A program made the position numbers and the translations under genes. A DNA stretch of 47,176 nt from Acidobacteriales bacterium 13_2_20CM_55_8. GTDB taxonomy: Bacteria; Acidobacteriota; Terriglobia; Terriglobales; Acidobacteriaceae. The notes beneath the pieces were generated by a model, which was given only the letters and a program-made list of their open reading frames with translations, made no database searches and was not told the DNA's origin. The stretch spans positions 1 through 47,176 of the forward strand of contig MNDG01000078.1 of NCBI GenBank assembly GCA_001914815.1, written 5' to 3'. Below, piece by piece: positions 1-47,176 of this stretch (positions are counted from its first letter, which is position 1; every line of letters starts with the position of its first letter).

Positions 1-404
1 TCTGCTGCCGCCCGTGTCAGCAGGAACAACCCGGCAGTTAACGACCGCAGCCGTCGTCCGAAACGGTTTTCGATTAGTTCATAGGCGGTATAGAGCTCCC
101 CGCGAAAGTAATGGGGCAGCAAAATAAAACTAATAATGACACGTCCCACGAGATAGCCCATCACTACCTGCAAGAAGGTGAGATTGGTGTCGTAGGCCAA
201 TCCGGGGATGCTGATGATAGTGAGCGTACTGGTTTCGGCGGCGACGATGGATAACGCAATCGCCCACCATGGAATATTGCGGTCAGCCAGAAAATAATCG
301 CGCAGCGTACGCTGGCGTTTGCGGAAACGCAGACCAAACAGAGTGATGCCGGCGAGGTAGAGCGCGATGATGCTGAGGTCCAGCTTGTCCAATCCCATGC
401 CCAT
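1..404 (-). CDS. Sodium:solute symporter family permease, N-terminal part (runs off the window)
   Basis: The reverse strand encodes about 134 residues beginning MGMGLDKLDLSIIALYLAG and still open at base 1. The protein has an N-terminal membrane helix, then a basic loop (RFRKRQRTLRDYFLADR), then helices with IPWWAIALSIVAAETSTLT and IISIPGLAYDTNLTF. This is the start of the SSS (Na+/solute symporter, SLC5-like) fold, where the conserved Ser/Thr-rich broken helix 1 holds the sodium site. It is a multi-pass inner-membrane transporter; the substrate cannot be read from the fragment. The ATG at 404 was chosen; a second in-frame ATG lies two codons downstream at 398. It is divergent from a GlcNAc-kinase-like gene 101 bp away, which suggests (inference) an amino-sugar or sugar substrate. 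Confidence 0.8.
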   Translation of the reverse strand, partial: MGMGLDKLDLSIIALYLAGITLFGLRFRKRQRTLRDYFLADRNIPWWAIALSIVAAETSTLTIISIPGLAYDTNLTFLQVVMGYLVGRVIISFILLPHYFRGELYTAYELIENRFGRRLRSLTAGLFLLTRAAA

Positions 405-505
405 GGTGTGAGTGTGTCGCGGCCTCGCGACATTATGGCGGAAAACAGCTCACGAAACTTGAAACCGCACCTGTAGAGTCAATCCCCTATGGTAGAAATA
501 CGTCC

Positions 506-1420
506 GTGGGAATCTTTCTAGGGATTGATGGCGGTGGCACAAAGACGTCCTGCGTGATTGGCGACGAAACTTCTGTGCTGGGCAGTGGCACGGCTGCGGG
601 AAGCAATGTGATCCGCCTGGGCGAGGCGAAGGCGCGAGAGGCGCTCGCTGCCGCAATTGGCCAAGCTTGTGCTGCTGCCAACATTAAGCCCACTCAAATC
701 CAAAGAACCTGTGTAGGGCTGGCCGGCGCCGGGCGGCCGGAGATCAGCAACCTTGTGCGCCGTCTGTTGGCGGAGTTGGTTTCAGGAGAAAGCGAAGTGG
801 TCGGCGATATGGTGATTGCGCTGCAAGCTGCCTTTGGCAGCGGAGCCGGCGTAATGGTGATTGCGGGCACAGGATCGATGGCTTACGGACGCGATTCTTC
901 CGGGAATACGCTGCGCGCGGGTGGGTGGGGTTTTTCAGTTTTCGACGAAGGTTCCGGCCATTGGATTGGACGCTCCGCGATCGCTGCCATCATGCGTGAT
1001 TATGACGAGAACGCTGAGGAAGAGTCTGTTCTGTTGGACAACGTTAAGAAATCCTGGACCCTCAGCACGCGCGAACAGCTAGTCTTGGCAGCGAATGCTT
1101 CTCCAAGTCCCGACTTCTCCGCGCTTTTGCCGGCGGTGTTGTCCGCCGCCGATTCGGGGGATGCACTGGCTCGATCCATCCTCACCCAGGCTGGGACGGA
1201 ACTCGCGCGTTTGGCCAAAATTGTAATTCGCCGGCTGTTTTCTGATGGCGAGAAAGTACTGGTGGCCATGTCCGGCGGTGTTTTCAGCAACTGCGCGTTA
1301 GTGCGTCAGGTTTTCTACAATAGTCTGCGTTCCGAATACCCCAATTGCTCGGTGAACCCCACCATCATTGAGGCAGTGCGAGGTGCGCTGGACTTGGCGC
1401 GCAAAGCCGCGAAAGTGTAG
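506..1420 (+). CDS. BadF/BadG/BcrA/BcrD-type ATPase, probable N-acetylglucosamine kinase
   Basis: 304 residues with the actin/hexokinase-like ASKHA fold. The phosphate-1 loop FLGIDGGGTKTSCVIGD is at residues 4-20, the phosphate-2 region VIAGTGSMAYG near 118-128, then GGWGFSVFDEGSGHWIGR, and the adenosine-site MSGGVFSN near 255. Length and motif order match the GlcNAc/glucosamine kinase branch of the BadF family, cytosolic enzymes that phosphorylate salvaged cell-wall amino sugars. The GTG at 506 is the only start in frame that leaves the N-terminal Gly-rich loop at its usual place; the ATG at 489 is out of frame. It is divergent from a sugar-type symporter, which fits uptake plus phosphorylation. 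Exact substrate is inferred; glucosamine or another amino sugar is possible. Confidence 0.82.
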   Translation: MGIFLGIDGGGTKTSCVIGDETSVLGSGTAAGSNVIRLGEAKAREALAAAIGQACAAANIKPTQIQRTCVGLAGAGRPEISNLVRRLLAELVSGESEVVGDMVIALQAAFGSGAGVMVIAGTGSMAYGRDSSGNTLRAGGWGFSVFDEGSGHWIGRSAIAAIMRDYDENAEEESVLLDNVKKSWTLSTREQLVLAANASPSPDFSALLPAVLSAADSGDALARSILTQAGTELARLAKIVIRRLFSDGEKVLVAMSGGVFSNCALVRQVFYNSLRSEYPNCSVNPTIIEAVRGALDLARKAAKV

Positions 1421-1441
1421 CGACTCAGAGAAGCTGGGCAG

Positions 1442-2218
1442 ATGTCCAAAGAATCCACAACTTTGCACGTTGCACCTGACCCAGCGATCCCTCTAGAACA
1501 GGCGATTCACAGCAATTCTGTGGATGTGTTGATTGCTGCCGCGGCTGATCCCGCTCTCACCCTGGACCTTGCCCTCGCTCTGCTGAAGCGCAGGGACTTG
1601 CCTGCGCAGGCAGTGGAACAGCTCGGCAAGAATGGCGGTCTGATGAAAAGCCGTAAGCTCAAGCTCGCGATGGTCGAGCATCCCCGGACGCCGCGGCATC
1701 TCTCGTTGCCCATGGTGCGTCATCTATTCACCTTCGACCTGATGAAGGTGGCGCTGACGCCCGGAGCTCCCGCAGACATCAGGATCGCCGCGGACGAAGC
1801 ACTCGCTAATCGATTAGAAAAAATCTCCATGGGTGAAAGACTTTCCCTAGCGCATCGGGCGTCGGAGAGAATTGCTAGAGCGCTTTTGCTCGATTCTGAA
1901 ACGCGAATTGTCCACGCGGCGCTGGAAAATTCTCGTCTCACCGAGGCCTCGATTATCAAAGCGTTAATGCGCCGTAATGCATCCGTGGCTTTCGTTGAAG
2001 CGGTATGCCGCCACTCCAAGTGGTCGCCGCGCAGAGAAATCCGAATGGCACTCCTGCGTAACGAAAAGACTCCGCTGGCCCGCGCACTCGAATTCGCGCG
2101 TTCGCTTCCTGTGCCACTGGCGCGAGAACTTCTGCAAGGGTCCCGCCTGCCGACAAACATCAAATCCTGTGTGCTAAAAGATCTGGCGCAACGAACTGGG
2201 TCGAACGGGAGATCGTAG
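1442..2218 (+). CDS. Helical-repeat protein of unknown function (DUF2336/HEAT-like)
   Basis: 258 residues, no signal peptide and no membrane segment. It is almost entirely amphipathic helices in a repeated pattern of about 25-40 residues (for example DPALTLDLALALLKRRDLP, then HPRTPRHLSLPMVRHLF, then NASVAFVEAVCRHSKW), which resembles HEAT or DUF2336-type solenoids. No catalytic motif is visible. It starts 21 bp after the GlcNAc-kinase stop codon and is probably co-transcribed with it. It ends 10 bp before the convergent uvrC stop. Function unknown; a protein-binding scaffold is the most that the fold supports. Confidence 0.7.
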   Translation: MSKESTTLHVAPDPAIPLEQAIHSNSVDVLIAAAADPALTLDLALALLKRRDLPAQAVEQLGKNGGLMKSRKLKLAMVEHPRTPRHLSLPMVRHLFTFDLMKVALTPGAPADIRIAADEALANRLEKISMGERLSLAHRASERIARALLLDSETRIVHAALENSRLTEASIIKALMRRNASVAFVEAVCRHSKWSPRREIRMALLRNEKTPLARALEFARSLPVPLARELLQGSRLPTNIKSCVLKDLAQRTGSNGRS

Positions 2219-2228
2219 CTCTCCCGGT

Positions 2229-4097
2229 TTATTTCCGGAAGTGACTAAGGATCGCTTCCGCCTGAGGACGTGTCACTACCGCGGAAAGAGCCGCGACGTC
2301 TGCCTGTCTCACCGCCTGCACGCTACCGAAGTGCTCGAGGAGCCGACGGGTTGTACGCTCGCCCACTCCGGGGATGTCGAGCAGTTCAGTGGAGCGATCG
2401 CGCATCTGGCGGCGCTTGCGATGGAAGGTCACAGCGAAGCGGTGCGCTTCATTGCGAATCAGTTGGACCAGATGAAGCACCGGCGAATGGCGATCGAGGG
2501 CGACGGGTTCATCTTCCTGTCCAGAGACATAAATGATTTCCTCGCGTTTGGCGATGGCGGCCAGCGGCTGATTGATGATTTCGATTGATTCCAACGCTTC
2601 GGCGGCGGCGTGTAACTGGCCCAGTCCGCCATCGATCAGCACCAGGCTCGGCATCTTCTTTTTCTCTTCCTGCACGCGTTTGTAGCGGCGCTTCACGACC
2701 TCGCGCATGGAAGCGAAATCGTCCACGCCATCCACGCTGCGGATGATGAACTTGCGGTAGTCAGACTTCTTCATCTGCCCGTCTTCCCAGACCACCATTG
2801 AAGCCACGGTCTCGGCCCCCTGAATATGCGAAATGTCGAAGCACTCGATGCGGACGGGTAGTTCGGGCAGTCCCAGCGTGTCCTGAAGCGCTTCCTGGAT
2901 GGCTTTCGTATTCGGTTTCATGATCCGGAAACGCTGATCATAGGATTGCTTGGCATTGTTGCCGGCAAGATCGATGAGCGAGCGCTTGTCGCCGCGCTGG
3001 GGCACAAGGATGTGAACACGGGCGCCGCGCGAGTCCTCGATCTGGTCTGACAGCAGTTCTTCGAGCATCTCGCGATCCTCAAATTCGACCGGCACGTAAA
3101 TGTTTCGCGGTACGTAGGGCTGGCCGATGTAGAGCTGCTTGAGCAGTGCAGAAAAAAACTCGCCGGGATGGAATGAACCCTGCCCCGAGCCGTTGCCCGT
3201 TGCGTTCCTCCGAGGAGCATCTGGTGTCGCAAAATCGGGCAAGTCTTCCCAGAAGAACTCGCGCCGGTCAAGCACTCGTCCGGCTCGCATGTGAAACAGA
3301 TTTACCCCCAACATGCCATTTTCGAAGTGATAACCAAACACGTCGGCATCGTCACCCTCGACTGAAGCGATGCGCTGCTTTTCCTGTAATTGCTCGACGG
3401 TCACGATCAGATCGCGATACTTGGCGGCGCGCTCATACTCCTGGGACTCAGCAGCTTTCGCCATGCGCTCACGCAAGGAGCGAGAGAGGTCGGTGGGGCG
3501 GCCTTCCAGGAACAGCTTCACATCCCGAACTGCCTCCTGATAGATATCTGGCGTAGTTAGTCCTTCGACGCACGGTCCTAAACAACGGCCGATGTAATAC
3601 TGCAAACACGGGCGAGGGTGAAATCGGTTGAGATCCACCTTGCACGAGGGAATCAAGAAATGGCGATGGATCAAATCCACGATCCGATAAGCCAGATTGG
3701 CGGGGAAGTATGGACCGTAGTACGAGCTGCCATCTTTCCGTAGCCGCCGCGTGACATAGACCCGTGGAAAGCGTTCGCCCAAGGTGAGCTTCACGTAGGG
3801 GTAAGTCTTGTCGTCCCGCAGAAGAATATTGAAGCGTGGCTGCTTCTGCTTGATCAGGTGGTTCTCAAGGGCGAGCGCCTCTTTTGAGTTCGCCACCACG
3901 ATGTAGTCAACGTCCACGGCCTCGCGAATCAGGGATCCAGTTTTGGCATCCTCGACACGGCCCTCGTGGAAATAGGAGGAGACTCGGCTGCGCAGGTTAT
4001 TAGCCTTGCCAACATAGATCACCTGGCCTTCGGCGTTTTTATAGAGGTACACGCCGGCGGAGACAGGCAAGGTACGGATTTTGGCGGCAAGATCCAC
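2229..4097 (-). CDS. uvrC: Excinuclease ABC subunit C
   Basis: 622 residues, full length for UvrC, the nuclease that cuts on both sides of a lesion in nucleotide excision repair with UvrA and UvrB. The N-terminal GIY-YIG nuclease (about 10-95) shows AGVYLYKNAEGQVIYVGKA, and later ALENHLIKQKQPRFNILLRD. Four cysteines in SCKVDLNRFHPRPCLQYY and GRCLGPC (about 150-180) match the iron-sulfur cluster positions known in UvrC. A UVR motif (EYERAAKYRDLI, about 225) binds UvrB. The RNase H-like domain contains IECFDISHIQGAETVASMV. A C-terminal helix-hairpin-helix (IPGVGERTTRRLLEHFGS) binds DNA. The start is GTG at 4097 with no clear Shine-Dalgarno sequence. A 424-bp gene-free gap lies upstream. Confidence 0.97.
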   Translation of the reverse strand: MDLAAKIRTLPVSAGVYLYKNAEGQVIYVGKANNLRSRVSSYFHEGRVEDAKTGSLIREAVDVDYIVVANSKEALALENHLIKQKQPRFNILLRDDKTYPYVKLTLGERFPRVYVTRRLRKDGSSYYGPYFPANLAYRIVDLIHRHFLIPSCKVDLNRFHPRPCLQYYIGRCLGPCVEGLTTPDIYQEAVRDVKLFLEGRPTDLSRSLRERMAKAAESQEYERAAKYRDLIVTVEQLQEKQRIASVEGDDADVFGYHFENGMLGVNLFHMRAGRVLDRREFFWEDLPDFATPDAPRRNATGNGSGQGSFHPGEFFSALLKQLYIGQPYVPRNIYVPVEFEDREMLEELLSDQIEDSRGARVHILVPQRGDKRSLIDLAGNNAKQSYDQRFRIMKPNTKAIQEALQDTLGLPELPVRIECFDISHIQGAETVASMVVWEDGQMKKSDYRKFIIRSVDGVDDFASMREVVKRRYKRVQEEKKKMPSLVLIDGGLGQLHAAAEALESIEIINQPLAAIAKREEIIYVSGQEDEPVALDRHSPVLHLVQLIRNEAHRFAVTFHRKRRQMRDRSTELLDIPGVGERTTRRLLEHFGSVQAVRQADVAALSAVVTRPQAEAILSHFRK

Positions 4098-4356
4098 TGG
4101 AGGCTACTTTTATTCTATTAGAAGATGCGGAAGTGATTTTTGGTTCAGGCGAGCCGGATATGGTGAGAGCAAATGATGAGGACAAATAGAGTGGGAGTAC
4201 GAGATGAGTTGGCTCTTGGCTACCTTGGACTTCCGCCTGCCGGTTATTCCCGACTCGAGCGTCCAGCGCCTTACGTAATCCAGCACCGTATAAATTTTCC
4301 TCAGTTTGTATCCCCTTTTCGCGGTGCTTTTCCCCAAACGCTGGGATGGTGTTGCT

Positions 4357-4382
4357 TAAGTTATTGTAAATACAATAACTTA
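4357..4382. promoter_or_regulatory. Perfect 12-bp inverted repeat with 2-bp centre, probable operator
   Basis: The left arm TAAGTTATTGTA (4357-4368) is the exact reverse complement of TACAATAACTTA (4371-4382), separated by AA. The arms are AT-rich in an otherwise GC-rich region. There is no GC stem or T-run as in a terminator, and a dyad of this size is typical of a dimeric regulator site. It lies 24 bp upstream of the -24/-12-like element and 140 bp before the OmpA lipoprotein start. The binding protein is unknown. It could alternatively serve the divergent uvrC side. Confidence 0.65.
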
Positions 4383-4406
4383 TGGCTTGGCGCCCGAAGG
4401 TACGAT

Positions 4407-4422
4407 TGGCACCCCTCGTGCT
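4407..4422 (+). promoter_or_regulatory. Candidate sigma-54 (-24/-12) promoter for the OmpA lipoprotein
   Basis: TGGCACCCCTCGTGCT matches the sigma-54 consensus TGGCACG-N4-TTGCW at all key bases, with GG and GC ten bases apart as required. The differences are C for G at position 7 and G for T at position 12. Transcription would begin near 4433, giving a leader of about 90 nt. Sigma-54 promoters need an enhancer-binding activator; the palindrome just upstream might be its site, although it is closer than usual. This is a motif match only. Confidence 0.5.
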
Positions 4423-4521
4423 CAAGTACAGTGCGGGACAGGAAATAAGACCGGTTGGACCCAGCACTAATAGTACGGCCAAGGTTTGATCAGTTTAGAG
4501 AGAAAGAAGGAGCCCGCTAAG

Positions 4522-5265
4522 ATGAATCGTATCTCACTAACAGTTCTGCTCGTAGCCAGCATGGCGGCTACGATCGGTTGTTCCAGCAAGAACTATGTAC
4601 GTCAGGAGACCACGCCGCTCATTAACAAGACCAATGAGCTGGACGATCTCACTGCGAAGAATTCAAGAGACATTAAAGACGTGGATGCGCGTGCCCAGGC
4701 TGCCATCCAGACGGTGACGGCCAAGGCGGCAGAGGTAGATCAGAAAGCGCAGAGCGCCAGCCAGCAGGCCGCGCAGGCCCAGACCTTGGCGGACAATGCA
4801 GTCCATCGCGTAGATAGACTGCAGAACACAGTCGCCAATCTGGATAACTACCACGTTGTAACCGAGACTTCGGTCCACTTTGGTTTTAACAAGGACAACC
4901 TGACCAAGAAGGCGCAGGAAGCGCTGGACCAGCTTGCCACCGATGTGGCCAATGCCAAGGGTTACATCATAACGGTGGAAGGTGGTACGGATTCCGTCGG
5001 TAGTCAGGATTACAACTACGACCTTAGCGAACGTCGTGCCGATTCCGTGATTCAGTACTTGGCTTCGCAGCACAGTATTCCCGCTCATAAGGTCTATCTG
5101 ATTGGGCTAGGCAAGGACAAGCCGGTCGAGAGCAATAAGACTCGGGAAGGTCGCGCCAAGAATCGCCGTGTGGATGTACGGTTAATGACCAACACGGGCG
5201 AGGCAACGGCTCCAGCGCAGCAGCAGCCGACCGCAGCCAATCCGACGGCTCCGCCGTCTATGTAA
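4522..5265 (+). CDS. OmpA/Pal-family peptidoglycan-binding lipoprotein
   Basis: 247 residues from ATG 4522, preceded by AGAAGGAG with good spacing; an upstream in-frame TTG at 4486 lacks this and would spoil the signal peptide. The N-terminus is a lipoprotein signal with lipobox ATIGC (Cys20). Residues about 30-115 form an Ala/Gln-rich coiled coil (for example AEVDQKAQSASQQAAQAQTL). The C-terminal OmpA domain (about 120-225) contains VHFGFNKDNLTKKAQEALD, NYDLSERRADSVIQYL and GRAKNRRVDVRL, which bind meso-diaminopimelate in the cell wall. It likely anchors the outer membrane to peptidoglycan from the periplasm. The tail is Pro/Ala/Gln-rich. A strong terminator follows at 5303. Confidence 0.92.
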   Translation: MNRISLTVLLVASMAATIGCSSKNYVRQETTPLINKTNELDDLTAKNSRDIKDVDARAQAAIQTVTAKAAEVDQKAQSASQQAAQAQTLADNAVHRVDRLQNTVANLDNYHVVTETSVHFGFNKDNLTKKAQEALDQLATDVANAKGYIITVEGGTDSVGSQDYNYDLSERRADSVIQYLASQHSIPAHKVYLIGLGKDKPVESNKTREGRAKNRRVDVRLMTNTGEATAPAQQQPTAANPTAPPSM

Positions 5266-5302
5266 ACGCTTTTCCCTCCTCCCCGGAGGACTTCGCCAAC
5301 AC

Positions 5303-5337
5303 AGGCCGTTCCACCCCCATGGAACGGCCTATTTTTT
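5303..5337 (+). terminator. Rho-independent terminator after the OmpA lipoprotein
   Basis: Perfect 11-bp stem: AGGCCGTTCCA (5303-5313) pairs with TGGAACGGCCT (5320-5330) around a 6-nt loop, followed by ATTTTTT. It lies 37 bp after the stop codon. Confidence 0.93.
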
Positions 5338-5358
5338 GCGGTTCAGACTTCAAGAGCC

Positions 5359-5455
5359 ATTTCCAATTTTCGATTTCCAATTTCCAACTGTGAAGCCGAA
5401 GACGTCACTATGTGCTTGGTTTCCAAATCGGAAATAGGCAATTGGAAATCGGAAA
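5359..5455. repeat. Heptamer array A (ATTTCCA family), inverted halves
   Basis: 5359-5386 is four 7-bp words in register (ATTTCCA, ATTTTCG, ATTTCCA, ATTTCCA). 5428-5455 is four words in the opposite orientation (TCGGAAA, TAGGCAA, TTGGAAA, TCGGAAA). The halves are about 40 bp apart and could pair as an imperfect hairpin. The array fills the gap between the OmpA terminator and the 3' end of the aspartyl protease. Confidence 0.85.
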
Positions 5456-5465
5456 TTCTTAAGCG

Positions 5466-6443
5466 TTACTGGTCTTCGCTGATCCCGGCCAATCCCCACG
5501 CCAGACTCCGGGACATGGCTCCCAGAGGCTGGCAGGAAGGGCGAGGCGCATGCTCCGCTTCCGTCATAAGAGGAATCCTGGAGCTTCGCGCCTGCCAGGT
5601 GAATAGACGGCGCTCGAAGTCAAAAGAAATCTGGCTGGCATGGAGTATTGAAATTCCTATGAGGCCGTCAAACTCAAAGCCATGGCTCTGGTCCGGTGTC
5701 AGGTAGGCCCGGAGTGTACCGAACTCGGCATTGCCGAGCCGCGAGTGGGAAATCTGAATACTTTGCATGCTGAATTGGCCGGACATATTCCACGAGCGCG
5801 CCTCGGCAGCAACAAGCTGTCGTAGTAGCTTCTCGCTCACGCGCTTATCAAACAAAATCAGACCAGAGGCGCCTGTATCCACCAACAGACGAAATGGCTG
5901 GTTTTCAATCATCATCTCGACCGTAACCAGAGGAGGATCGCTCTTGAAGGAAACTGATCTCGAAGCGGGATGCGCGGAGCCAAAGATCATTTGACGGCTG
6001 GCGTAATCAATCTGGAAGCTTCTGTCCCCGAGTAGGTCCAGACCAACCAGGGCATCAATGCGCAGACTCAATTTGCGCTGCAGAAACGACAAATCCTGAA
6101 CAAGCATGGGCAGCGATTCGCGCGAGATAGGACCCAGCCGGATACTGGGAATAAACACCGTCGTGGCGTCAATCTCGCGGTTGACCAGTCTTAGTCTTTC
6201 CTTGCTGCCGGAGAGGCCGAGTTGGCGCGCGATCCGTTCGTCCAACACACTCGGGTTGGTGCCGGTGTCAATGATGAAATTACGTTTCTCAAGTCTACCT
6301 AGCGAGCCCCGCACTACCACGAGGTAACCAGCATAGAGATCGACGGAGACCTCGTTCTCATGGGCGGCGAACCGCTCTGCCCAGGAAAACGAACTAAGCG
6401 AAAGAAAAAAACAAACACAAGAGAGAAGTGTAATGTGCCGCAT
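5466..6443 (-). CDS. Secreted retropepsin-like aspartyl protease with two DTG motifs
   Basis: 325 residues from ATG 6443. It has a Sec signal peptide (LLSCVCFFLSLSSFSWAE, about 5-23), so it is periplasmic or exported. Two aspartyl-protease half-domains are visible: FIIDTGTNPSVLD (Asp59) and FRLLVDTGASGLILF (Asp189). Each is followed by a flap-like beta segment and a hydrophobic ILG-type strand (ALVGLDLLGDRSFQIDY; GLIGISILHASQISFDF). Family knowledge: retropepsins work as dimers contributing one DTG each, so a chain with two DTG motifs could form the active site by itself. Substrate unknown. It is divergent from a winged-helix regulator 193 bp away and ends next to heptamer array A. Confidence 0.82.
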   Translation of the reverse strand: MRHITLLSCVCFFLSLSSFSWAERFAAHENEVSVDLYAGYLVVVRGSLGRLEKRNFIIDTGTNPSVLDERIARQLGLSGSKERLRLVNREIDATTVFIPSIRLGPISRESLPMLVQDLSFLQRKLSLRIDALVGLDLLGDRSFQIDYASRQMIFGSAHPASRSVSFKSDPPLVTVEMMIENQPFRLLVDTGASGLILFDKRVSEKLLRQLVAAEARSWNMSGQFSMQSIQISHSRLGNAEFGTLRAYLTPDQSHGFEFDGLIGISILHASQISFDFERRLFTWQARSSRIPLMTEAEHAPRPSCQPLGAMSRSLAWGLAGISEDQ

Positions 6444-6636
6444 GGTTTTCTCCGTGTTGCTGTCCGAGAAGAGACGAGAACAAACGGAGTTAGTTCATGC
6501 ACTCTGCGTGTATTGGTGAGGGCCTGCTTGTGCACGGATATGTTGTGTTGGGATCGGAAAATATGTGCCGTGGTGGGGTTGCAGAATTATGGAACCGAAT
6601 GGCCTCGGTGCCCGTCCATTACGACAAGGTGGTTCC

Positions 6637-7125
6637 ATGGACACGTCCCGCTCGTCGGCTGAGGTGTTTCGCTTCGGGGCGTTTGAGGCCAGCGTACACA
6701 GCGGAGAACTGCGCCGCGACGGAATGAAGATCCACCTGCAAGGCCAGCCATTCCTTGTGCTTGCTCTTCTGCTGGAGCGGGCCGGCGACGTGGTAACGCG
6801 AGAAGAGTTGCGCGATCGTGTGTGGCCGGAGAACACATTTGTAGAATTCGATTACGCGCTGAATACCGCTATCAAGAAAATCCGCGCTGTACTGGGTGAC
6901 GACGCCGACGTTCCAAGATATGTAGAGACTATCCCGCGTCGTGGCTACCGCTTTATCGCTTCCGTCACTGCCGTGCGAGACAGTTTATGCAGACATGAGA
7001 TGCCGGTTATGGAACTTGGCACGGCTGCGGACCAGGCGGGCTGGCGCCGAGAGAGGCAATTGCTGATAGGGATGATTATCATGGCATTCGTGCTTGGTTA
7101 TCTGGTTCGGCGAGGGCCAGGTTGA
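6637..7125 (+). CDS. Winged-helix (CadC/OmpR-type) regulator with C-terminal membrane anchor
   Basis: 162 residues from ATG 6637, preceded by AAGGTGG; in-frame starts further upstream (6565, 6589) have no ribosome binding site. Residues about 9-105 are a Trans_reg_C winged helix: FRFGAFEASVHSGELRRDG, VTREELRDRVWPENTFVEFD, NTAIKKIRAVLGDD, then VETIPRRGYRFIA. After a short linker comes one membrane helix (LLIGMIIMAFVLGYLV, about 142-157) and only five to seven residues beyond it. CadC/ToxR relatives carry a periplasmic sensor after the helix, and acidobacterial relatives often carry TPR or WD40 domains; both are absent here. It is probably a membrane-tethered DNA-binding protein that senses through a partner. 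A TPR protein follows directly. Confidence 0.85.
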   Translation: MDTSRSSAEVFRFGAFEASVHSGELRRDGMKIHLQGQPFLVLALLLERAGDVVTREELRDRVWPENTFVEFDYALNTAIKKIRAVLGDDADVPRYVETIPRRGYRFIASVTAVRDSLCRHEMPVMELGTAADQAGWRRERQLLIGMIIMAFVLGYLVRRGPG

Positions 7126-7169
7126 GCATTGATCGTGAATCAGGTGACTTTCGGCGCTACAATATCCCT

Positions 7170-7739
7170 ATGTTGCGCTTGATATCTTTGCTGCTATTGT
7201 CCATAAGCTTCGGCGGTTGGGCGACGGCTCAGCAACAGTCAACTCCCGGGCCCAACCAGGAGCCGCCGCGATCGGAGCGGAACAAGGAGGCAGGCGAAAG
7301 TTCCAGCCGTGATTCCAGGATTGACCTTAGTCCTCCGAAAGACGACGCCAAGAATCATCCCTACAGCGGTGCCGCCGTTTCCGATGCTGAAGCCGAGATC
7401 TCTCCTGATGTGCAGGAATTCCATCCTTGGGATCCCCACAAAGCCCTGAAGGACATTGAAGTCGGGGACTTCTACTTCAAACGGAAGAACTATCGCGCCG
7501 CGCTCGACCGCTATCAGGAGGCATTGGTCTGGAAGCCGAATGATGCGATTGCGAACTTCCGGATCGCCCAGTGTCTCGAGAAGCTAAACCAGCCGCAGGA
7601 AGCACGCAATCATTACGAAGAATATTTGAAGATCCTGCCGCACGGGCCGTTGTCAGCGGAAGCGCAAAAGGGACTGGAGAAGTTGAAGGGTGCGGTAGAC
7701 AAAAATCAGGCTTCGGGAAAAGTATTGCCCAAGCAGTAG
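7170..7739 (+). CDS. Exported TPR-repeat protein
   Basis: 189 residues from ATG 7170, giving a clean signal peptide (MLRLISLLLLSISFGGWATA). A TTG at 7122 overlapping the previous stop codon would add 16 residues before it. There is no Shine-Dalgarno sequence before 7170, but TACAAT (7158-7163) sits 7 bp upstream, so a leaderless transcript is conceivable. After a low-complexity Pro/Ser/Glu linker (about 20-85) come two to three TPR units (about 90-180), for example DFYFKRKNYRAALDRYQEAL, NDAIANFRIAQCLEKLNQ and EARNHYEEYLKILP. It is periplasmic or outer-membrane-facing, similar in layout to BamD/YbgF-type adaptors. It may partner the membrane-anchored regulator just upstream (inference). Confidence 0.8.
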   Translation: MLRLISLLLLSISFGGWATAQQQSTPGPNQEPPRSERNKEAGESSSRDSRIDLSPPKDDAKNHPYSGAAVSDAEAEISPDVQEFHPWDPHKALKDIEVGDFYFKRKNYRAALDRYQEALVWKPNDAIANFRIAQCLEKLNQPQEARNHYEEYLKILPHGPLSAEAQKGLEKLKGAVDKNQASGKVLPKQ

Positions 7740-7740
7740 A

Positions 7741-7768
7741 GGGCTGAACTCAGCAGCCCGTTTTTTTT
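7741..7768 (+). terminator. Rho-independent terminator after the TPR gene
   Basis: Stem GGGCTG (7741-7746) / CAGCCC (7754-7759) with a 7-nt loop, then G and eight T (7761-7768). It begins directly after the TPR stop codon. Confidence 0.88.
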
Positions 7769-7811
7769 ACCCTCCTGCTGGAAGAGCATGACAGCTGGCG
7801 GGGGGCGGGCC

Positions 7812-8432
7812 CTACTTTTCTACTCGCATAAATTCACCATTGCTGGCGTTGACCGGCACTTTCAGCTTGGCATCTTCCGGGCTGGTGCCATAAATCACAT
7901 GCCAGATCAGCTCGTTAGTGACGCCGCTCCAACTGAGCACGTAGAGGATTGGACTGTCGGGAGTCTTTTGCAGAATTTTATCTCCTCCATGTTTTTGCGC
8001 TGCCTCCAGTGCTTTGTCCGAATCGACTTTGAGAAAAGCCGGATCGAACACGCGGGTAGAAGAATTGCTGGGGCTATAGGTATCCTCGTTACCGGGAGTA
8101 ATTCCAGGAGAGGGAGCGTCGGGCGCCTGACTGCCGGACCAGATGAACGGCTTTACGCCGCGTTGGCCGGGGGACGCGAAGTAGGCGCGCCACACCGCGG
8201 ACTTTCCATCTTTGCCCTTCCAGTCGTCAGTGATCTGCGATTCCAGCCGATAGGGTTGCGCATCGCGAGCCCAGCCGCGGGCGGAGATGTAGAGCTTTTG
8301 AAACGCAGTGCGGCCAGTGACGGCTTCCACAGCTTTCGGCTGCTTTTTCTCAGTCTGCACTGGTTTGGCTGGCTCGGATGTGCAGCCAGTAAGAATGGTC
8401 AGCCCCAGCATTGCCATCAAGAGCTTCTTCAT
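7812..8432 (-). CDS. Hypothetical lipoprotein
   Basis: 206 residues from ATG 8432. It has a lipoprotein signal MKKLLMAMLGLTILTGC with the lipidated Cys at 17, followed by a charged Lys/Gln/Pro linker (about 20-40). The globular part (about 40-206) contains FQKLYISARGWARDAQPYRL, AVWRAYFASPGQRGVKPFIW and LYVLSWSGVTNELIWHVIYG, which resemble acidobacterial lipoproteins of unknown function with a PepSY-like strand-helix layout. No catalytic residues can be named. It is convergent with the TPR gene and divergent from the DinB-like gene. Probably periplasmic-side membrane attachment; role unknown. Confidence 0.75.
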   Translation of the reverse strand: MKKLLMAMLGLTILTGCTSEPAKPVQTEKKQPKAVEAVTGRTAFQKLYISARGWARDAQPYRLESQITDDWKGKDGKSAVWRAYFASPGQRGVKPFIWSGSQAPDAPSPGITPGNEDTYSPSNSSTRVFDPAFLKVDSDKALEAAQKHGGDKILQKTPDSPILYVLSWSGVTNELIWHVIYGTSPEDAKLKVPVNASNGEFMRVEK

Positions 8433-8515
8433 ATCCGCCTTCCTGTCATGAGCATGAAATTTTGCAACCGGGATTGGCGCGCATTATTCTACTAGATAGA
8501 CTGCGAAGACTCGCC

Positions 8516-9019
8516 ATGGATTCTTATCTCGATCGATTACAAGCTGCAATCGCCTCCGCCACCAATGGAATGACGACCGACGATCTGATTCGCCATCGTG
8601 AGGGAAAATGGAGCACGGCGGAGGTGCTGGAGCATCTTTATCTCTCATATACCGGCACCACCAAAGGTTGCGAGCGCTGTTTGCAGGCGGGGCGGCCCCT
8701 TGCCCGCGCACCACGATTGAAAGATCGTCTGGTCACGGCAGTTGTCGTGGGAGCTGGTTATTTCCCGCGTGGGCGGGAGGCGCCGAAGAATACCCGTCCG
8801 AGGGGTATGACGGCTGAGAGAGTTCTGGTGGATATTGGACCGCAGATCGCGGCCATGGATGCCTTAATCGCGCAATGCGAAGCGCGATATGGAAAGCGCA
8901 CTCGAATGCTGGATCATCCGGTCCTAGGCCCGTTAACCGCGGCGCAGTGGCGCAAATTTCATTGGGTGCACGGGAAGCATCACGTAAAGCAGATTTTGCG
9001 GCTGCGCGACACCAGGTGA
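8516..9019 (+). CDS. DinB-like (DUF1569) four-helix protein
   Basis: 167 residues from ATG 8516 (MDSYLDRLQAAIASATNGMT); the frame extends upstream through the neighbour's promoter and is not used. Motifs fit the DinB/YfiT superfamily of metal-binding four-helix bundles: WSTAEVLEHLYLSYTG (about 37-52, with the first His) and a C-terminal LGPLTAAQWRKFHWVHGKHH, where the clustered His residues are the usual metal ligands. Family members include thiol transferases and stress proteins, but the reaction here is unknown. Cytosolic and monocistronic in appearance. It is convergent with the coiled-coil protein at 9073. Confidence 0.78.
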   Translation: MDSYLDRLQAAIASATNGMTTDDLIRHREGKWSTAEVLEHLYLSYTGTTKGCERCLQAGRPLARAPRLKDRLVTAVVVGAGYFPRGREAPKNTRPRGMTAERVLVDIGPQIAAMDALIAQCEARYGKRTRMLDHPVLGPLTAAQWRKFHWVHGKHHVKQILRLRDTR

Positions 9020-9072
9020 ATCTCTTCCTTCATTGCTAGCCATCTGCGCATTCAGCGCCGAATTCTAGATCC

Positions 9073-9714
9073 TTACGGGATCATAGAGGAGGGGACTCCT
9101 GCCTTGCGCGCCCGCTCCCGCGAGTCTTGCAGTTCTTCTTTAGCTGTATCTAAAGTTTTTTGTTTCTCGGCAAGCTGCTGCTTGTACTGGGCGTCTTCTT
9201 TGTCCCACGAACCCGCGTTCCGCAGGCGGTTCCCGGCGTCGGCATAGAAGGCAGCGGCGCGCAGACGGTATTCGCGCTGCATCACGTCCATCTCGCGTGC
9301 GAGCAGGTTTATTTTGTCCTGCTGTTCGGAAATTTTCTTTTTCCACTCGTCATACATTTTCTGGCGGTCTTTCGCCGGTTCTCCGGGCTTGCTTTCCGCC
9401 GTCTTTGCCGAGTCGTCAGCTTTCTGGTCGTTTTGCGTCTTTTGAGGCTGAGCATTGTCCTGCGCGGCTTGTGCCTCTGAATCGGACGAGCGCGACGCAG
9501 GCTCTTGAGCGGCGTTTCCCACAATGCTGAGTTTGTCGGTCTTGGGCAGATTGTCGTTATCGAAGCGCTTGCCGGATTCCAGCTTCTCCTGCTTCTTTTC
9601 TTTACGGACGGCACGGGCATAATCGCCCAGTGGCTCAGACTGCGCCCCAGCCAGCGTGGTCAGGGTACCTGCCAAAATTGTTGCAGCCAACGAAACGTAC
9701 GCGATGCGCTTCAT
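9073..9714 (-). CDS. Exported coiled-coil protein of unknown function
   Basis: 213 residues from ATG 9714. The N-terminal signal is MKRIAYVSLAATILAGTLTT, cleaved near LAGAQ. Residues about 30-120 are charged and low-complexity (repeated Lys, Asp, Gln, Ala). Residues about 115-205 form a long coiled coil (MYDEWKKKISEQQDKINLLA, then KQQLAEKQKTLDTAKEELQD), ending SSMIP. No enzyme motif. Similar acidobacterial proteins are annotated only as hypothetical. It lies downstream of the PAS pseudo-kinase with a 64-bp gap and may be in the same transcript. Periplasmic location inferred from the signal peptide. Confidence 0.75.
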   Translation of the reverse strand: MKRIAYVSLAATILAGTLTTLAGAQSEPLGDYARAVRKEKKQEKLESGKRFDNDNLPKTDKLSIVGNAAQEPASRSSDSEAQAAQDNAQPQKTQNDQKADDSAKTAESKPGEPAKDRQKMYDEWKKKISEQQDKINLLAREMDVMQREYRLRAAAFYADAGNRLRNAGSWDKEDAQYKQQLAEKQKTLDTAKEELQDSRERARKAGVPSSMIP

Positions 9715-9778
9715 AGTTTCTCCACCGTTAGTTTTTAAGATCCAATTTTCCTTACTCAATCTCTGGCGGCACATCAAT

Positions 9779-10645
9779 TCAAACACCCCGTAGCTGCCCA
9801 ACTTTCTCAGCCCTGGGGCCTAGCAGAAAGCCACCAATCGTACGATCCAAGTGTGCCGCTTCCGCAGCGATGTCGGCAGCCAATTGTTGCGCCAATTCCG
9901 CGTCGCCGCTGGCTGCCAGTTGTCGCGCATAGCCGGAAATGGTCGCGAGCGAATTGCGCAGCTCGAGTGCCATCTCGGCCGACATTTCGCCGCGCAACGT
10001 TTGTTGCCGTCGAATGTGCGCCACTTCCGTCTGATCGTTGATCAGGCAGGCGGCTCCCAATATTTCGCCGGCAGGGGAATGCACTGACGTCACCGTGATC
10101 TCGAGGATGCGTTCCTCCGTACTCGGAGTCACATATCGAAGCGCCAGCTGCCGCGAAGACGTTTTCTCTCGTAAGCTGGCTTGGATGGCTTGCGCGATGT
10201 TGGCGTAGGAACCGGAAGCTGAAAGCAAGGTCGCAGCGCCGAAAACCTCAGCGGCATTCATGCCCGCGAGAGAGGCGAAACCAAGAATGTGCTTGGCTGC
10301 CGCGTTGGCCTGACGGATGAGGCCGTTTTGAGTAAAAAACACAACTCCGCACGACAGATTGGAAAGCACCGCAGCACTGATGTTTTCTGAAGCCTTTGCA
10401 CGACGCCGTTCTATCTGTTGTTCGCTCAGAAGTTCGTGTTTCTGCTGTTTCAGTTGCTGGATGACAGCGTGATAGGTGTGCAGCGGAAAACGTTCCGGTG
10501 TGGAAGGACCCTGATCCAGAGATGCTTCCTCGATCAGGCTCCGGCGCATGCGCCGCATCATCATCATTCCCATCACAAAGGCGAAAATCGCGGCCAGCAG
10601 GCCCAATCCCATACGGAGCACAATTGGATTGCCGAGGATTTTCAT
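9779..10645 (-). CDS. Membrane-anchored PAS protein with degenerate HisKA-like region (pseudo-kinase)
   Basis: 288 residues from ATG 10645. One N-terminal membrane helix (GLGLLAAIFAFVMGMMMMRR, about 14-33), a coiled linker (about 60-85), and a PAS domain (about 88-200; GVVFFTQNGLIRQANAAAKH, EILGAACLINDQTEV). The C-terminal helical region, SAEMALELRNSLATISGYAR, aligns with the HisKA H-box (SHELRNPL), but the phospho-accepting His is Leu, and no HATPase domain follows. It therefore cannot be a normal histidine kinase. Its ATG overlaps the TGA of pilD (ATGA at 10642-10645), so the two are translationally coupled, which suggests a role in type IV pilus signalling (inference), perhaps as a PilS-like sensor without catalysis. 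Confidence 0.8.
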   Translation of the reverse strand: MKILGNPIVLRMGLGLLAAIFAFVMGMMMMRRMRRSLIEEASLDQGPSTPERFPLHTYHAVIQQLKQQKHELLSEQQIERRRAKASENISAAVLSNLSCGVVFFTQNGLIRQANAAAKHILGFASLAGMNAAEVFGAATLLSASGSYANIAQAIQASLREKTSSRQLALRYVTPSTEERILEITVTSVHSPAGEILGAACLINDQTEVAHIRRQQTLRGEMSAEMALELRNSLATISGYARQLAASGDAELAQQLAADIAAEAAHLDRTIGGFLLGPRAEKVGQLRGV

Positions 10646-11543
10646 AGCAACCCCCAGTACCAATGCAGAAAACGATCGCCGAACAAGAATGCAATCAGCG
10701 CCATGCTACCGAGGAAAACCCCGAACGGCATCTGGTGCCGGCGGAGAGCAATTGCGGCTGACTCCCAGGCATGGCGGCGCGCGTCCCGCGGCGATTCGTG
10801 ATTACGGGCAATACGCCGGCGGGTACGTTTAATCCACACCACAAAAACAGTGGAAAGCCCCACCAGCGATCCCGCAAGATGGTGAGCTTGACTCCGAGAA
10901 ACGCTCCCACCATTGCCATCAGCTTGACATCGCCAAAGCCCATGCCTTCCACTCCGCGAGCCCGCAAATAGATCGCACCAGCGCCGTAGATGAACGAAGC
11001 TCCAACTGCAGCCCCCAACAAAGAGTCGATGAGAGAGAGCAAATGCCAAGAAACATCGGAGCTGACGGGCAACGAGACCAGGCCTGGCAGAAGTTGTGAA
11101 GCCAGGTCATTGACCGGAACTACAAGGCTGAACAGCAAACCCAAGACTATTCCGGGCAGAGTCAGCTTATCGGGCAAAAGATGAGTTTCGGCGTCGGTGA
11201 AGATCAGACCCAACAAAAGAAATCCAAAAACACAATATTTCAGCGCCGCCAGCGTGAATCCGAAATGCAGGAAGCAAGCAAGGAAGAGGGCGCCAGTGAG
11301 CAGTTCGACTGCAAGATAACGGGGCGAGATACGGGCTTTGCAATGGCGGCAGCGCCCGCGCAGAATCAGCCAGCTAAGGACCGGAATATTCTCATAAAAA
11401 AGAATCGGTTTATGGCATTTGGGGCAAGCAGAACCGGGACGTACCACTGACAATCCTAGTGGTAAGCGATAGATACACACGTTCAGAAAGCTGCCGAACA
11501 CCAGCCCCATTACGAAAATCGCCAATGCCAATAGTGGGTCCAC
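10642..11543 (-). pseudogene. pilD: Prepilin peptidase PilD, frameshifted
   Basis: Bifunctional leader peptidase/methylase for type IV pilins and pseudopilins, an inner-membrane aspartic protease. From GTG 11543 (preceded by AAGGGGAG) the reading shows GLVFGSFLNVCIYRLP, two zinc-type CxxC pairs (CPKC, CRHC), FTDAETHLLPDKLTLPG with one catalytic Asp, and GMGFGDVKLMAMVGAFLG (GxGD, second Asp). After GVKLTIL the frame is lost at about 10874-10875 and runs on to a meaningless tail ending at 10695. In another frame the expected last helices resume (GSLVGLSTVFVVWIKRTRR, then FGVFLGSMALIAFLFG) and end with TGA at 10642, overlapping the next gene's ATG. At least one base (3n+1) is missing. Either a real lesion or an assembly error. 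Confidence 0.88.
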
Positions 11544-11690
11544 CGCTCCCCTTTGATGGAAAGAGTCAATTTCTGTCAGTTTGATGTTGATTATACGGTG
11601 CAGCCCGACGCCATACCCAGGTACCAAAGGTACTGTCCAGATGGACGACTCTGATAAGTCATTACCTCTGGATATGTAGGCAAAAGGAAA

Positions 11691-11720
11691 AACGAGGCGC
11701 AGGATATCCCGCGCCTCGTT
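11691..11720 (-). terminator. Rho-independent terminator after the BON lipoprotein gene
   Basis: A 10-bp perfect stem AACGAGGCGC (11691-11700) / GCGCCTCGTT (11711-11720) with a 10-nt loop. On the minus strand it is followed by TTTCCTTTT. It sits 12 bp beyond the stop codon at 11733. Confidence 0.85.
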
Positions 11721-11732
11721 GGTTGTCTTAGA

Positions 11733-12797
11733 TTATTGATTCGGGTCGGTTGGACGTTCCAGCCGCGGACGCCCTTCATCCGGAGTCTTGGCTGTGGCAA
11801 CCACAGTCAGAGGAGCTTGCAGAGTAAAATTCAACACCGTCTCCGAAGGCAATTTAATCTGCTGACCCTTGGTAGCCGCTTGCACACCGCCACCCAGGCC
11901 GCCGCCGGCCGCTGCGCCGATAGCCGCGCCCTTACCGCCGCCGGCAATCGCGCCGATAATTGCTCCGATGCCGGCGCCGGTTCCAACTTTGGCAGCCGTA
12001 TTCTTGCCTCTCGAAGAACCTTGGCGACGGTACTGATCGGTCTGGATGTTGTAGTACTTGCCGCTAACGGAGATGCGATCCAGTTGCAGCGCGAGCACTG
12101 ATTGTCCGGCGAACTTCCCGGCACTCTTCACATCGATGATGTGACCCTGAACGTCATATCCCGCAGGAATAGCGACGTCCCCTTCGACCGCGAGAGGCGA
12201 ATCCAAGGTCGCACGGAAGGTCTGTCCCGGCTGGCTGGTTTCGGAATCAATTGTGTCCACTAAACGCACTGCCAGCGTCGTGCCGCTGGGGATGGTAACC
12301 TTCTGCGGTGGTGGCGAAGTGTAGGGCGTGGCCGTGGTTGCGGAAACTGGGGCAACAGCAGCAGTCGTCGCCGGAGAAGAATATGTACTCACGTCGGACG
12401 AAGACGGAAGGGCTCGCGCCCGAGCTCGCGGCCGTGCTGCAGGAGCGACGTGCGCAGCGCGAGGTCTAACTTCCTCAGCTGGCGCCGGCTCGCTCGCAGC
12501 CACAGGCGGCGCCACTTGGAGGTTGTTCACCACCTGCTTCACGCCCTCGGCGGAAGCAGCGTAGCGGGCAGCAGCCTGGCGCTGGTTTTCATTGTCCACA
12601 GTTCCGGCAAGCGTCACAGTTCCGTTTGCGGCCTGGACGCTGAGCTGCTTGCCTTGCAGCCCCGAATCGGCGCTGAGCTTGGTTTGGATGTCACTGGCAA
12701 GCTGCGCGTCATTGGGCGCCTTCGAGCAACCCACTGCAACCGCTAAAGTCAGAAGAAGCACTAATGCACTGACGTAGAGAGATGCTCTCGCCTTCAT
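11733..12797 (-). CDS. BON-domain lipoprotein with glycine-zipper segment
   Basis: 354 residues from ATG 12797, with GGGAG upstream at usual distance; a GTG three codons earlier is less likely. Lipoprotein signal with lipobox VAVGC (Cys24). A BON domain (about 28-95; DIQTKLSADSGLQGKQLSV, GTVTLAGTVDNENQRQAAAR) that typically binds phospholipid. Then a long Ala/Pro/Arg linker (about 100-165), a beta-rich part (TIPSGTTLAVRLVDTIDSET, IPAGYDVQGHIIDVKSAG) and a Gly-rich zipper (GTGAGIGAIIGAIAGGGKGA, about 275-310) that could insert in a membrane. Probably a periplasmic or outer-membrane envelope-stability protein. Single gene with its own terminator. Confidence 0.82.
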   Translation of the reverse strand: MKARASLYVSALVLLLTLAVAVGCSKAPNDAQLASDIQTKLSADSGLQGKQLSVQAANGTVTLAGTVDNENQRQAAARYAASAEGVKQVVNNLQVAPPVAASEPAPAEEVRPRAAHVAPAARPRARARALPSSSDVSTYSSPATTAAVAPVSATTATPYTSPPPQKVTIPSGTTLAVRLVDTIDSETSQPGQTFRATLDSPLAVEGDVAIPAGYDVQGHIIDVKSAGKFAGQSVLALQLDRISVSGKYYNIQTDQYRRQGSSRGKNTAAKVGTGAGIGAIIGAIAGGGKGAAIGAAAGGGLGGGVQAATKGQQIKLPSETVLNFTLQAPLTVVATAKTPDEGRPRLERPTDPNQ

Positions 12798-12973
12798 AGA
12801 ATCCACACTCCCGTTGGTATTAACCCGATACTGCTAGTTTAGATGCGACCTCAGTGATGTTTTCGACTAAATTTATGGCCTCGTTGTTGATTTGTCACTT
12901 AGTCTATAAATTATTGCAATATAAGCACTTATCTGTGAGGTATTTCCATCGCCAGTCGCTTTTCGACCCGCGA
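12798..12973. other. 176-bp spacer between PilZ gene and BON lipoprotein gene
   Basis: AT-rich for this genome, especially 12895-12950, with TTATTGCAATATAA (12910-12923) containing the palindrome ATTGCAAT. It probably holds the BON gene promoter on the minus strand, but no clear -35/-10 pair can be fixed. No gene is seen. Confidence 0.4.
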
Positions 12974-13510
12974 TCACTTCTGATGGAGAAATTTGTAATC
13001 GAGAATGGACGCAGCCAAGCCGGCATCATCCGCGGCTTCCGGAGCTTCCTTGGCACGGATAATTCGTGCCTGGCAGAGAACGGTGCTGTTCTTCTGGCCG
13101 GAGATCTCTTCCGGCATCTCGAACACCATTTCCACAAGAGTGTTGTCGGGCAGACGCTGCGGTCCCTGGAACAGAACTCCAGATTGACTGAGGTTCGCGA
13201 TGATGCCTTCGTACCAGCCACCTAGATTTTTCACGCGATAGCGCACCGGAGTGTCTAGCTTCAATCGCCGCGCGCGCGGGACCCAAGTCGGCCTTTGGGT
13301 ATGGGTGCGGCTGCGGCGAGTGGTGGTGGTCGCCTCGGGCGTGACGTGCTCCAGCCGCTCAACCCGCTGCATGGTGTTCCAATCGTATTTGAATTCAGCG
13401 GCGCAAAGGAGGCAGACCTGGTAATAATGGCCATCGGCCGCCCGTCGCGGCCAGGAGAATTCGTGCGAACATCGACCAAGCATGAGGACGTCCAATAGTT
13501 TCTGAGGCAT
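12974..13510 (-). CDS. PilZ-domain protein with N-terminal zinc-ribbon-like motif
   Basis: 178 residues from ATG 13510 (GGAAAG upstream). The N-terminus carries Cys14, His16, Cys33 and Cys36 (GRCSHEFSWPRR; YYQVCLLCAAEF), a plausible zinc site. Residues about 80-170 are PilZ-like: ARRLKLDTPVRYRV replaces the RxxxR arm, and NLSQSGVLF replaces D/NxSxxG (Asn in the first place). Family knowledge: PilZ binds cyclic di-GMP and controls motility, pili or polysaccharide. Binding here is likely but not certain because the arginine arm is not canonical. It lies near an HD-GYP phosphodiesterase and a pilD gene in the same window. Confidence 0.8.
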   Translation of the reverse strand: MPQKLLDVLMLGRCSHEFSWPRRAADGHYYQVCLLCAAEFKYDWNTMQRVERLEHVTPEATTTTRRSRTHTQRPTWVPRARRLKLDTPVRYRVKNLGGWYEGIIANLSQSGVLFQGPQRLPDNTLVEMVFEMPEEISGQKNSTVLCQARIIRAKEAPEAADDAGLAASILDYKFLHQK

Positions 13511-13678
13511 GATCTTGCTTTCCGGTTGGGAACGCCGGACAAACCCATCATCCAACGGGTTTCCAAACTTGCATAGGTTACTTTCGTGTAGCGTCCGCGT
13601 TGAACCGGAAAAACGTTAGTAGCAAAGGGATTTCAGCCTGAACCATTGTCATCTCCGAACATAACCATCTGACGTATC

Positions 13679-14302
13679 ATGAGCGATGTGGAAGATGTAA
13701 CAGCCTTTGTTCTCGCGGGTGGCAAGAGCACGCGGATGGGGAAAGACAAGGCTTTTCTGGAATTCAGAGGCCGCATACTGCTGGCACGGGCGCTGGAATT
13801 GGCTGCCGGCGCAGGACAAGAAGTGCGGATTGTTGGCGATCCCAGGAAATTCGCGGCCTTCGGACAAGTGATTGAAGACATATATCGCGAGCGCGGACCG
13901 CTTGGCGGAATTCACGCCGCGCTCAAGAGTAGTTCAACCAGGTTGAACTTGATGCTGGCGGTTGATCTTCCATTTGTGCAACCAGACTTTCTCAAATACT
14001 TAATTTCTGTAGCAAGGGAGACGAAGGCATTGGTTGCCGTGCCGCGTGCTGGTGACGGATTGCAGCCTTTGTGCGCTGTCTACCGCCAAGAATTTGCACA
14101 AGCTGCGGAACAATCGTTGGTGCGAGGGAAAAACAAGATTGATGCGCTGTTCGGCGAGGTCGAGACAAGAATAGTCGGGCCAGAAGAGTTCTCGCATGCC
14201 GGCTTTTCCGGCCAGATGTTCCGCAATTTGAATACGCCTGAAGAATTCGAAAAAGCGGCTAAGATGACGAACGAAGAACCGAGGCTTGAAACGGAATCAT
14301 GA
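13679..14302 (+). CDS. mobA: Molybdenum cofactor guanylyltransferase
   Basis: 207 residues from ATG 13679. MobA transfers GMP from GTP to molybdopterin to form the guanine dinucleotide cofactor, in the cytosol. The nucleotide-binding loop FVLAGGKSTRMGKDKAFLEF is at about 10-29; IYRERGPLGGIHAAL and LMLAVDLPFVQPDFLKYL (metal-binding Asp) follow, then VAVPRAGDGLQPLCAVY, all as in the family. Length is normal. Its last codons overlap the next gene (ATGA at 14299-14302), so the ABC ATPase is translationally coupled to it. No other cofactor gene is nearby. Confidence 0.9.
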   Translation: MSDVEDVTAFVLAGGKSTRMGKDKAFLEFRGRILLARALELAAGAGQEVRIVGDPRKFAAFGQVIEDIYRERGPLGGIHAALKSSSTRLNLMLAVDLPFVQPDFLKYLISVARETKALVAVPRAGDGLQPLCAVYRQEFAQAAEQSLVRGKNKIDALFGEVETRIVGPEEFSHAGFSGQMFRNLNTPEEFEKAAKMTNEEPRLETES

Positions 14303-15090
14303 GCGCCGACGAAAAACAGGAAGAGCTTTCGCAAGAAAAGACAGGCCCGTATATCGAGTTCAAGGACGTATCGAAAGCCTTCGGAGAAAAGCGTGTGCTC
14401 GACCATGTCAGTTTCGACGTGATGCCGGCAGAAACAGTCTGCATTCTGGGACGAAGTGGAGTAGGCAAATCGGTTGCCCTGCATCACATCATGGGATTCC
14501 TCAAACCAGATGCGGGGCGAGTGATTGTGGCCCACGAGGACATCACGGACTATAACGAGGAGCAGTTGGAGCTTATCCGCAAGAAAGTCACCATGGTATT
14601 CCAGAATGGCGCGTTGTTTGATTCGTTGACCGTGGGAGAGAACGTCGCTTTTCCGCTGCGCGAGCAGGAAGGAATTTCAGAGGAACAGATTTATGAGATT
14701 GTCGATGGCCTGCTGGAGATGGTTGGGGTCAAGGAGATGAGGGATCTCCTACCTTCGGACTTGTCGACGGGTATGAAACGCTCGGTAGCGATTGCCCGGG
14801 CCCTGGCGGCGCGTCCGGAGTGCGTGCTCTACGATGAACCGACCACCATGGTTGACCCTCTAATGGCGCAACTGCTGGGCGACCTCATCAAGCGCTTGAA
14901 GATCCAGTTGAATTTGACCAGCGTGGTCGTAACTCACGATATGCGGCTGGCCAAGAAGCTGGCCAATCGTGTGGTCTTCTTGCACGAGGCGAAGGTGCTT
15001 TTTTTTGGGACATATCCAGAGATGGAGAAATGTGAAGAACCCGTAGTCAAGGAGTTTCTGGAGTTGGACGAGCTCAAATTGGAAGCGTAG
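14299..15090 (+). CDS. mlaF: ABC transporter ATP-binding protein, MlaF type
   Basis: 263 residues from ATG 14299, overlapping the mobA stop. Walker A is CILGRSGVGKSVALHHIMGF (about 50-69), the Q-loop MVFQNGALFDSLTVGENVAF, signature DLSTGMKRSVAIARAL (LSTGM in place of LSGGM), and Walker B CVLYDEPTTMVDP, then the H-loop VVVTHDM. NGALFDSLTV and the length fit the MlaF/Ttg2A/MKL group, which powers MlaE-type permeases moving phospholipid between the two membranes. No mlaE or mlaD gene is beside it, so its permease must be encoded elsewhere. It sits at the inner face of the inner membrane. Confidence 0.85.
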   Translation: MSADEKQEELSQEKTGPYIEFKDVSKAFGEKRVLDHVSFDVMPAETVCILGRSGVGKSVALHHIMGFLKPDAGRVIVAHEDITDYNEEQLELIRKKVTMVFQNGALFDSLTVGENVAFPLREQEGISEEQIYEIVDGLLEMVGVKEMRDLLPSDLSTGMKRSVAIARALAARPECVLYDEPTTMVDPLMAQLLGDLIKRLKIQLNLTSVVVTHDMRLAKKLANRVVFLHEAKVLFFGTYPEMEKCEEPVVKEFLELDELKLEA

Positions 15091-15118
15091 CTTCGCCGCA
15101 AGTCCATAAAAACTAAAG

Positions 15119-15763
15119 CTAGAAGCCCTGGCTTACCAGCCTTTCGAGGGTAATCGAACTGCTCGCAGAGCTGCCGTGCAACATCCTTTCCACGTATTTC
15201 GCAATCATGTCCACTTCCAAATTCATGGGATCGCCGGGCATGAATGATTTCAGATTGGTCATCTCGAGGGTATGAGGAATGATGGCAGCAGTAACCTGCG
15301 TTCCATCTATTCTCGCAATGGTGAGACTGATACCTTCAATGGACAGCGACCCTTTGGAAATCACGTAGCGTGCCAGTTCGGGCGGGATTTCAATACGAAG
15401 CCAGTAATCATCGGACTGCGGTATTCGGTCAAGCGAAACGAACGTACCGGTGCCGTCCACGTGTCCCTGGACGATGTGTCCGTCGAAGCGTCCGTCGGCC
15501 CTCGTCGGAAGTTCAAGATTTACCGGAGTGACCGGACTGATGCGGGAGAAGGAGGTTCGATTCCAGGTTTCTTCGGCCAAGTCGGCGCTGAAGGATTGGG
15601 GGGTAATCTCCACCGCGGTCAGACAAACTCCGCTGACCGCAATGCTGTCACCCCGCTTGAGCTGTTTGACGATTTCGGTGGCAGACACGATGAGGCGGCG
15701 AGTCCCGCCTTTGTCAACGATGGCAGTTACGTGTCCGACTTCTTCGATGATTCCGGTGAACAT
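15119..15763 (-). CDS. ribE: Riboflavin synthase alpha chain
   Basis: 214 residues from ATG 15763 (MFTGIIEEVGHV), the invariant family start; upstream codons come from a repeat array. The enzyme dismutates two 6,7-dimethyl-8-ribityllumazine molecules to riboflavin. Two tandem lumazine-binding half-domains are seen (about 1-97 and 98-195): GDSIAVSGVCLTAVEI and GSLSIEGISLTIARI occupy equivalent places, and FDGHIVQGHVDGTG carries the conserved His. Forms a trimer in the cytosol. It is probably co-transcribed with ftsY and ribD upstream on the same strand; the 104-bp gap to ribD is filled by heptamer array B. Confidence 0.95.
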   Translation of the reverse strand: MFTGIIEEVGHVTAIVDKGGTRRLIVSATEIVKQLKRGDSIAVSGVCLTAVEITPQSFSADLAEETWNRTSFSRISPVTPVNLELPTRADGRFDGHIVQGHVDGTGTFVSLDRIPQSDDYWLRIEIPPELARYVISKGSLSIEGISLTIARIDGTQVTAAIIPHTLEMTNLKSFMPGDPMNLEVDMIAKYVERMLHGSSASSSITLERLVSQGF

Positions 15764-15788
15764 GATGGGCTCCTGGAAGGCAGCGTTC

Positions 15789-15872
15789 GGCATTCAGCAT
15801 TAGGCACGCAGTGCTCAATGCTTAGCGCCAATTCTGAGTGCTGAATGGTGACTGCCGAGTGCTCGATTCACT
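15789..15872. repeat. Heptamer array B (AGTGCT/AGCATT family) between ribD and ribE
   Basis: Twelve 7-bp words in unbroken register. The first half reads GGCATTC, AGCATTA, GGCACGC, AGTGCTC, AATGCTT, AGCGCCA; the second ATTCTGA, GTGCTGA, ATGGTGA, CTGCCGA, GTGCTCG, ATTCACT. Words of the second half resemble reverse complements of the first. The last word overlaps the ribD stop codon (15868-15870). More degenerate than arrays D and E. Confidence 0.7.
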
Positions 15873-17034
15873 CCTCATATGGATCGCGCAAATACCCTTC
15901 CACTGCAAAATCTTCGCCGAAGCGGTGGAGTTTGAATGCTTTGACATAAGCGGCGTCACTCATTCGACGGAAGCCAGCGCCGGCGGCGAATGGAACTGAT
16001 CCCGTGCCGGCGAGAATTTTGGGAGAATAATATAGGAAAACCTTGTCCACGATGCCGGATGCAAGGGCTGCCCAGTTGACCAGGGCGCCTCCTTCAATTA
16101 GCAAACTGGCAATCTCCATTCTTCCCAGGCTGCGCGAAATCGCAGTCATCTCAGGACGGCCATCCGGAGTCGCCGTGGGAATCTGTTCCACGCGAATGCC
16201 GCGCTTCTGCAATTGCTTTTTCTTCTTCTCCTCGGCAAAGGAGCAGAGTACCAGCACGTCGTCTTTGACTGTCTTCACCACTTGCGATTCGAGCGGCAAG
16301 CGGAGCCGAGAGTCCAGTATCACACGTAGCAGCGGACGTCGTCTGGGACGACCGCTGCGGTCGGTGAGCAGAGGATCGTCGGCAATAACGGTTCCCACCC
16401 CAACCATAATTGCATCGTGCTGGTGGCGCAGTTGCTGAACGTGGGCGCGGGCAGATTCGCTAGTTATCCAGCCACCGATGGGGCCGTGCGCCCCGACGGG
16501 CGTGGGGCCATGCGACTTTGCGGGTGGAGGTGCGATTTTGCCGTCCAGAGTCATGGCGGCCTTCATGGTAACCAGCGGCGTCGCGGTCCGAATGTATTTT
16601 GCGAAAGCTTCATTCAGGATCTTAGCTTCCTCCTGAAGAATCCCGGTACCGACCTGTATCCCCGCGGACTCTAACTTGGCGAATCCGCGCAAGCTGACTT
16701 GCGGGTTTGGATCCGTCATGGAAGCAACGACACGCCGGATGCCCGCAGCAATGAGTGCGTCCGCACAGGGTCCAGTGCGACCCTGATGCGAGCATGGTTC
16801 GAGGTTGGTGTACAGGGTCGCGCCACGGGCTTTCTTGCCCGCTTGCTCGAGTGCGAGAACTTCGGCGTGTTTCACAGCGTCATACTTGTGAACGCCGGTG
16901 CCAACAATATCTCCAGTGCCGTCGACAATGATTGCGCCCACACACGGGTTGGGCGAAGTTAAACCAATACCTTCACGTGCCAGCTCAAGTGCACGGCGTA
17001 CAAAGAGTTCATCGGAGATGTTTGCGTCGGCCAC
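15868..17034 (-). CDS. ribD: Bifunctional diaminohydroxyphosphoribosylaminopyrimidine deaminase/reductase
   Basis: 388 residues from GTG 17034. It catalyses the second and third steps of riboflavin synthesis. The N-terminal zinc deaminase (about 1-145) has KHAEVLALEQAG (His ligand, catalytic Glu) and LEPCSHQGRTGPCADALI (two Cys ligands). The C-terminal NADPH reductase (about 150-385) has MTLDGKIA, GWITSESARAHVQQLRHQHD, IMVGVGTVIADDPLLT and LLIEGGALVNWA. It starts 17 bp after the ftsY stop, so ftsY-ribD-ribE form one transcript on the minus strand. The final codon region is shared with heptamer array B. Confidence 0.95.
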   Translation of the reverse strand: MADANISDELFVRRALELAREGIGLTSPNPCVGAIIVDGTGDIVGTGVHKYDAVKHAEVLALEQAGKKARGATLYTNLEPCSHQGRTGPCADALIAAGIRRVVASMTDPNPQVSLRGFAKLESAGIQVGTGILQEEAKILNEAFAKYIRTATPLVTMKAAMTLDGKIAPPPAKSHGPTPVGAHGPIGGWITSESARAHVQQLRHQHDAIMVGVGTVIADDPLLTDRSGRPRRRPLLRVILDSRLRLPLESQVVKTVKDDVLVLCSFAEEKKKKQLQKRGIRVEQIPTATPDGRPEMTAISRSLGRMEIASLLIEGGALVNWAALASGIVDKVFLYYSPKILAGTGSVPFAAGAGFRRMSDAAYVKAFKLHRFGEDFAVEGYLRDPYEE

Positions 17035-17051
17035 GAAGCAGCGAAGAAAGC

Positions 17052-18008
17052 TCAGGCAAACAGTGAATCCACAAAATCCTTTGGGTTGAACGGCAACAGA
17101 TCCCCGGGCTTTTCGCCCACACCGACGTAGCGCACAGGAACGCCTAATTCGCGCGAAATCGCAACTACTACGCCGCCCTTGGCAGTGCCGTCAAGTTTGG
17201 TGAGCACGATGCCGGTCACCCCGGCTGCGTCGGTGAAGAGACGGGCCTGCTGTAAACCATTCTGGCCAGTGGTGGCGTCCATTACCAATAAAGTCTCGTG
17301 AGGAGCGCCGGGAATAATTCGATTTGCGGTGCGGCGCATCTTTTCCAGTTCCGCCATCAAATTGGTCTTGGTGTGAAGACGTCCCGCCGTGTCGATGATT
17401 ACATAGTCGCTGTGGCGGGCAGTAGCAGCCTGCAAAGCATCGTAGAGCACTGCGGCAGGGTCCCCTCCCGGTTTGGTGCGAATTACCTCGGTGCCGGTGC
17501 GTTGTCCCCAGATTTCGAGTTGCTCGATGGCGGCAGCGCGAAAAGTATCAGCCGCGCATAAGAGAACAGTTTTGCCGTCCGAGCGGAAAACCTGCGCCAG
17601 TTTGCCGATCGTAGTCGTCTTCCCGGTGCCATTCACACCTACGATCAAGATCACTTCCGGAGTCCCATCGACTTTCTGCACGGGTTGCGTACCAGCTGCC
17701 GTCAGAATGGCCAACAGTTCTTCTTTCAACAGGCGTTTGAGCTCGTCAACATTCTTAATCTGTTTGCGGTCAGCTTTATCGCGCAGTTTGTCGAGAACCT
17801 CGCGGGTGGTGGTGGTGCCGAGGTCAGCGGCAATGAGTGTAGCTTCGAGATCATCGAGCGTAGCACGGTCAATTTCCTTGTTGAAGGAAACGACTTCTTC
17901 GATGCGCTCACTCAGGTTTTCCCGGGTGCGCGTCACCGCCTCTTTCATGCGCTCGAGAAAGCTGGGCTGCTGTTGTTCGTCCAGGCTGCCAAAAAGCGTC
18001 TGAATCAT
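17052..18008 (-). CDS. ftsY: Signal recognition particle receptor FtsY
   Basis: 318 residues from ATG 18008. GTPase receptor that docks SRP-ribosome complexes at the inner membrane. N domain at about 20-95 ([20 protein letters not shown]); NG GTPase domain follows with G1 [40 protein letters not shown]3 [12 protein letters not shown]4 [17 protein letters not shown] and C-terminal [13 protein letters not shown]. The acidic A domain of E. coli FtsY is lacking, as is usual in many phyla. Its RNA partner (ffs) is also in this window at 30868. Confidence 0.96.
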
Positions 18009-18072
18009 AGAGAAAGGCCGTGAACATTAATTATAGCGACAGGCGATGAGATTAACTGCTGCGCGGCGTTTG

Positions 18073-18114
18073 GTCTCAGGTCTCGGGTGTCAGGTCTCAG
18101 TTCTGAGATCTCAG
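18073..18114. repeat. Heptamer array C (GTCTCAG family)
   Basis: Six words in register: GTCTCAG, GTCTCGG, GTGTCAG, GTCTCAG, TTCTGAG, ATCTCAG. The fifth word is the reverse orientation, so CTCAGTTCTGAG can fold back. It lies between the ftsY promoter side and the 3' end of the HD-GYP gene. Confidence 0.78.
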
Positions 18115-18204
18115 ATATAGTGCTTGGAGAATCGAGTGCCTGCAACCCGACAGCTGCGACCTGCCCCCCGACCCGCACGGAGGAAAGACGATATCAGCAG
18201 GAAA

Positions 18205-20043
18205 CTAGAATCGTGTAGTTTCGACCACGACAGCAGTATCAGCGGGATGTTCGCGGGATACTTCCGGTTTCGCTGGCGCGGCAAGAGCAACTTCGGTAGT
18301 GATAACTGGCACAGTCGGGCGCTGGATGCGAATTTCGCCGCGATTATAGATTGTGGTCAAAGCCGCTACCGCATCCCGATCCAGCCGCTTACCGGCCAAT
18401 GAATGAATGATTTTCAAAGCGGCCTGCGGATCATGTGCGTTCTGATAAGGGCGGTTTGTGGTGAGTGCATCAAACGTATCGGCGACCGCGATAATACGCG
18501 GCAGCAGCGGAATCTCGTCACCTTTCAGGCCACGCGGATAACCGCGGCCATCGAGTGACTCGTGGTGAAGTTCGATGCCGGGGATCATATCCTTCAACTG
18601 AGCCACGGGACTGAGAATGTTGGCGCCCTTGGTGGTATGCGTTTTCATGACGTCAAATTCTTCGGGGGTGAGCGCACCAGGCTTTTTCAGGATACGATCT
18701 TCGATTCCGATCTTGCCTACGTCGTGAAGCTGGGCAGAGATGCGGACGATCTCGATAAAGTCTTCGGTCAGCCCTAGTTCGCGAGCGATCATCAGCGAAT
18801 AGCGCGTGACGCGGTCAGAGTGACCGCGTGTGTAAGGATCCTTTTCGTCAACCGCGCCGGCCAGCATTTGAATCGATCCCATGAAGAGTTCGCGGTTCTC
18901 ATTCGCGGCGCGTTTAAGGTCGAGCACGAATTGCTCGAGCTCCTCCGACATGGTGTTGAAGGTGGCGGCTAGTTCACCAATTTCGGTGCGGCTCTTCAGT
19001 TTTACGCGTTGGGAAAAGTCCCCGCGAGCAATGGCACGGCTGGACTCGGTAAGGACTTCCAGCGGATTAGTGATACGGCGTGCGGCAAAGATGCTGATCC
19101 CAACGCTGAACAGAACTGCCAACAGCGCCAGAAGCCGGGCGGTGCGCTGCATCTCATAGACGCCACGATAGGCGTCGTCCCGTGGCTTTTGCACCACGAC
19201 GGCCCAGTCCAGATTGGTTACAGGACTGTAGGTGCCGAGCATCTTGACGCCGTTTTTGCCGCCCACGCTGAATTCCCGGGTGGGAACGACAAGTTGCGCC
19301 TTACTGCCCTGCTCAACGAAGTTCTTGACGATTTCCAGGTTGGTCATGTCCTGGCCCGTCGCATAGTCCGGTGTTGCACCTGCAACCAGGCGACCCTGAC
19401 TGTCCACCACGTAGGGAGTGAGGCCGTTGTGGTTGACCTCCTGCAGACGGCGGATAAGAAACTGCAAATCCACCACCGATCCGATCATGCCCAGGAAGCG
19501 TCCCCCATACATGACCGGCGCGCTGACGAGCATGACCGTACGAGACGACTTGCCGCTACCTACGACCAGGGTCTGTCCGTTATAGACTCGGCCATCCCGA
19601 GCCGCAGCGTAGGCGCGCTCCAGTTCGCGTTGCAGAAAGGCGTCAGGAGCAATTCGCCCAGCAGAGATTCCCTTGCCGTCTGAATTGAGCAGCGTGGCAT
19701 ACGCGAGGTCTTCCGAAGAGGAGACAAAATTTTCCAGCAGCGCTCGAAGCTCCGGCGCTTCCACATGCTCGGAAGTAATGTCCCCGCCACTGGCGACCTG
19801 GAGGGCCGAAGAGAGATTTGCCAGCATCATGCGCAGCGACTCCTGGTGCTGCGAAATATCGTCGGCCAAGGAGCGCGTTACAGTGTTCTGCAACAGGCGT
19901 TCGTTGGTAATAAGACGTTCGCGATTGATCGACTCCACCTGAGCCGAGTAGAAATACATGGGCACGACACTGACCATTACGAGCACACTGAGGATTACGT
20001 ACAGAACGGGAATACGCGCCGGCATCTTCAGTCTGAACAACAA
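18205..20043 (-). CDS. Membrane HD-GYP phosphodiesterase with Cache and HAMP domains
   Basis: 612 residues. A first membrane helix (IPVLYVILSVLVMVSVVPMY, about 11-30), an extracytoplasmic double-Cache-type sensor (about 35-290), a second helix (LLALLAVLFSVGISIFAA), HAMP (about 325-380) and a C-terminal HD-GYP domain (about 395-570). Catalytic residues are present: GHSDRVTRYS, LHDVGKIGIEDRILKKPG (near 440) and HHESLDGRGYPRGLKGDEI (near 500). Family role: hydrolysis of cyclic di-GMP, so it would lower the second messenger in response to an external ligand. The TTG at 20043 has AGGGG five bases upstream; ATG 20025 is an alternative. Heptamer array D lies upstream and array C downstream. Confidence 0.93.
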   Translation of the reverse strand: MLFRLKMPARIPVLYVILSVLVMVSVVPMYFYSAQVESINRERLITNERLLQNTVTRSLADDISQHQESLRMMLANLSSALQVASGGDITSEHVEAPELRALLENFVSSSEDLAYATLLNSDGKGISAGRIAPDAFLQRELERAYAAARDGRVYNGQTLVVGSGKSSRTVMLVSAPVMYGGRFLGMIGSVVDLQFLIRRLQEVNHNGLTPYVVDSQGRLVAGATPDYATGQDMTNLEIVKNFVEQGSKAQLVVPTREFSVGGKNGVKMLGTYSPVTNLDWAVVVQKPRDDAYRGVYEMQRTARLLALLAVLFSVGISIFAARRITNPLEVLTESSRAIARGDFSQRVKLKSRTEIGELAATFNTMSEELEQFVLDLKRAANENRELFMGSIQMLAGAVDEKDPYTRGHSDRVTRYSLMIARELGLTEDFIEIVRISAQLHDVGKIGIEDRILKKPGALTPEEFDVMKTHTTKGANILSPVAQLKDMIPGIELHHESLDGRGYPRGLKGDEIPLLPRIIAVADTFDALTTNRPYQNAHDPQAALKIIHSLAGKRLDRDAVAALTTIYNRGEIRIQRPTVPVITTEVALAAPAKPEVSREHPADTAVVVETTRF

Positions 20044-20358
20044 AGTGGCCCCTGTATTCGCCGTGTTAACACACGGCCGGAGTTCGGGTATTCCTTTAAA
20101 TTTTACGTGGAATGGAATGTGGAGAAAGGAACCTTAGAGGGAATTAGTGTTACCAAAGTACTTAAAAAATCTAAGATCAGTGGCTAGAGATCAGTGGATA
20201 GTGGCCAGCAATAACCAGCCAGAAACTAAACCGGAAACTGACCACTAGCCACTAGCCACTAGCCACGAGCCACTAGCCACGAGCCACTAGCCACGAGCCA
20301 CTAGCCACGAGCCACTAGCACGAGCCACTAGCAACTGATTCCCAGAAGGAGAGATTGC
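20044..20358. other. 315-bp divergent intergenic region containing heptamer array D
   Basis: Between the HD-GYP gene (minus) and the ABM-type gene (plus). About half is the 7-bp array at 20179-20332. The remainder (20044-20178) is AT-richer and should hold the HD-GYP promoter on the minus strand, but no convincing -35/-10 pair can be fixed. No gene is seen. Confidence 0.6.
20179..20332. repeat. Heptamer array D (CACTAGC/CACGAGC), the clearest array in the window
   Basis: 20243-20332 holds 13 tandem 7-bp units: three CACTAGC, then alternating CACGAGC and CACTAGC, so a 14-bp higher-order unit; one unit (20320-20325) has lost a base. 20179-20241 continues the same 7-bp register with diverged words, the first in reverse orientation (AGTGGCT, AGAGATC, AGTGGAT, AGTGGCC), which can pair with the forward block. 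There are no spacers of CRISPR type. The array ends 12 bp before the ribosome binding site of the following gene. Confidence 0.93.
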
Positions 20359-20691
20359 ATGGCTACTCCCGTGGAATGGAGATATCTGATCATTTGGGAG
20401 TTTCGCGTTCGCGCGGGCATGGAGGCGCTCTTCGAAGAGGTGTACGGACCACAAGGAGATTGGGCGCGTTTTTTTGCTCGCGGTAAGGGATTTGTCAGAA
20501 CAGAGTTAAACCATGACTTGAAGGATTCGCGACGGTACCTAACCTTGGATTTCTGGGTATCACGGGAAGCGTACGAGAATTTTCGCCGACTGCACGCTCC
20601 GGAATACGGCGAGCTGGACCGAAAGTTTGAGGAGTTGACCGAGAAAGAGTTGGAGATTGGTAAGTTTGAGAAAGTTGCGAACACGTCCTAA
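20359..20691 (+). CDS. ABM-like small alpha/beta-barrel protein
   Basis: 110 residues from ATG 20359 with a strong AGAAGGAGAG at 20344-20353. No signal or membrane helix. The order strand-helix-strand-strand-helix-strand (WRYLIIWEFRVRAGMEALFE; YGPQGDWARFF; FVRTELNHDLKDSRRYLTLD; FWVSREAYENFRRL) matches the antibiotic-biosynthesis-monooxygenase/dimeric alpha-beta barrel superfamily, which usually works as a dimer. A specific substrate cannot be given. It is convergent with gpsA (10 bp between stops). Its promoter must lie within or upstream of heptamer array D. Confidence 0.75.
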   Translation: MATPVEWRYLIIWEFRVRAGMEALFEEVYGPQGDWARFFARGKGFVRTELNHDLKDSRRYLTLDFWVSREAYENFRRLHAPEYGELDRKFEELTEKELEIGKFEKVANTS

Positions 20692-20701
20692 TTCGATCGT
20701 A

Positions 20702-21724
20702 TTAAGAGCTCAAAGCGATCTCGCTCTTGCCGGTGCGAGTCATCAGTTCATGTATTGCATCGCGAGGCGATTTGCCATTGTGAAGGATAGCGTACATCTG
20801 TTCAGTGATGGGCATCTCTACGCTGTGGGCACGGGCTAGGCCGACTGCCGCATGCGTAGTAAAGACGCCTTCGGCCACCATGCCATGCATTCCGGCCATG
20901 ATCTCGGGTAGCTTGCGTCCGCGGCCTAGTTCCACGCCGACGCTGCGATTGCGCGAGAGTCCGCCCGTACAAGTGAGAACCAGGTCGCCCAGGCCTGCCA
21001 GTCCAGACATGGTTTCCTGACGTCCGCCACAAGCGACCACCAGGCGAGTCATCTCCGCCAGTCCCCGCGTGATGAGAGCCGCTATCGAATTGTGGCCAAG
21101 ACCAAGGCCGTCGCAAACGCCAGCCGCGATTGCGATGACATTCTTAAGCGAGCCGCCCAGTTCGACGCCAATCACGTCATCGTTCGTGTATACGCGGAAA
21201 CGGGGATCGCTGAATTCCCGCTGCACGGTCTCGGCCAGATCGGGATCTTTTGAGGCGACGGTGATCGCCGTGGGATCGCCTCGGGCAACTTCCTTAGCAA
21301 AGGATGGGCCGCTTAAGGCGCCGATGCGTGGCAAGAAACCGTCCCGGCGCACGATCTGCGAGATCACTTCGGTCATCCTCAGCAGCGTCTTCTCCTCCAC
21401 CCCTTTGGTGGCGCTCACGAGCAGCATTTCGGGCTTCAGGTGAGGGCGCATGTCCTGGAACAAACGTCGGCTGTGCTGGGAAGGCATCACGCTGACGACG
21501 ATTTCGGCATTGCGTATAGCTTCTTCCAGATCGCCTGTGGGCGAAACGGAATCTGGTATGGATTGACCGGGAAGAAATAGTTCGTTGATCCGGCGAGCGG
21601 CGATGGATTCACGAACTTCCTTCTCGTAAACCCAGAGACGGATACGATGTCCGCCCTTGCGTCCGAGAACAATAGAGAGGGCTGTTCCCCAGGCACCCGC
21701 GCCAATGATGGCGATCTGGCTCAT
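20702..21724 (-). CDS. gpsA: NAD(P)H-dependent glycerol-3-phosphate dehydrogenase
   Basis: 340 residues from ATG 21724, which overlaps the plsY stop (ATGA) and has GGAGG just upstream; a GTG 12 bp earlier is less likely. It reduces dihydroxyacetone phosphate to sn-glycerol 3-phosphate for phospholipid synthesis. The Rossmann loop is IAIIGAGAWGTALSIVLG. Further motifs: VSATKGVEEKTLLRM, IGALSGPSFAKEVARGDPTA, and GGSLKNVIAIAAGVCDGLGL with the catalytic Lys. Cytosolic. Its product is the substrate of PlsY, encoded directly upstream, so the coupling makes functional sense. Confidence 0.97.
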   Translation of the reverse strand: MSQIAIIGAGAWGTALSIVLGRKGGHRIRLWVYEKEVRESIAARRINELFLPGQSIPDSVSPTGDLEEAIRNAEIVVSVMPSQHSRRLFQDMRPHLKPEMLLVSATKGVEEKTLLRMTEVISQIVRRDGFLPRIGALSGPSFAKEVARGDPTAITVASKDPDLAETVQREFSDPRFRVYTNDDVIGVELGGSLKNVIAIAAGVCDGLGLGHNSIAALITRGLAEMTRLVVACGGRQETMSGLAGLGDLVLTCTGGLSRNRSVGVELGRGRKLPEIMAGMHGMVAEGVFTTHAAVGLARAHSVEMPITEQMYAILHNGKSPRDAIHELMTRTGKSEIALSS

Positions 21725-22341
21725 CCGCGCCTCCACTGGAAATGGGGTTCAGTTCCCGCAAAAAGGCGACGGATGTTGCCCCGATGTTTGGCGATGATGA
21801 GAGCAGAAGCCGCTGCCATGAAGACAAGCACCATAGGTGTATTTCCGTAAGCTTTTAAAAGCCAGGCGAGCAGCGGGAAGAGTGCAACAGTAACAATCGA
21901 GGCTAAGGAGACATATCGAAAAGCGAACACCATAACGACAAATATTCCAAGCGCAATCAAGACAATTTTGGGAGCAAGCATCACGAACGCACCCAGACCG
22001 GTCGCTACCCCCTTCCCACCGCGGAACCTGAGCCACACCGGAAAAATGTGGCCGAGGATTGCGAAAAGGGCTGCAATAGCCGCCAGCATCATTTGATCCG
22101 GGAACAGAGCACGAGCGACCGCGACAGCGATGGCTCCTTTTAGCGCATCAAGAAAAAGGGTCAGTACTCCCAGCGCTGGGGAAGAACGCGCGACGTTGGT
22201 TGCTCCGATGTTTCCGCTGCCGGTCTGGCGGACGTCCTGGCCGCGGAAAATTCGCAGCAAGATATAACCGAACGGAACAGAGCCGAGCAGATAGCTGAAC
22301 GCCGCGGTCAGGAAAAATGGAAGCATGGTCTTTCCGCTCAT
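21721..22341 (-). CDS. plsY: Acyl-phosphate:glycerol-3-phosphate acyltransferase
   Basis: 206 residues from ATG 22341. Integral inner-membrane enzyme that acylates glycerol 3-phosphate from acyl phosphate, the first membrane step of phospholipid synthesis. The three conserved loops are present: GSVPFGYILLR (about 21-31), GSGNIGATNVARSSPALG (about 42-59) and GHIFPVWLRFRGGKGVATG (about 96-114). Five to six hydrophobic helices. It overlaps gpsA by 4 bp. Upstream is thpR with a 39-bp gap, all on the minus strand. Confidence 0.96.
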   Translation of the reverse strand: MSGKTMLPFFLTAAFSYLLGSVPFGYILLRIFRGQDVRQTGSGNIGATNVARSSPALGVLTLFLDALKGAIAVAVARALFPDQMMLAAIAALFAILGHIFPVWLRFRGGKGVATGLGAFVMLAPKIVLIALGIFVVMVFAFRYVSLASIVTVALFPLLAWLLKAYGNTPMVLVFMAAASALIIAKHRGNIRRLFAGTEPHFQWRRG

Positions 22342-22380
22342 TGTATTCGTCAGAGCGGTTGCAAGTACTTCTATGGTTGG

Positions 22381-22959
22381 TTACGTCAATGGGAAGGCTG
22401 CAATCTTGGTGTAGCGCGAACCTCCTCGCTGCGGTTGACTCTGGTACAGAAAGAATTCCCGTGGCCTCATCGGGCCGAAATCAGGCATCGTCAGGGCAGC
22501 CAGTTTCTCCAGGAGATGCTGGAAAACATTGGGTGCGTGACCCCTCTCTCCTCGCGCGGAGCGCCCGCCCCCACGAGCCAGCGTGAGATGTGGACTGAAA
22601 GCGTGTTCCTCTTTCGGGATACCCAGAGCAAATAAGGTTTCGTCGACGGCTTTTGCAAGACTAGCAAGTTGCGGTCCCGATGCAATGCCAATCCAGAACA
22701 CGCGAGCCGCCTTTGGTCCTGGAAAAAATCCGTAGCCGCGGAAGCTAATGTCCGTCCCCTCGGCATGAACGGATGAAAGTGCCTCCTTGATCTTTTCTAC
22801 AACTTCGGGCGACTTTTCGCCTACGAACTTGAGAGTGACGTGCAGCGACTCCGGCCGGACCCACCAAGCGTCAGGCGCAAACCCGCGCAAGCCTTCCATG
22901 AAGCGTGAAATGCGTTCACGGATAGCCTCGTCGATATCGAGAGCAACGAAAATACGCAT
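22381..22959 (-). CDS. thpR: RNA 2',3'-cyclic phosphodiesterase (2H family, LigT/ThpR)
   Basis: 192 residues from ATG 22959 (MRIFVALDIDEAIRERI); a longer start would include repeat sequence of array E. The two catalytic HxTx motifs are LHVTLKFVGE (about 45) and SPHLTLARGGG (about 130), as in 2H phosphoesterases that open cyclic phosphate at RNA ends. Length matches the family. Cytosolic. It lies in a lipid-gene cluster, downstream of cinA, from which it is separated by heptamer array E. Confidence 0.93.
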   Translation of the reverse strand: MRIFVALDIDEAIRERISRFMEGLRGFAPDAWWVRPESLHVTLKFVGEKSPEVVEKIKEALSSVHAEGTDISFRGYGFFPGPKAARVFWIGIASGPQLASLAKAVDETLFALGIPKEEHAFSPHLTLARGGGRSARGERGHAPNVFQHLLEKLAALTMPDFGPMRPREFFLYQSQPQRGGSRYTKIAAFPLT

Positions 22960-22968
22960 GGGAAGGGC

Positions 22969-23098
22969 AGCACTTAGCACTCAGCACTTAGCCATTCTGG
23001 TTTCTGGGTGCTGCTCAAGAGGACTCGGTGCCCAAGCCTCAAAAGGCCAAATGCTAAGTGCCAAGTGCTGACTGCCAAGTGCTGACTGCTGAGTGCTG
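22969..23098. repeat. Heptamer array E (AGCACTT / AGTGCTG), inverted halves
   Basis: Left half 22969-22996: AGCACTT, AGCACTC, AGCACTT, AGCCATT. Right half 23050-23098: AATGCTA, AGTGCCA, AGTGCTG, ACTGCCA, AGTGCTG, ACTGCTG, AGTGCTG, all in one register. The right words are reverse complements of the left family, with a 53-bp spacer. The array occupies almost the whole cinA-thpR gap. Same word family as array B. Confidence 0.9.
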
Positions 23099-23105
23099 TT
23101 TCCCC

Positions 23106-24350
23106 TCACATTACTTTTCGTCGAATCATGTCCAGCGCCTGCTGAGCCGCAAACCAGCGGATCCTCTTGCGGTCGCCGGGGAAATTGCGTTCCAGCACGT
23201 CGGTTCCGCGGTCCCCGGCCAATGCGTGAAACACCAGGCCCACCGGTTTGTCAACGGTGCCCCCAGTCGGTCCGGCGACGCCGGTGATGCCCACACCGAA
23301 GGTGGCACCGCAACGCTCGCGGATTCCCTCTGCCATAGCTTTGGCGACTTCCGCACTCACCGCTCCGTACTTCTTGATCAGATCAGCCGGGACTGCTGCA
23401 AACTTTGTCTTCAGTTTGTTCGAATAGACAACCGCGCCTCCGAGAAAATATCGTGAGCTTCCGCTGACCGAAGTGATGCGCTCTGCCAGAAGTCCTCCGG
23501 TACAGGATTCGGCGACGGCCAGTGTGGCATTCCGCATTTGCAAGTAGTATCCAACGATCTGTTCCAGCGAATCGCCGTTATCGGAAAAAACCAGATCGTC
23601 GAGCTCCTCTTCAATCTTTTCAACCAGTTGATCGACGCGTTCCTGAGCGGCCTCAGGCGAATGGGAGCGACACTTTAGATGTACTTGAATTTCGCCGGCT
23701 CCGGCCAGGATCGTGGTTTGCACGTCAACAAAGCGGTTGTAAATAGGCGCGATACGAGCATCGCATTGCGACTCCGCCATCATGGCGATTTTCAAAGTAC
23801 GAGTCGCAATGAATTGTTGCGGCACTTTCGCGCGCAAAAGATCCACACAGTGCTGTTCAAAAAGAGCTTTCAGCTCGTGTGGCGGGCCGGGCAGTAGGAC
23901 GATAATTTTCTCGCGCCCGTCGGAAGCGCCCGTGAGCCACTGTCCGGGCGCGGTGCCGTTGGCATTAGGCAGAACTACGGCCCCGGCAATGACTTCTGCC
24001 TGCTTGAAATTGTTGGGGGACATCTTCATTTTGCGTCCAGCGAATCGTTGCTCGAGGCTACGGACGATGTCGGGATCGCGATGAAGCTTGAGCTCCAGCG
24101 CCTCGGCTACTGCTTCCCGGGTGAGATCGTCTTCCGTTGGCCCCAGGCCGCCCATGAAAATAATGATGTCCGCACGCGATATGGCCAGCCGCGCGGCGGC
24201 GGCTAGATGCTGGCGATTGTCGCCCACAATTGTCTTGAAAATCACTTCCACACCGAGCAGGTTGAGCTTTTCGGTGAGGTAAAGGGAGTTCGTATCCTGA
24301 CGAAACGGGGTCAGCAGCTCCGAGCCAATGGCTATGATCTCGGCGTTCAC
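23106..24350 (-). CDS. cinA: CinA-family nicotinamide-nucleotide amidase / competence-damage protein
   Basis: 414 residues from GTG 24350. The N-terminal MoCF-like domain (about 1-170) has IIAIGSELLTPFRQDTNSLY and FMGGLGPTEDDLTREAVAEA and in family members hydrolyses ADP-ribose. The C-terminal PncC domain (about 250-414) has LAVAESCTGGLLAERITSVS, FLGGAVVYSNKLKTKF and GVGITGVAGPTGGTVDKPVG, which deamidates NMN. Full-length fusion, cytosolic. It is in the minus-strand cluster with pgpA, thpR, plsY and gpsA, a common acidobacterial neighbourhood as far as I recall. Confidence 0.95.
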   Translation of the reverse strand: MNAEIIAIGSELLTPFRQDTNSLYLTEKLNLLGVEVIFKTIVGDNRQHLAAAARLAISRADIIIFMGGLGPTEDDLTREAVAEALELKLHRDPDIVRSLEQRFAGRKMKMSPNNFKQAEVIAGAVVLPNANGTAPGQWLTGASDGREKIIVLLPGPPHELKALFEQHCVDLLRAKVPQQFIATRTLKIAMMAESQCDARIAPIYNRFVDVQTTILAGAGEIQVHLKCRSHSPEAAQERVDQLVEKIEEELDDLVFSDNGDSLEQIVGYYLQMRNATLAVAESCTGGLLAERITSVSGSSRYFLGGAVVYSNKLKTKFAAVPADLIKKYGAVSAEVAKAMAEGIRERCGATFGVGITGVAGPTGGTVDKPVGLVFHALAGDRGTDVLERNFPGDRKRIRWFAAQQALDMIRRKVM

Positions 24351-24410
24351 GGATAAAAGTGTAAACGATAGCCGTTACCTATCAAGTGGACGGACGGTGA
24401 TCACGAAAAT

Positions 24411-25487
24411 TCAGGATGGCAATTCCGACAACGGAGGCAATCCCTGAATGCCCCACGAAAGATGATGAACACCGTTGGTGGTAGCGAGGACTGCTGAGCG
24501 GCCGGGGGCGAAGGCGAGGCCAACCAGGCCGGGACCGGCGACCTCCAGAGATGCTTTGCCGTCAGGCGTGATCTTAACAATGCCGCGCTTGCCCGAAAGC
24601 GACGCCGCCACGTAAAGGTTTCCCTGCACGTCGAACGCGAGGCCCTGGGGACGTCCCAAGCCACGATAGAAAGTGGAAACGCTTCCTTGGGGATCGATCT
24701 TGTAAACGCAATCGAAGCTGGATGTGGTTGGGCCAGTCACAAACAAATCCCGGTGCGGACCAAACGCCAGGTGATACGCGGAGACACTGGCTTCCAGCGT
24801 GGCAAAAACGAAGATCTGGCGATCACGCGCAATCTTGAAAATGGTGCCGCTGCGGTCGCCGACATAGAGATTTTCATCGCGGTCGAAGGCCATACCAGTG
24901 GCGATGCCCATACCCTCGGCATAAGACGACATAGTCCCATTGGGCGCGACCCGATATACGGTGCCATCGAAACGAGAAGAGACATACATCTGGCCGGCGC
25001 GATCGAAGGCAATAGCGGTGGGGTTCATCAGTTCCGTCAGGAAAGGTTTGACGTTGTAATTGGTATCGATCTTGTAGATTGCGACCGGGACTTTCTGTCC
25101 GCGCGATCCTGAGAAGGTGACAAAAATATTACCCTCTGCATCCAGCGCCGGATTGGTGACCGGATGCAGGTTCTCAGCAATGGCAACCGCAACTGTCATC
25201 TGATGAGGGTTGCTGGCATGCCCATTGGCTGAAACCACCACTGGGCCTGAAGCCGCGCCAGGAGGAACTCGAGCTATGAGAAACTCATCCGAGCTTATTA
25301 CTACCGCTCCTTCGATGTCGCCAAATTTCACCCGCGGACGACGCAAGTCGAGCGGGCGAAGATCGCTTCCAATGATGCGCACCTCGCCTCCCGGCAGAGC
25401 TGCAGCCGGGTGGACAGCCGTGATATGCGGCCTGCCATTGACATTCTTCTTGCTCATCAGACGGTCGGAAATTCCCATGGACTTCAT
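24411..25487 (-). CDS. IPT/TIG plus NHL-repeat beta-propeller protein
   Basis: 358 residues from ATG 25487; ATG 25478 is an equally possible start (AAGGGA lies 2 or 11 bases upstream respectively), and the frame upstream overlaps pgpA. Residues about 18-95 are an IPT/TIG immunoglobulin-like domain (ITAVHPAAALPGGEVRIIGS; ASGPVVVSANGHASNPHQMT). Residues about 105-350 are about six NHL-type blades, such as NPTAIAFDRAGQMYVSSRFD, ATGMAFDRDENLYVGDRSG and PQGLAFDVQGNLYVAASLSG. No signal peptide is evident. The blades suggest a binding platform or lactonase-like propeller, but no catalytic residue can be named. It sits in the middle of a housekeeping cluster. Confidence 0.8.
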   Translation of the reverse strand: MKSMGISDRLMSKKNVNGRPHITAVHPAAALPGGEVRIIGSDLRPLDLRRPRVKFGDIEGAVVISSDEFLIARVPPGAASGPVVVSANGHASNPHQMTVAVAIAENLHPVTNPALDAEGNIFVTFSGSRGQKVPVAIYKIDTNYNVKPFLTELMNPTAIAFDRAGQMYVSSRFDGTVYRVAPNGTMSSYAEGMGIATGMAFDRDENLYVGDRSGTIFKIARDRQIFVFATLEASVSAYHLAFGPHRDLFVTGPTTSSFDCVYKIDPQGSVSTFYRGLGRPQGLAFDVQGNLYVAASLSGKRGIVKITPDGKASLEVAGPGLVGLAFAPGRSAVLATTNGVHHLSWGIQGLPPLSELPS

Positions 25488-25515
25488 TTCCCTTACGGTG
25501 CGTGCGCGGCAAACG

Positions 25516-26058
25516 CTATTGCAAGAGGCCAAAGTGCAGCGCGATCTGCATGCAAGCCAGGGCGTAAAGACCGGCTCCCACGTCGTCAAGCACAATGCCC
25601 ACGCCTTCGCGAAGCTTTTCGAGGTGGCGAAGCGGTGGCGGCTTTACGATATCGAACCCGCGAAAAAGTATAAAGCCCAGCAACAGAGATTTCCACGTCA
25701 CTGCTGCGCCGACGAAGGTAATGAGTTGGCCTGCCACTTCGTCAATTACAACAAACTGAGGATCTTTGAGTGCTGCGCCGCGACTGACTCGCGTAGCAGC
25801 GGGTATCCCGACCGCGACCGCGAGCCCTGCGAGAAGGCACGCCACTACGGTTTGCCATTGTGGATTGAGCCAGCGAGTGAGCAGCCACCAGAGTAGTACG
25901 GTGGCAGCCGAGGCCCAAGTGCCTGGGCCGGGACGGATTCGGCCGATCCCGAAGAACGTAGCGACCAGCGTAGCCCACAGTGGAGCGGGGGGTGACAGAG
26001 CCGGCGGGACGCTGGCGCTACCGTCGAGAGTATCGCTGGCACTATTCTTCGGGGTCAT
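25516..26058 (-). CDS. pgpA: Phosphatidylglycerophosphatase A
   Basis: 180 residues from ATG 26058. Removes phosphate from phosphatidylglycerophosphate to give phosphatidylglycerol, in the inner membrane. Family motifs: [19 protein letters not shown] (about 36-54), [17 protein letters not shown] (about 100-116; acidic metal ligands) and [20 protein letters not shown] near the C-terminus. About four hydrophobic helices. The first 17 bases overlap the end of yacG, so translation is probably coupled. An N-terminal Pro/Ser-rich stretch of about 25 residues is an extension relative to E. coli PgpA. Confidence 0.94.
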
Positions 26059-26242
26059 CTTTATTTTCTTCAGAGTCGCTGACGTCGAGCAGGGGAGACG
26101 AGATTACATAAGCGCCGCTGGCCCACTTACCGAGGTCGATCAGGCGACAGCGCTCACTGCAGAAAGGGAACTCCGGGTCCTTGCGCGTTACCAGCTTTTT
26201 GCAGGTTGGGCAGTGCAGTCTAACCGTGCGTTTGCGAACCAT
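26042..26242 (-). CDS. yacG: Zinc-binding DNA gyrase inhibitor YacG
   Basis: 66 residues from ATG 26242. The zinc site is formed by Cys11, Cys14, Cys28 and Cys32 ([31 protein letters not shown]), diagnostic of YacG, followed by the usual acidic tail ([12 protein letters not shown]). In E. coli YacG binds GyrB and blocks DNA binding. Cytosolic. It starts 26 bp after the rimO remnant and overlaps pgpA at its 3' end by 17 bp. Confidence 0.92.
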
Positions 26243-26268
26243 AAAGCCAGGCTTTTGCGGGGTGCTCG

Positions 26269-27730
26269 CTAAACTAGAATTTTCGCCACCAGGTCGTAAT
26301 CGTGAGTTTCTGTAATCTGGCAGCGGTAGAACTGGCCCGCTTCGGGGACGATTTGCTCCGTTAGCTCGGTTACAAAGACTTTGCCGTCAATTTCGGGAGC
26401 GTGCATCGGAGTGCGTCCTTCGAGCAGCAGGTCGCTTTCCTCTGACGTGCCTTCCAGCAGCAAATCGAGTTCTTTACCGAGTAGCGCTCTTTTTTTCCTC
26501 TTACTGATGCCACGCTGAATCTGCATCAGTCGTTTGCGGCGGCGTTCAATTTCACGGATCGGAAGCTTTTTTTCGATGGAGAAAGCTCCTGCGCCTTCCT
26601 GATCCGAGTAGCCGAAAGAACTCGCATAATTCTTCAAACTCGCTGTCAGTTTCACCGGGAAACCCCACGATAAAAGACGTACGCAACGTGACATTCGGAA
26701 TGGTACGGCGCATCTCATCGATGGAACGTAGAAAGATATCCGCGCCACCGCCGCGTTTCATGCGCTTCAGCACCGCCGGTGAGGCATGCTGCAAAGGCAC
26801 GTCGATGTAGGAGCAAATCTTGTCGTGAGACGCAATCGTCTGCAGCAGCCGATGGCTGATTTTGTTGGGATAAGCGTACAAGAACCGAATCCAGCGCAGG
26901 TCTTCGATGGTGGCAAGTTTTGCGAGCAACAGAGACAAGCCATCTTTCAGGCCGAAATCCTCTCCATAGCAAGTAGTGTCCTGCCCGATGAGCGTGATCT
27001 CACGTACGCCCGAGCTTGCAAGACGTTCCGCCTCGGCGACTACGGATTCAAATCGGCGAGAGCGGAATTTGCCACGTAACTGCGGAATGATGCAGAAAGC
27101 GCAGGGATGATCGCAGCCCTCAGCAATCTTTATGTAAGCAGTATGGCGCGCCGTGGCGAGAATTCGGGGTGTTGCGTCGTCGTAAAGGTAGTTAGGCAGA
27201 TCGGCGATGGCGCCGTCCCAGGACTCGCGCGAAAAACGCCCTTGCGCCTCACGGGCATCTCCCTCCGGACGCGACGTAAGGATTCTGAACGGGGAATTGT
27301 CCGCCGGAGTTGGCGCAATTCCGGTGGCCGAGAGGATGTTTTCCAGTTCTCCCGTCCCGACCACGGCATCCACTTCAGGGATATTCTTTCGAATGTCATC
27401 CCGGAAACGTTCAACCAGGCAACCCGCAACTACCAGTTTGCGGGCACGACCGGAATTCTTATAGCGCGCCATCTCCAGAATGGTATTGACCGATTCCTGC
27501 TGGGCGCTCTCGATAAAAGAGCAAGTATTGACCACCAGAATGTCGGCATCCTCGGCATGCGAAGTCAATTGGGCCCCGGCCTGTGCCAACATCCCCATCA
27601 TGACCTCACTGTCCACCAGATTTTTGGGGCATCCCAAGCTGACAAAGCCAACCTTAGGGGGCAGGACGGACGAATCCTTGCTACTCGGAGACGCATCCTG
27701 AATCACTACAGCAGAGGGTTTTGAGGACAT
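26269..27730 (-). pseudogene. rimO: Ribosomal protein S12 methylthiotransferase RimO, frame-broken by an internal loss
   Basis: From ATG 27730 (MSSKPSAVVIQ) the UPF0004 domain is intact (GFVSLGCPKNLVDSEVMMG; ILVVNTCSFIESAQ; VAGCLVERF), as is the radical-SAM core with EGCDHPCAFCIIPQLRGKF. After the conserved GFPGETDSEFEELCEF the frame is wrong. Separated by a single base (26617), the expected continuation FGYSDQEGAGAFSIEKKLP resumes in another frame and runs to LVAKILV at 26269, including the C-terminal TRAM domain. By comparison with the family about 11 codons normally lie between these points, so about 32 bases seem to be missing. The truncated product would end after an unrelated tail at 26552. 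RimO methylthiolates Asp of S12. A start at 27751 is also possible. Confidence 0.85.
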
Positions 27731-27893
27731 GAAGTATCTTGATTCTAACATTCTCCAGGATGCGGCTTTCTGCAGTTTCGGGCGCGGAACTTTGGACTTC
27801 AACGACTGAGGCATTATCCACAAACTATGTTCCCGAGCGGCGTGCTACCCTAGTCGCGCCCATCCGTAAGCCACTTTCGTCGGGGGAGGAGAA

Positions 27894-28520
27894 ATGGCGC
27901 CGAAATTCTTCGGGATCGCGGTCCTGGTGGCGATAACGATCTTTGCAACGGGTGCCGTTGCTCAAGAAAACGAGCTGACAGGAATTATCGGACGCACTTT
28001 TATCAGTGACCAGGGCGTAATCGGAGCGATTGGCACTGACACCGTCCTACACTCCGGGAACGGGCTGACATTTGAAGTGAACTATGGCCACAGAATCTGG
28101 AATGGAGGGTTGGCCGCGCTGACCTTTGAAGTTCCCTTCGTGTTCAATCCCGACGAAGATTTACATTTCAAGCACAACGTCATACCCGAAGGGTATGCCT
28201 CGTACTTCATTACTCCTTCGGTTCGCGCCAACCTGTTTCCTTCCAGCGGACTTTCTCCCTGGATCAGCTTTGGTGGTGGTTTTGGCCACTTCAGCGAAAA
28301 ATCCGAGCTGGAATTCGGCGGAGCCAATCAGGGTGATACCGGCACCAACACGGGAGTGCTCCAGATGGGCGTGGGGCTGGATGTAAAGATATTGAAGACC
28401 TTGAGCCTGCGCGGACAGTTGCGCGATTTTTACTCCGGAGTGCCCCAGCTCAACATCGACACCGGCAAGAGCCGTCAGCACAACTTGTTTGTGGGCGGCG
28501 GAGTTGTCTGGCACTTCTGA
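27894..28520 (+). CDS. Outer-membrane beta-barrel protein (OmpW/OmpA-barrel-like)
   Basis: 208 residues from ATG 27894 with GGGGGAGGAG upstream. Signal peptide FGIAVLVAITIFATGAVAQ. The mature part is alternating hydrophobic/polar beta strands with turns (GLTFEVNYGHRIWNGGLAAL; LSPWISFGGGFGHFSEKSEL; VLQMGVGLDVKILKTLSLRG) and ends in a terminal strand with aromatic last residue (LFVGGGVVWHF), the Phe signature recognised by the BAM machinery. Probably an eight-stranded barrel in the outer membrane. Its function is unknown. It is divergent from rimO, with a 163-bp gap, and convergent with the transglutaminase gene (4 bp between stops). Confidence 0.82.
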   Translation: MAPKFFGIAVLVAITIFATGAVAQENELTGIIGRTFISDQGVIGAIGTDTVLHSGNGLTFEVNYGHRIWNGGLAALTFEVPFVFNPDEDLHFKHNVIPEGYASYFITPSVRANLFPSSGLSPWISFGGGFGHFSEKSELEFGGANQGDTGTNTGVLQMGVGLDVKILKTLSLRGQLRDFYSGVPQLNIDTGKSRQHNLFVGGGVVWHF

Positions 28521-28524
28521 GCAG

Positions 28525-30711
28525 TTAGCGACGCGCGGTAGCCGTTATCTCATCGAACAATTCTGGCAAACGGTTGGCATCCTGGGCGCTGTCTCCGAAT
28601 CTGGCACCTGCATAATGCCGGGTAAAGCGCGCCACCGAATCGCGAACCGAGACCTCTTTTATGCTGGTAACGAACTCCGCGGGGGTTTGTGCCGGTGATT
28701 TGCGCCACCCGTGCCGTTCCACCAATCGGGTCATTCGCTCATACCAGATGGATGCGGCCATCCGCGGTGATTTCTCGGGATGGGCGGCAATGCGCCTGGA
28801 CCGAAATCCTGCTAATAAGCGGCGGAGATTGAATAGCAATAGAAGCGGGACAGACACTGCCAGTCCCACGATGCTCCAGCGCACCGGCGAATCCACTGTT
28901 TTTTTCTGAATGTGTCGGGCCATACCTAGCAATGCGAAGTAGCGCTGTCGTACCCAATTTCGTGCCTGCTCAAACAACTGGCGGCTGTTGCGAACCGCTC
29001 CCTGGCCAAGAATCTGTTGGTGGCTGGTATCGAAATTGATGATCCATTCCCGCCAGAACGATTGCATAGCGTCCCAATACAGCATCATCCGGCTCCAGCG
29101 GCCATGTTCCGCACCTGGACCAGCAGGTGTTGGATCAAAGCTCACCCATCCATAACCCGGGAAGTAGGCCTCGACCCAGGAATGGGCATCGCTGGCGCGA
29201 ACGAGATATTGGGACGTGAGGTCATTGAACTCACCCGTGCGAAATCCATTTACAACGCGCGAAGGAATTTGCAGCGTGCGCAGCATGACTGCCATCGAGG
29301 ACGCAAAATATTCACAGTGTCCCTGTTTGCGTTCAAAAAGAAAATTGGCTAATGGATCGCGCGGTACCGTTCGGGGAAGTTGCAGCGTGTACTGGAAATG
29401 AGTGCGGAGATAGCTCTCGATGGCCGTGGCCTTGTCGTAGTTGTTGTCAGCGGAGGCTGCGATCTGGTGCGCCAGCTGTGGAATGCGAGGATCCAGCGCT
29501 GGCAGTTGCAGGTAATTCAATTGAACCGGCGCAGGAGAAGAATCGGACGAAGTGCGGAGAAGCTTCGTGTCGGGATTTGTAATACGAGAGTCAGCCTGGT
29601 AGCCGCTCACCGGATGTTCGAGGTCGAGGTCAAAGATAGCAGCGCCACTGTCGATGGCAATCAGGCTATAGTTCCCGCGTAAAATATGCGGCACGGCCGC
29701 CACAAAGAAAACATTCACACCGATCGGTTCCATCAGCACTCGATAATGAATGGTCTTTAGGCTTTCCTCTGCCGACGGTTTTCCTCCTACCGCCGCGCTG
29801 GACAAGGCAAAGAGCCCATCTGGGCCGGCAGCCAAGACCCGTTTTTCCTGGGAATTAGTCCAAGTCCTGCCGTCGAATAGATTCAGAGTTACACCTCTCC
29901 AGTTGAGATCGAATCCGCCGCTGTGATCACCGTCAATCTGAATGTGCATGACCACCGAATTGGACCGCTGGATCTGACCGATGCTTCCGAGTTGGACCCG
30001 GTCATTGAAACCCGTGGTTAATTCGCCGACGGGAGAATAGCCGCTCAAATAACCCACGGAGATGCGCGGCAAAACGAAGAAAATAGCTGCGCCTCCCATC
30101 AAAATGAGCATTACCAGCAGCGGGGTAGCCAGGGCCAGCGAGAAGGCCATGCGGCGATAAGCCCTGGTGTCGCTCGATTCTTTGCATTGAACTGTGGCTT
30201 TAGCGGACGCTCGTTTCATCTCCATAAGGACGAATGTGGCCACAGCCATTAGCAGAAAGCCGCCGAATGCCAGCAGAAAAACGCTGTCCACCGTCAACAA
30301 TGCAGCGGCCAGCACCATCAGAAACGAGATCACCGACAGAAAATAGTGATCACGATCGCGCTGTGTGGAGAACAGCCGGACCACCATGACGAACAAAACA
30401 AGGTGGACGGTTGCGTTGACAAAGCTACCGGAGATCAACAGATAATCGACAAGGTAAAAAGCCACGTAAACGACGGTAAGGACCGTGGTCCAGCGTTCGG
30501 GGATTACCAGGATGCGGCGCTTGGCCAAGCTGTAGCCTCGGACTAGAAGCGCGGCGCTGACCATCACGACCGTGGGAATATCCAATCCGCCAGTCGAGGC
30601 GAGAGTTGCGAATCCAGTGAATACCAACAGATAAAGCGCCAGTTCAAAGTAGCGGTTAATGGCTACGGGAAGAGGAACGGGCGTGGAACGTTGCTCGACG
30701 GTTGAAAGCAC
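28525..30711 (-). CDS. TgpA-type membrane transglutaminase-like protein (DUF3488/DUF4129)
   Basis: 728 residues from GTG 30711. About six N-terminal helices (residues about 20-235, for example FELALYLLVFTGFATLA and HYFLSVISFLMVLAAALLTV), then a periplasmic part with a transglutaminase core. The catalytic triad is visible: Cys in KQGHCEYFASSMAVMLRTLQ (near 466), His in RASDAHSWVEAYFPGYGW, and Asp in VSFDPTPAGP. A further helix (VGLAVSVPLLLLFNL) and a cytoplasmic C-terminal DUF4129-like tail with WYERMTRLVERHGW follow. Pseudomonas TgpA is essential; its substrate is not settled. It ends 4 bp from the convergent barrel-protein gene. Next upstream, divergent, is ffs. Confidence 0.92.
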   Translation of the reverse strand: MLSTVEQRSTPVPLPVAINRYFELALYLLVFTGFATLASTGGLDIPTVVMVSAALLVRGYSLAKRRILVIPERWTTVLTVVYVAFYLVDYLLISGSFVNATVHLVLFVMVVRLFSTQRDRDHYFLSVISFLMVLAAALLTVDSVFLLAFGGFLLMAVATFVLMEMKRASAKATVQCKESSDTRAYRRMAFSLALATPLLVMLILMGGAAIFFVLPRISVGYLSGYSPVGELTTGFNDRVQLGSIGQIQRSNSVVMHIQIDGDHSGGFDLNWRGVTLNLFDGRTWTNSQEKRVLAAGPDGLFALSSAAVGGKPSAEESLKTIHYRVLMEPIGVNVFFVAAVPHILRGNYSLIAIDSGAAIFDLDLEHPVSGYQADSRITNPDTKLLRTSSDSSPAPVQLNYLQLPALDPRIPQLAHQIAASADNNYDKATAIESYLRTHFQYTLQLPRTVPRDPLANFLFERKQGHCEYFASSMAVMLRTLQIPSRVVNGFRTGEFNDLTSQYLVRASDAHSWVEAYFPGYGWVSFDPTPAGPGAEHGRWSRMMLYWDAMQSFWREWIINFDTSHQQILGQGAVRNSRQLFEQARNWVRQRYFALLGMARHIQKKTVDSPVRWSIVGLAVSVPLLLLFNLRRLLAGFRSRRIAAHPEKSPRMAASIWYERMTRLVERHGWRKSPAQTPAEFVTSIKEVSVRDSVARFTRHYAGARFGDSAQDANRLPELFDEITATARR

Positions 30712-30853
30712 GGGTGTCCTGTATTGTTCGTGATTTCGCTAAGGAAGGGAAGAGCACGTTGGGTACTGTCGTACCGAGGATGCCCGTCCAACCACTGCTT
30801 GGACGGTTCGTCTGAGGCGATCGCGGCGCATGCAGTCGAGTTCTTACGGAATG

Positions 30854-30860
30854 TTAGAAT
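30854..30860 (+). promoter_or_regulatory. -10 element for the SRP RNA gene
   Basis: TTAGAAT lies seven bases before the predicted RNA 5' end (30868), which is the expected distance. No strong -35 hexamer is seen at 30831-30837. Confidence 0.5.
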
Positions 30861-30867
30861 CGAGAAG

Positions 30868-30972
30868 GTCAGGCATCGGTCCCGCGCGACGCGATCCCGC
30901 CAACCCCGCCAGGTCCGGAAGGAAGCAACGGTAACGGGCTCTTGCGTGTGCAGTGGGTCTCCGGTGCCTGGC
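30868..30972 (+). ncRNA. ffs: Signal recognition particle RNA, small bacterial (4.5S) type
   Basis: The invariant apical loop GGTCCGGAAGGAAGCA (30912-30927, GGAA tetraloop) is present and is followed by the symmetric-loop partner. The ends pair: GTCAGGCATCGG (30868-30879) with CCGGTGCCTGGC (30961-30972), all Watson-Crick or G-U. A run of five T follows (30973-30977), so the closing helix also terminates transcription. About 105 nt, no Alu domain. It binds Ffh and targets ribosomes to FtsY, whose gene is at 17052-18008. Confidence 0.96.
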
Positions 30973-31053
30973 TTTTTGTACCGGCAAAGTTGGACATTGC
31001 CCGATAGCTACGTCACAATAACCGTTTTACAATTCAAGCGGAGATCATAAATA

Positions 31054-32058
31054 GTGACCCAATCTGTGCGTGCCAGAGCAAAGATCAGTGCTCTTGGTAC
31101 TTACGTCCCGCCTCGCCTGTTGACCAACGAAGACTTGGAGAAAATGGTTGATACCAACCATGATTGGATCATGGACCGCACCGGTATCCGCGAGCGGCAC
31201 ATTGCCGAGAAGGGCGTGGCCAGCAGCGATCTTTCGGTTGCCGCCGCCAAGAAAGCACTTTCAGAACGCGGACTGAAGCCAACCGACCTCGAAGCCATCC
31301 TGGTGGCGACCGTAACTCCCGATATGTTGTTTCCATCCACGGCCTGTCTGGTACAGCATAAGTTGGGCGCAAAGGGAGCTTGGGGATTTGATCTCTCGGC
31401 AGCATGCTCAGCTTTTGTGTACGCGTTGCAGGTAGGATCGCAATTTATTGCCACCGGTGCTCACAAAAAAGTCATGGTGATAGGGGCCGACGTGATGTCC
31501 TCGATCATTGACTATACGGATCGCGCCACCTGCGTGATTTTTGGCGACGGGGCGGGCGCCGTGATCCTCGAACCCGCGGAAGATGATTCAGTGGGCATGA
31601 TCGACTTCATCCACGAAGTGGACGGCTCCGGAGGATGTTCCCTCTACATGCCGGGTGGGGGGAGCCTTCATCCAGCCACTCATGAAACCGTGGACAAAAA
31701 GATGCATTACGTTCACCAGGACGGCCAGGCGGTGTTCAAGTTCGCAGTGCGCAAGCAGGCAGAAATATGCGAGAAGATTCTGCAGCGCAATGGGCTGAAG
31801 GGGAGCGATATTGACGCCTTCATTCCCCATCAAGCCAACCGGCGAATCATTACCGCGACGGCCGACCGGCTGGGATTGAGGCCCGAAAGTGTAATCATCA
31901 ACATCGACCGTTACGGCAACACCACTGCAGGCACAGTGCCATTGGCGATGGATACCGCGCGGCAAGAGGGTCGATTAAAGAAGGGCGATTTGGTGCTGCT
32001 GGCCTCGGTGGGGGCGGGATTCACCGTGGGCGCTACGTTATTGCGCTGGGCGTATTAG
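31054..32058 (+). CDS. fabH: Beta-ketoacyl-ACP synthase III
   Basis: 334 residues from GTG 31054, with GGAG ten bases upstream. Condenses acetyl-CoA with malonyl-ACP to start fatty-acid synthesis. The catalytic triad is intact: Cys in [17 protein letters not shown] (about 115), His in [15 protein letters not shown] and Asn in [33 protein letters not shown] and [14 protein letters not shown] are typical of the N-terminal half. Cytosolic dimer. The last 21 bases overlap the convergent M1-like gene. The SRP RNA is directly upstream; its terminator probably separates the transcripts. Confidence 0.97.
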
Positions 32059-34086
32059 AACTTTTTGATCCTGCTGGCTGTTTTTTTGCTGCTCAAACGG
32101 TTTTTGTAGATATCTCCGCGCCTCTTCCTGCGCACCTTGGGTATTGTCATTGGTCTGGAGAGCCTGCCGATATTCGTTCGTGGCGCGTTCGCGCTGTCCA
32201 GTGACGTCGAAAATCTTGCCTAGCTGGATATGGCTCCAGACCTCGGTCCACCGAGGTTCGCCATCGCCGTTCAGAGATTCGCGATAGGCATTGGCCGCAG
32301 CTTGATAATTGCGTTGCAGAAAGAAGACTTCGGCTACGCGATAGTGCGCCAGGGAACTATTCTTGTTTACCTCGAGCGCTCTGTTGAACTCAAGCAGCGC
32401 GCCGGCAAGATCACCTTGTTGGATTAATCCCTGCCCGCGCAGAATTGAAGCGCGCAACTTAACGTCGCTGGAATTCTTCAACACACGGTCGTCGGGATCG
32501 ACAGAAATACGTCGGGGCTTGCCAAAAGTCTCGATCGTGAACGGCGAATTCGTGCCCACTACTTCCACGCGCTTGTCTTCGGTTTTGCCGTTGGTATCAA
32601 TTTTCAATTGCACAGGCATGCGGAAAAGGTCCAGATCCTGGGAAATTTCCCCCACCACACGAAAGCCTTTGTTGTTTCCCAGGCGATACACCGTGTACTT
32701 GGTCTTGAATTCGGGCGCGCCGGTGGAATCGAGCCATTGGGAGAAAAACCAGGTCAGCTTATCGCCATAGTTCTGCTCAGCAATCGCACGGAAATCGTCC
32801 AGAGTCGCAGACTTGCCCGCAAACTTTGCGGCAAAGGTACGCATGGTCTGATCATATTTCTGATCGCCAGTCACCCAGCGCAGCATGTGGAGGATCATCG
32901 CGCCCTTATCAGTGACCAGTGATTGGAACTCAGGCGAGAAGATGTCGAGCTTGCCCGCGCTGGAAAGAGGAACGGTATCGTAGGCCAGCGCCCCGACCGA
33001 CATATCTTTCACAGCTTCTCCAAGACCTGCCGTCCCGGCAGCATTCTCCACATAACGAGCTTCGGAGTAGCGCGCAAAACCGTCGCTGAGCCACCAGTCA
33101 TCTCGCGAGGCGGGACTGACCGAGACACCCCACCATTGATGCGCGATGGTATTCGCCAGCAAACGATAGTTGACCTTGTCGGAAATCCCTCGACTGGCGA
33201 TGGCTGCGATTTCAGGTGCCCAGGCTGACGGCACCGTGTCATCGGGTATCTCAATGACTCTTAGCGTGGTAGATGGCGCGGGCCCATACAAGGTCACGTA
33301 GTAAATGAATTCTTTGACCGCGGTTTCTGTGTAAGTGGCTCCCATCTTCTGATGAGCCGGTTTGAAGAAGACGTGAAGATCAAGTCCAGCCTCGTTGCTC
33401 TTGAACTCCTGAAACATTCCGGCCACGATGGTTCCCGGGAAACTCGGTTTGTCCCAGATAAACGTGTAGGTCTTGGTGGGCACGCCGGCGGTCGCTGCTT
33501 TCTTCAGCGGCGGAGTATTGCCCTGGCTTTCCTTACCGCTCCCAATCACCAGCATGTGGCTGGGAACCGTGATGTTCATGGTGGCGGTGAAGCGATTGAT
33601 TCCGTATGCGTTCACCGGAAACCAACGTCCCGCATACAGCAGGTAGCTGGTTTCATCGCCAATAGAAGCCAGCTTCAAACCTTGCACCGGACTATCGTCC
33701 GCACTGTCAAGGACGCCCGCGTAGTCGAAAGTCAGTGTGGTGGAAAAATCCTTTGGCATCGTCGTCGGCAGTTGCACTCGAATTGTCGAGTCCTGGGTAT
33801 TGCGCTCTGCGGTCAGCGGCTTACCCGCCGCATCGAGCACCTTGCTCACCCGCAAACCGTTATGCAACTCAAACGTAGCAATGTTGAGGTCTTCCAGCGC
33901 CGTGAACTTCAGCTTGGCGCGGGCCGCGATCTTGTGAACATGGGGGAGAAGTTCGGCGTCAATCTGATAGTCATCCACCCGCAGGCGCATCTTTTCCGCT
34001 GCCCACGTGGGGATGGTGATGACCAGAAGGAAGCAGACCAAACAGATTTTGAGAACCCGACGGTTACGCCGGGGATAAGAGATCAT
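32038..34086 (-). CDS. M1-like aminopeptidase pseudoenzyme with C-terminal TPR repeats
   Basis: 682 residues from ATG 34086 (GCAGGAGAC upstream); a TTG one codon earlier is less likely. Signal peptide [19 protein letters not shown]-like, so exported. An M1-type N-terminal beta domain (about 30-230) is followed by the catalytic-type fold, but where family members have HExxHxW the sequence is [12 protein letters not shown] (about 310-320): the first His is Asn and the Glu is Thr. The third-ligand motif NEGFA reads SDGFARY. Metal binding and catalysis should therefore be lost. Residues about 545-660 are three TPR units ([40 protein letters not shown]). Probably a binding or scaffold protein. It overlaps fabH 3' ends by 21 bp. 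Confidence 0.85.
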
Positions 34087-34192
34087 CAAAAACGGTCTCC
34101 TGCAGAGTGACTAATTTCTTTGATGAGGATTGTTACTCAAAAGATGCTGTGGGGACAAGGGTTAGACGCGTTTTTGCTGCTTTTATTCGCAA

Positions 34193-35356
34193 CTACCTGG
34201 CCGTTGCTTCTATCCGACTTGCGAGCCTCCCTTGAAGGAGCCCGAGAACCATCTCAGCAGCACGGTCAATGGGATGCACCGCCCTGGCAGCCGGTCCCCG
34301 CAGACGAAGTTTTACGCTGGCCAGACCCTCGATCATTTTGTCCCGCGCCGGACCAAAGGGAAGAATCTCGTTCATTCGGGCTACCACTTTTTCCACCGTG
34401 AAATCCTGCTGCACCAGTTCTGGGACTACCTGCTCTCCCGCAATCAAGTTCACCATGGCAAAGTGAGATACCTTGATGCGCGGCCGTCCCAGCAGATAAG
34501 TAAGTGGAGAAACCCGGTAGACCATTACGAACGGTGTGCCCATGATTGCAGCCTCGACAGTGGCGGTGCCGCTGGCAATGATTCCAGCCCGCGAATGGAA
34601 AAGCGCCGGCAAGGCGTCGGACACCAGATGAATGCTCGGGAGATTGCCGATCAGCGATTCCAGGAAACTGCGATCGAGAGTGGGCGCCAGCGGCAGCAGG
34701 AACTCGTACCCACAGCCCAGCTTGGCGGCAGATTCCAGCATCACGGGAAGATTCATGCCCACCTCTTTCACGCGACTGCCGGGCATGAGAGTGATCCATG
34801 GCTTGGCTGGGTCCAGTTTGTGTTGCACGGCATAGTCGCCGCGATCCATGGCAGGCAAGGCCTGATCGGCAAGAGGATGGCCGACGAAGGTCGCATCCAC
34901 ACCGCGGTCGCGATAAAACTGTTCTTCAAATGGAAAGATCACCAGCGCTTTCGTGACGTATTTCCGGAGCAGGCGAACGCGCCCCTGACGCCATGCCCAA
35001 AACTGCGGACATACGTAATAGACGACCGGAATTCCCCGTTTGTGCATCTGCCGGGCAACGCGCCAGTTGAAAGCGGGAGAGTCAATGACGATAGCGAGAT
35101 CGGGATGACGCTTGTCCGCTTCAGCAATTAAGCGACGAAAGCGACCGTAGATCTTAGGCAGATGGCTGAAAATCTCGGAGATTCCCACGACGGCGAGGTC
35201 TTTGGCGTCCGCAACCGTGTCGCACCCAACGGCGCGCATGCGGTCTCCGCCCACACCAAAGAATTCCAGCGAGGGATCACGGCTCCGTAGTACCTGGATG
35301 AGCTGTGCGCCATACAGCTCACCAGAAGCCTCTCCGGCAGAGATTAGAATTCGCAC
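34193..35356 (-). CDS. lpxB: Lipid-A-disaccharide synthase
   Basis: 387 residues from GTG 35356. GT19 glycosyltransferase that joins UDP-2,3-diacylglucosamine to lipid X, at the inner membrane's cytoplasmic face. N-terminal ILISAGEASGELYGAQLIQV and FGVGGDRMRAVG; central VVYYVCPQFWAWRQGRVRLL; C-terminal ITLMPGSRVKEVGMNLPVML and IIASGTATVEAAIMGTPFVM with conserved nucleotide-binding residues. Length is normal. It starts 41 bp after the stop of the MsbA-like exporter and is probably co-transcribed with it. It shows that the organism makes lipid A. Confidence 0.96.
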   Translation of the reverse strand: MRILISAGEASGELYGAQLIQVLRSRDPSLEFFGVGGDRMRAVGCDTVADAKDLAVVGISEIFSHLPKIYGRFRRLIAEADKRHPDLAIVIDSPAFNWRVARQMHKRGIPVVYYVCPQFWAWRQGRVRLLRKYVTKALVIFPFEEQFYRDRGVDATFVGHPLADQALPAMDRGDYAVQHKLDPAKPWITLMPGSRVKEVGMNLPVMLESAAKLGCGYEFLLPLAPTLDRSFLESLIGNLPSIHLVSDALPALFHSRAGIIASGTATVEAAIMGTPFVMVYRVSPLTYLLGRPRIKVSHFAMVNLIAGEQVVPELVQQDFTVEKVVARMNEILPFGPARDKMIEGLASVKLRLRGPAARAVHPIDRAAEMVLGLLQGRLASRIEATAR

Positions 35357-35396
35357 GCCAGCATTGTAAAGTAGCGCCGGCGTCCCGCCTGTGCTA

Positions 35397-37331
35397 CTAA
35401 TCGTCGGCGCTGGCGGTGACTTGGGGGCCGCTGCCCACCGGAATCTCCTGATCTTTGTATTGCAACTGGTAGAGCTTGTAATAGATTCCGCGCTGCGCGA
35501 GCAGTTGCTGGTGAGTTCCTTCCTCGCGGACCAATCCCTTGTGCATGACGATGATCTTGTCAGCCCGCTGCACTGTCGAAAGCCGATGAGCGATTACCAC
35601 CGAGGTGCGGCCTTCCACCATGCGACTGAGTGCATCACGCACCTTAAATTCAGTTTCTGTATCCACGCTGGAAGTAGCTTCGTCCAGGATGAGAATCTTC
35701 GGGTTGTGCGCCAGGGCCCGAGCGAAGGAAATGAGCTGCTTCTGGCCGGTAGAAAGCGTCGAACCACGTTCGCGCACTTCCTCTTTGAAGCCCTGCGGCA
35801 AAGTGCGGATAAAGTCGGCAAGATTCACGTCGATGGCAGCCTGTTGTACATCTTCGTCAGTGATGAATTGTGTGCCCAGGCGGATGTTTCCTTCGACAGT
35901 ACCGGTAAAGAGGAATGGATCTTGCAACACCACACCGAAGCGGCGGCGAAGATCGGCGAGATCCATGTCTTTGACGTCTACTCCGTCCATTTTTATCGCG
36001 CCTTTCTGCACATCGTAAAAACGCATCAGCAGAGAAATGATCGTAGTTTTGCCAGCCCCAGTGTGTCCGACAATAGCGACAGTCTCGCCAGGTTCAATCA
36101 CAAAGCTGAGATCCCGCAGCACCCAGTCGGGTTCCGTTGTTGTGTGAATATCTGCTCCAGCCCGTGAAGCTCCTTTACCGTTCTTGCCATCACCGGTGTC
36201 GATAGGAATGTTCCGATAGGCGAACCACACATGATCGAATTCAATGCGGCCAGGACCTTCTGGTTTCTTCGTGACTGCCGGAGAGGTGATTTCGACCGGC
36301 GTATCCAGTAGTTTAAAAATACGCTCGCTGGAAGCCATCGCCGATTGCAGGATGTTGTATTTCTCGCTGAAGTCCTGAATGGGCCGGAAGAATCGTTGCG
36401 CGTACTGTATGAACGCCGCAAGAATTCCGATCGTGGAAGCGCCACGGATCACGTCATTACCGCCAAACCAGATAACACAGGCGATGGCGATTGAGGAAAG
36501 GATCTCCACCACCGGGTAGTAGACGGCATGGGCCATAATGGCGTCTTTAAAGGCGTCCATGTGAGTGGCGTTGACGTCGGAAAACTTCTGGAATGCCCGT
36601 TCTTCGCGGCTAAAGAGCTGCAGCACCACCATCCCGCTGACATGCTCTTGCAGGTAAGCATTAATGCGCGCAATCGCCACGCGAATGCGGCGGTAGGAAT
36701 CGCGTACTTTGTCACGAAAGATTTTGGTCGCGATGGCGATCAGCGGCAGAACGGCGAAAGTAATCAATGCCAGCTTGGTGTTCATCTGCAGCATGATGGC
36801 TACAATGCCGGCGAGCACGAAAACATCTTCAAAAATCGAGACCACGCCGGAAGTGAACATTTCGTTCAGCGCGTCAACGTCGCTGGTGACGCGCGTCACC
36901 AGGCGTCCGACCGGATTCTTGTCGTAGAAACCGATGTGCATGCGTTGCAGATGACGGAAAATTTCCTTGCGTAAGTCGAACATCACCATCTGCCCGGCCC
37001 ATTGCATGTAATAAGTCTGGAGATATTCCAGCAAAAAGCTGAAGACCAGCAACCCAACGTACAAGGCGGCAATCTGTGCAATTCCGACGAAAGGATTACT
37101 GCTCAGAAAACGGTCAAAGCGTGTGTGCAGTCCCGGAACCGGCGCCAGGTAGCGGTCGATAACAATCTTGGTGAGGTAAGGCCCCAGAACGTCGGCCCCC
37201 ACCTTGAGAAGGATGGATCCCAGGGCGATTGCCACCTGCCATTTGTAAGGGGCGAGGTAGCGAAGCAGCCGCTTCATCAGGCGGCTGTCATAGGCTTTTC
37301 CTAATACCTCTTCTTCGTGGGCTGAGGCCAT
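35397..37331 (-). CDS. MsbA-like lipid A/multidrug ABC exporter (fused permease-ATPase)
   Basis: 644 residues from ATG 37331. Six membrane helices (about 30-350) then an ATP-binding domain (about 385-625). Walker A is VAIVGHTGAGKTTIISLLMR, the Q-loop RRFGVVLQDPFLFTGTVEGN, signature GSTLSTGQKQLISFARAL (LSTGQ for LSGGQ), Walker B ILILDEATSSVD, and H-loop VVIAHRLSTV. Homodimeric exporter; family members flip lipid A or drugs. Its position directly upstream of lpxB supports lipid A export (inference), but a drug exporter cannot be ruled out. A Gly/Lys-rich insert (about 370-385) separates the domains. Confidence 0.9.
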   Translation of the reverse strand: MASAHEEEVLGKAYDSRLMKRLLRYLAPYKWQVAIALGSILLKVGADVLGPYLTKIVIDRYLAPVPGLHTRFDRFLSSNPFVGIAQIAALYVGLLVFSFLLEYLQTYYMQWAGQMVMFDLRKEIFRHLQRMHIGFYDKNPVGRLVTRVTSDVDALNEMFTSGVVSIFEDVFVLAGIVAIMLQMNTKLALITFAVLPLIAIATKIFRDKVRDSYRRIRVAIARINAYLQEHVSGMVVLQLFSREERAFQKFSDVNATHMDAFKDAIMAHAVYYPVVEILSSIAIACVIWFGGNDVIRGASTIGILAAFIQYAQRFFRPIQDFSEKYNILQSAMASSERIFKLLDTPVEITSPAVTKKPEGPGRIEFDHVWFAYRNIPIDTGDGKNGKGASRAGADIHTTTEPDWVLRDLSFVIEPGETVAIVGHTGAGKTTIISLLMRFYDVQKGAIKMDGVDVKDMDLADLRRRFGVVLQDPFLFTGTVEGNIRLGTQFITDEDVQQAAIDVNLADFIRTLPQGFKEEVRERGSTLSTGQKQLISFARALAHNPKILILDEATSSVDTETEFKVRDALSRMVEGRTSVVIAHRLSTVQRADKIIVMHKGLVREEGTHQQLLAQRGIYYKLYQLQYKDQEIPVGSGPQVTASADD

Positions 37332-37391
37332 CGGCTATTGTAAGATTACCTTAAATAGATGGGAACGGCAGGGCGAAGGATGGAAAAGGTT

Positions 37392-38642
37392 TTAGGCAGC
37401 CCGTCGCAGGATTAGTGCCGAATTCTTCGACCCGAACCCCACGCAATTACAAATAGCATGCTCGATCTCCGCGCGGCGACCGGCTTCGGGCACGTAATCC
37501 AGGTCGCACTCAGGATCAGCGACATCGAGATTGATGGTGGGAGGAATCTTGCCGTGTTCCATGGCAACCAGGGTGGCAGCGAGGCTTGCGGCACCGCAGG
37601 CGCCTTGAGCATGTCCAATCTGTGATTTCAATCCTGACATCGGAATCTTGCCCGCATGCTCACCCAGAGCGAGTTTGAGAGCGCGCGTCTCCACACGATC
37701 GTTCATCTCGGTGGAAGTCCCGTGCAGATTGACATAATGAATATCTTCCGCCGCGAGCCTTGCTTCTCCGAGTGCTTCGGTAATGGCGCGCGCAGGTTCC
37801 TCCGGCGACTCGCTCATGCGCACCCGGTGGAATGCCTCACAGGTGGACGCGTATCCGGCAATCTCCGCGTAGATGCGAGCGCCGCGGGCGCGAGCATGGT
37901 CGTAGTCTTCCAGGATGAACATCCAGGAACCCTCGGCCAGAACGAAGCCATCACGATCCGCCGAAAAGGGTCGCGAGGCGCGCTCGGGAGCATGGTTCCA
38001 GGAAGCAGTCAGCGCACGCAACAACGAATAACCCTTAATGATTCCAGGAGTAATGGGTGCATCCACGCCGCCTACCAGGAACATGGGCTGCACTCCGGCT
38101 TGGATGTGCTGATAGGCGTAACCAATGGCATCCGTAGACGACGTGCACCCTGTAGTGATGACGTGGCTGTAACCGCGAAATCCGAAACGCATGCTGACTT
38201 CGCTGGGAATCGTTCCCATGGTGCCGCTGGGAATACAAAACAAGCTGACTTGTTTCACGTGACCGCTGTGCCAGAGACGATACTGTTCTTCGGAAAATTC
38301 CTGCGCGCCGCCGCCGGTGCCGAGAATCACGCCAATCTCGCGCTTCTCCTCCATCGACATCGCGGCAGGATCAAGGCCTGCGTCGTGAATCGCCTCCGCG
38401 GAAGCTGCCACGGCCAGGGGCACGACGCGAGAGACGTGTTTCCGTTCGCGAGGATCCACCCAGGCGAGTTCATCAAAGTCAGGAATTTCGCCGGCGATGT
38501 GCACCGGCAGATCGGACGGATCGAAAAGCGAGATTCGTTTTACCCCAGATTTTCCAGTCAAAATAGCCTGGCAAAAGGCTGCCTTACCCATTCCATTGGG
38601 GCTGATGACGCCCAGTCCGGTGATGACAACGCGAGGAAGCAT
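37392..38642 (-). CDS. fabF: Beta-ketoacyl-ACP synthase II-like condensing enzyme
   Basis: 416 residues from ATG 38642; a GTG two codons earlier is also in frame. Starts RVVITGLGVISPNGMGKAAF as in KAS I/II. The Cys-His-His triad is present: SHVITTGCTSSTDAIGYAY (about 165), VNLHGTSTEMNDRVE (about 305) and LKSQIGHAQGACGAASLAAT (about 340). It elongates acyl-ACP in fatty-acid synthesis. No acyl-carrier gene is adjacent, so a role in a specialised lipid path is also possible. Cytosolic. It is divergent from hemW (60 bp), and upstream of the MsbA-like exporter and lpxB on the same strand, a lipid-centred cluster. Confidence 0.9.
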   Translation of the reverse strand: MLPRVVITGLGVISPNGMGKAAFCQAILTGKSGVKRISLFDPSDLPVHIAGEIPDFDELAWVDPRERKHVSRVVPLAVAASAEAIHDAGLDPAAMSMEEKREIGVILGTGGGAQEFSEEQYRLWHSGHVKQVSLFCIPSGTMGTIPSEVSMRFGFRGYSHVITTGCTSSTDAIGYAYQHIQAGVQPMFLVGGVDAPITPGIIKGYSLLRALTASWNHAPERASRPFSADRDGFVLAEGSWMFILEDYDHARARGARIYAEIAGYASTCEAFHRVRMSESPEEPARAITEALGEARLAAEDIHYVNLHGTSTEMNDRVETRALKLALGEHAGKIPMSGLKSQIGHAQGACGAASLAATLVAMEHGKIPPTINLDVADPECDLDYVPEAGRRAEIEHAICNCVGFGSKNSALILRRAA

Positions 38643-38702
38643 ATTCACTTTAGATGCAGGGCCTGGGTCCGACCGTCACGGCAACGTGGGATAATCAGCA
38701 TA

Positions 38703-39890
38703 ATGCCCTTGGGCCTTTATATTTCGGTGCCATTCTGTCGTACCAAGTGCAGCTACTGCAACTTCGCGTCAGATGTCTTCTCCCGCACCATTTTCCACCG
38801 CTACGTGGAACGTGTGTGTTCGGACATGGAACGTGCCAATAGTATCGCAGATCAGATGGGCGGACAGCTCGATCGGACGCTGGACTCCATATATCTGGGC
38901 GGCGGAACTCCTACGATACTCGATATAACTGAATTGGAGCGGCTATTTGTCATAATTTCGCAAAATTTCGAGCTGTTGCCAAATGCTGAAGTCACTGTGG
39001 AATGCGCCCCCGGCACACTGACACCTGCGATAGTGGAAGCGCTCCAGCGTAGCGGCGTCAATCGCGTGAGTCTGGGAGTGCAATCTTTCGTTGACCAAGA
39101 AGCCGCCGCCGTCGGGCGTTTGCACTCCCGGACGGTGGTACTGGCTGACATGGCACGTCTGCGCGCAGCTGGAATTTCCGACATCAACATTGACCTCATT
39201 GCCGGCTTACCCCGCCAAACCCCGAAGAGCTGGGAAGTTTCGATTGCTGAAACGATTGCTTCCGGCGTACCTCATGCCAGCGTCTATATGCTCGAGGTTG
39301 ACGAAGATTCCCGGCTCGGCCGCGAGTTGATTGCAGGCGGTACACGATACCACGCTCATTTCGTTCCCCAGGACGAAGTCACCGCGGATTTGTATGAGAT
39401 GGCGTGCGAGCAACTGGATACGTCTGGCGTGCGGCAATACGAAATTTCCAATTTCGCGCGCGAAAGCTACGGGTCGCGGCACAATTTAAAATATTGGACG
39501 CGCCAGCCGTACCTCGGTTTTGGAGTAGACGCGCATTCTATGCTTCCGTCGCGGGATGCCGAGAACGAAGCCGTACGATTCTCCACCCCAGACTCGCTGG
39601 AAGAATACGTCGTGGAGGGGCCTTTCAAGCGCACTCCAGTTACATCTCACGCGGCGCTCGAAGAGACGTTTTTTCTTGGGCTGAGGCTCAGTCGTGGTGT
39701 GGACTTGAAAAAAGTCGCTGCGAAATTTGGGCGGTCCGCAGTCGCCGGCTTCGCTGAAACCATCTCCGAATTCGTAGAAAGCGGATTGATGGAGCGCGAA
39801 GATTCGTGGATTCGGCTGACATCGCGCGGCAGACTGCTGTCCAATGAGGTCTTCGAAAGATTTGTTTCAGAAGAAGTGGCCCGTGGCTAG
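38703..39890 (+). CDS. hemW: HemW-type radical-SAM protein (coproporphyrinogen oxidase-like)
   Basis: 395 residues from ATG 38703 (MPLGLYISVPFCRTKCSYCN). The CxxxCxxC cluster for the 4Fe-4S/SAM centre is in the first 25 residues, as in HemW. The glycine-rich SIYLGGGTPTIL, VNRVSLGVQSFVDQEAAAVG, NIDLIAGLPRQTPKSWE and the C-terminal HemN-like domain (EETFFLGLRLSRGVDLKKV) follow. HemW is a heme chaperone rather than an oxidase. The open frame extends far upstream through the antisense of fabF, but 38703 is the correct start. The stop TAG (39888-39890) lies inside the first words of heptamer array F. Confidence 0.93.
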   Translation: MPLGLYISVPFCRTKCSYCNFASDVFSRTIFHRYVERVCSDMERANSIADQMGGQLDRTLDSIYLGGGTPTILDITELERLFVIISQNFELLPNAEVTVECAPGTLTPAIVEALQRSGVNRVSLGVQSFVDQEAAAVGRLHSRTVVLADMARLRAAGISDINIDLIAGLPRQTPKSWEVSIAETIASGVPHASVYMLEVDEDSRLGRELIAGGTRYHAHFVPQDEVTADLYEMACEQLDTSGVRQYEISNFARESYGSRHNLKYWTRQPYLGFGVDAHSMLPSRDAENEAVRFSTPDSLEEYVVEGPFKRTPVTSHAALEETFFLGLRLSRGVDLKKVAAKFGRSAVAGFAETISEFVESGLMEREDSWIRLTSRGRLLSNEVFERFVSEEVARG

Positions 39891-39957
39891 GATCAGTGGC
39901 CAGATATCAGTTATCATTAGCATCCATTGCGTCACTGGCCACTAGCCACTGACCACT
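39875..39957. repeat. Heptamer array F (AGTGGCC / AGCCACT), starts inside hemW
   Basis: AGTGGCC (39875-39881) and CGTGGCT (39882-39888) are within the last hemW codons and supply part of its TAG stop. After a 6-bp unit the register continues: AGTGGCC, AGATATC, AGTTATC, ATTAGCA, TCCATTG, CGTCACT, GGCCACT, AGCCACT, GACCACT (39895-39957). The last four words are reverse complements of the first ones. Same word family as array D. Confidence 0.82.
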
Positions 39958-39966
39958 GTTCTACGC

Positions 39967-40257
39967 ATGGGTCTTTACTCACATTACGACGGCGCGCACA
40001 ACCATCCCGTAAATCGGGCGCTGCACATGATTGCCATCCCGGTTGGCTTTTCGTCACTTGTGGTCGTGTGGTTCCACTGGATCATCGGGCTCCTGCTGAT
40101 TCCTGCGGCTTTCGCCCTAGCTTGGCTGGGGCATTTAATTGAAGGCAACAAGCCAGCATTCCTCACTAACCCGGCACATGTTTTTGTAGCCCCCTTGTGG
40201 ATGGCCCGCAAAATCTTCGGCCCGGGACAAAAGAAAACCTCTACACCAACGGTCTAG
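39967..40257 (+). CDS. Mpo1-like (DUF962) small membrane protein
   Basis: 96 residues from ATG 39967. The N-terminal MGLYSHYDGAHNHPVNRALH, with its spaced His residues, is the diagnostic DUF962/Mpo1 motif, where His and metal act in alpha-oxidation of fatty acids in yeast Mpo1. Two hydrophobic helices (MIAIPVGFSSLVVVWFHWII, then LLLIPAAFALAWLGHLIEGN), and a Pro/Lys-rich tail. Shorter than yeast Mpo1 but usual for bacteria. Inner membrane. No ribosome binding site is evident: array F ends only 9 bp before the ATG. Confidence 0.8.
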   Translation: MGLYSHYDGAHNHPVNRALHMIAIPVGFSSLVVVWFHWIIGLLLIPAAFALAWLGHLIEGNKPAFLTNPAHVFVAPLWMARKIFGPGQKKTSTPTV

Positions 40258-40317
40258 TTCTTCCGCACTCTTTCCTTCGAACTCAACAATAGTGTGTTAT
40301 GGGGTCGAGGCAGTCCA

Positions 40318-40554
40318 ATGTCTGAAGAGATCATCGCGCTCCTGGGAGAGATCCGGGATCTGCAGAAACAACATATCGAGAACTACAAACTGGCGCTTGC
40401 AAATCAACAGCAGGCATTGGACACACAAAAGCAAGCGATGCGCCGGGCGAGAACGATGTTAATAGTCGTAGCCGGCCTGGTGCTGGCGATCTACCTCCTG
40501 CCTGCGGTTTGGTGGGGATTGGGGTGGGGCCTTCGATGTGCGCTCCGCCGATAA
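40318..40554 (+). CDS. Small membrane protein with coiled coil
   Basis: 78 residues from ATG 40318 (MSEEIIALLGEIRDLQKQHI). Residues about 1-42 are an amphipathic coiled coil rich in Gln and Lys (ENYKLALANQQQALDTQKQA); 48-70 is a membrane helix (MLIVVAGLVLAIYLLPAVWW). There is a basic end (RCALRR). No family recognised with certainty. Orientation with a cytosolic coiled coil is expected from the positive charges before the helix. It follows the Mpo1-like gene by 60 bp and might share its transcript. Confidence 0.6.
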   Translation: MSEEIIALLGEIRDLQKQHIENYKLALANQQQALDTQKQAMRRARTMLIVVAGLVLAIYLLPAVWWGLGWGLRCALRR

Positions 40555-40689
40555 TTTCTCCAAGGAATTCAAACCAACCGGTCGGTTCGACGTTTTCTTC
40601 ATCTTCCCTCGCTATGTTCTAATAAAAAGTTCGGCGCCAAGTGATTGCGCCGGCTGTCAAGTGCTGCATCGAGGTTCGGCGGAGGGACT

Positions 40690-41832
40690 TTGGATTTCCA
40701 ACTCAACGAGGAACAACTTCAACTAAAAAAGAGCGTACGCGAATTTGCCGAACGCGAGATTGCTTCCCACGTGATGCAGTGGGACGAAGCCGGCGACTTC
40801 CCCCTGGCCGTCATTAAGGAACTGGGCAAGCTCGGTTTGCTGGGAACGGTATTTCCAACTGAGTATGGCGGTGCCGGAATGGGTTACGTCGAGTATGTCA
40901 CTGCCATCGAAGAACTCTCAAAAGTAGATGGCTCTGTTGGCATCATTGTGGCAGCACATACTTCGTTGTGCTCGAATCACATTTTTCTCGCGGGATCGGA
41001 AGAGCAGAAAAAGAAGTACATCAGCAAGCTAGCGACAGGTGAATTCATCGGCGCCTGGGGCCTGACCGAGCCGTCTTCGGGATCGGACGCGGGTAGCGCC
41101 CGCATGACAGCCGTCCGTCGAGGCAGCCACTGGGTGTTGAATGGGGCAAAGACTTTCTGTACCAACGGACACTACGCCGATGTCGTGGTTGTAATCGCAG
41201 TGACCGACCGCGCGGCGCACACCCACGGACTTTCCGCCTTCGTAGTTGAGAAGGGCACCAAAGGGTTCCGGCCGGGGAAAAAAGAAAACAAGCTCGGGTT
41301 GCGGGCCAGCGACACGGCAGAATTGATCTTCGAAGATTGCGTAATCCCGGCTGGAAATCTTGTCGGCAAGGAAGGCGATGGCTTCATTGACGCCATGCAA
41401 GTCCTGGATGGAGGCCGAATTTCAATCGCTGCGCTGTCCTTAGGCATGGCAGAAGGCGCGTACGAAGCGGCGCTGAAGTATTCCAAACAGCGCAAACAGT
41501 TTGGCAAGGCCATCAGCGAATTCCAGGCCATTCAATGGAAACTAGCCGATATGGCCACCGAAATTGAGGCCGCGAAGCTGCTGACTCTGCGCGCCGCTTC
41601 CATGAAAGACGCAGGAATGAAGACCACCTTGGAGTCCTCCATGGCCAAGCTTTATGCCAGTGAGGTAGCCGTGAGGTGCGCCAACGACGGTGTACAGATT
41701 CATGGCGGCTACGGGTTTATTAAGGACTATCCTGCAGAGAAGTTCTATCGAGATGTAAAATTATGCACTATTGGCGAGGGTACCAGCGAGATCCAGCGGC
41801 TGGTGATTGCCCGTCAACTGCTTAAAGACTAA
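40690..41832 (+). CDS. Acyl-CoA dehydrogenase
   Basis: 380 residues from TTG 40690, directly preceded by GGAGGG; this yields the usual start [22 protein letters not shown] enzyme that oxidises the alpha-beta bond of acyl-CoA. FAD/substrate motifs: [19 protein letters not shown] (about 120-138), [53 protein letters not shown] and the C-terminal [19 protein letters not shown] followed by [18 protein letters not shown] with the catalytic-base Glu. The length and IGEGTSEIQ resemble short-chain/butyryl-type enzymes, with flavin supplied by rib genes. Chain-length preference is inferred. Cytosolic. Confidence 0.93.
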
Positions 41833-41959
41833 ACCTCGTTACCCTTAGGAGCATTCCGCGGCCTAATTCCCCGTACTCCAGTGCGGCAACTCCCCACCGG
41901 CTACTCTCATCCAAAGCACACTTCAGATTGGACTGCTGTAGTGTGGATGGAGCGTTCAC

Positions 41960-43306
41960 ATGAAAAAGCCTGGCAAGTGGGGTTTACATGGGATCCGAAA
42001 TCGTTGGGAGATCTCAATTGGCCTGCTCGGAATATTCCTTCTATTCGCGATATTAACCGGATGCGGCGGACTCGGGGGCGCTTCCACTGGTCCGCCTCCG
42101 CCCAATCCGAAACTGAATGAATCCATCAATCACATCATTTTCATGGCGCAGGAGAATCGTGGGTTCGATCATTATTTCGGAAAACTACCGGAGTATTGGC
42201 AGGCTAATGGATATCCCAGCCAAACTTTCAATGGCCTTCCTAGCAACGCGTCCAATCCCAGTTTCGACGGTCTGAGCACAGTGAATGCTTTTCATTTACG
42301 AACGGTTTGCGTGCAAAATCTAAGTCCCGGCTGGAATGAAAGTCACACCGATTGGAATGTGAATAACCCGACGGGGCCTTGGGCCGGGGATGGATTTGTA
42401 CACACCGCGGCACATTTTTCTCAGACCGTCGGTCCCCCGGACGCACCCATCTTTGATCAGCAGGGCTTGCGCGCCATGGGATATTACGATGGCAATGATT
42501 TGAACTATTACTACTTTATGGCGTCGAATTTCGCGACGTCGGACGCCTGGTTCGCCCCGGTGATGAGCCGGACTCAGCTCAACCGCCTATATTTATTGGC
42601 GGCTACTTCGGCGGGACACGTTAATCCCCCCCAAACGCCGCTCCCTAATAAAACGATTTTTGAGTTGTTGGAATCAGCCGGAATCTCGTGGAAGATTTAC
42701 GAGACCGATCCCGGCACGGCGTTCATAGGAAATTTTCAGCCGTTCGCGTCACTACACACAGCCAACATCCAGATTGAGCCAGGTTACGCATCCGATCTGG
42801 ATGAGCATCCCGGCAATGGCAAAAGTATTCAGGCCGGCGCCCAACATGTGCATGACATTATCAAAGGCTTGATGCAAAGTTCGTCGTGGAAGGATTCGGT
42901 GTTCATTCTCACGTTCGACGAATTTGGCAGTTTCTACGATCACGTTTCGCCAGCCCCTGCCAAGTCGCCCGATGGTATCCTGCCTATCGATTTAGGACCT
43001 AACGACGTTTGCAGCAAAACCACCGGCGTCAATTGTGACTTCACGCTGACCGGCTATCGCGTGCCATTGCTGGTGGTGTCACCATTCACCAACAAGAATT
43101 ACGTGTCTCACCGCGCTGCGGATTTCACCGCCATTCTTAAGTTGATCGAGACCCGGTTTCATTTAGATAGCTTGACCGACCGGGATGCCGACCAGATGGA
43201 TATGACGGAATTTTTCAACTTTGCGAATCCGCCTTGGATGACGCCTCCCCCAAATGTTCCCGACCAGAATCAGAATGGCTTGTGCGATTTCCACGCCGTT
43301 CCGTAG
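41960..43306 (+). CDS. Phosphoesterase-family lipoprotein (phospholipase C / acid phosphatase-like)
   Basis: 448 residues from ATG 41960. N-terminal lipoprotein signal: ISIGLLGIFLLFAILTGCGG, with lipobox ILTGC and Cys at about 35, then a Gly/Pro linker. The PF04185-type phosphoesterase starts at SINHIIFMAQENRGFDHYFG, the family's metal-binding entry motif, and continues with NYYYFMASNFATSDAWFAPV, SVFILTFDEFGSFYDHVSP (metal-binding Asp/Glu/His) and VPLLVVSPFTNKNYVSHR. Family members cleave phospholipids or phosphate esters outside the cytoplasm. Substrate not known. It is alone on its strand between an acyl-CoA dehydrogenase and meaB. Confidence 0.87.
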   Translation: MKKPGKWGLHGIRNRWEISIGLLGIFLLFAILTGCGGLGGASTGPPPPNPKLNESINHIIFMAQENRGFDHYFGKLPEYWQANGYPSQTFNGLPSNASNPSFDGLSTVNAFHLRTVCVQNLSPGWNESHTDWNVNNPTGPWAGDGFVHTAAHFSQTVGPPDAPIFDQQGLRAMGYYDGNDLNYYYFMASNFATSDAWFAPVMSRTQLNRLYLLAATSAGHVNPPQTPLPNKTIFELLESAGISWKIYETDPGTAFIGNFQPFASLHTANIQIEPGYASDLDEHPGNGKSIQAGAQHVHDIIKGLMQSSSWKDSVFILTFDEFGSFYDHVSPAPAKSPDGILPIDLGPNDVCSKTTGVNCDFTLTGYRVPLLVVSPFTNKNYVSHRAADFTAILKLIETRFHLDSLTDRDADQMDMTEFFNFANPPWMTPPPNVPDQNQNGLCDFHAVP

Positions 43307-43322
43307 AAGATGAATCTCGATA

Positions 43323-43349
43323 GTGGGTCAGCCTTGAAAACTGGCCCAC
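43323..43349 (+). terminator. Possible terminator hairpin after the phosphoesterase gene
   Basis: A 9-bp stem GTGGGTCAG (43323-43331) / CTGGCCCAC (43341-43349) with one G-U pair and a 9-nt loop, 16 bp after the stop codon. The T-run behind it is weak (GTCTTTA), so intrinsic termination is uncertain. Confidence 0.45.
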
Positions 43350-43400
43350 CAGTCTTTAGACAGTTTCATCCGGTCATGCCCCTGCTTTACACTGAGCAGT

Positions 43401-44351
43401 TTGAATCCAGAAATCCAAACGTGGATTGAGCAACTGCGAGCAGGTGATGCCCGAGCCCTGGCCCGGGCCATCAGCGTGGTGGAAAATCACAGCGTGGGCT
43501 GGTCTGAGCTGTTGAAGGCGATCTTCCCTTACAGTGGTCATGCACGCATTCTGGGCCTCACAGGGCAGCCCGGGGCGGGCAAGAGCACCTTGGTGGATCA
43601 GTTAGCCCGTTACTATCGCAAAGAAGGCCTGAGCATCGGAATTATCGCAGTCGATCCCACCAGTCCTTACACGGGCGGCGCCATCCTTGGGGACCGGATA
43701 CGCATGCAGGAACATTCATCCGATGCCGGCATCTATATCCGCAGCATGGCTACCCGCGGCTCCCTGGGGGGATTGGCACGGACTACCGCCGATGTGTCCA
43801 CCATCCTGGACGCTTCGGGTCGCGACTTGATCATGATCGAAACCGTTGGGGTTGGGCAGGATGAAGTGGACATCGTGCGGCTTGCAGACATTACAGTTGT
43901 GATTCTCGTACCGGGCATGGGGGATGACGTGCAGACCATCAAAGCCGGCATCATGGAGATTGCCGACATTTTTGTTATCAATAAGAGCGACCGCGAAGGC
44001 GCCGAGAGAGTAGAACGGGAGATTCGCGCCTTGCAGTCGCTGGCCGTGCGCACCGACAAGTGGACACCACTAATTGTGAAGACTGTAGCCACGGAGGGAA
44101 CCGGCATCCCCGAACTTGCCGGTGCCATTCGGGAATACGAGAACCATCTGCAACGAGAAAACTTAGCGCTCAAGCGGAACATCCAGAACTGGCAGGCGCG
44201 TCTGGTCGAAATGCTTCGTGACGCTATGCTGGAAAAGGCGCGGCATCAGCTGGGAGACGGTGAAATGGCGCAATATGCAGCCGAGGTCGCCGAGCACAAG
44301 CGCGATCCCTATACTCTGATAGAAGAGATTGTCCAAGGGCGGCGGCACTGA
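43401..44351 (+). CDS. meaB: Methylmalonyl-CoA mutase-associated GTPase MeaB
   Basis: 316 residues from TTG 43401; no ATG is available before the conserved region. G3E-family GTPase that loads and protects the B12-dependent methylmalonyl-CoA mutase. Walker A ILGLTGQPGAGKSTLVDQLA (about 50-69), VDPTSPYTGGAILGDRIRMQ, IRSMATRGSLGGLARTT, switch ETVGVGQDEVDIVRLAD and G4 VINKSDREGAERV are all present. A C-terminal helical dimerisation arm ends KRDPYTLIEEIVQGRRH. Its TGA overlaps the ATG of the epimerase gene (44351), so the two are coupled. Mutase genes are not in the window. Confidence 0.94.
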   Translation: MNPEIQTWIEQLRAGDARALARAISVVENHSVGWSELLKAIFPYSGHARILGLTGQPGAGKSTLVDQLARYYRKEGLSIGIIAVDPTSPYTGGAILGDRIRMQEHSSDAGIYIRSMATRGSLGGLARTTADVSTILDASGRDLIMIETVGVGQDEVDIVRLADITVVILVPGMGDDVQTIKAGIMEIADIFVINKSDREGAERVEREIRALQSLAVRTDKWTPLIVKTVATEGTGIPELAGAIREYENHLQRENLALKRNIQNWQARLVEMLRDAMLEKARHQLGDGEMAQYAAEVAEHKRDPYTLIEEIVQGRRH

Positions 44352-44773
44352 TGTTTTCCATCGACCATCTCGGGATCGCTGTGAAGTCGCTGGCCGCCGC
44401 AAAAGGCATCTATGAAAAATTGGGTTTGACCATCTCCGCCGAAGAAGTTGTCGAATCCGAACAAGTACGGCTGGTAATGGTTCCGGTCGGTGAAACACGC
44501 TTGGAGCTGCTTGAGCCGCTTTCGGACAAGTCCCCAATTGCGAAATTTATTGCTAAACGCGGCGAGGGGCTGCATCACGTTTCGTTGCGAGTGCCGGATC
44601 TCGCAGCCGCGGTCGAGCGCTTGAAAAAAGACGGGGTGCGGCTGATTTCGGAGGAGATGAAGATCGGCGCTGGCGGCCATCGCTTCATATTTGTGCACCC
44701 CTCGAGCGCTGGCGGAGTCCTGCTGGAATTGGTGGAAGACGGTGACCGCCGAACCATACCTTCTGCCGATTGA
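44351..44773 (+). CDS. mce: Methylmalonyl-CoA epimerase
   Basis: 140 residues from ATG 44351. VOC-fold metalloenzyme that interconverts (2S)- and (2R)-methylmalonyl-CoA. The two betaalpha-beta-beta-beta units are visible, with metal ligands in SIDHLGIAVKSLAAAKGIYE (His), LHHVSLRVPDLAAAV (His) and GGVLLELVEDG (Glu). TRLELLEPLSDKSPIAKFIA is typical of the epimerase subgroup. Coupled to meaB by a 1-bp overlap; together with it completes propionyl-CoA/methylmalonyl-CoA handling. Cytosolic. Confidence 0.94.
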   Translation: MFSIDHLGIAVKSLAAAKGIYEKLGLTISAEEVVESEQVRLVMVPVGETRLELLEPLSDKSPIAKFIAKRGEGLHHVSLRVPDLAAAVERLKKDGVRLISEEMKIGAGGHRFIFVHPSSAGGVLLELVEDGDRRTIPSAD

Positions 44774-44791
44774 AAGCGTCGTTTGGGTTCC

Positions 44792-45466
44792 ATGCTTATT
44801 CTAGCGGTGGACACTTCGGGCAAGCAGGGCAGCATCGCACTCGCGCACGGCTTGAGTAACGGAAAGTGCGATGTGATCGAAGTCGTTCCGCTGGCCGGGG
44901 GAACATTCTCAGCGCAACTGGTGCCGCAGGTCGCAGCGCTTCTCTCGAAACACGGTTTCAAAAAGCAGGACATCGATGCGTTTGCGGTTGCCTCTGGCCC
45001 GGGTTCGTTCACAGGCTTGCGAGTGGGATTGGCTGCAGTTAAGGGCTTGGCAGAAATTCTGGGGAAGCCGATCGCAACCGTGTCAATGCTGGAAGTGGTA
45101 GTGATGGCCGGTGCGTCGGAGGGAAGAGTCCTTGCCGTCCTCGATGCGGGTCGAGGTGAAGTTTACGCAGGCCAGTATGAAGTCTCTGCGGAAGCGACGA
45201 CCATGATCGATGAGAGGCTCGCCAGGCTGGAGGCGTTGGCCACATCAGACAGTAATTTGACGCTAGTCACATCTAACAATGGCATTGCTGAAACTCTTGG
45301 CGCAAGAGGACTGCGAGTGCTGGAAGTTGGCATTCAAGGGAGTGACGCCATCGCCCGTCGAGGGTGGAGAAAGATTTTGACAGGCGAAACTGTTTCACCA
45401 GAAGCGCTGGAAGCCAACTACATCCGGCGGTCCGATGCAGAGATTTTCTCAAAAAGCAGTTCTTAG
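44792..45466 (+). CDS. tsaB: tRNA threonylcarbamoyladenosine biosynthesis protein TsaB
   Basis: 224 residues from ATG 44792 (MLILAVDTSGKQGSIALAHG); an in-frame TTG nine bases earlier is less likely. TsaB is the inactive ASKHA partner of TsaD that assembles the t6A-forming complex with TsaE. The diagnostic motif DAFAVASGPGSFTGLRVGLA is present at about 65-84, and VLAVLDAGRGEVYAGQYEV follows. Length matches. It starts 18 bp after mce and is followed 40 bp later by the rimI remnant, the usual tsaB-rimI pair, with heptamer array G in between. Confidence 0.93.
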   Translation: MLILAVDTSGKQGSIALAHGLSNGKCDVIEVVPLAGGTFSAQLVPQVAALLSKHGFKKQDIDAFAVASGPGSFTGLRVGLAAVKGLAEILGKPIATVSMLEVVVMAGASEGRVLAVLDAGRGEVYAGQYEVSAEATTMIDERLARLEALATSDSNLTLVTSNNGIAETLGARGLRVLEVGIQGSDAIARRGWRKILTGETVSPEALEANYIRRSDAEIFSKSSS

Positions 45467-45474
45467 CTTTTAAT

Positions 45475-45502
45475 CTCGAAACCAGAAACTCGAAACTCGA
45501 AA
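45475..45502. repeat. Heptamer array G (CTCGAAA), directly before rimI
   Basis: Four words in register: CTCGAAA, CCAGAAA, CTCGAAA, CTCGAAA. It ends 4 bp before the TTG start of rimI (45507), so it takes the place where a ribosome binding site would sit. GAAAATCT at its end is repeated inverted as AGATTTTC (45441-45448) in the end of tsaB. Confidence 0.8.
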
Positions 45503-45506
45503 ATCT

Positions 45507-45918
45507 TTGCTAGTCCGTCCCGCCAGCTCCGCTGACATTGCCGCCATGATGGCTCTGGAGACGCATGCAGTCACGGCAGCGCACTGGTCGCGACAGCAAT
45601 ACGAACAAGTCTTCGCAGCGCCTGAAGCACGCCGCGAAGCGCTGATCATAGAAAGCGAGGGCATCCAGGGTTTCCTGGTGGCGCGGGCTCTGGATAAAGA
45701 ATGGGAGATCGAAAATATGGCCGTCTCTGGCCCAGCTCGGCGACACGGCCTGGGTACCCGTCTGTTGGGCGAGTTTCTCGATAGGGCACGGCTTGGAATC
45801 CAACCAAGCGGCCAGGGCGCTGTACGAAAAATGGGCCTTCGTCCAATCCGGCCGCCGCAAAGGGTACTACCGCAGGCCGGAAGAGGACGCCATTACATAT
45901 TGTCTTTGCTTTGCATGA
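45507..45918 (+). pseudogene. rimI: Ribosomal-protein-S18-alanine N-acetyltransferase RimI, frame-broken by internal loss
   Basis: From TTG 45507 the GNAT N-terminus is normal (MLVRPASSADIAAMMALETH) through the acetyl-CoA loop IENMAVSGPARRHGLGTRLL and GEFLDRARL. A single base (45795) then separates this from ESNQAARALYEKWAFVQSGR and KGYYRRPEEDAITYCL, the expected C-terminus, in another frame (stop TGA 45916-45918). Between these blocks other RimI proteins have about 11 residues including the LEVR strand, so about 32 bases seem to be lost. As read, the product runs into an unrelated tail ending at 46118. Not functional unless this is an assembly defect. RimI acetylates S18 and, in some species, acts with Tsa proteins. 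Confidence 0.87.
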
Positions 45919-46029
45919 TTTGCCTCGTTTATGGTGCATATTTTGTGCTTAAAGTATGGAATTTGCGATTGAACCAGCATAGGTCGTATGTTAGTTTTAG
46001 ACCTGAAATCAGGGCAGGAGGTCTGCTGG

Positions 46030-46251
46030 ATGCTAACTCCGAGGGACCAGCTCCTGGCCAGCCACGAAGAATTTCAAAAGCTGGCGCAGGAACATACGCA
46101 GTACGCACAACGTCTTGATTCACTCACCCAAAAGCGTTATCTCACCGAAGATGAAAAGTTGGAAGAGGTCCGGCTGAAAAAGCTGAAACTGCGCCTGAAA
46201 GATCAAATGGAATCAATCGAGCGCCAGTATCGGCAGCATCAGGTCGCTTAA
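46030..46251 (+). CDS. YdcH-like (DUF465) small protein
   Basis: 73 residues from ATG 46030, with AGGAGG at 46015-46020 and eight-base spacing, so the in-frame ATG at 45988 is not used. The sequence is helical and charged: LASHEEFQKLAQEHTQYAQR, LDSLTQKRYLTEDEKLEEVR, LKKLKLRLKDQMESIERQYR. The KRYLTxxExxExxRLKKxKLxxKD pattern is the DUF465/YdcH signature. Function unknown; family members are cytosolic helical hairpins. Independent transcript with its own terminator. Confidence 0.85.
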   Translation: MLTPRDQLLASHEEFQKLAQEHTQYAQRLDSLTQKRYLTEDEKLEEVRLKKLKLRLKDQMESIERQYRQHQVA

Positions 46252-46308
46252 TTCCTGTCCAGACCTTGCGCGGCGAAGCCGCCAAAGGGTTCATACGCTT
46301 AAATCAAC

Positions 46309-46330
46309 GGCGCTCATAAGCGCCTTTTTT
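46309..46330 (+). terminator. Rho-independent terminator after the YdcH-like gene
   Basis: Stem GGCGCT (46309-46314) / AGCGCC (46319-46324) with a 4-nt loop, directly followed by six T (46325-46330). It lies 57 bp after the stop codon. Confidence 0.88.
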
Positions 46331-46394
46331 ATTGGCATTTAACATGAAAGGCGCATGCGCTCTCTAGCCCTGCACTATAATTCTGTATCTCTCC

Positions 46395-47060
46395 ATGGTT
46401 GCTGACGGCTACTATTACGCACTATCCCTTGTGGGTGCAGCTGTGCTCCTGGGTTGGCTTGTGGGCACATTCTGGGCGCTGCCCGCACTCGTTCTGACAG
46501 CTTTTTTCCTGTGGTTCTTCCGTGATCCGGAGCGGGAGATTCCTGACACGGCGGGGGCAGTGGTATCGCCTGCCGACGGAAAAGTTACGGGAATCTGGCC
46601 GGTGACGGAAAATGGTATCCGCCAAACACGCATCAGTATTTTTCTTAACGTTTTCGATGTTCACGTAAATCGCTCTCCGATCTCGGGAATAATCCGGGAG
46701 GTCCGCTATCAGGTGGGGAAGTTCGGGAATGCGATGAATTTAACTTCCGCCGAACAGAATGAGCAGAATGTCGTCACCGTGGAAGGCGACGGACAGCGGA
46801 TCAAATTCAAGCAAATCGCGGGCCTTCTGGCGCGACGGATTGTGTTCACGAAAAAAGCAGGCGACCGAGTAGAACGGGGAGAACGAGTCGGACTGATCAA
46901 GTTTGGCTCGCGAGTGGATGTTTTCCTGGACGCGTCCGCCAGTCTGCAAGTCAAAATGGGAGATCGGGTAAAAGGCGGAAGCAGTGTACTGGCGTTTGTG
47001 CCACCTGCGCCCGAACTCGCGGCAGTTGGGGCTGAACAATCCCGGCAAGGAGCGTTCTGA
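46395..47060 (+). CDS. psd: Phosphatidylserine decarboxylase proenzyme (short type)
   Basis: 221 residues from ATG 46395. Pyruvoyl enzyme that decarboxylates phosphatidylserine to phosphatidylethanolamine. Two membrane helices open the protein ([35 protein letters not shown]). [33 protein letters not shown] and [12 protein letters not shown] are the conserved blocks; self-cleavage is expected between Gly and Ser of FGSR to give the alpha subunit with its pyruvoyl group. The short length is that of the Psd-A class. Its TGA overlaps the pssA ATG, so production of both enzymes is coupled. Confidence 0.94.
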
Positions 47061-47176
47061 TGGATCCGGAATTTCTCGAGACTCCAAAGCGGCGACTGGA
47101 AGATCGCCCTCCGAAAAAGCTCCGCAAGGGGATGTTCATTCTCCCATCCTTGTTCACCACCGCAAACATCGCGGCG
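47060..47176 (+). CDS. pssA: CDP-diacylglycerol-serine O-phosphatidyltransferase, N-terminal part (runs off the window)
   Basis: The ATG at 47060 overlaps the psd stop (TGATG). The 39 visible residues begin [18 protein letters not shown] and reach MFILPSLFTTANIAA, the entry into the first membrane helix characteristic of PssA, which makes phosphatidylserine, the substrate of Psd. The rest lies beyond the window. Identity rests on the short N-terminus and on the neighbour. Confidence 0.85.
   Translation, partial: MDPEFLETPKRRLEDRPPKKLRKGMFILPSLFTTANIAA

Follow-up and report, generated by a model that had tools for sequence, protein, structure and literature searches.

The 146-bp gap between cinA and thpR in this acidobacterial genome is filled by an inverted pair of degenerate tandem heptamer arrays (hereafter E), which we interpret as probably a non-autonomous member, lacking an ORF, of a selfish hairpin family of the intervening sequence (IVS) type. 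The full-length element would take the form 5'-(YAGNNNN)n - IVP gene (S23, PF05635) - (NNNNCTR)n-3', in which IVP denotes a 23S rRNA intervening-sequence protein. The arms are made of degenerate tandem heptamers; their word varies by copy, and within any one copy the words of the two arms are reverse complements. The window, namely the whole analysed stretch of 47,176 nucleotides, is part of a 2.77 Mb metagenome-assembled genome (G000), which we compared with a genome of the same genus (G001) and with further relatives; the genomes are drafts.

The cinA-thpR hairpin and other arrays of the window

The gap (22960-23105) contains no ORF and consists almost entirely of two heptamer arms, as judged from its sequence, the Pfam matches of both neighbours and the RNA fold. 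It separates two genes on the minus strand, of which cinA (23106-24350; Pfam CinA, MoCF_biosynth and CinA_KH) is the upstream one in the transcript and thpR (22381-22959; Pfam LigT_PEase and 2_5_RNA_ligase2) codes for an RNA 2',3'-cyclic phosphodiesterase. Arm 1 (CAGCACTTAGCACTCAGCACTTAGC; 22968-22992), the 5' arm on the plus strand, comprises 3.5 heptamers of the type YAGCACT; it is followed by a loop of about 49 bp without a gene (22993-23041), which the initial annotation had given as 53 bp, and by arm 2 on the same strand (23042-23098), with about eight heptamers of the type AGTGCTR, the reverse complement of arm 1. In the direction of the transcript arm 2 begins 7 bp past the stop codon of cinA, and at the other end the element lies 8 bp from the ATG of thpR at 22959. 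This ATG is the conserved start of thpR; a GTG at 22980, inside arm 1, is a possible start for an ORF caller.

Repeat and sequence comparisons showed that the arms are 76-88% complementary across 23-29 nt in several registers, in agreement with the earlier description of AGCACTT-type words followed by AGTGCTG-type words as their reverse complement. On RNA folding the gap yielded -64 kcal/mol, as opposed to -49.5 +/- 4.0 for shuffled sequence, with none of 100 shuffles equalling it (z -3.7 to -4.0; -3.7 for the transcript strand), and when flanks were included none of 200 shuffles did so (z -4.9). The comparison with shuffled controls that had been proposed for these gaps thus bears out, for E, the long imperfect RNA stem anticipated in the initial annotation, with a predicted length of about 30 bp in the cinA-thpR transcript. 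An intrinsic terminator was not found at E, since on the transcript strand the arm is followed by CCCTTCCCATG and no T-run, and the AGCACTY words have no G-tracts of three or more per unit, unlike the G-quadruplex heptamers of Xanthomonas and Nostoc. The sole Rfam match for E, mir-1271, scored below its cut-off and was rejected as a chance match of a long hairpin.

The same layout had been ascribed to other arrays of the window. It is confirmed at 5359-5456 (inverted arms CAATTTC/GAAATCG at the end of a convergent gap; RNA z -4.9), 20174-20336 (arms TAGTGGC at 20174-20209 and CCACTAG at 20241-20336; z -6.1 on the minus strand) and 39876-39958 (inverted arms GTGGCTAG/CACTGGCCACTAGCC; RNA z -4.7), and is weaker at 15783-15862, where the degenerate inverted arms GCATTCAGCATT/GAGTGCTGAATGG (RNA z -3.3) are clearer in G001. 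At 18072-18116, a mainly direct GGTCTCA array with a short inverted end, the fold is no better than that of shuffled sequence (RNA z -0.8); the G001 counterpart of this array is a long inverted pair. A further array, TCGAAAC at 45478-45505, is direct only (RNA z 0). The initial annotation was thus right that the layout recurs, and also that slippage alone is insufficient to generate inverted halves. The window also contains a bacterial small SRP RNA at 30873-30970 (Rfam RF00169, 69.8 bits).

A genome-wide family of period-7 arrays with a strict polarity

A scan of 834 kb of G000 recovered 80 self-matching segments with a score of at least 12 at lag 7. The multiples of this period gave 48 segments (lag 14) and 30 segments (lag 21), whereas lags 5, 8, 10 and 11 gave only 0-1 each, and Markov sequence gave none. 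When G000 and G001 were taken together 99 of the 104 arrays proved intergenic, with 86% of the sequence called coding by a simple home-made gene caller (the scoring was likewise home-made). The words vary by locus, AGCACTY, TAGTGGC, CGATTTT, GGTCTCA and CAGTTCT being among them. Within 150 bp, 28 of 99 arrays have an inverted partner scoring at least 12 and just three have a direct one; overall, about a third of the arrays form inverted pairs and around two thirds are direct only. For 22 arrays the array's own partner was better than all 25 arm swaps (expectation 3.8). The word skeleton obtained by EM was nearly R/Y-palindromic and placed the AGCACTY words on the wrong strand, so that arm polarity was tested with 6-mers instead. 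This revealed a strict polarity: the 5' arm carries the identical word type (YAG) in all 31 period-7 inverted pairs (31:0), and the inverted degenerate arms of E likewise have the YAG type in the 5' arm.

Inverted heptamer arms around IVP genes

In two loci from other phyla that had been included solely for their cinA, inverted heptamer arrays were found to enclose a small gene. A family search detected PF05635, the family of the IVP (S23) proteins, in 45 of 61 relatives, at four places in G000 and six in G001. An inverted match scoring at least 12 was present in the flanks of 20 of 30 IVP loci, as against one of 30 cinA loci and five of 587 ordinary genes of 80-260 aa. In a test centred on the gene, with controls displaced by 950 bp within the same loci, the IVP gene lay inside inverted arms in 24 of 28 loci of Acidobacteriota (controls 0/56) and in 15 of 24 loci of other phyla, including Bacteroidota, Verrucomicrobiota, Planctomycetota, WOR-3 and Stahlbacteria (controls 0/48); the IVP loci displayed are the best-scoring ones. 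Periods other than 7 are rare in these flanks. Named cyanobacterial plasmids showed an inverted match at seven of 14 IVP genes; the arm word is TAGGGAG in Nostoc edaphicum, for example, where the gene separates nrdB from nrdA, and CAGGGAA in Nostoc sp. C052. Some of the plasmid IVP genes are situated within operons (L353, L364, L361 and L363), between nrdB and nrdA, cas10 and cmr3, or cas6 and cas4.

The words of the window recur in the arms of such loci in its own genus. CAGCAYT, the word of E, occurs in the arms of L306 (G000) and L268 (G001), TAGTGGC, the word of the 20174-20336 array, in those of L011, and GGTCTCA on one side of the IVP gene of L319. The loop of E, at about 49 bp, has no IVP ORF, and one is present in L306, L268 and L011. 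Loss of the ORF is visible, because the IVP gene is frameshifted in one element (L123, arms TAGTTTC) and degenerate in another (L129, arms CGATTTT). L306 and L268 are an orthologous pair, and the dN/dS of 0.07 between their IVP genes indicates that the gene is under purifying selection at this element. The nearest solved structure to the IVP of Acidobacteriota is Xcc0516 (PDB: 2GSC), with a weaker match to bAvd-like proteins. The IVP has no known catalytic domain and so offers no evident means of moving an element, which counts against reading these loci as elements.

Across the 61 genomes, which are mutually related and not independent, the IVP copy number correlates with the array count, measured as matches to the pattern (YAGNNNY)4YAG (rho 0.75; 0.68 inside the family of G000 and 0.73 after genome size was accounted for). 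Among the 16 genomes lacking the IVP 14 have 0-2 pattern matches; two others (G027 and G057) have 62 and 35 matches without a detectable PF05635, and respectively contain one and four GxxExxY genes. Paired pattern sites ran forward then reverse in 11:0 cases among the matches listed. As an alternative partner of the arrays GxxExxY (PF13366) was rejected, its correlation (rho 0.53) falling to only 0.30 once the IVP was accounted for. One GxxExxY gene of G001 (L243:9422-9841; contig C44) is flanked by an inverted match scoring 29.5 made of CACAGAGGA-like units of about 9 nt, a layout resembling that of the IVP loci with a different period.

The initial annotation explained the recurring inverted layout by a further copying step; taken as an accident of replication at each site, this is not supported. 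As the polarity is 31:0, the arms flank a conserved gene and the number of arrays tracks the number of IVP copies, the pairs are better read as the ends of dispersed elements. The template switching or hairpin-primed copying that it invoked may still explain how the arms continue to match as the words change.

Copied hairpins with a shared loop

A set of ORF-less AGCACTY hairpins with a common loop core, CATTACGGGCYGGTGRTGGTTCCG..TTGGTGCAAACGATCCTCGAGGGGC (model R1), is restricted to this genus: the loop was found at 7-8 places in G000 and five in G001 and in none of 39 other relatives (exemplars are L010, L015, L016, L084 and L100 in G000, and L122, L221 and L250 in G001). These hairpins occupy different gaps and both orientations; hence, whole hairpins have been copied. 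E was considered as a member of this subfamily, and was not detected when left out of the model; its loop has no match in any other copy and no significant similarity to the shared core.

Taken as elements, the copies would enter intergenic gaps directly behind stop codons, where they would do little harm, and the arms of a given copy would then change in length by slippage of 7 nt. Their match would be maintained through correction templated by the hairpin, through selection acting on the stem, or through the two together. The IVP might act in trans on the hairpins, either as DNA or as RNA. In the case of E the stem of about 30 bp would bring the stop codon of cinA near the start of thpR, and, by analogy with the rRNA IVSs, would probably be cut by RNase III, for which it is long enough in principle.

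Divergence between relatives and competing explanations

The main rival is the opposite order of cause, with the IVP entering pre-existing hairpins. Under it hairpins arise locally: slippage produces the arrays, part of an array is then copied in reverse, whether by template switching or by quasipalindrome correction, and the IVP later settles in the ready-made loops, such sites being harmless or preferred. Comparison of G000 with G001, whose flanks are about 86% identical, lends this some weight. Arrays are present in both species in 11 of 16 array-bearing orthologous gaps, G001 retaining 11 of the 14 arrays seen in G000, and the words change jointly in both arms; for instance, the arms of one orthologous gap read CGATTGT/CAATCGT in one of the two species, as against CAATTTC/GGAAATT in its relative. 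A comparison of arm complementarity within and across the two species over 18 gaps, some of them array-free, was only weakly significant (p 0.011), because most words are common to both. Such covariation of the arms extends across genera at the cinA-thpR gap itself, where both arms are built of CAGTCGT in G010, AGCTCTT in G007, CATTGAG in G004 and CAGACTT in G031. Together with the G001 gap and two further inverted versions in named relatives (L141 and L144), these establish that the halves are inverted at related loci, as the initial annotation would have it. In G006 the gap holds a direct-only TACTCGG/CAACTCG array, and G004 has one array placed upstream of cinA. A clean pair of empty and filled sites, as expected of a MITE or transposon, was found neither in 80 orthologous gaps of G000 and G001 nor at IVP sites. 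This counts against the element reading, as do the unmatched loop of E, the direct-only majority of arrays and the array-rich G027 and G057. A stretch shared by the two genomes (L086:17231-17422 and L248:6953-7144) is 99-100% identical in surroundings of about 86-90%, which suggests recent recombination or assembly cross-talk.

A local origin would also accommodate the many direct-only arrays, and insertion of the IVP into existing hairpins predicts identical flanks. However, random inversion would not give the strict arm polarity, period 7 alone is observed, the common loop is found in different gaps, the number of arrays tracks the IVP copy number across genomes and the identical layout surrounds the IVP in unrelated phyla. 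Hence, we regard a local origin as unlikely.

Still less probable, in our estimate, is that the hairpins are host RNA stems under selection, which regulate or end transcripts by stabilising, processing or terminating mRNA, the cinA-thpR hairpin serving to tune thpR. The placement of the arrays agrees with this, as it does with the element reading: they cluster shortly past stop codons, the first array of co-directional gaps often lying 0-8 bp behind the stop, and their density per kb decreases from convergent through co-directional to divergent gaps. Inverted gaps also form stable stems (mean RNA z -5.05, n=24, vs -0.48 for array-free gaps, n=40), which are retained while the words change. Yet direct-only arrays are unfolded (mean z -0.19, n=30), E has no trailing T-run, the same elements adjoin unrelated genes, and several relatives have a hairpin-free cinA-thpR gap of merely 7-24 bp (G023, G005, G011, G014 and G016). 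That the heptamers are sites for a sequence-specific DNA- or RNA-binding regulator of the host, as their short periodic words might suggest and as was similarly proposed for the TAACTGA repeats of Beggiatoaceae, arrays of which are also known from cyanobacteria (PMC4679880), is highly improbable given that widely differing words coexist in one genome (AGCACTY, TAGTGGC, CGATTTT, GGTCTCA and CAGTTCT) and that one gap has different words in different genera.

Relationship to known systems

Heptamer arrays, their inverted pairs and rRNA IVSs are already known; for a link between the IVP and dispersed hairpins of heptamers, the open-access library that we searched yielded no paper. The closest parallel is the IVS of 23S rRNA, which has both ORF-less and ORF-bearing forms; in the latter, the loop of an inverted-repeat stem encloses an ORF that belongs to the same Pfam family. 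In Coxiella and Leptospira the S23p ORF is in the loop of a stem formed by terminal inverted repeats, and these IVSs are cut by RNase III and have been termed selfish, their origin and mobility being unclear (PMC4990558). Insertions in the rRNAs of CPR bacteria also occasionally encode the IVP (PMC11270868). E resembles the 23S rRNA IVS in that terminal inverted repeats give a long stem; unlike the latter, which sits in an rRNA helix, it sits between cinA and thpR, and its family is distinguished by many copies, intergenic positions in protein operons and arms of tandem degenerate heptamers.

Many bacteria have an excess of heptameric repeats, and Xanthomonas genomes have 70-75 convergent inverted pairs of GGGAATC arrays each, mostly intergenic and with a single or paired state that is usually conserved between species (PMC4692102). 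Those arrays consist of one G-rich word and were studied as G-quadruplexes, whereas here there are many words per genome, a strict polarity and a link to the IVP; Xanthomonas does possess an S23p, the above-mentioned Xcc0516. The short tandemly repeated repetitive (STRR) sequences of cyanobacteria are heptamers as well, and the P6b hairpin of the Nostoc tRNA-Leu intron is built of heptamers whose halves base-pair (PMC3488679). The likeness lies in the degenerate heptamers and in the pairing of the P6b halves in the transcript; the difference is that we find the IVP of cyanobacterial plasmids within such arms, a link absent from the STRR literature examined. The class 3 paired sites of Geobacter metallireducens, with five tandem MTYCTGA heptanucleotides on opposite strands, are comparable as inverted pairs of tandem heptamers with variable spacing, and were interpreted, unlike in our reading, as binding sites of a global regulator (PMC2700814).

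There is a further resemblance to the REPIN-RAYT system, in which short dispersed hairpins depend on a gene that is present in few copies and has matching ends. The present family differs in its protein and its tandem heptamer arms, and no transposase was seen.

Implications

More tentatively, we propose that IVP elements might be bacteria-wide mobile or self-amplifying hairpins with YAGNNNN ends, that the heptamers of cyanobacteria, Xanthomonas, Geobacter and others might be their orphan ends, and that the IVP might act on heptad hairpins. The meaning of heptamer repeats and the function of the four-helix S23/IVP proteins are two questions that have stood for decades. The physical link with its arm polarity, along with the genome-level correlation, supplies a concrete hypothesis that is testable in culturable cyanobacteria, Xanthomonas and Bacteroidota. 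If true, it would account for the long RNA hairpins found between genes in many operons of these bacteria.
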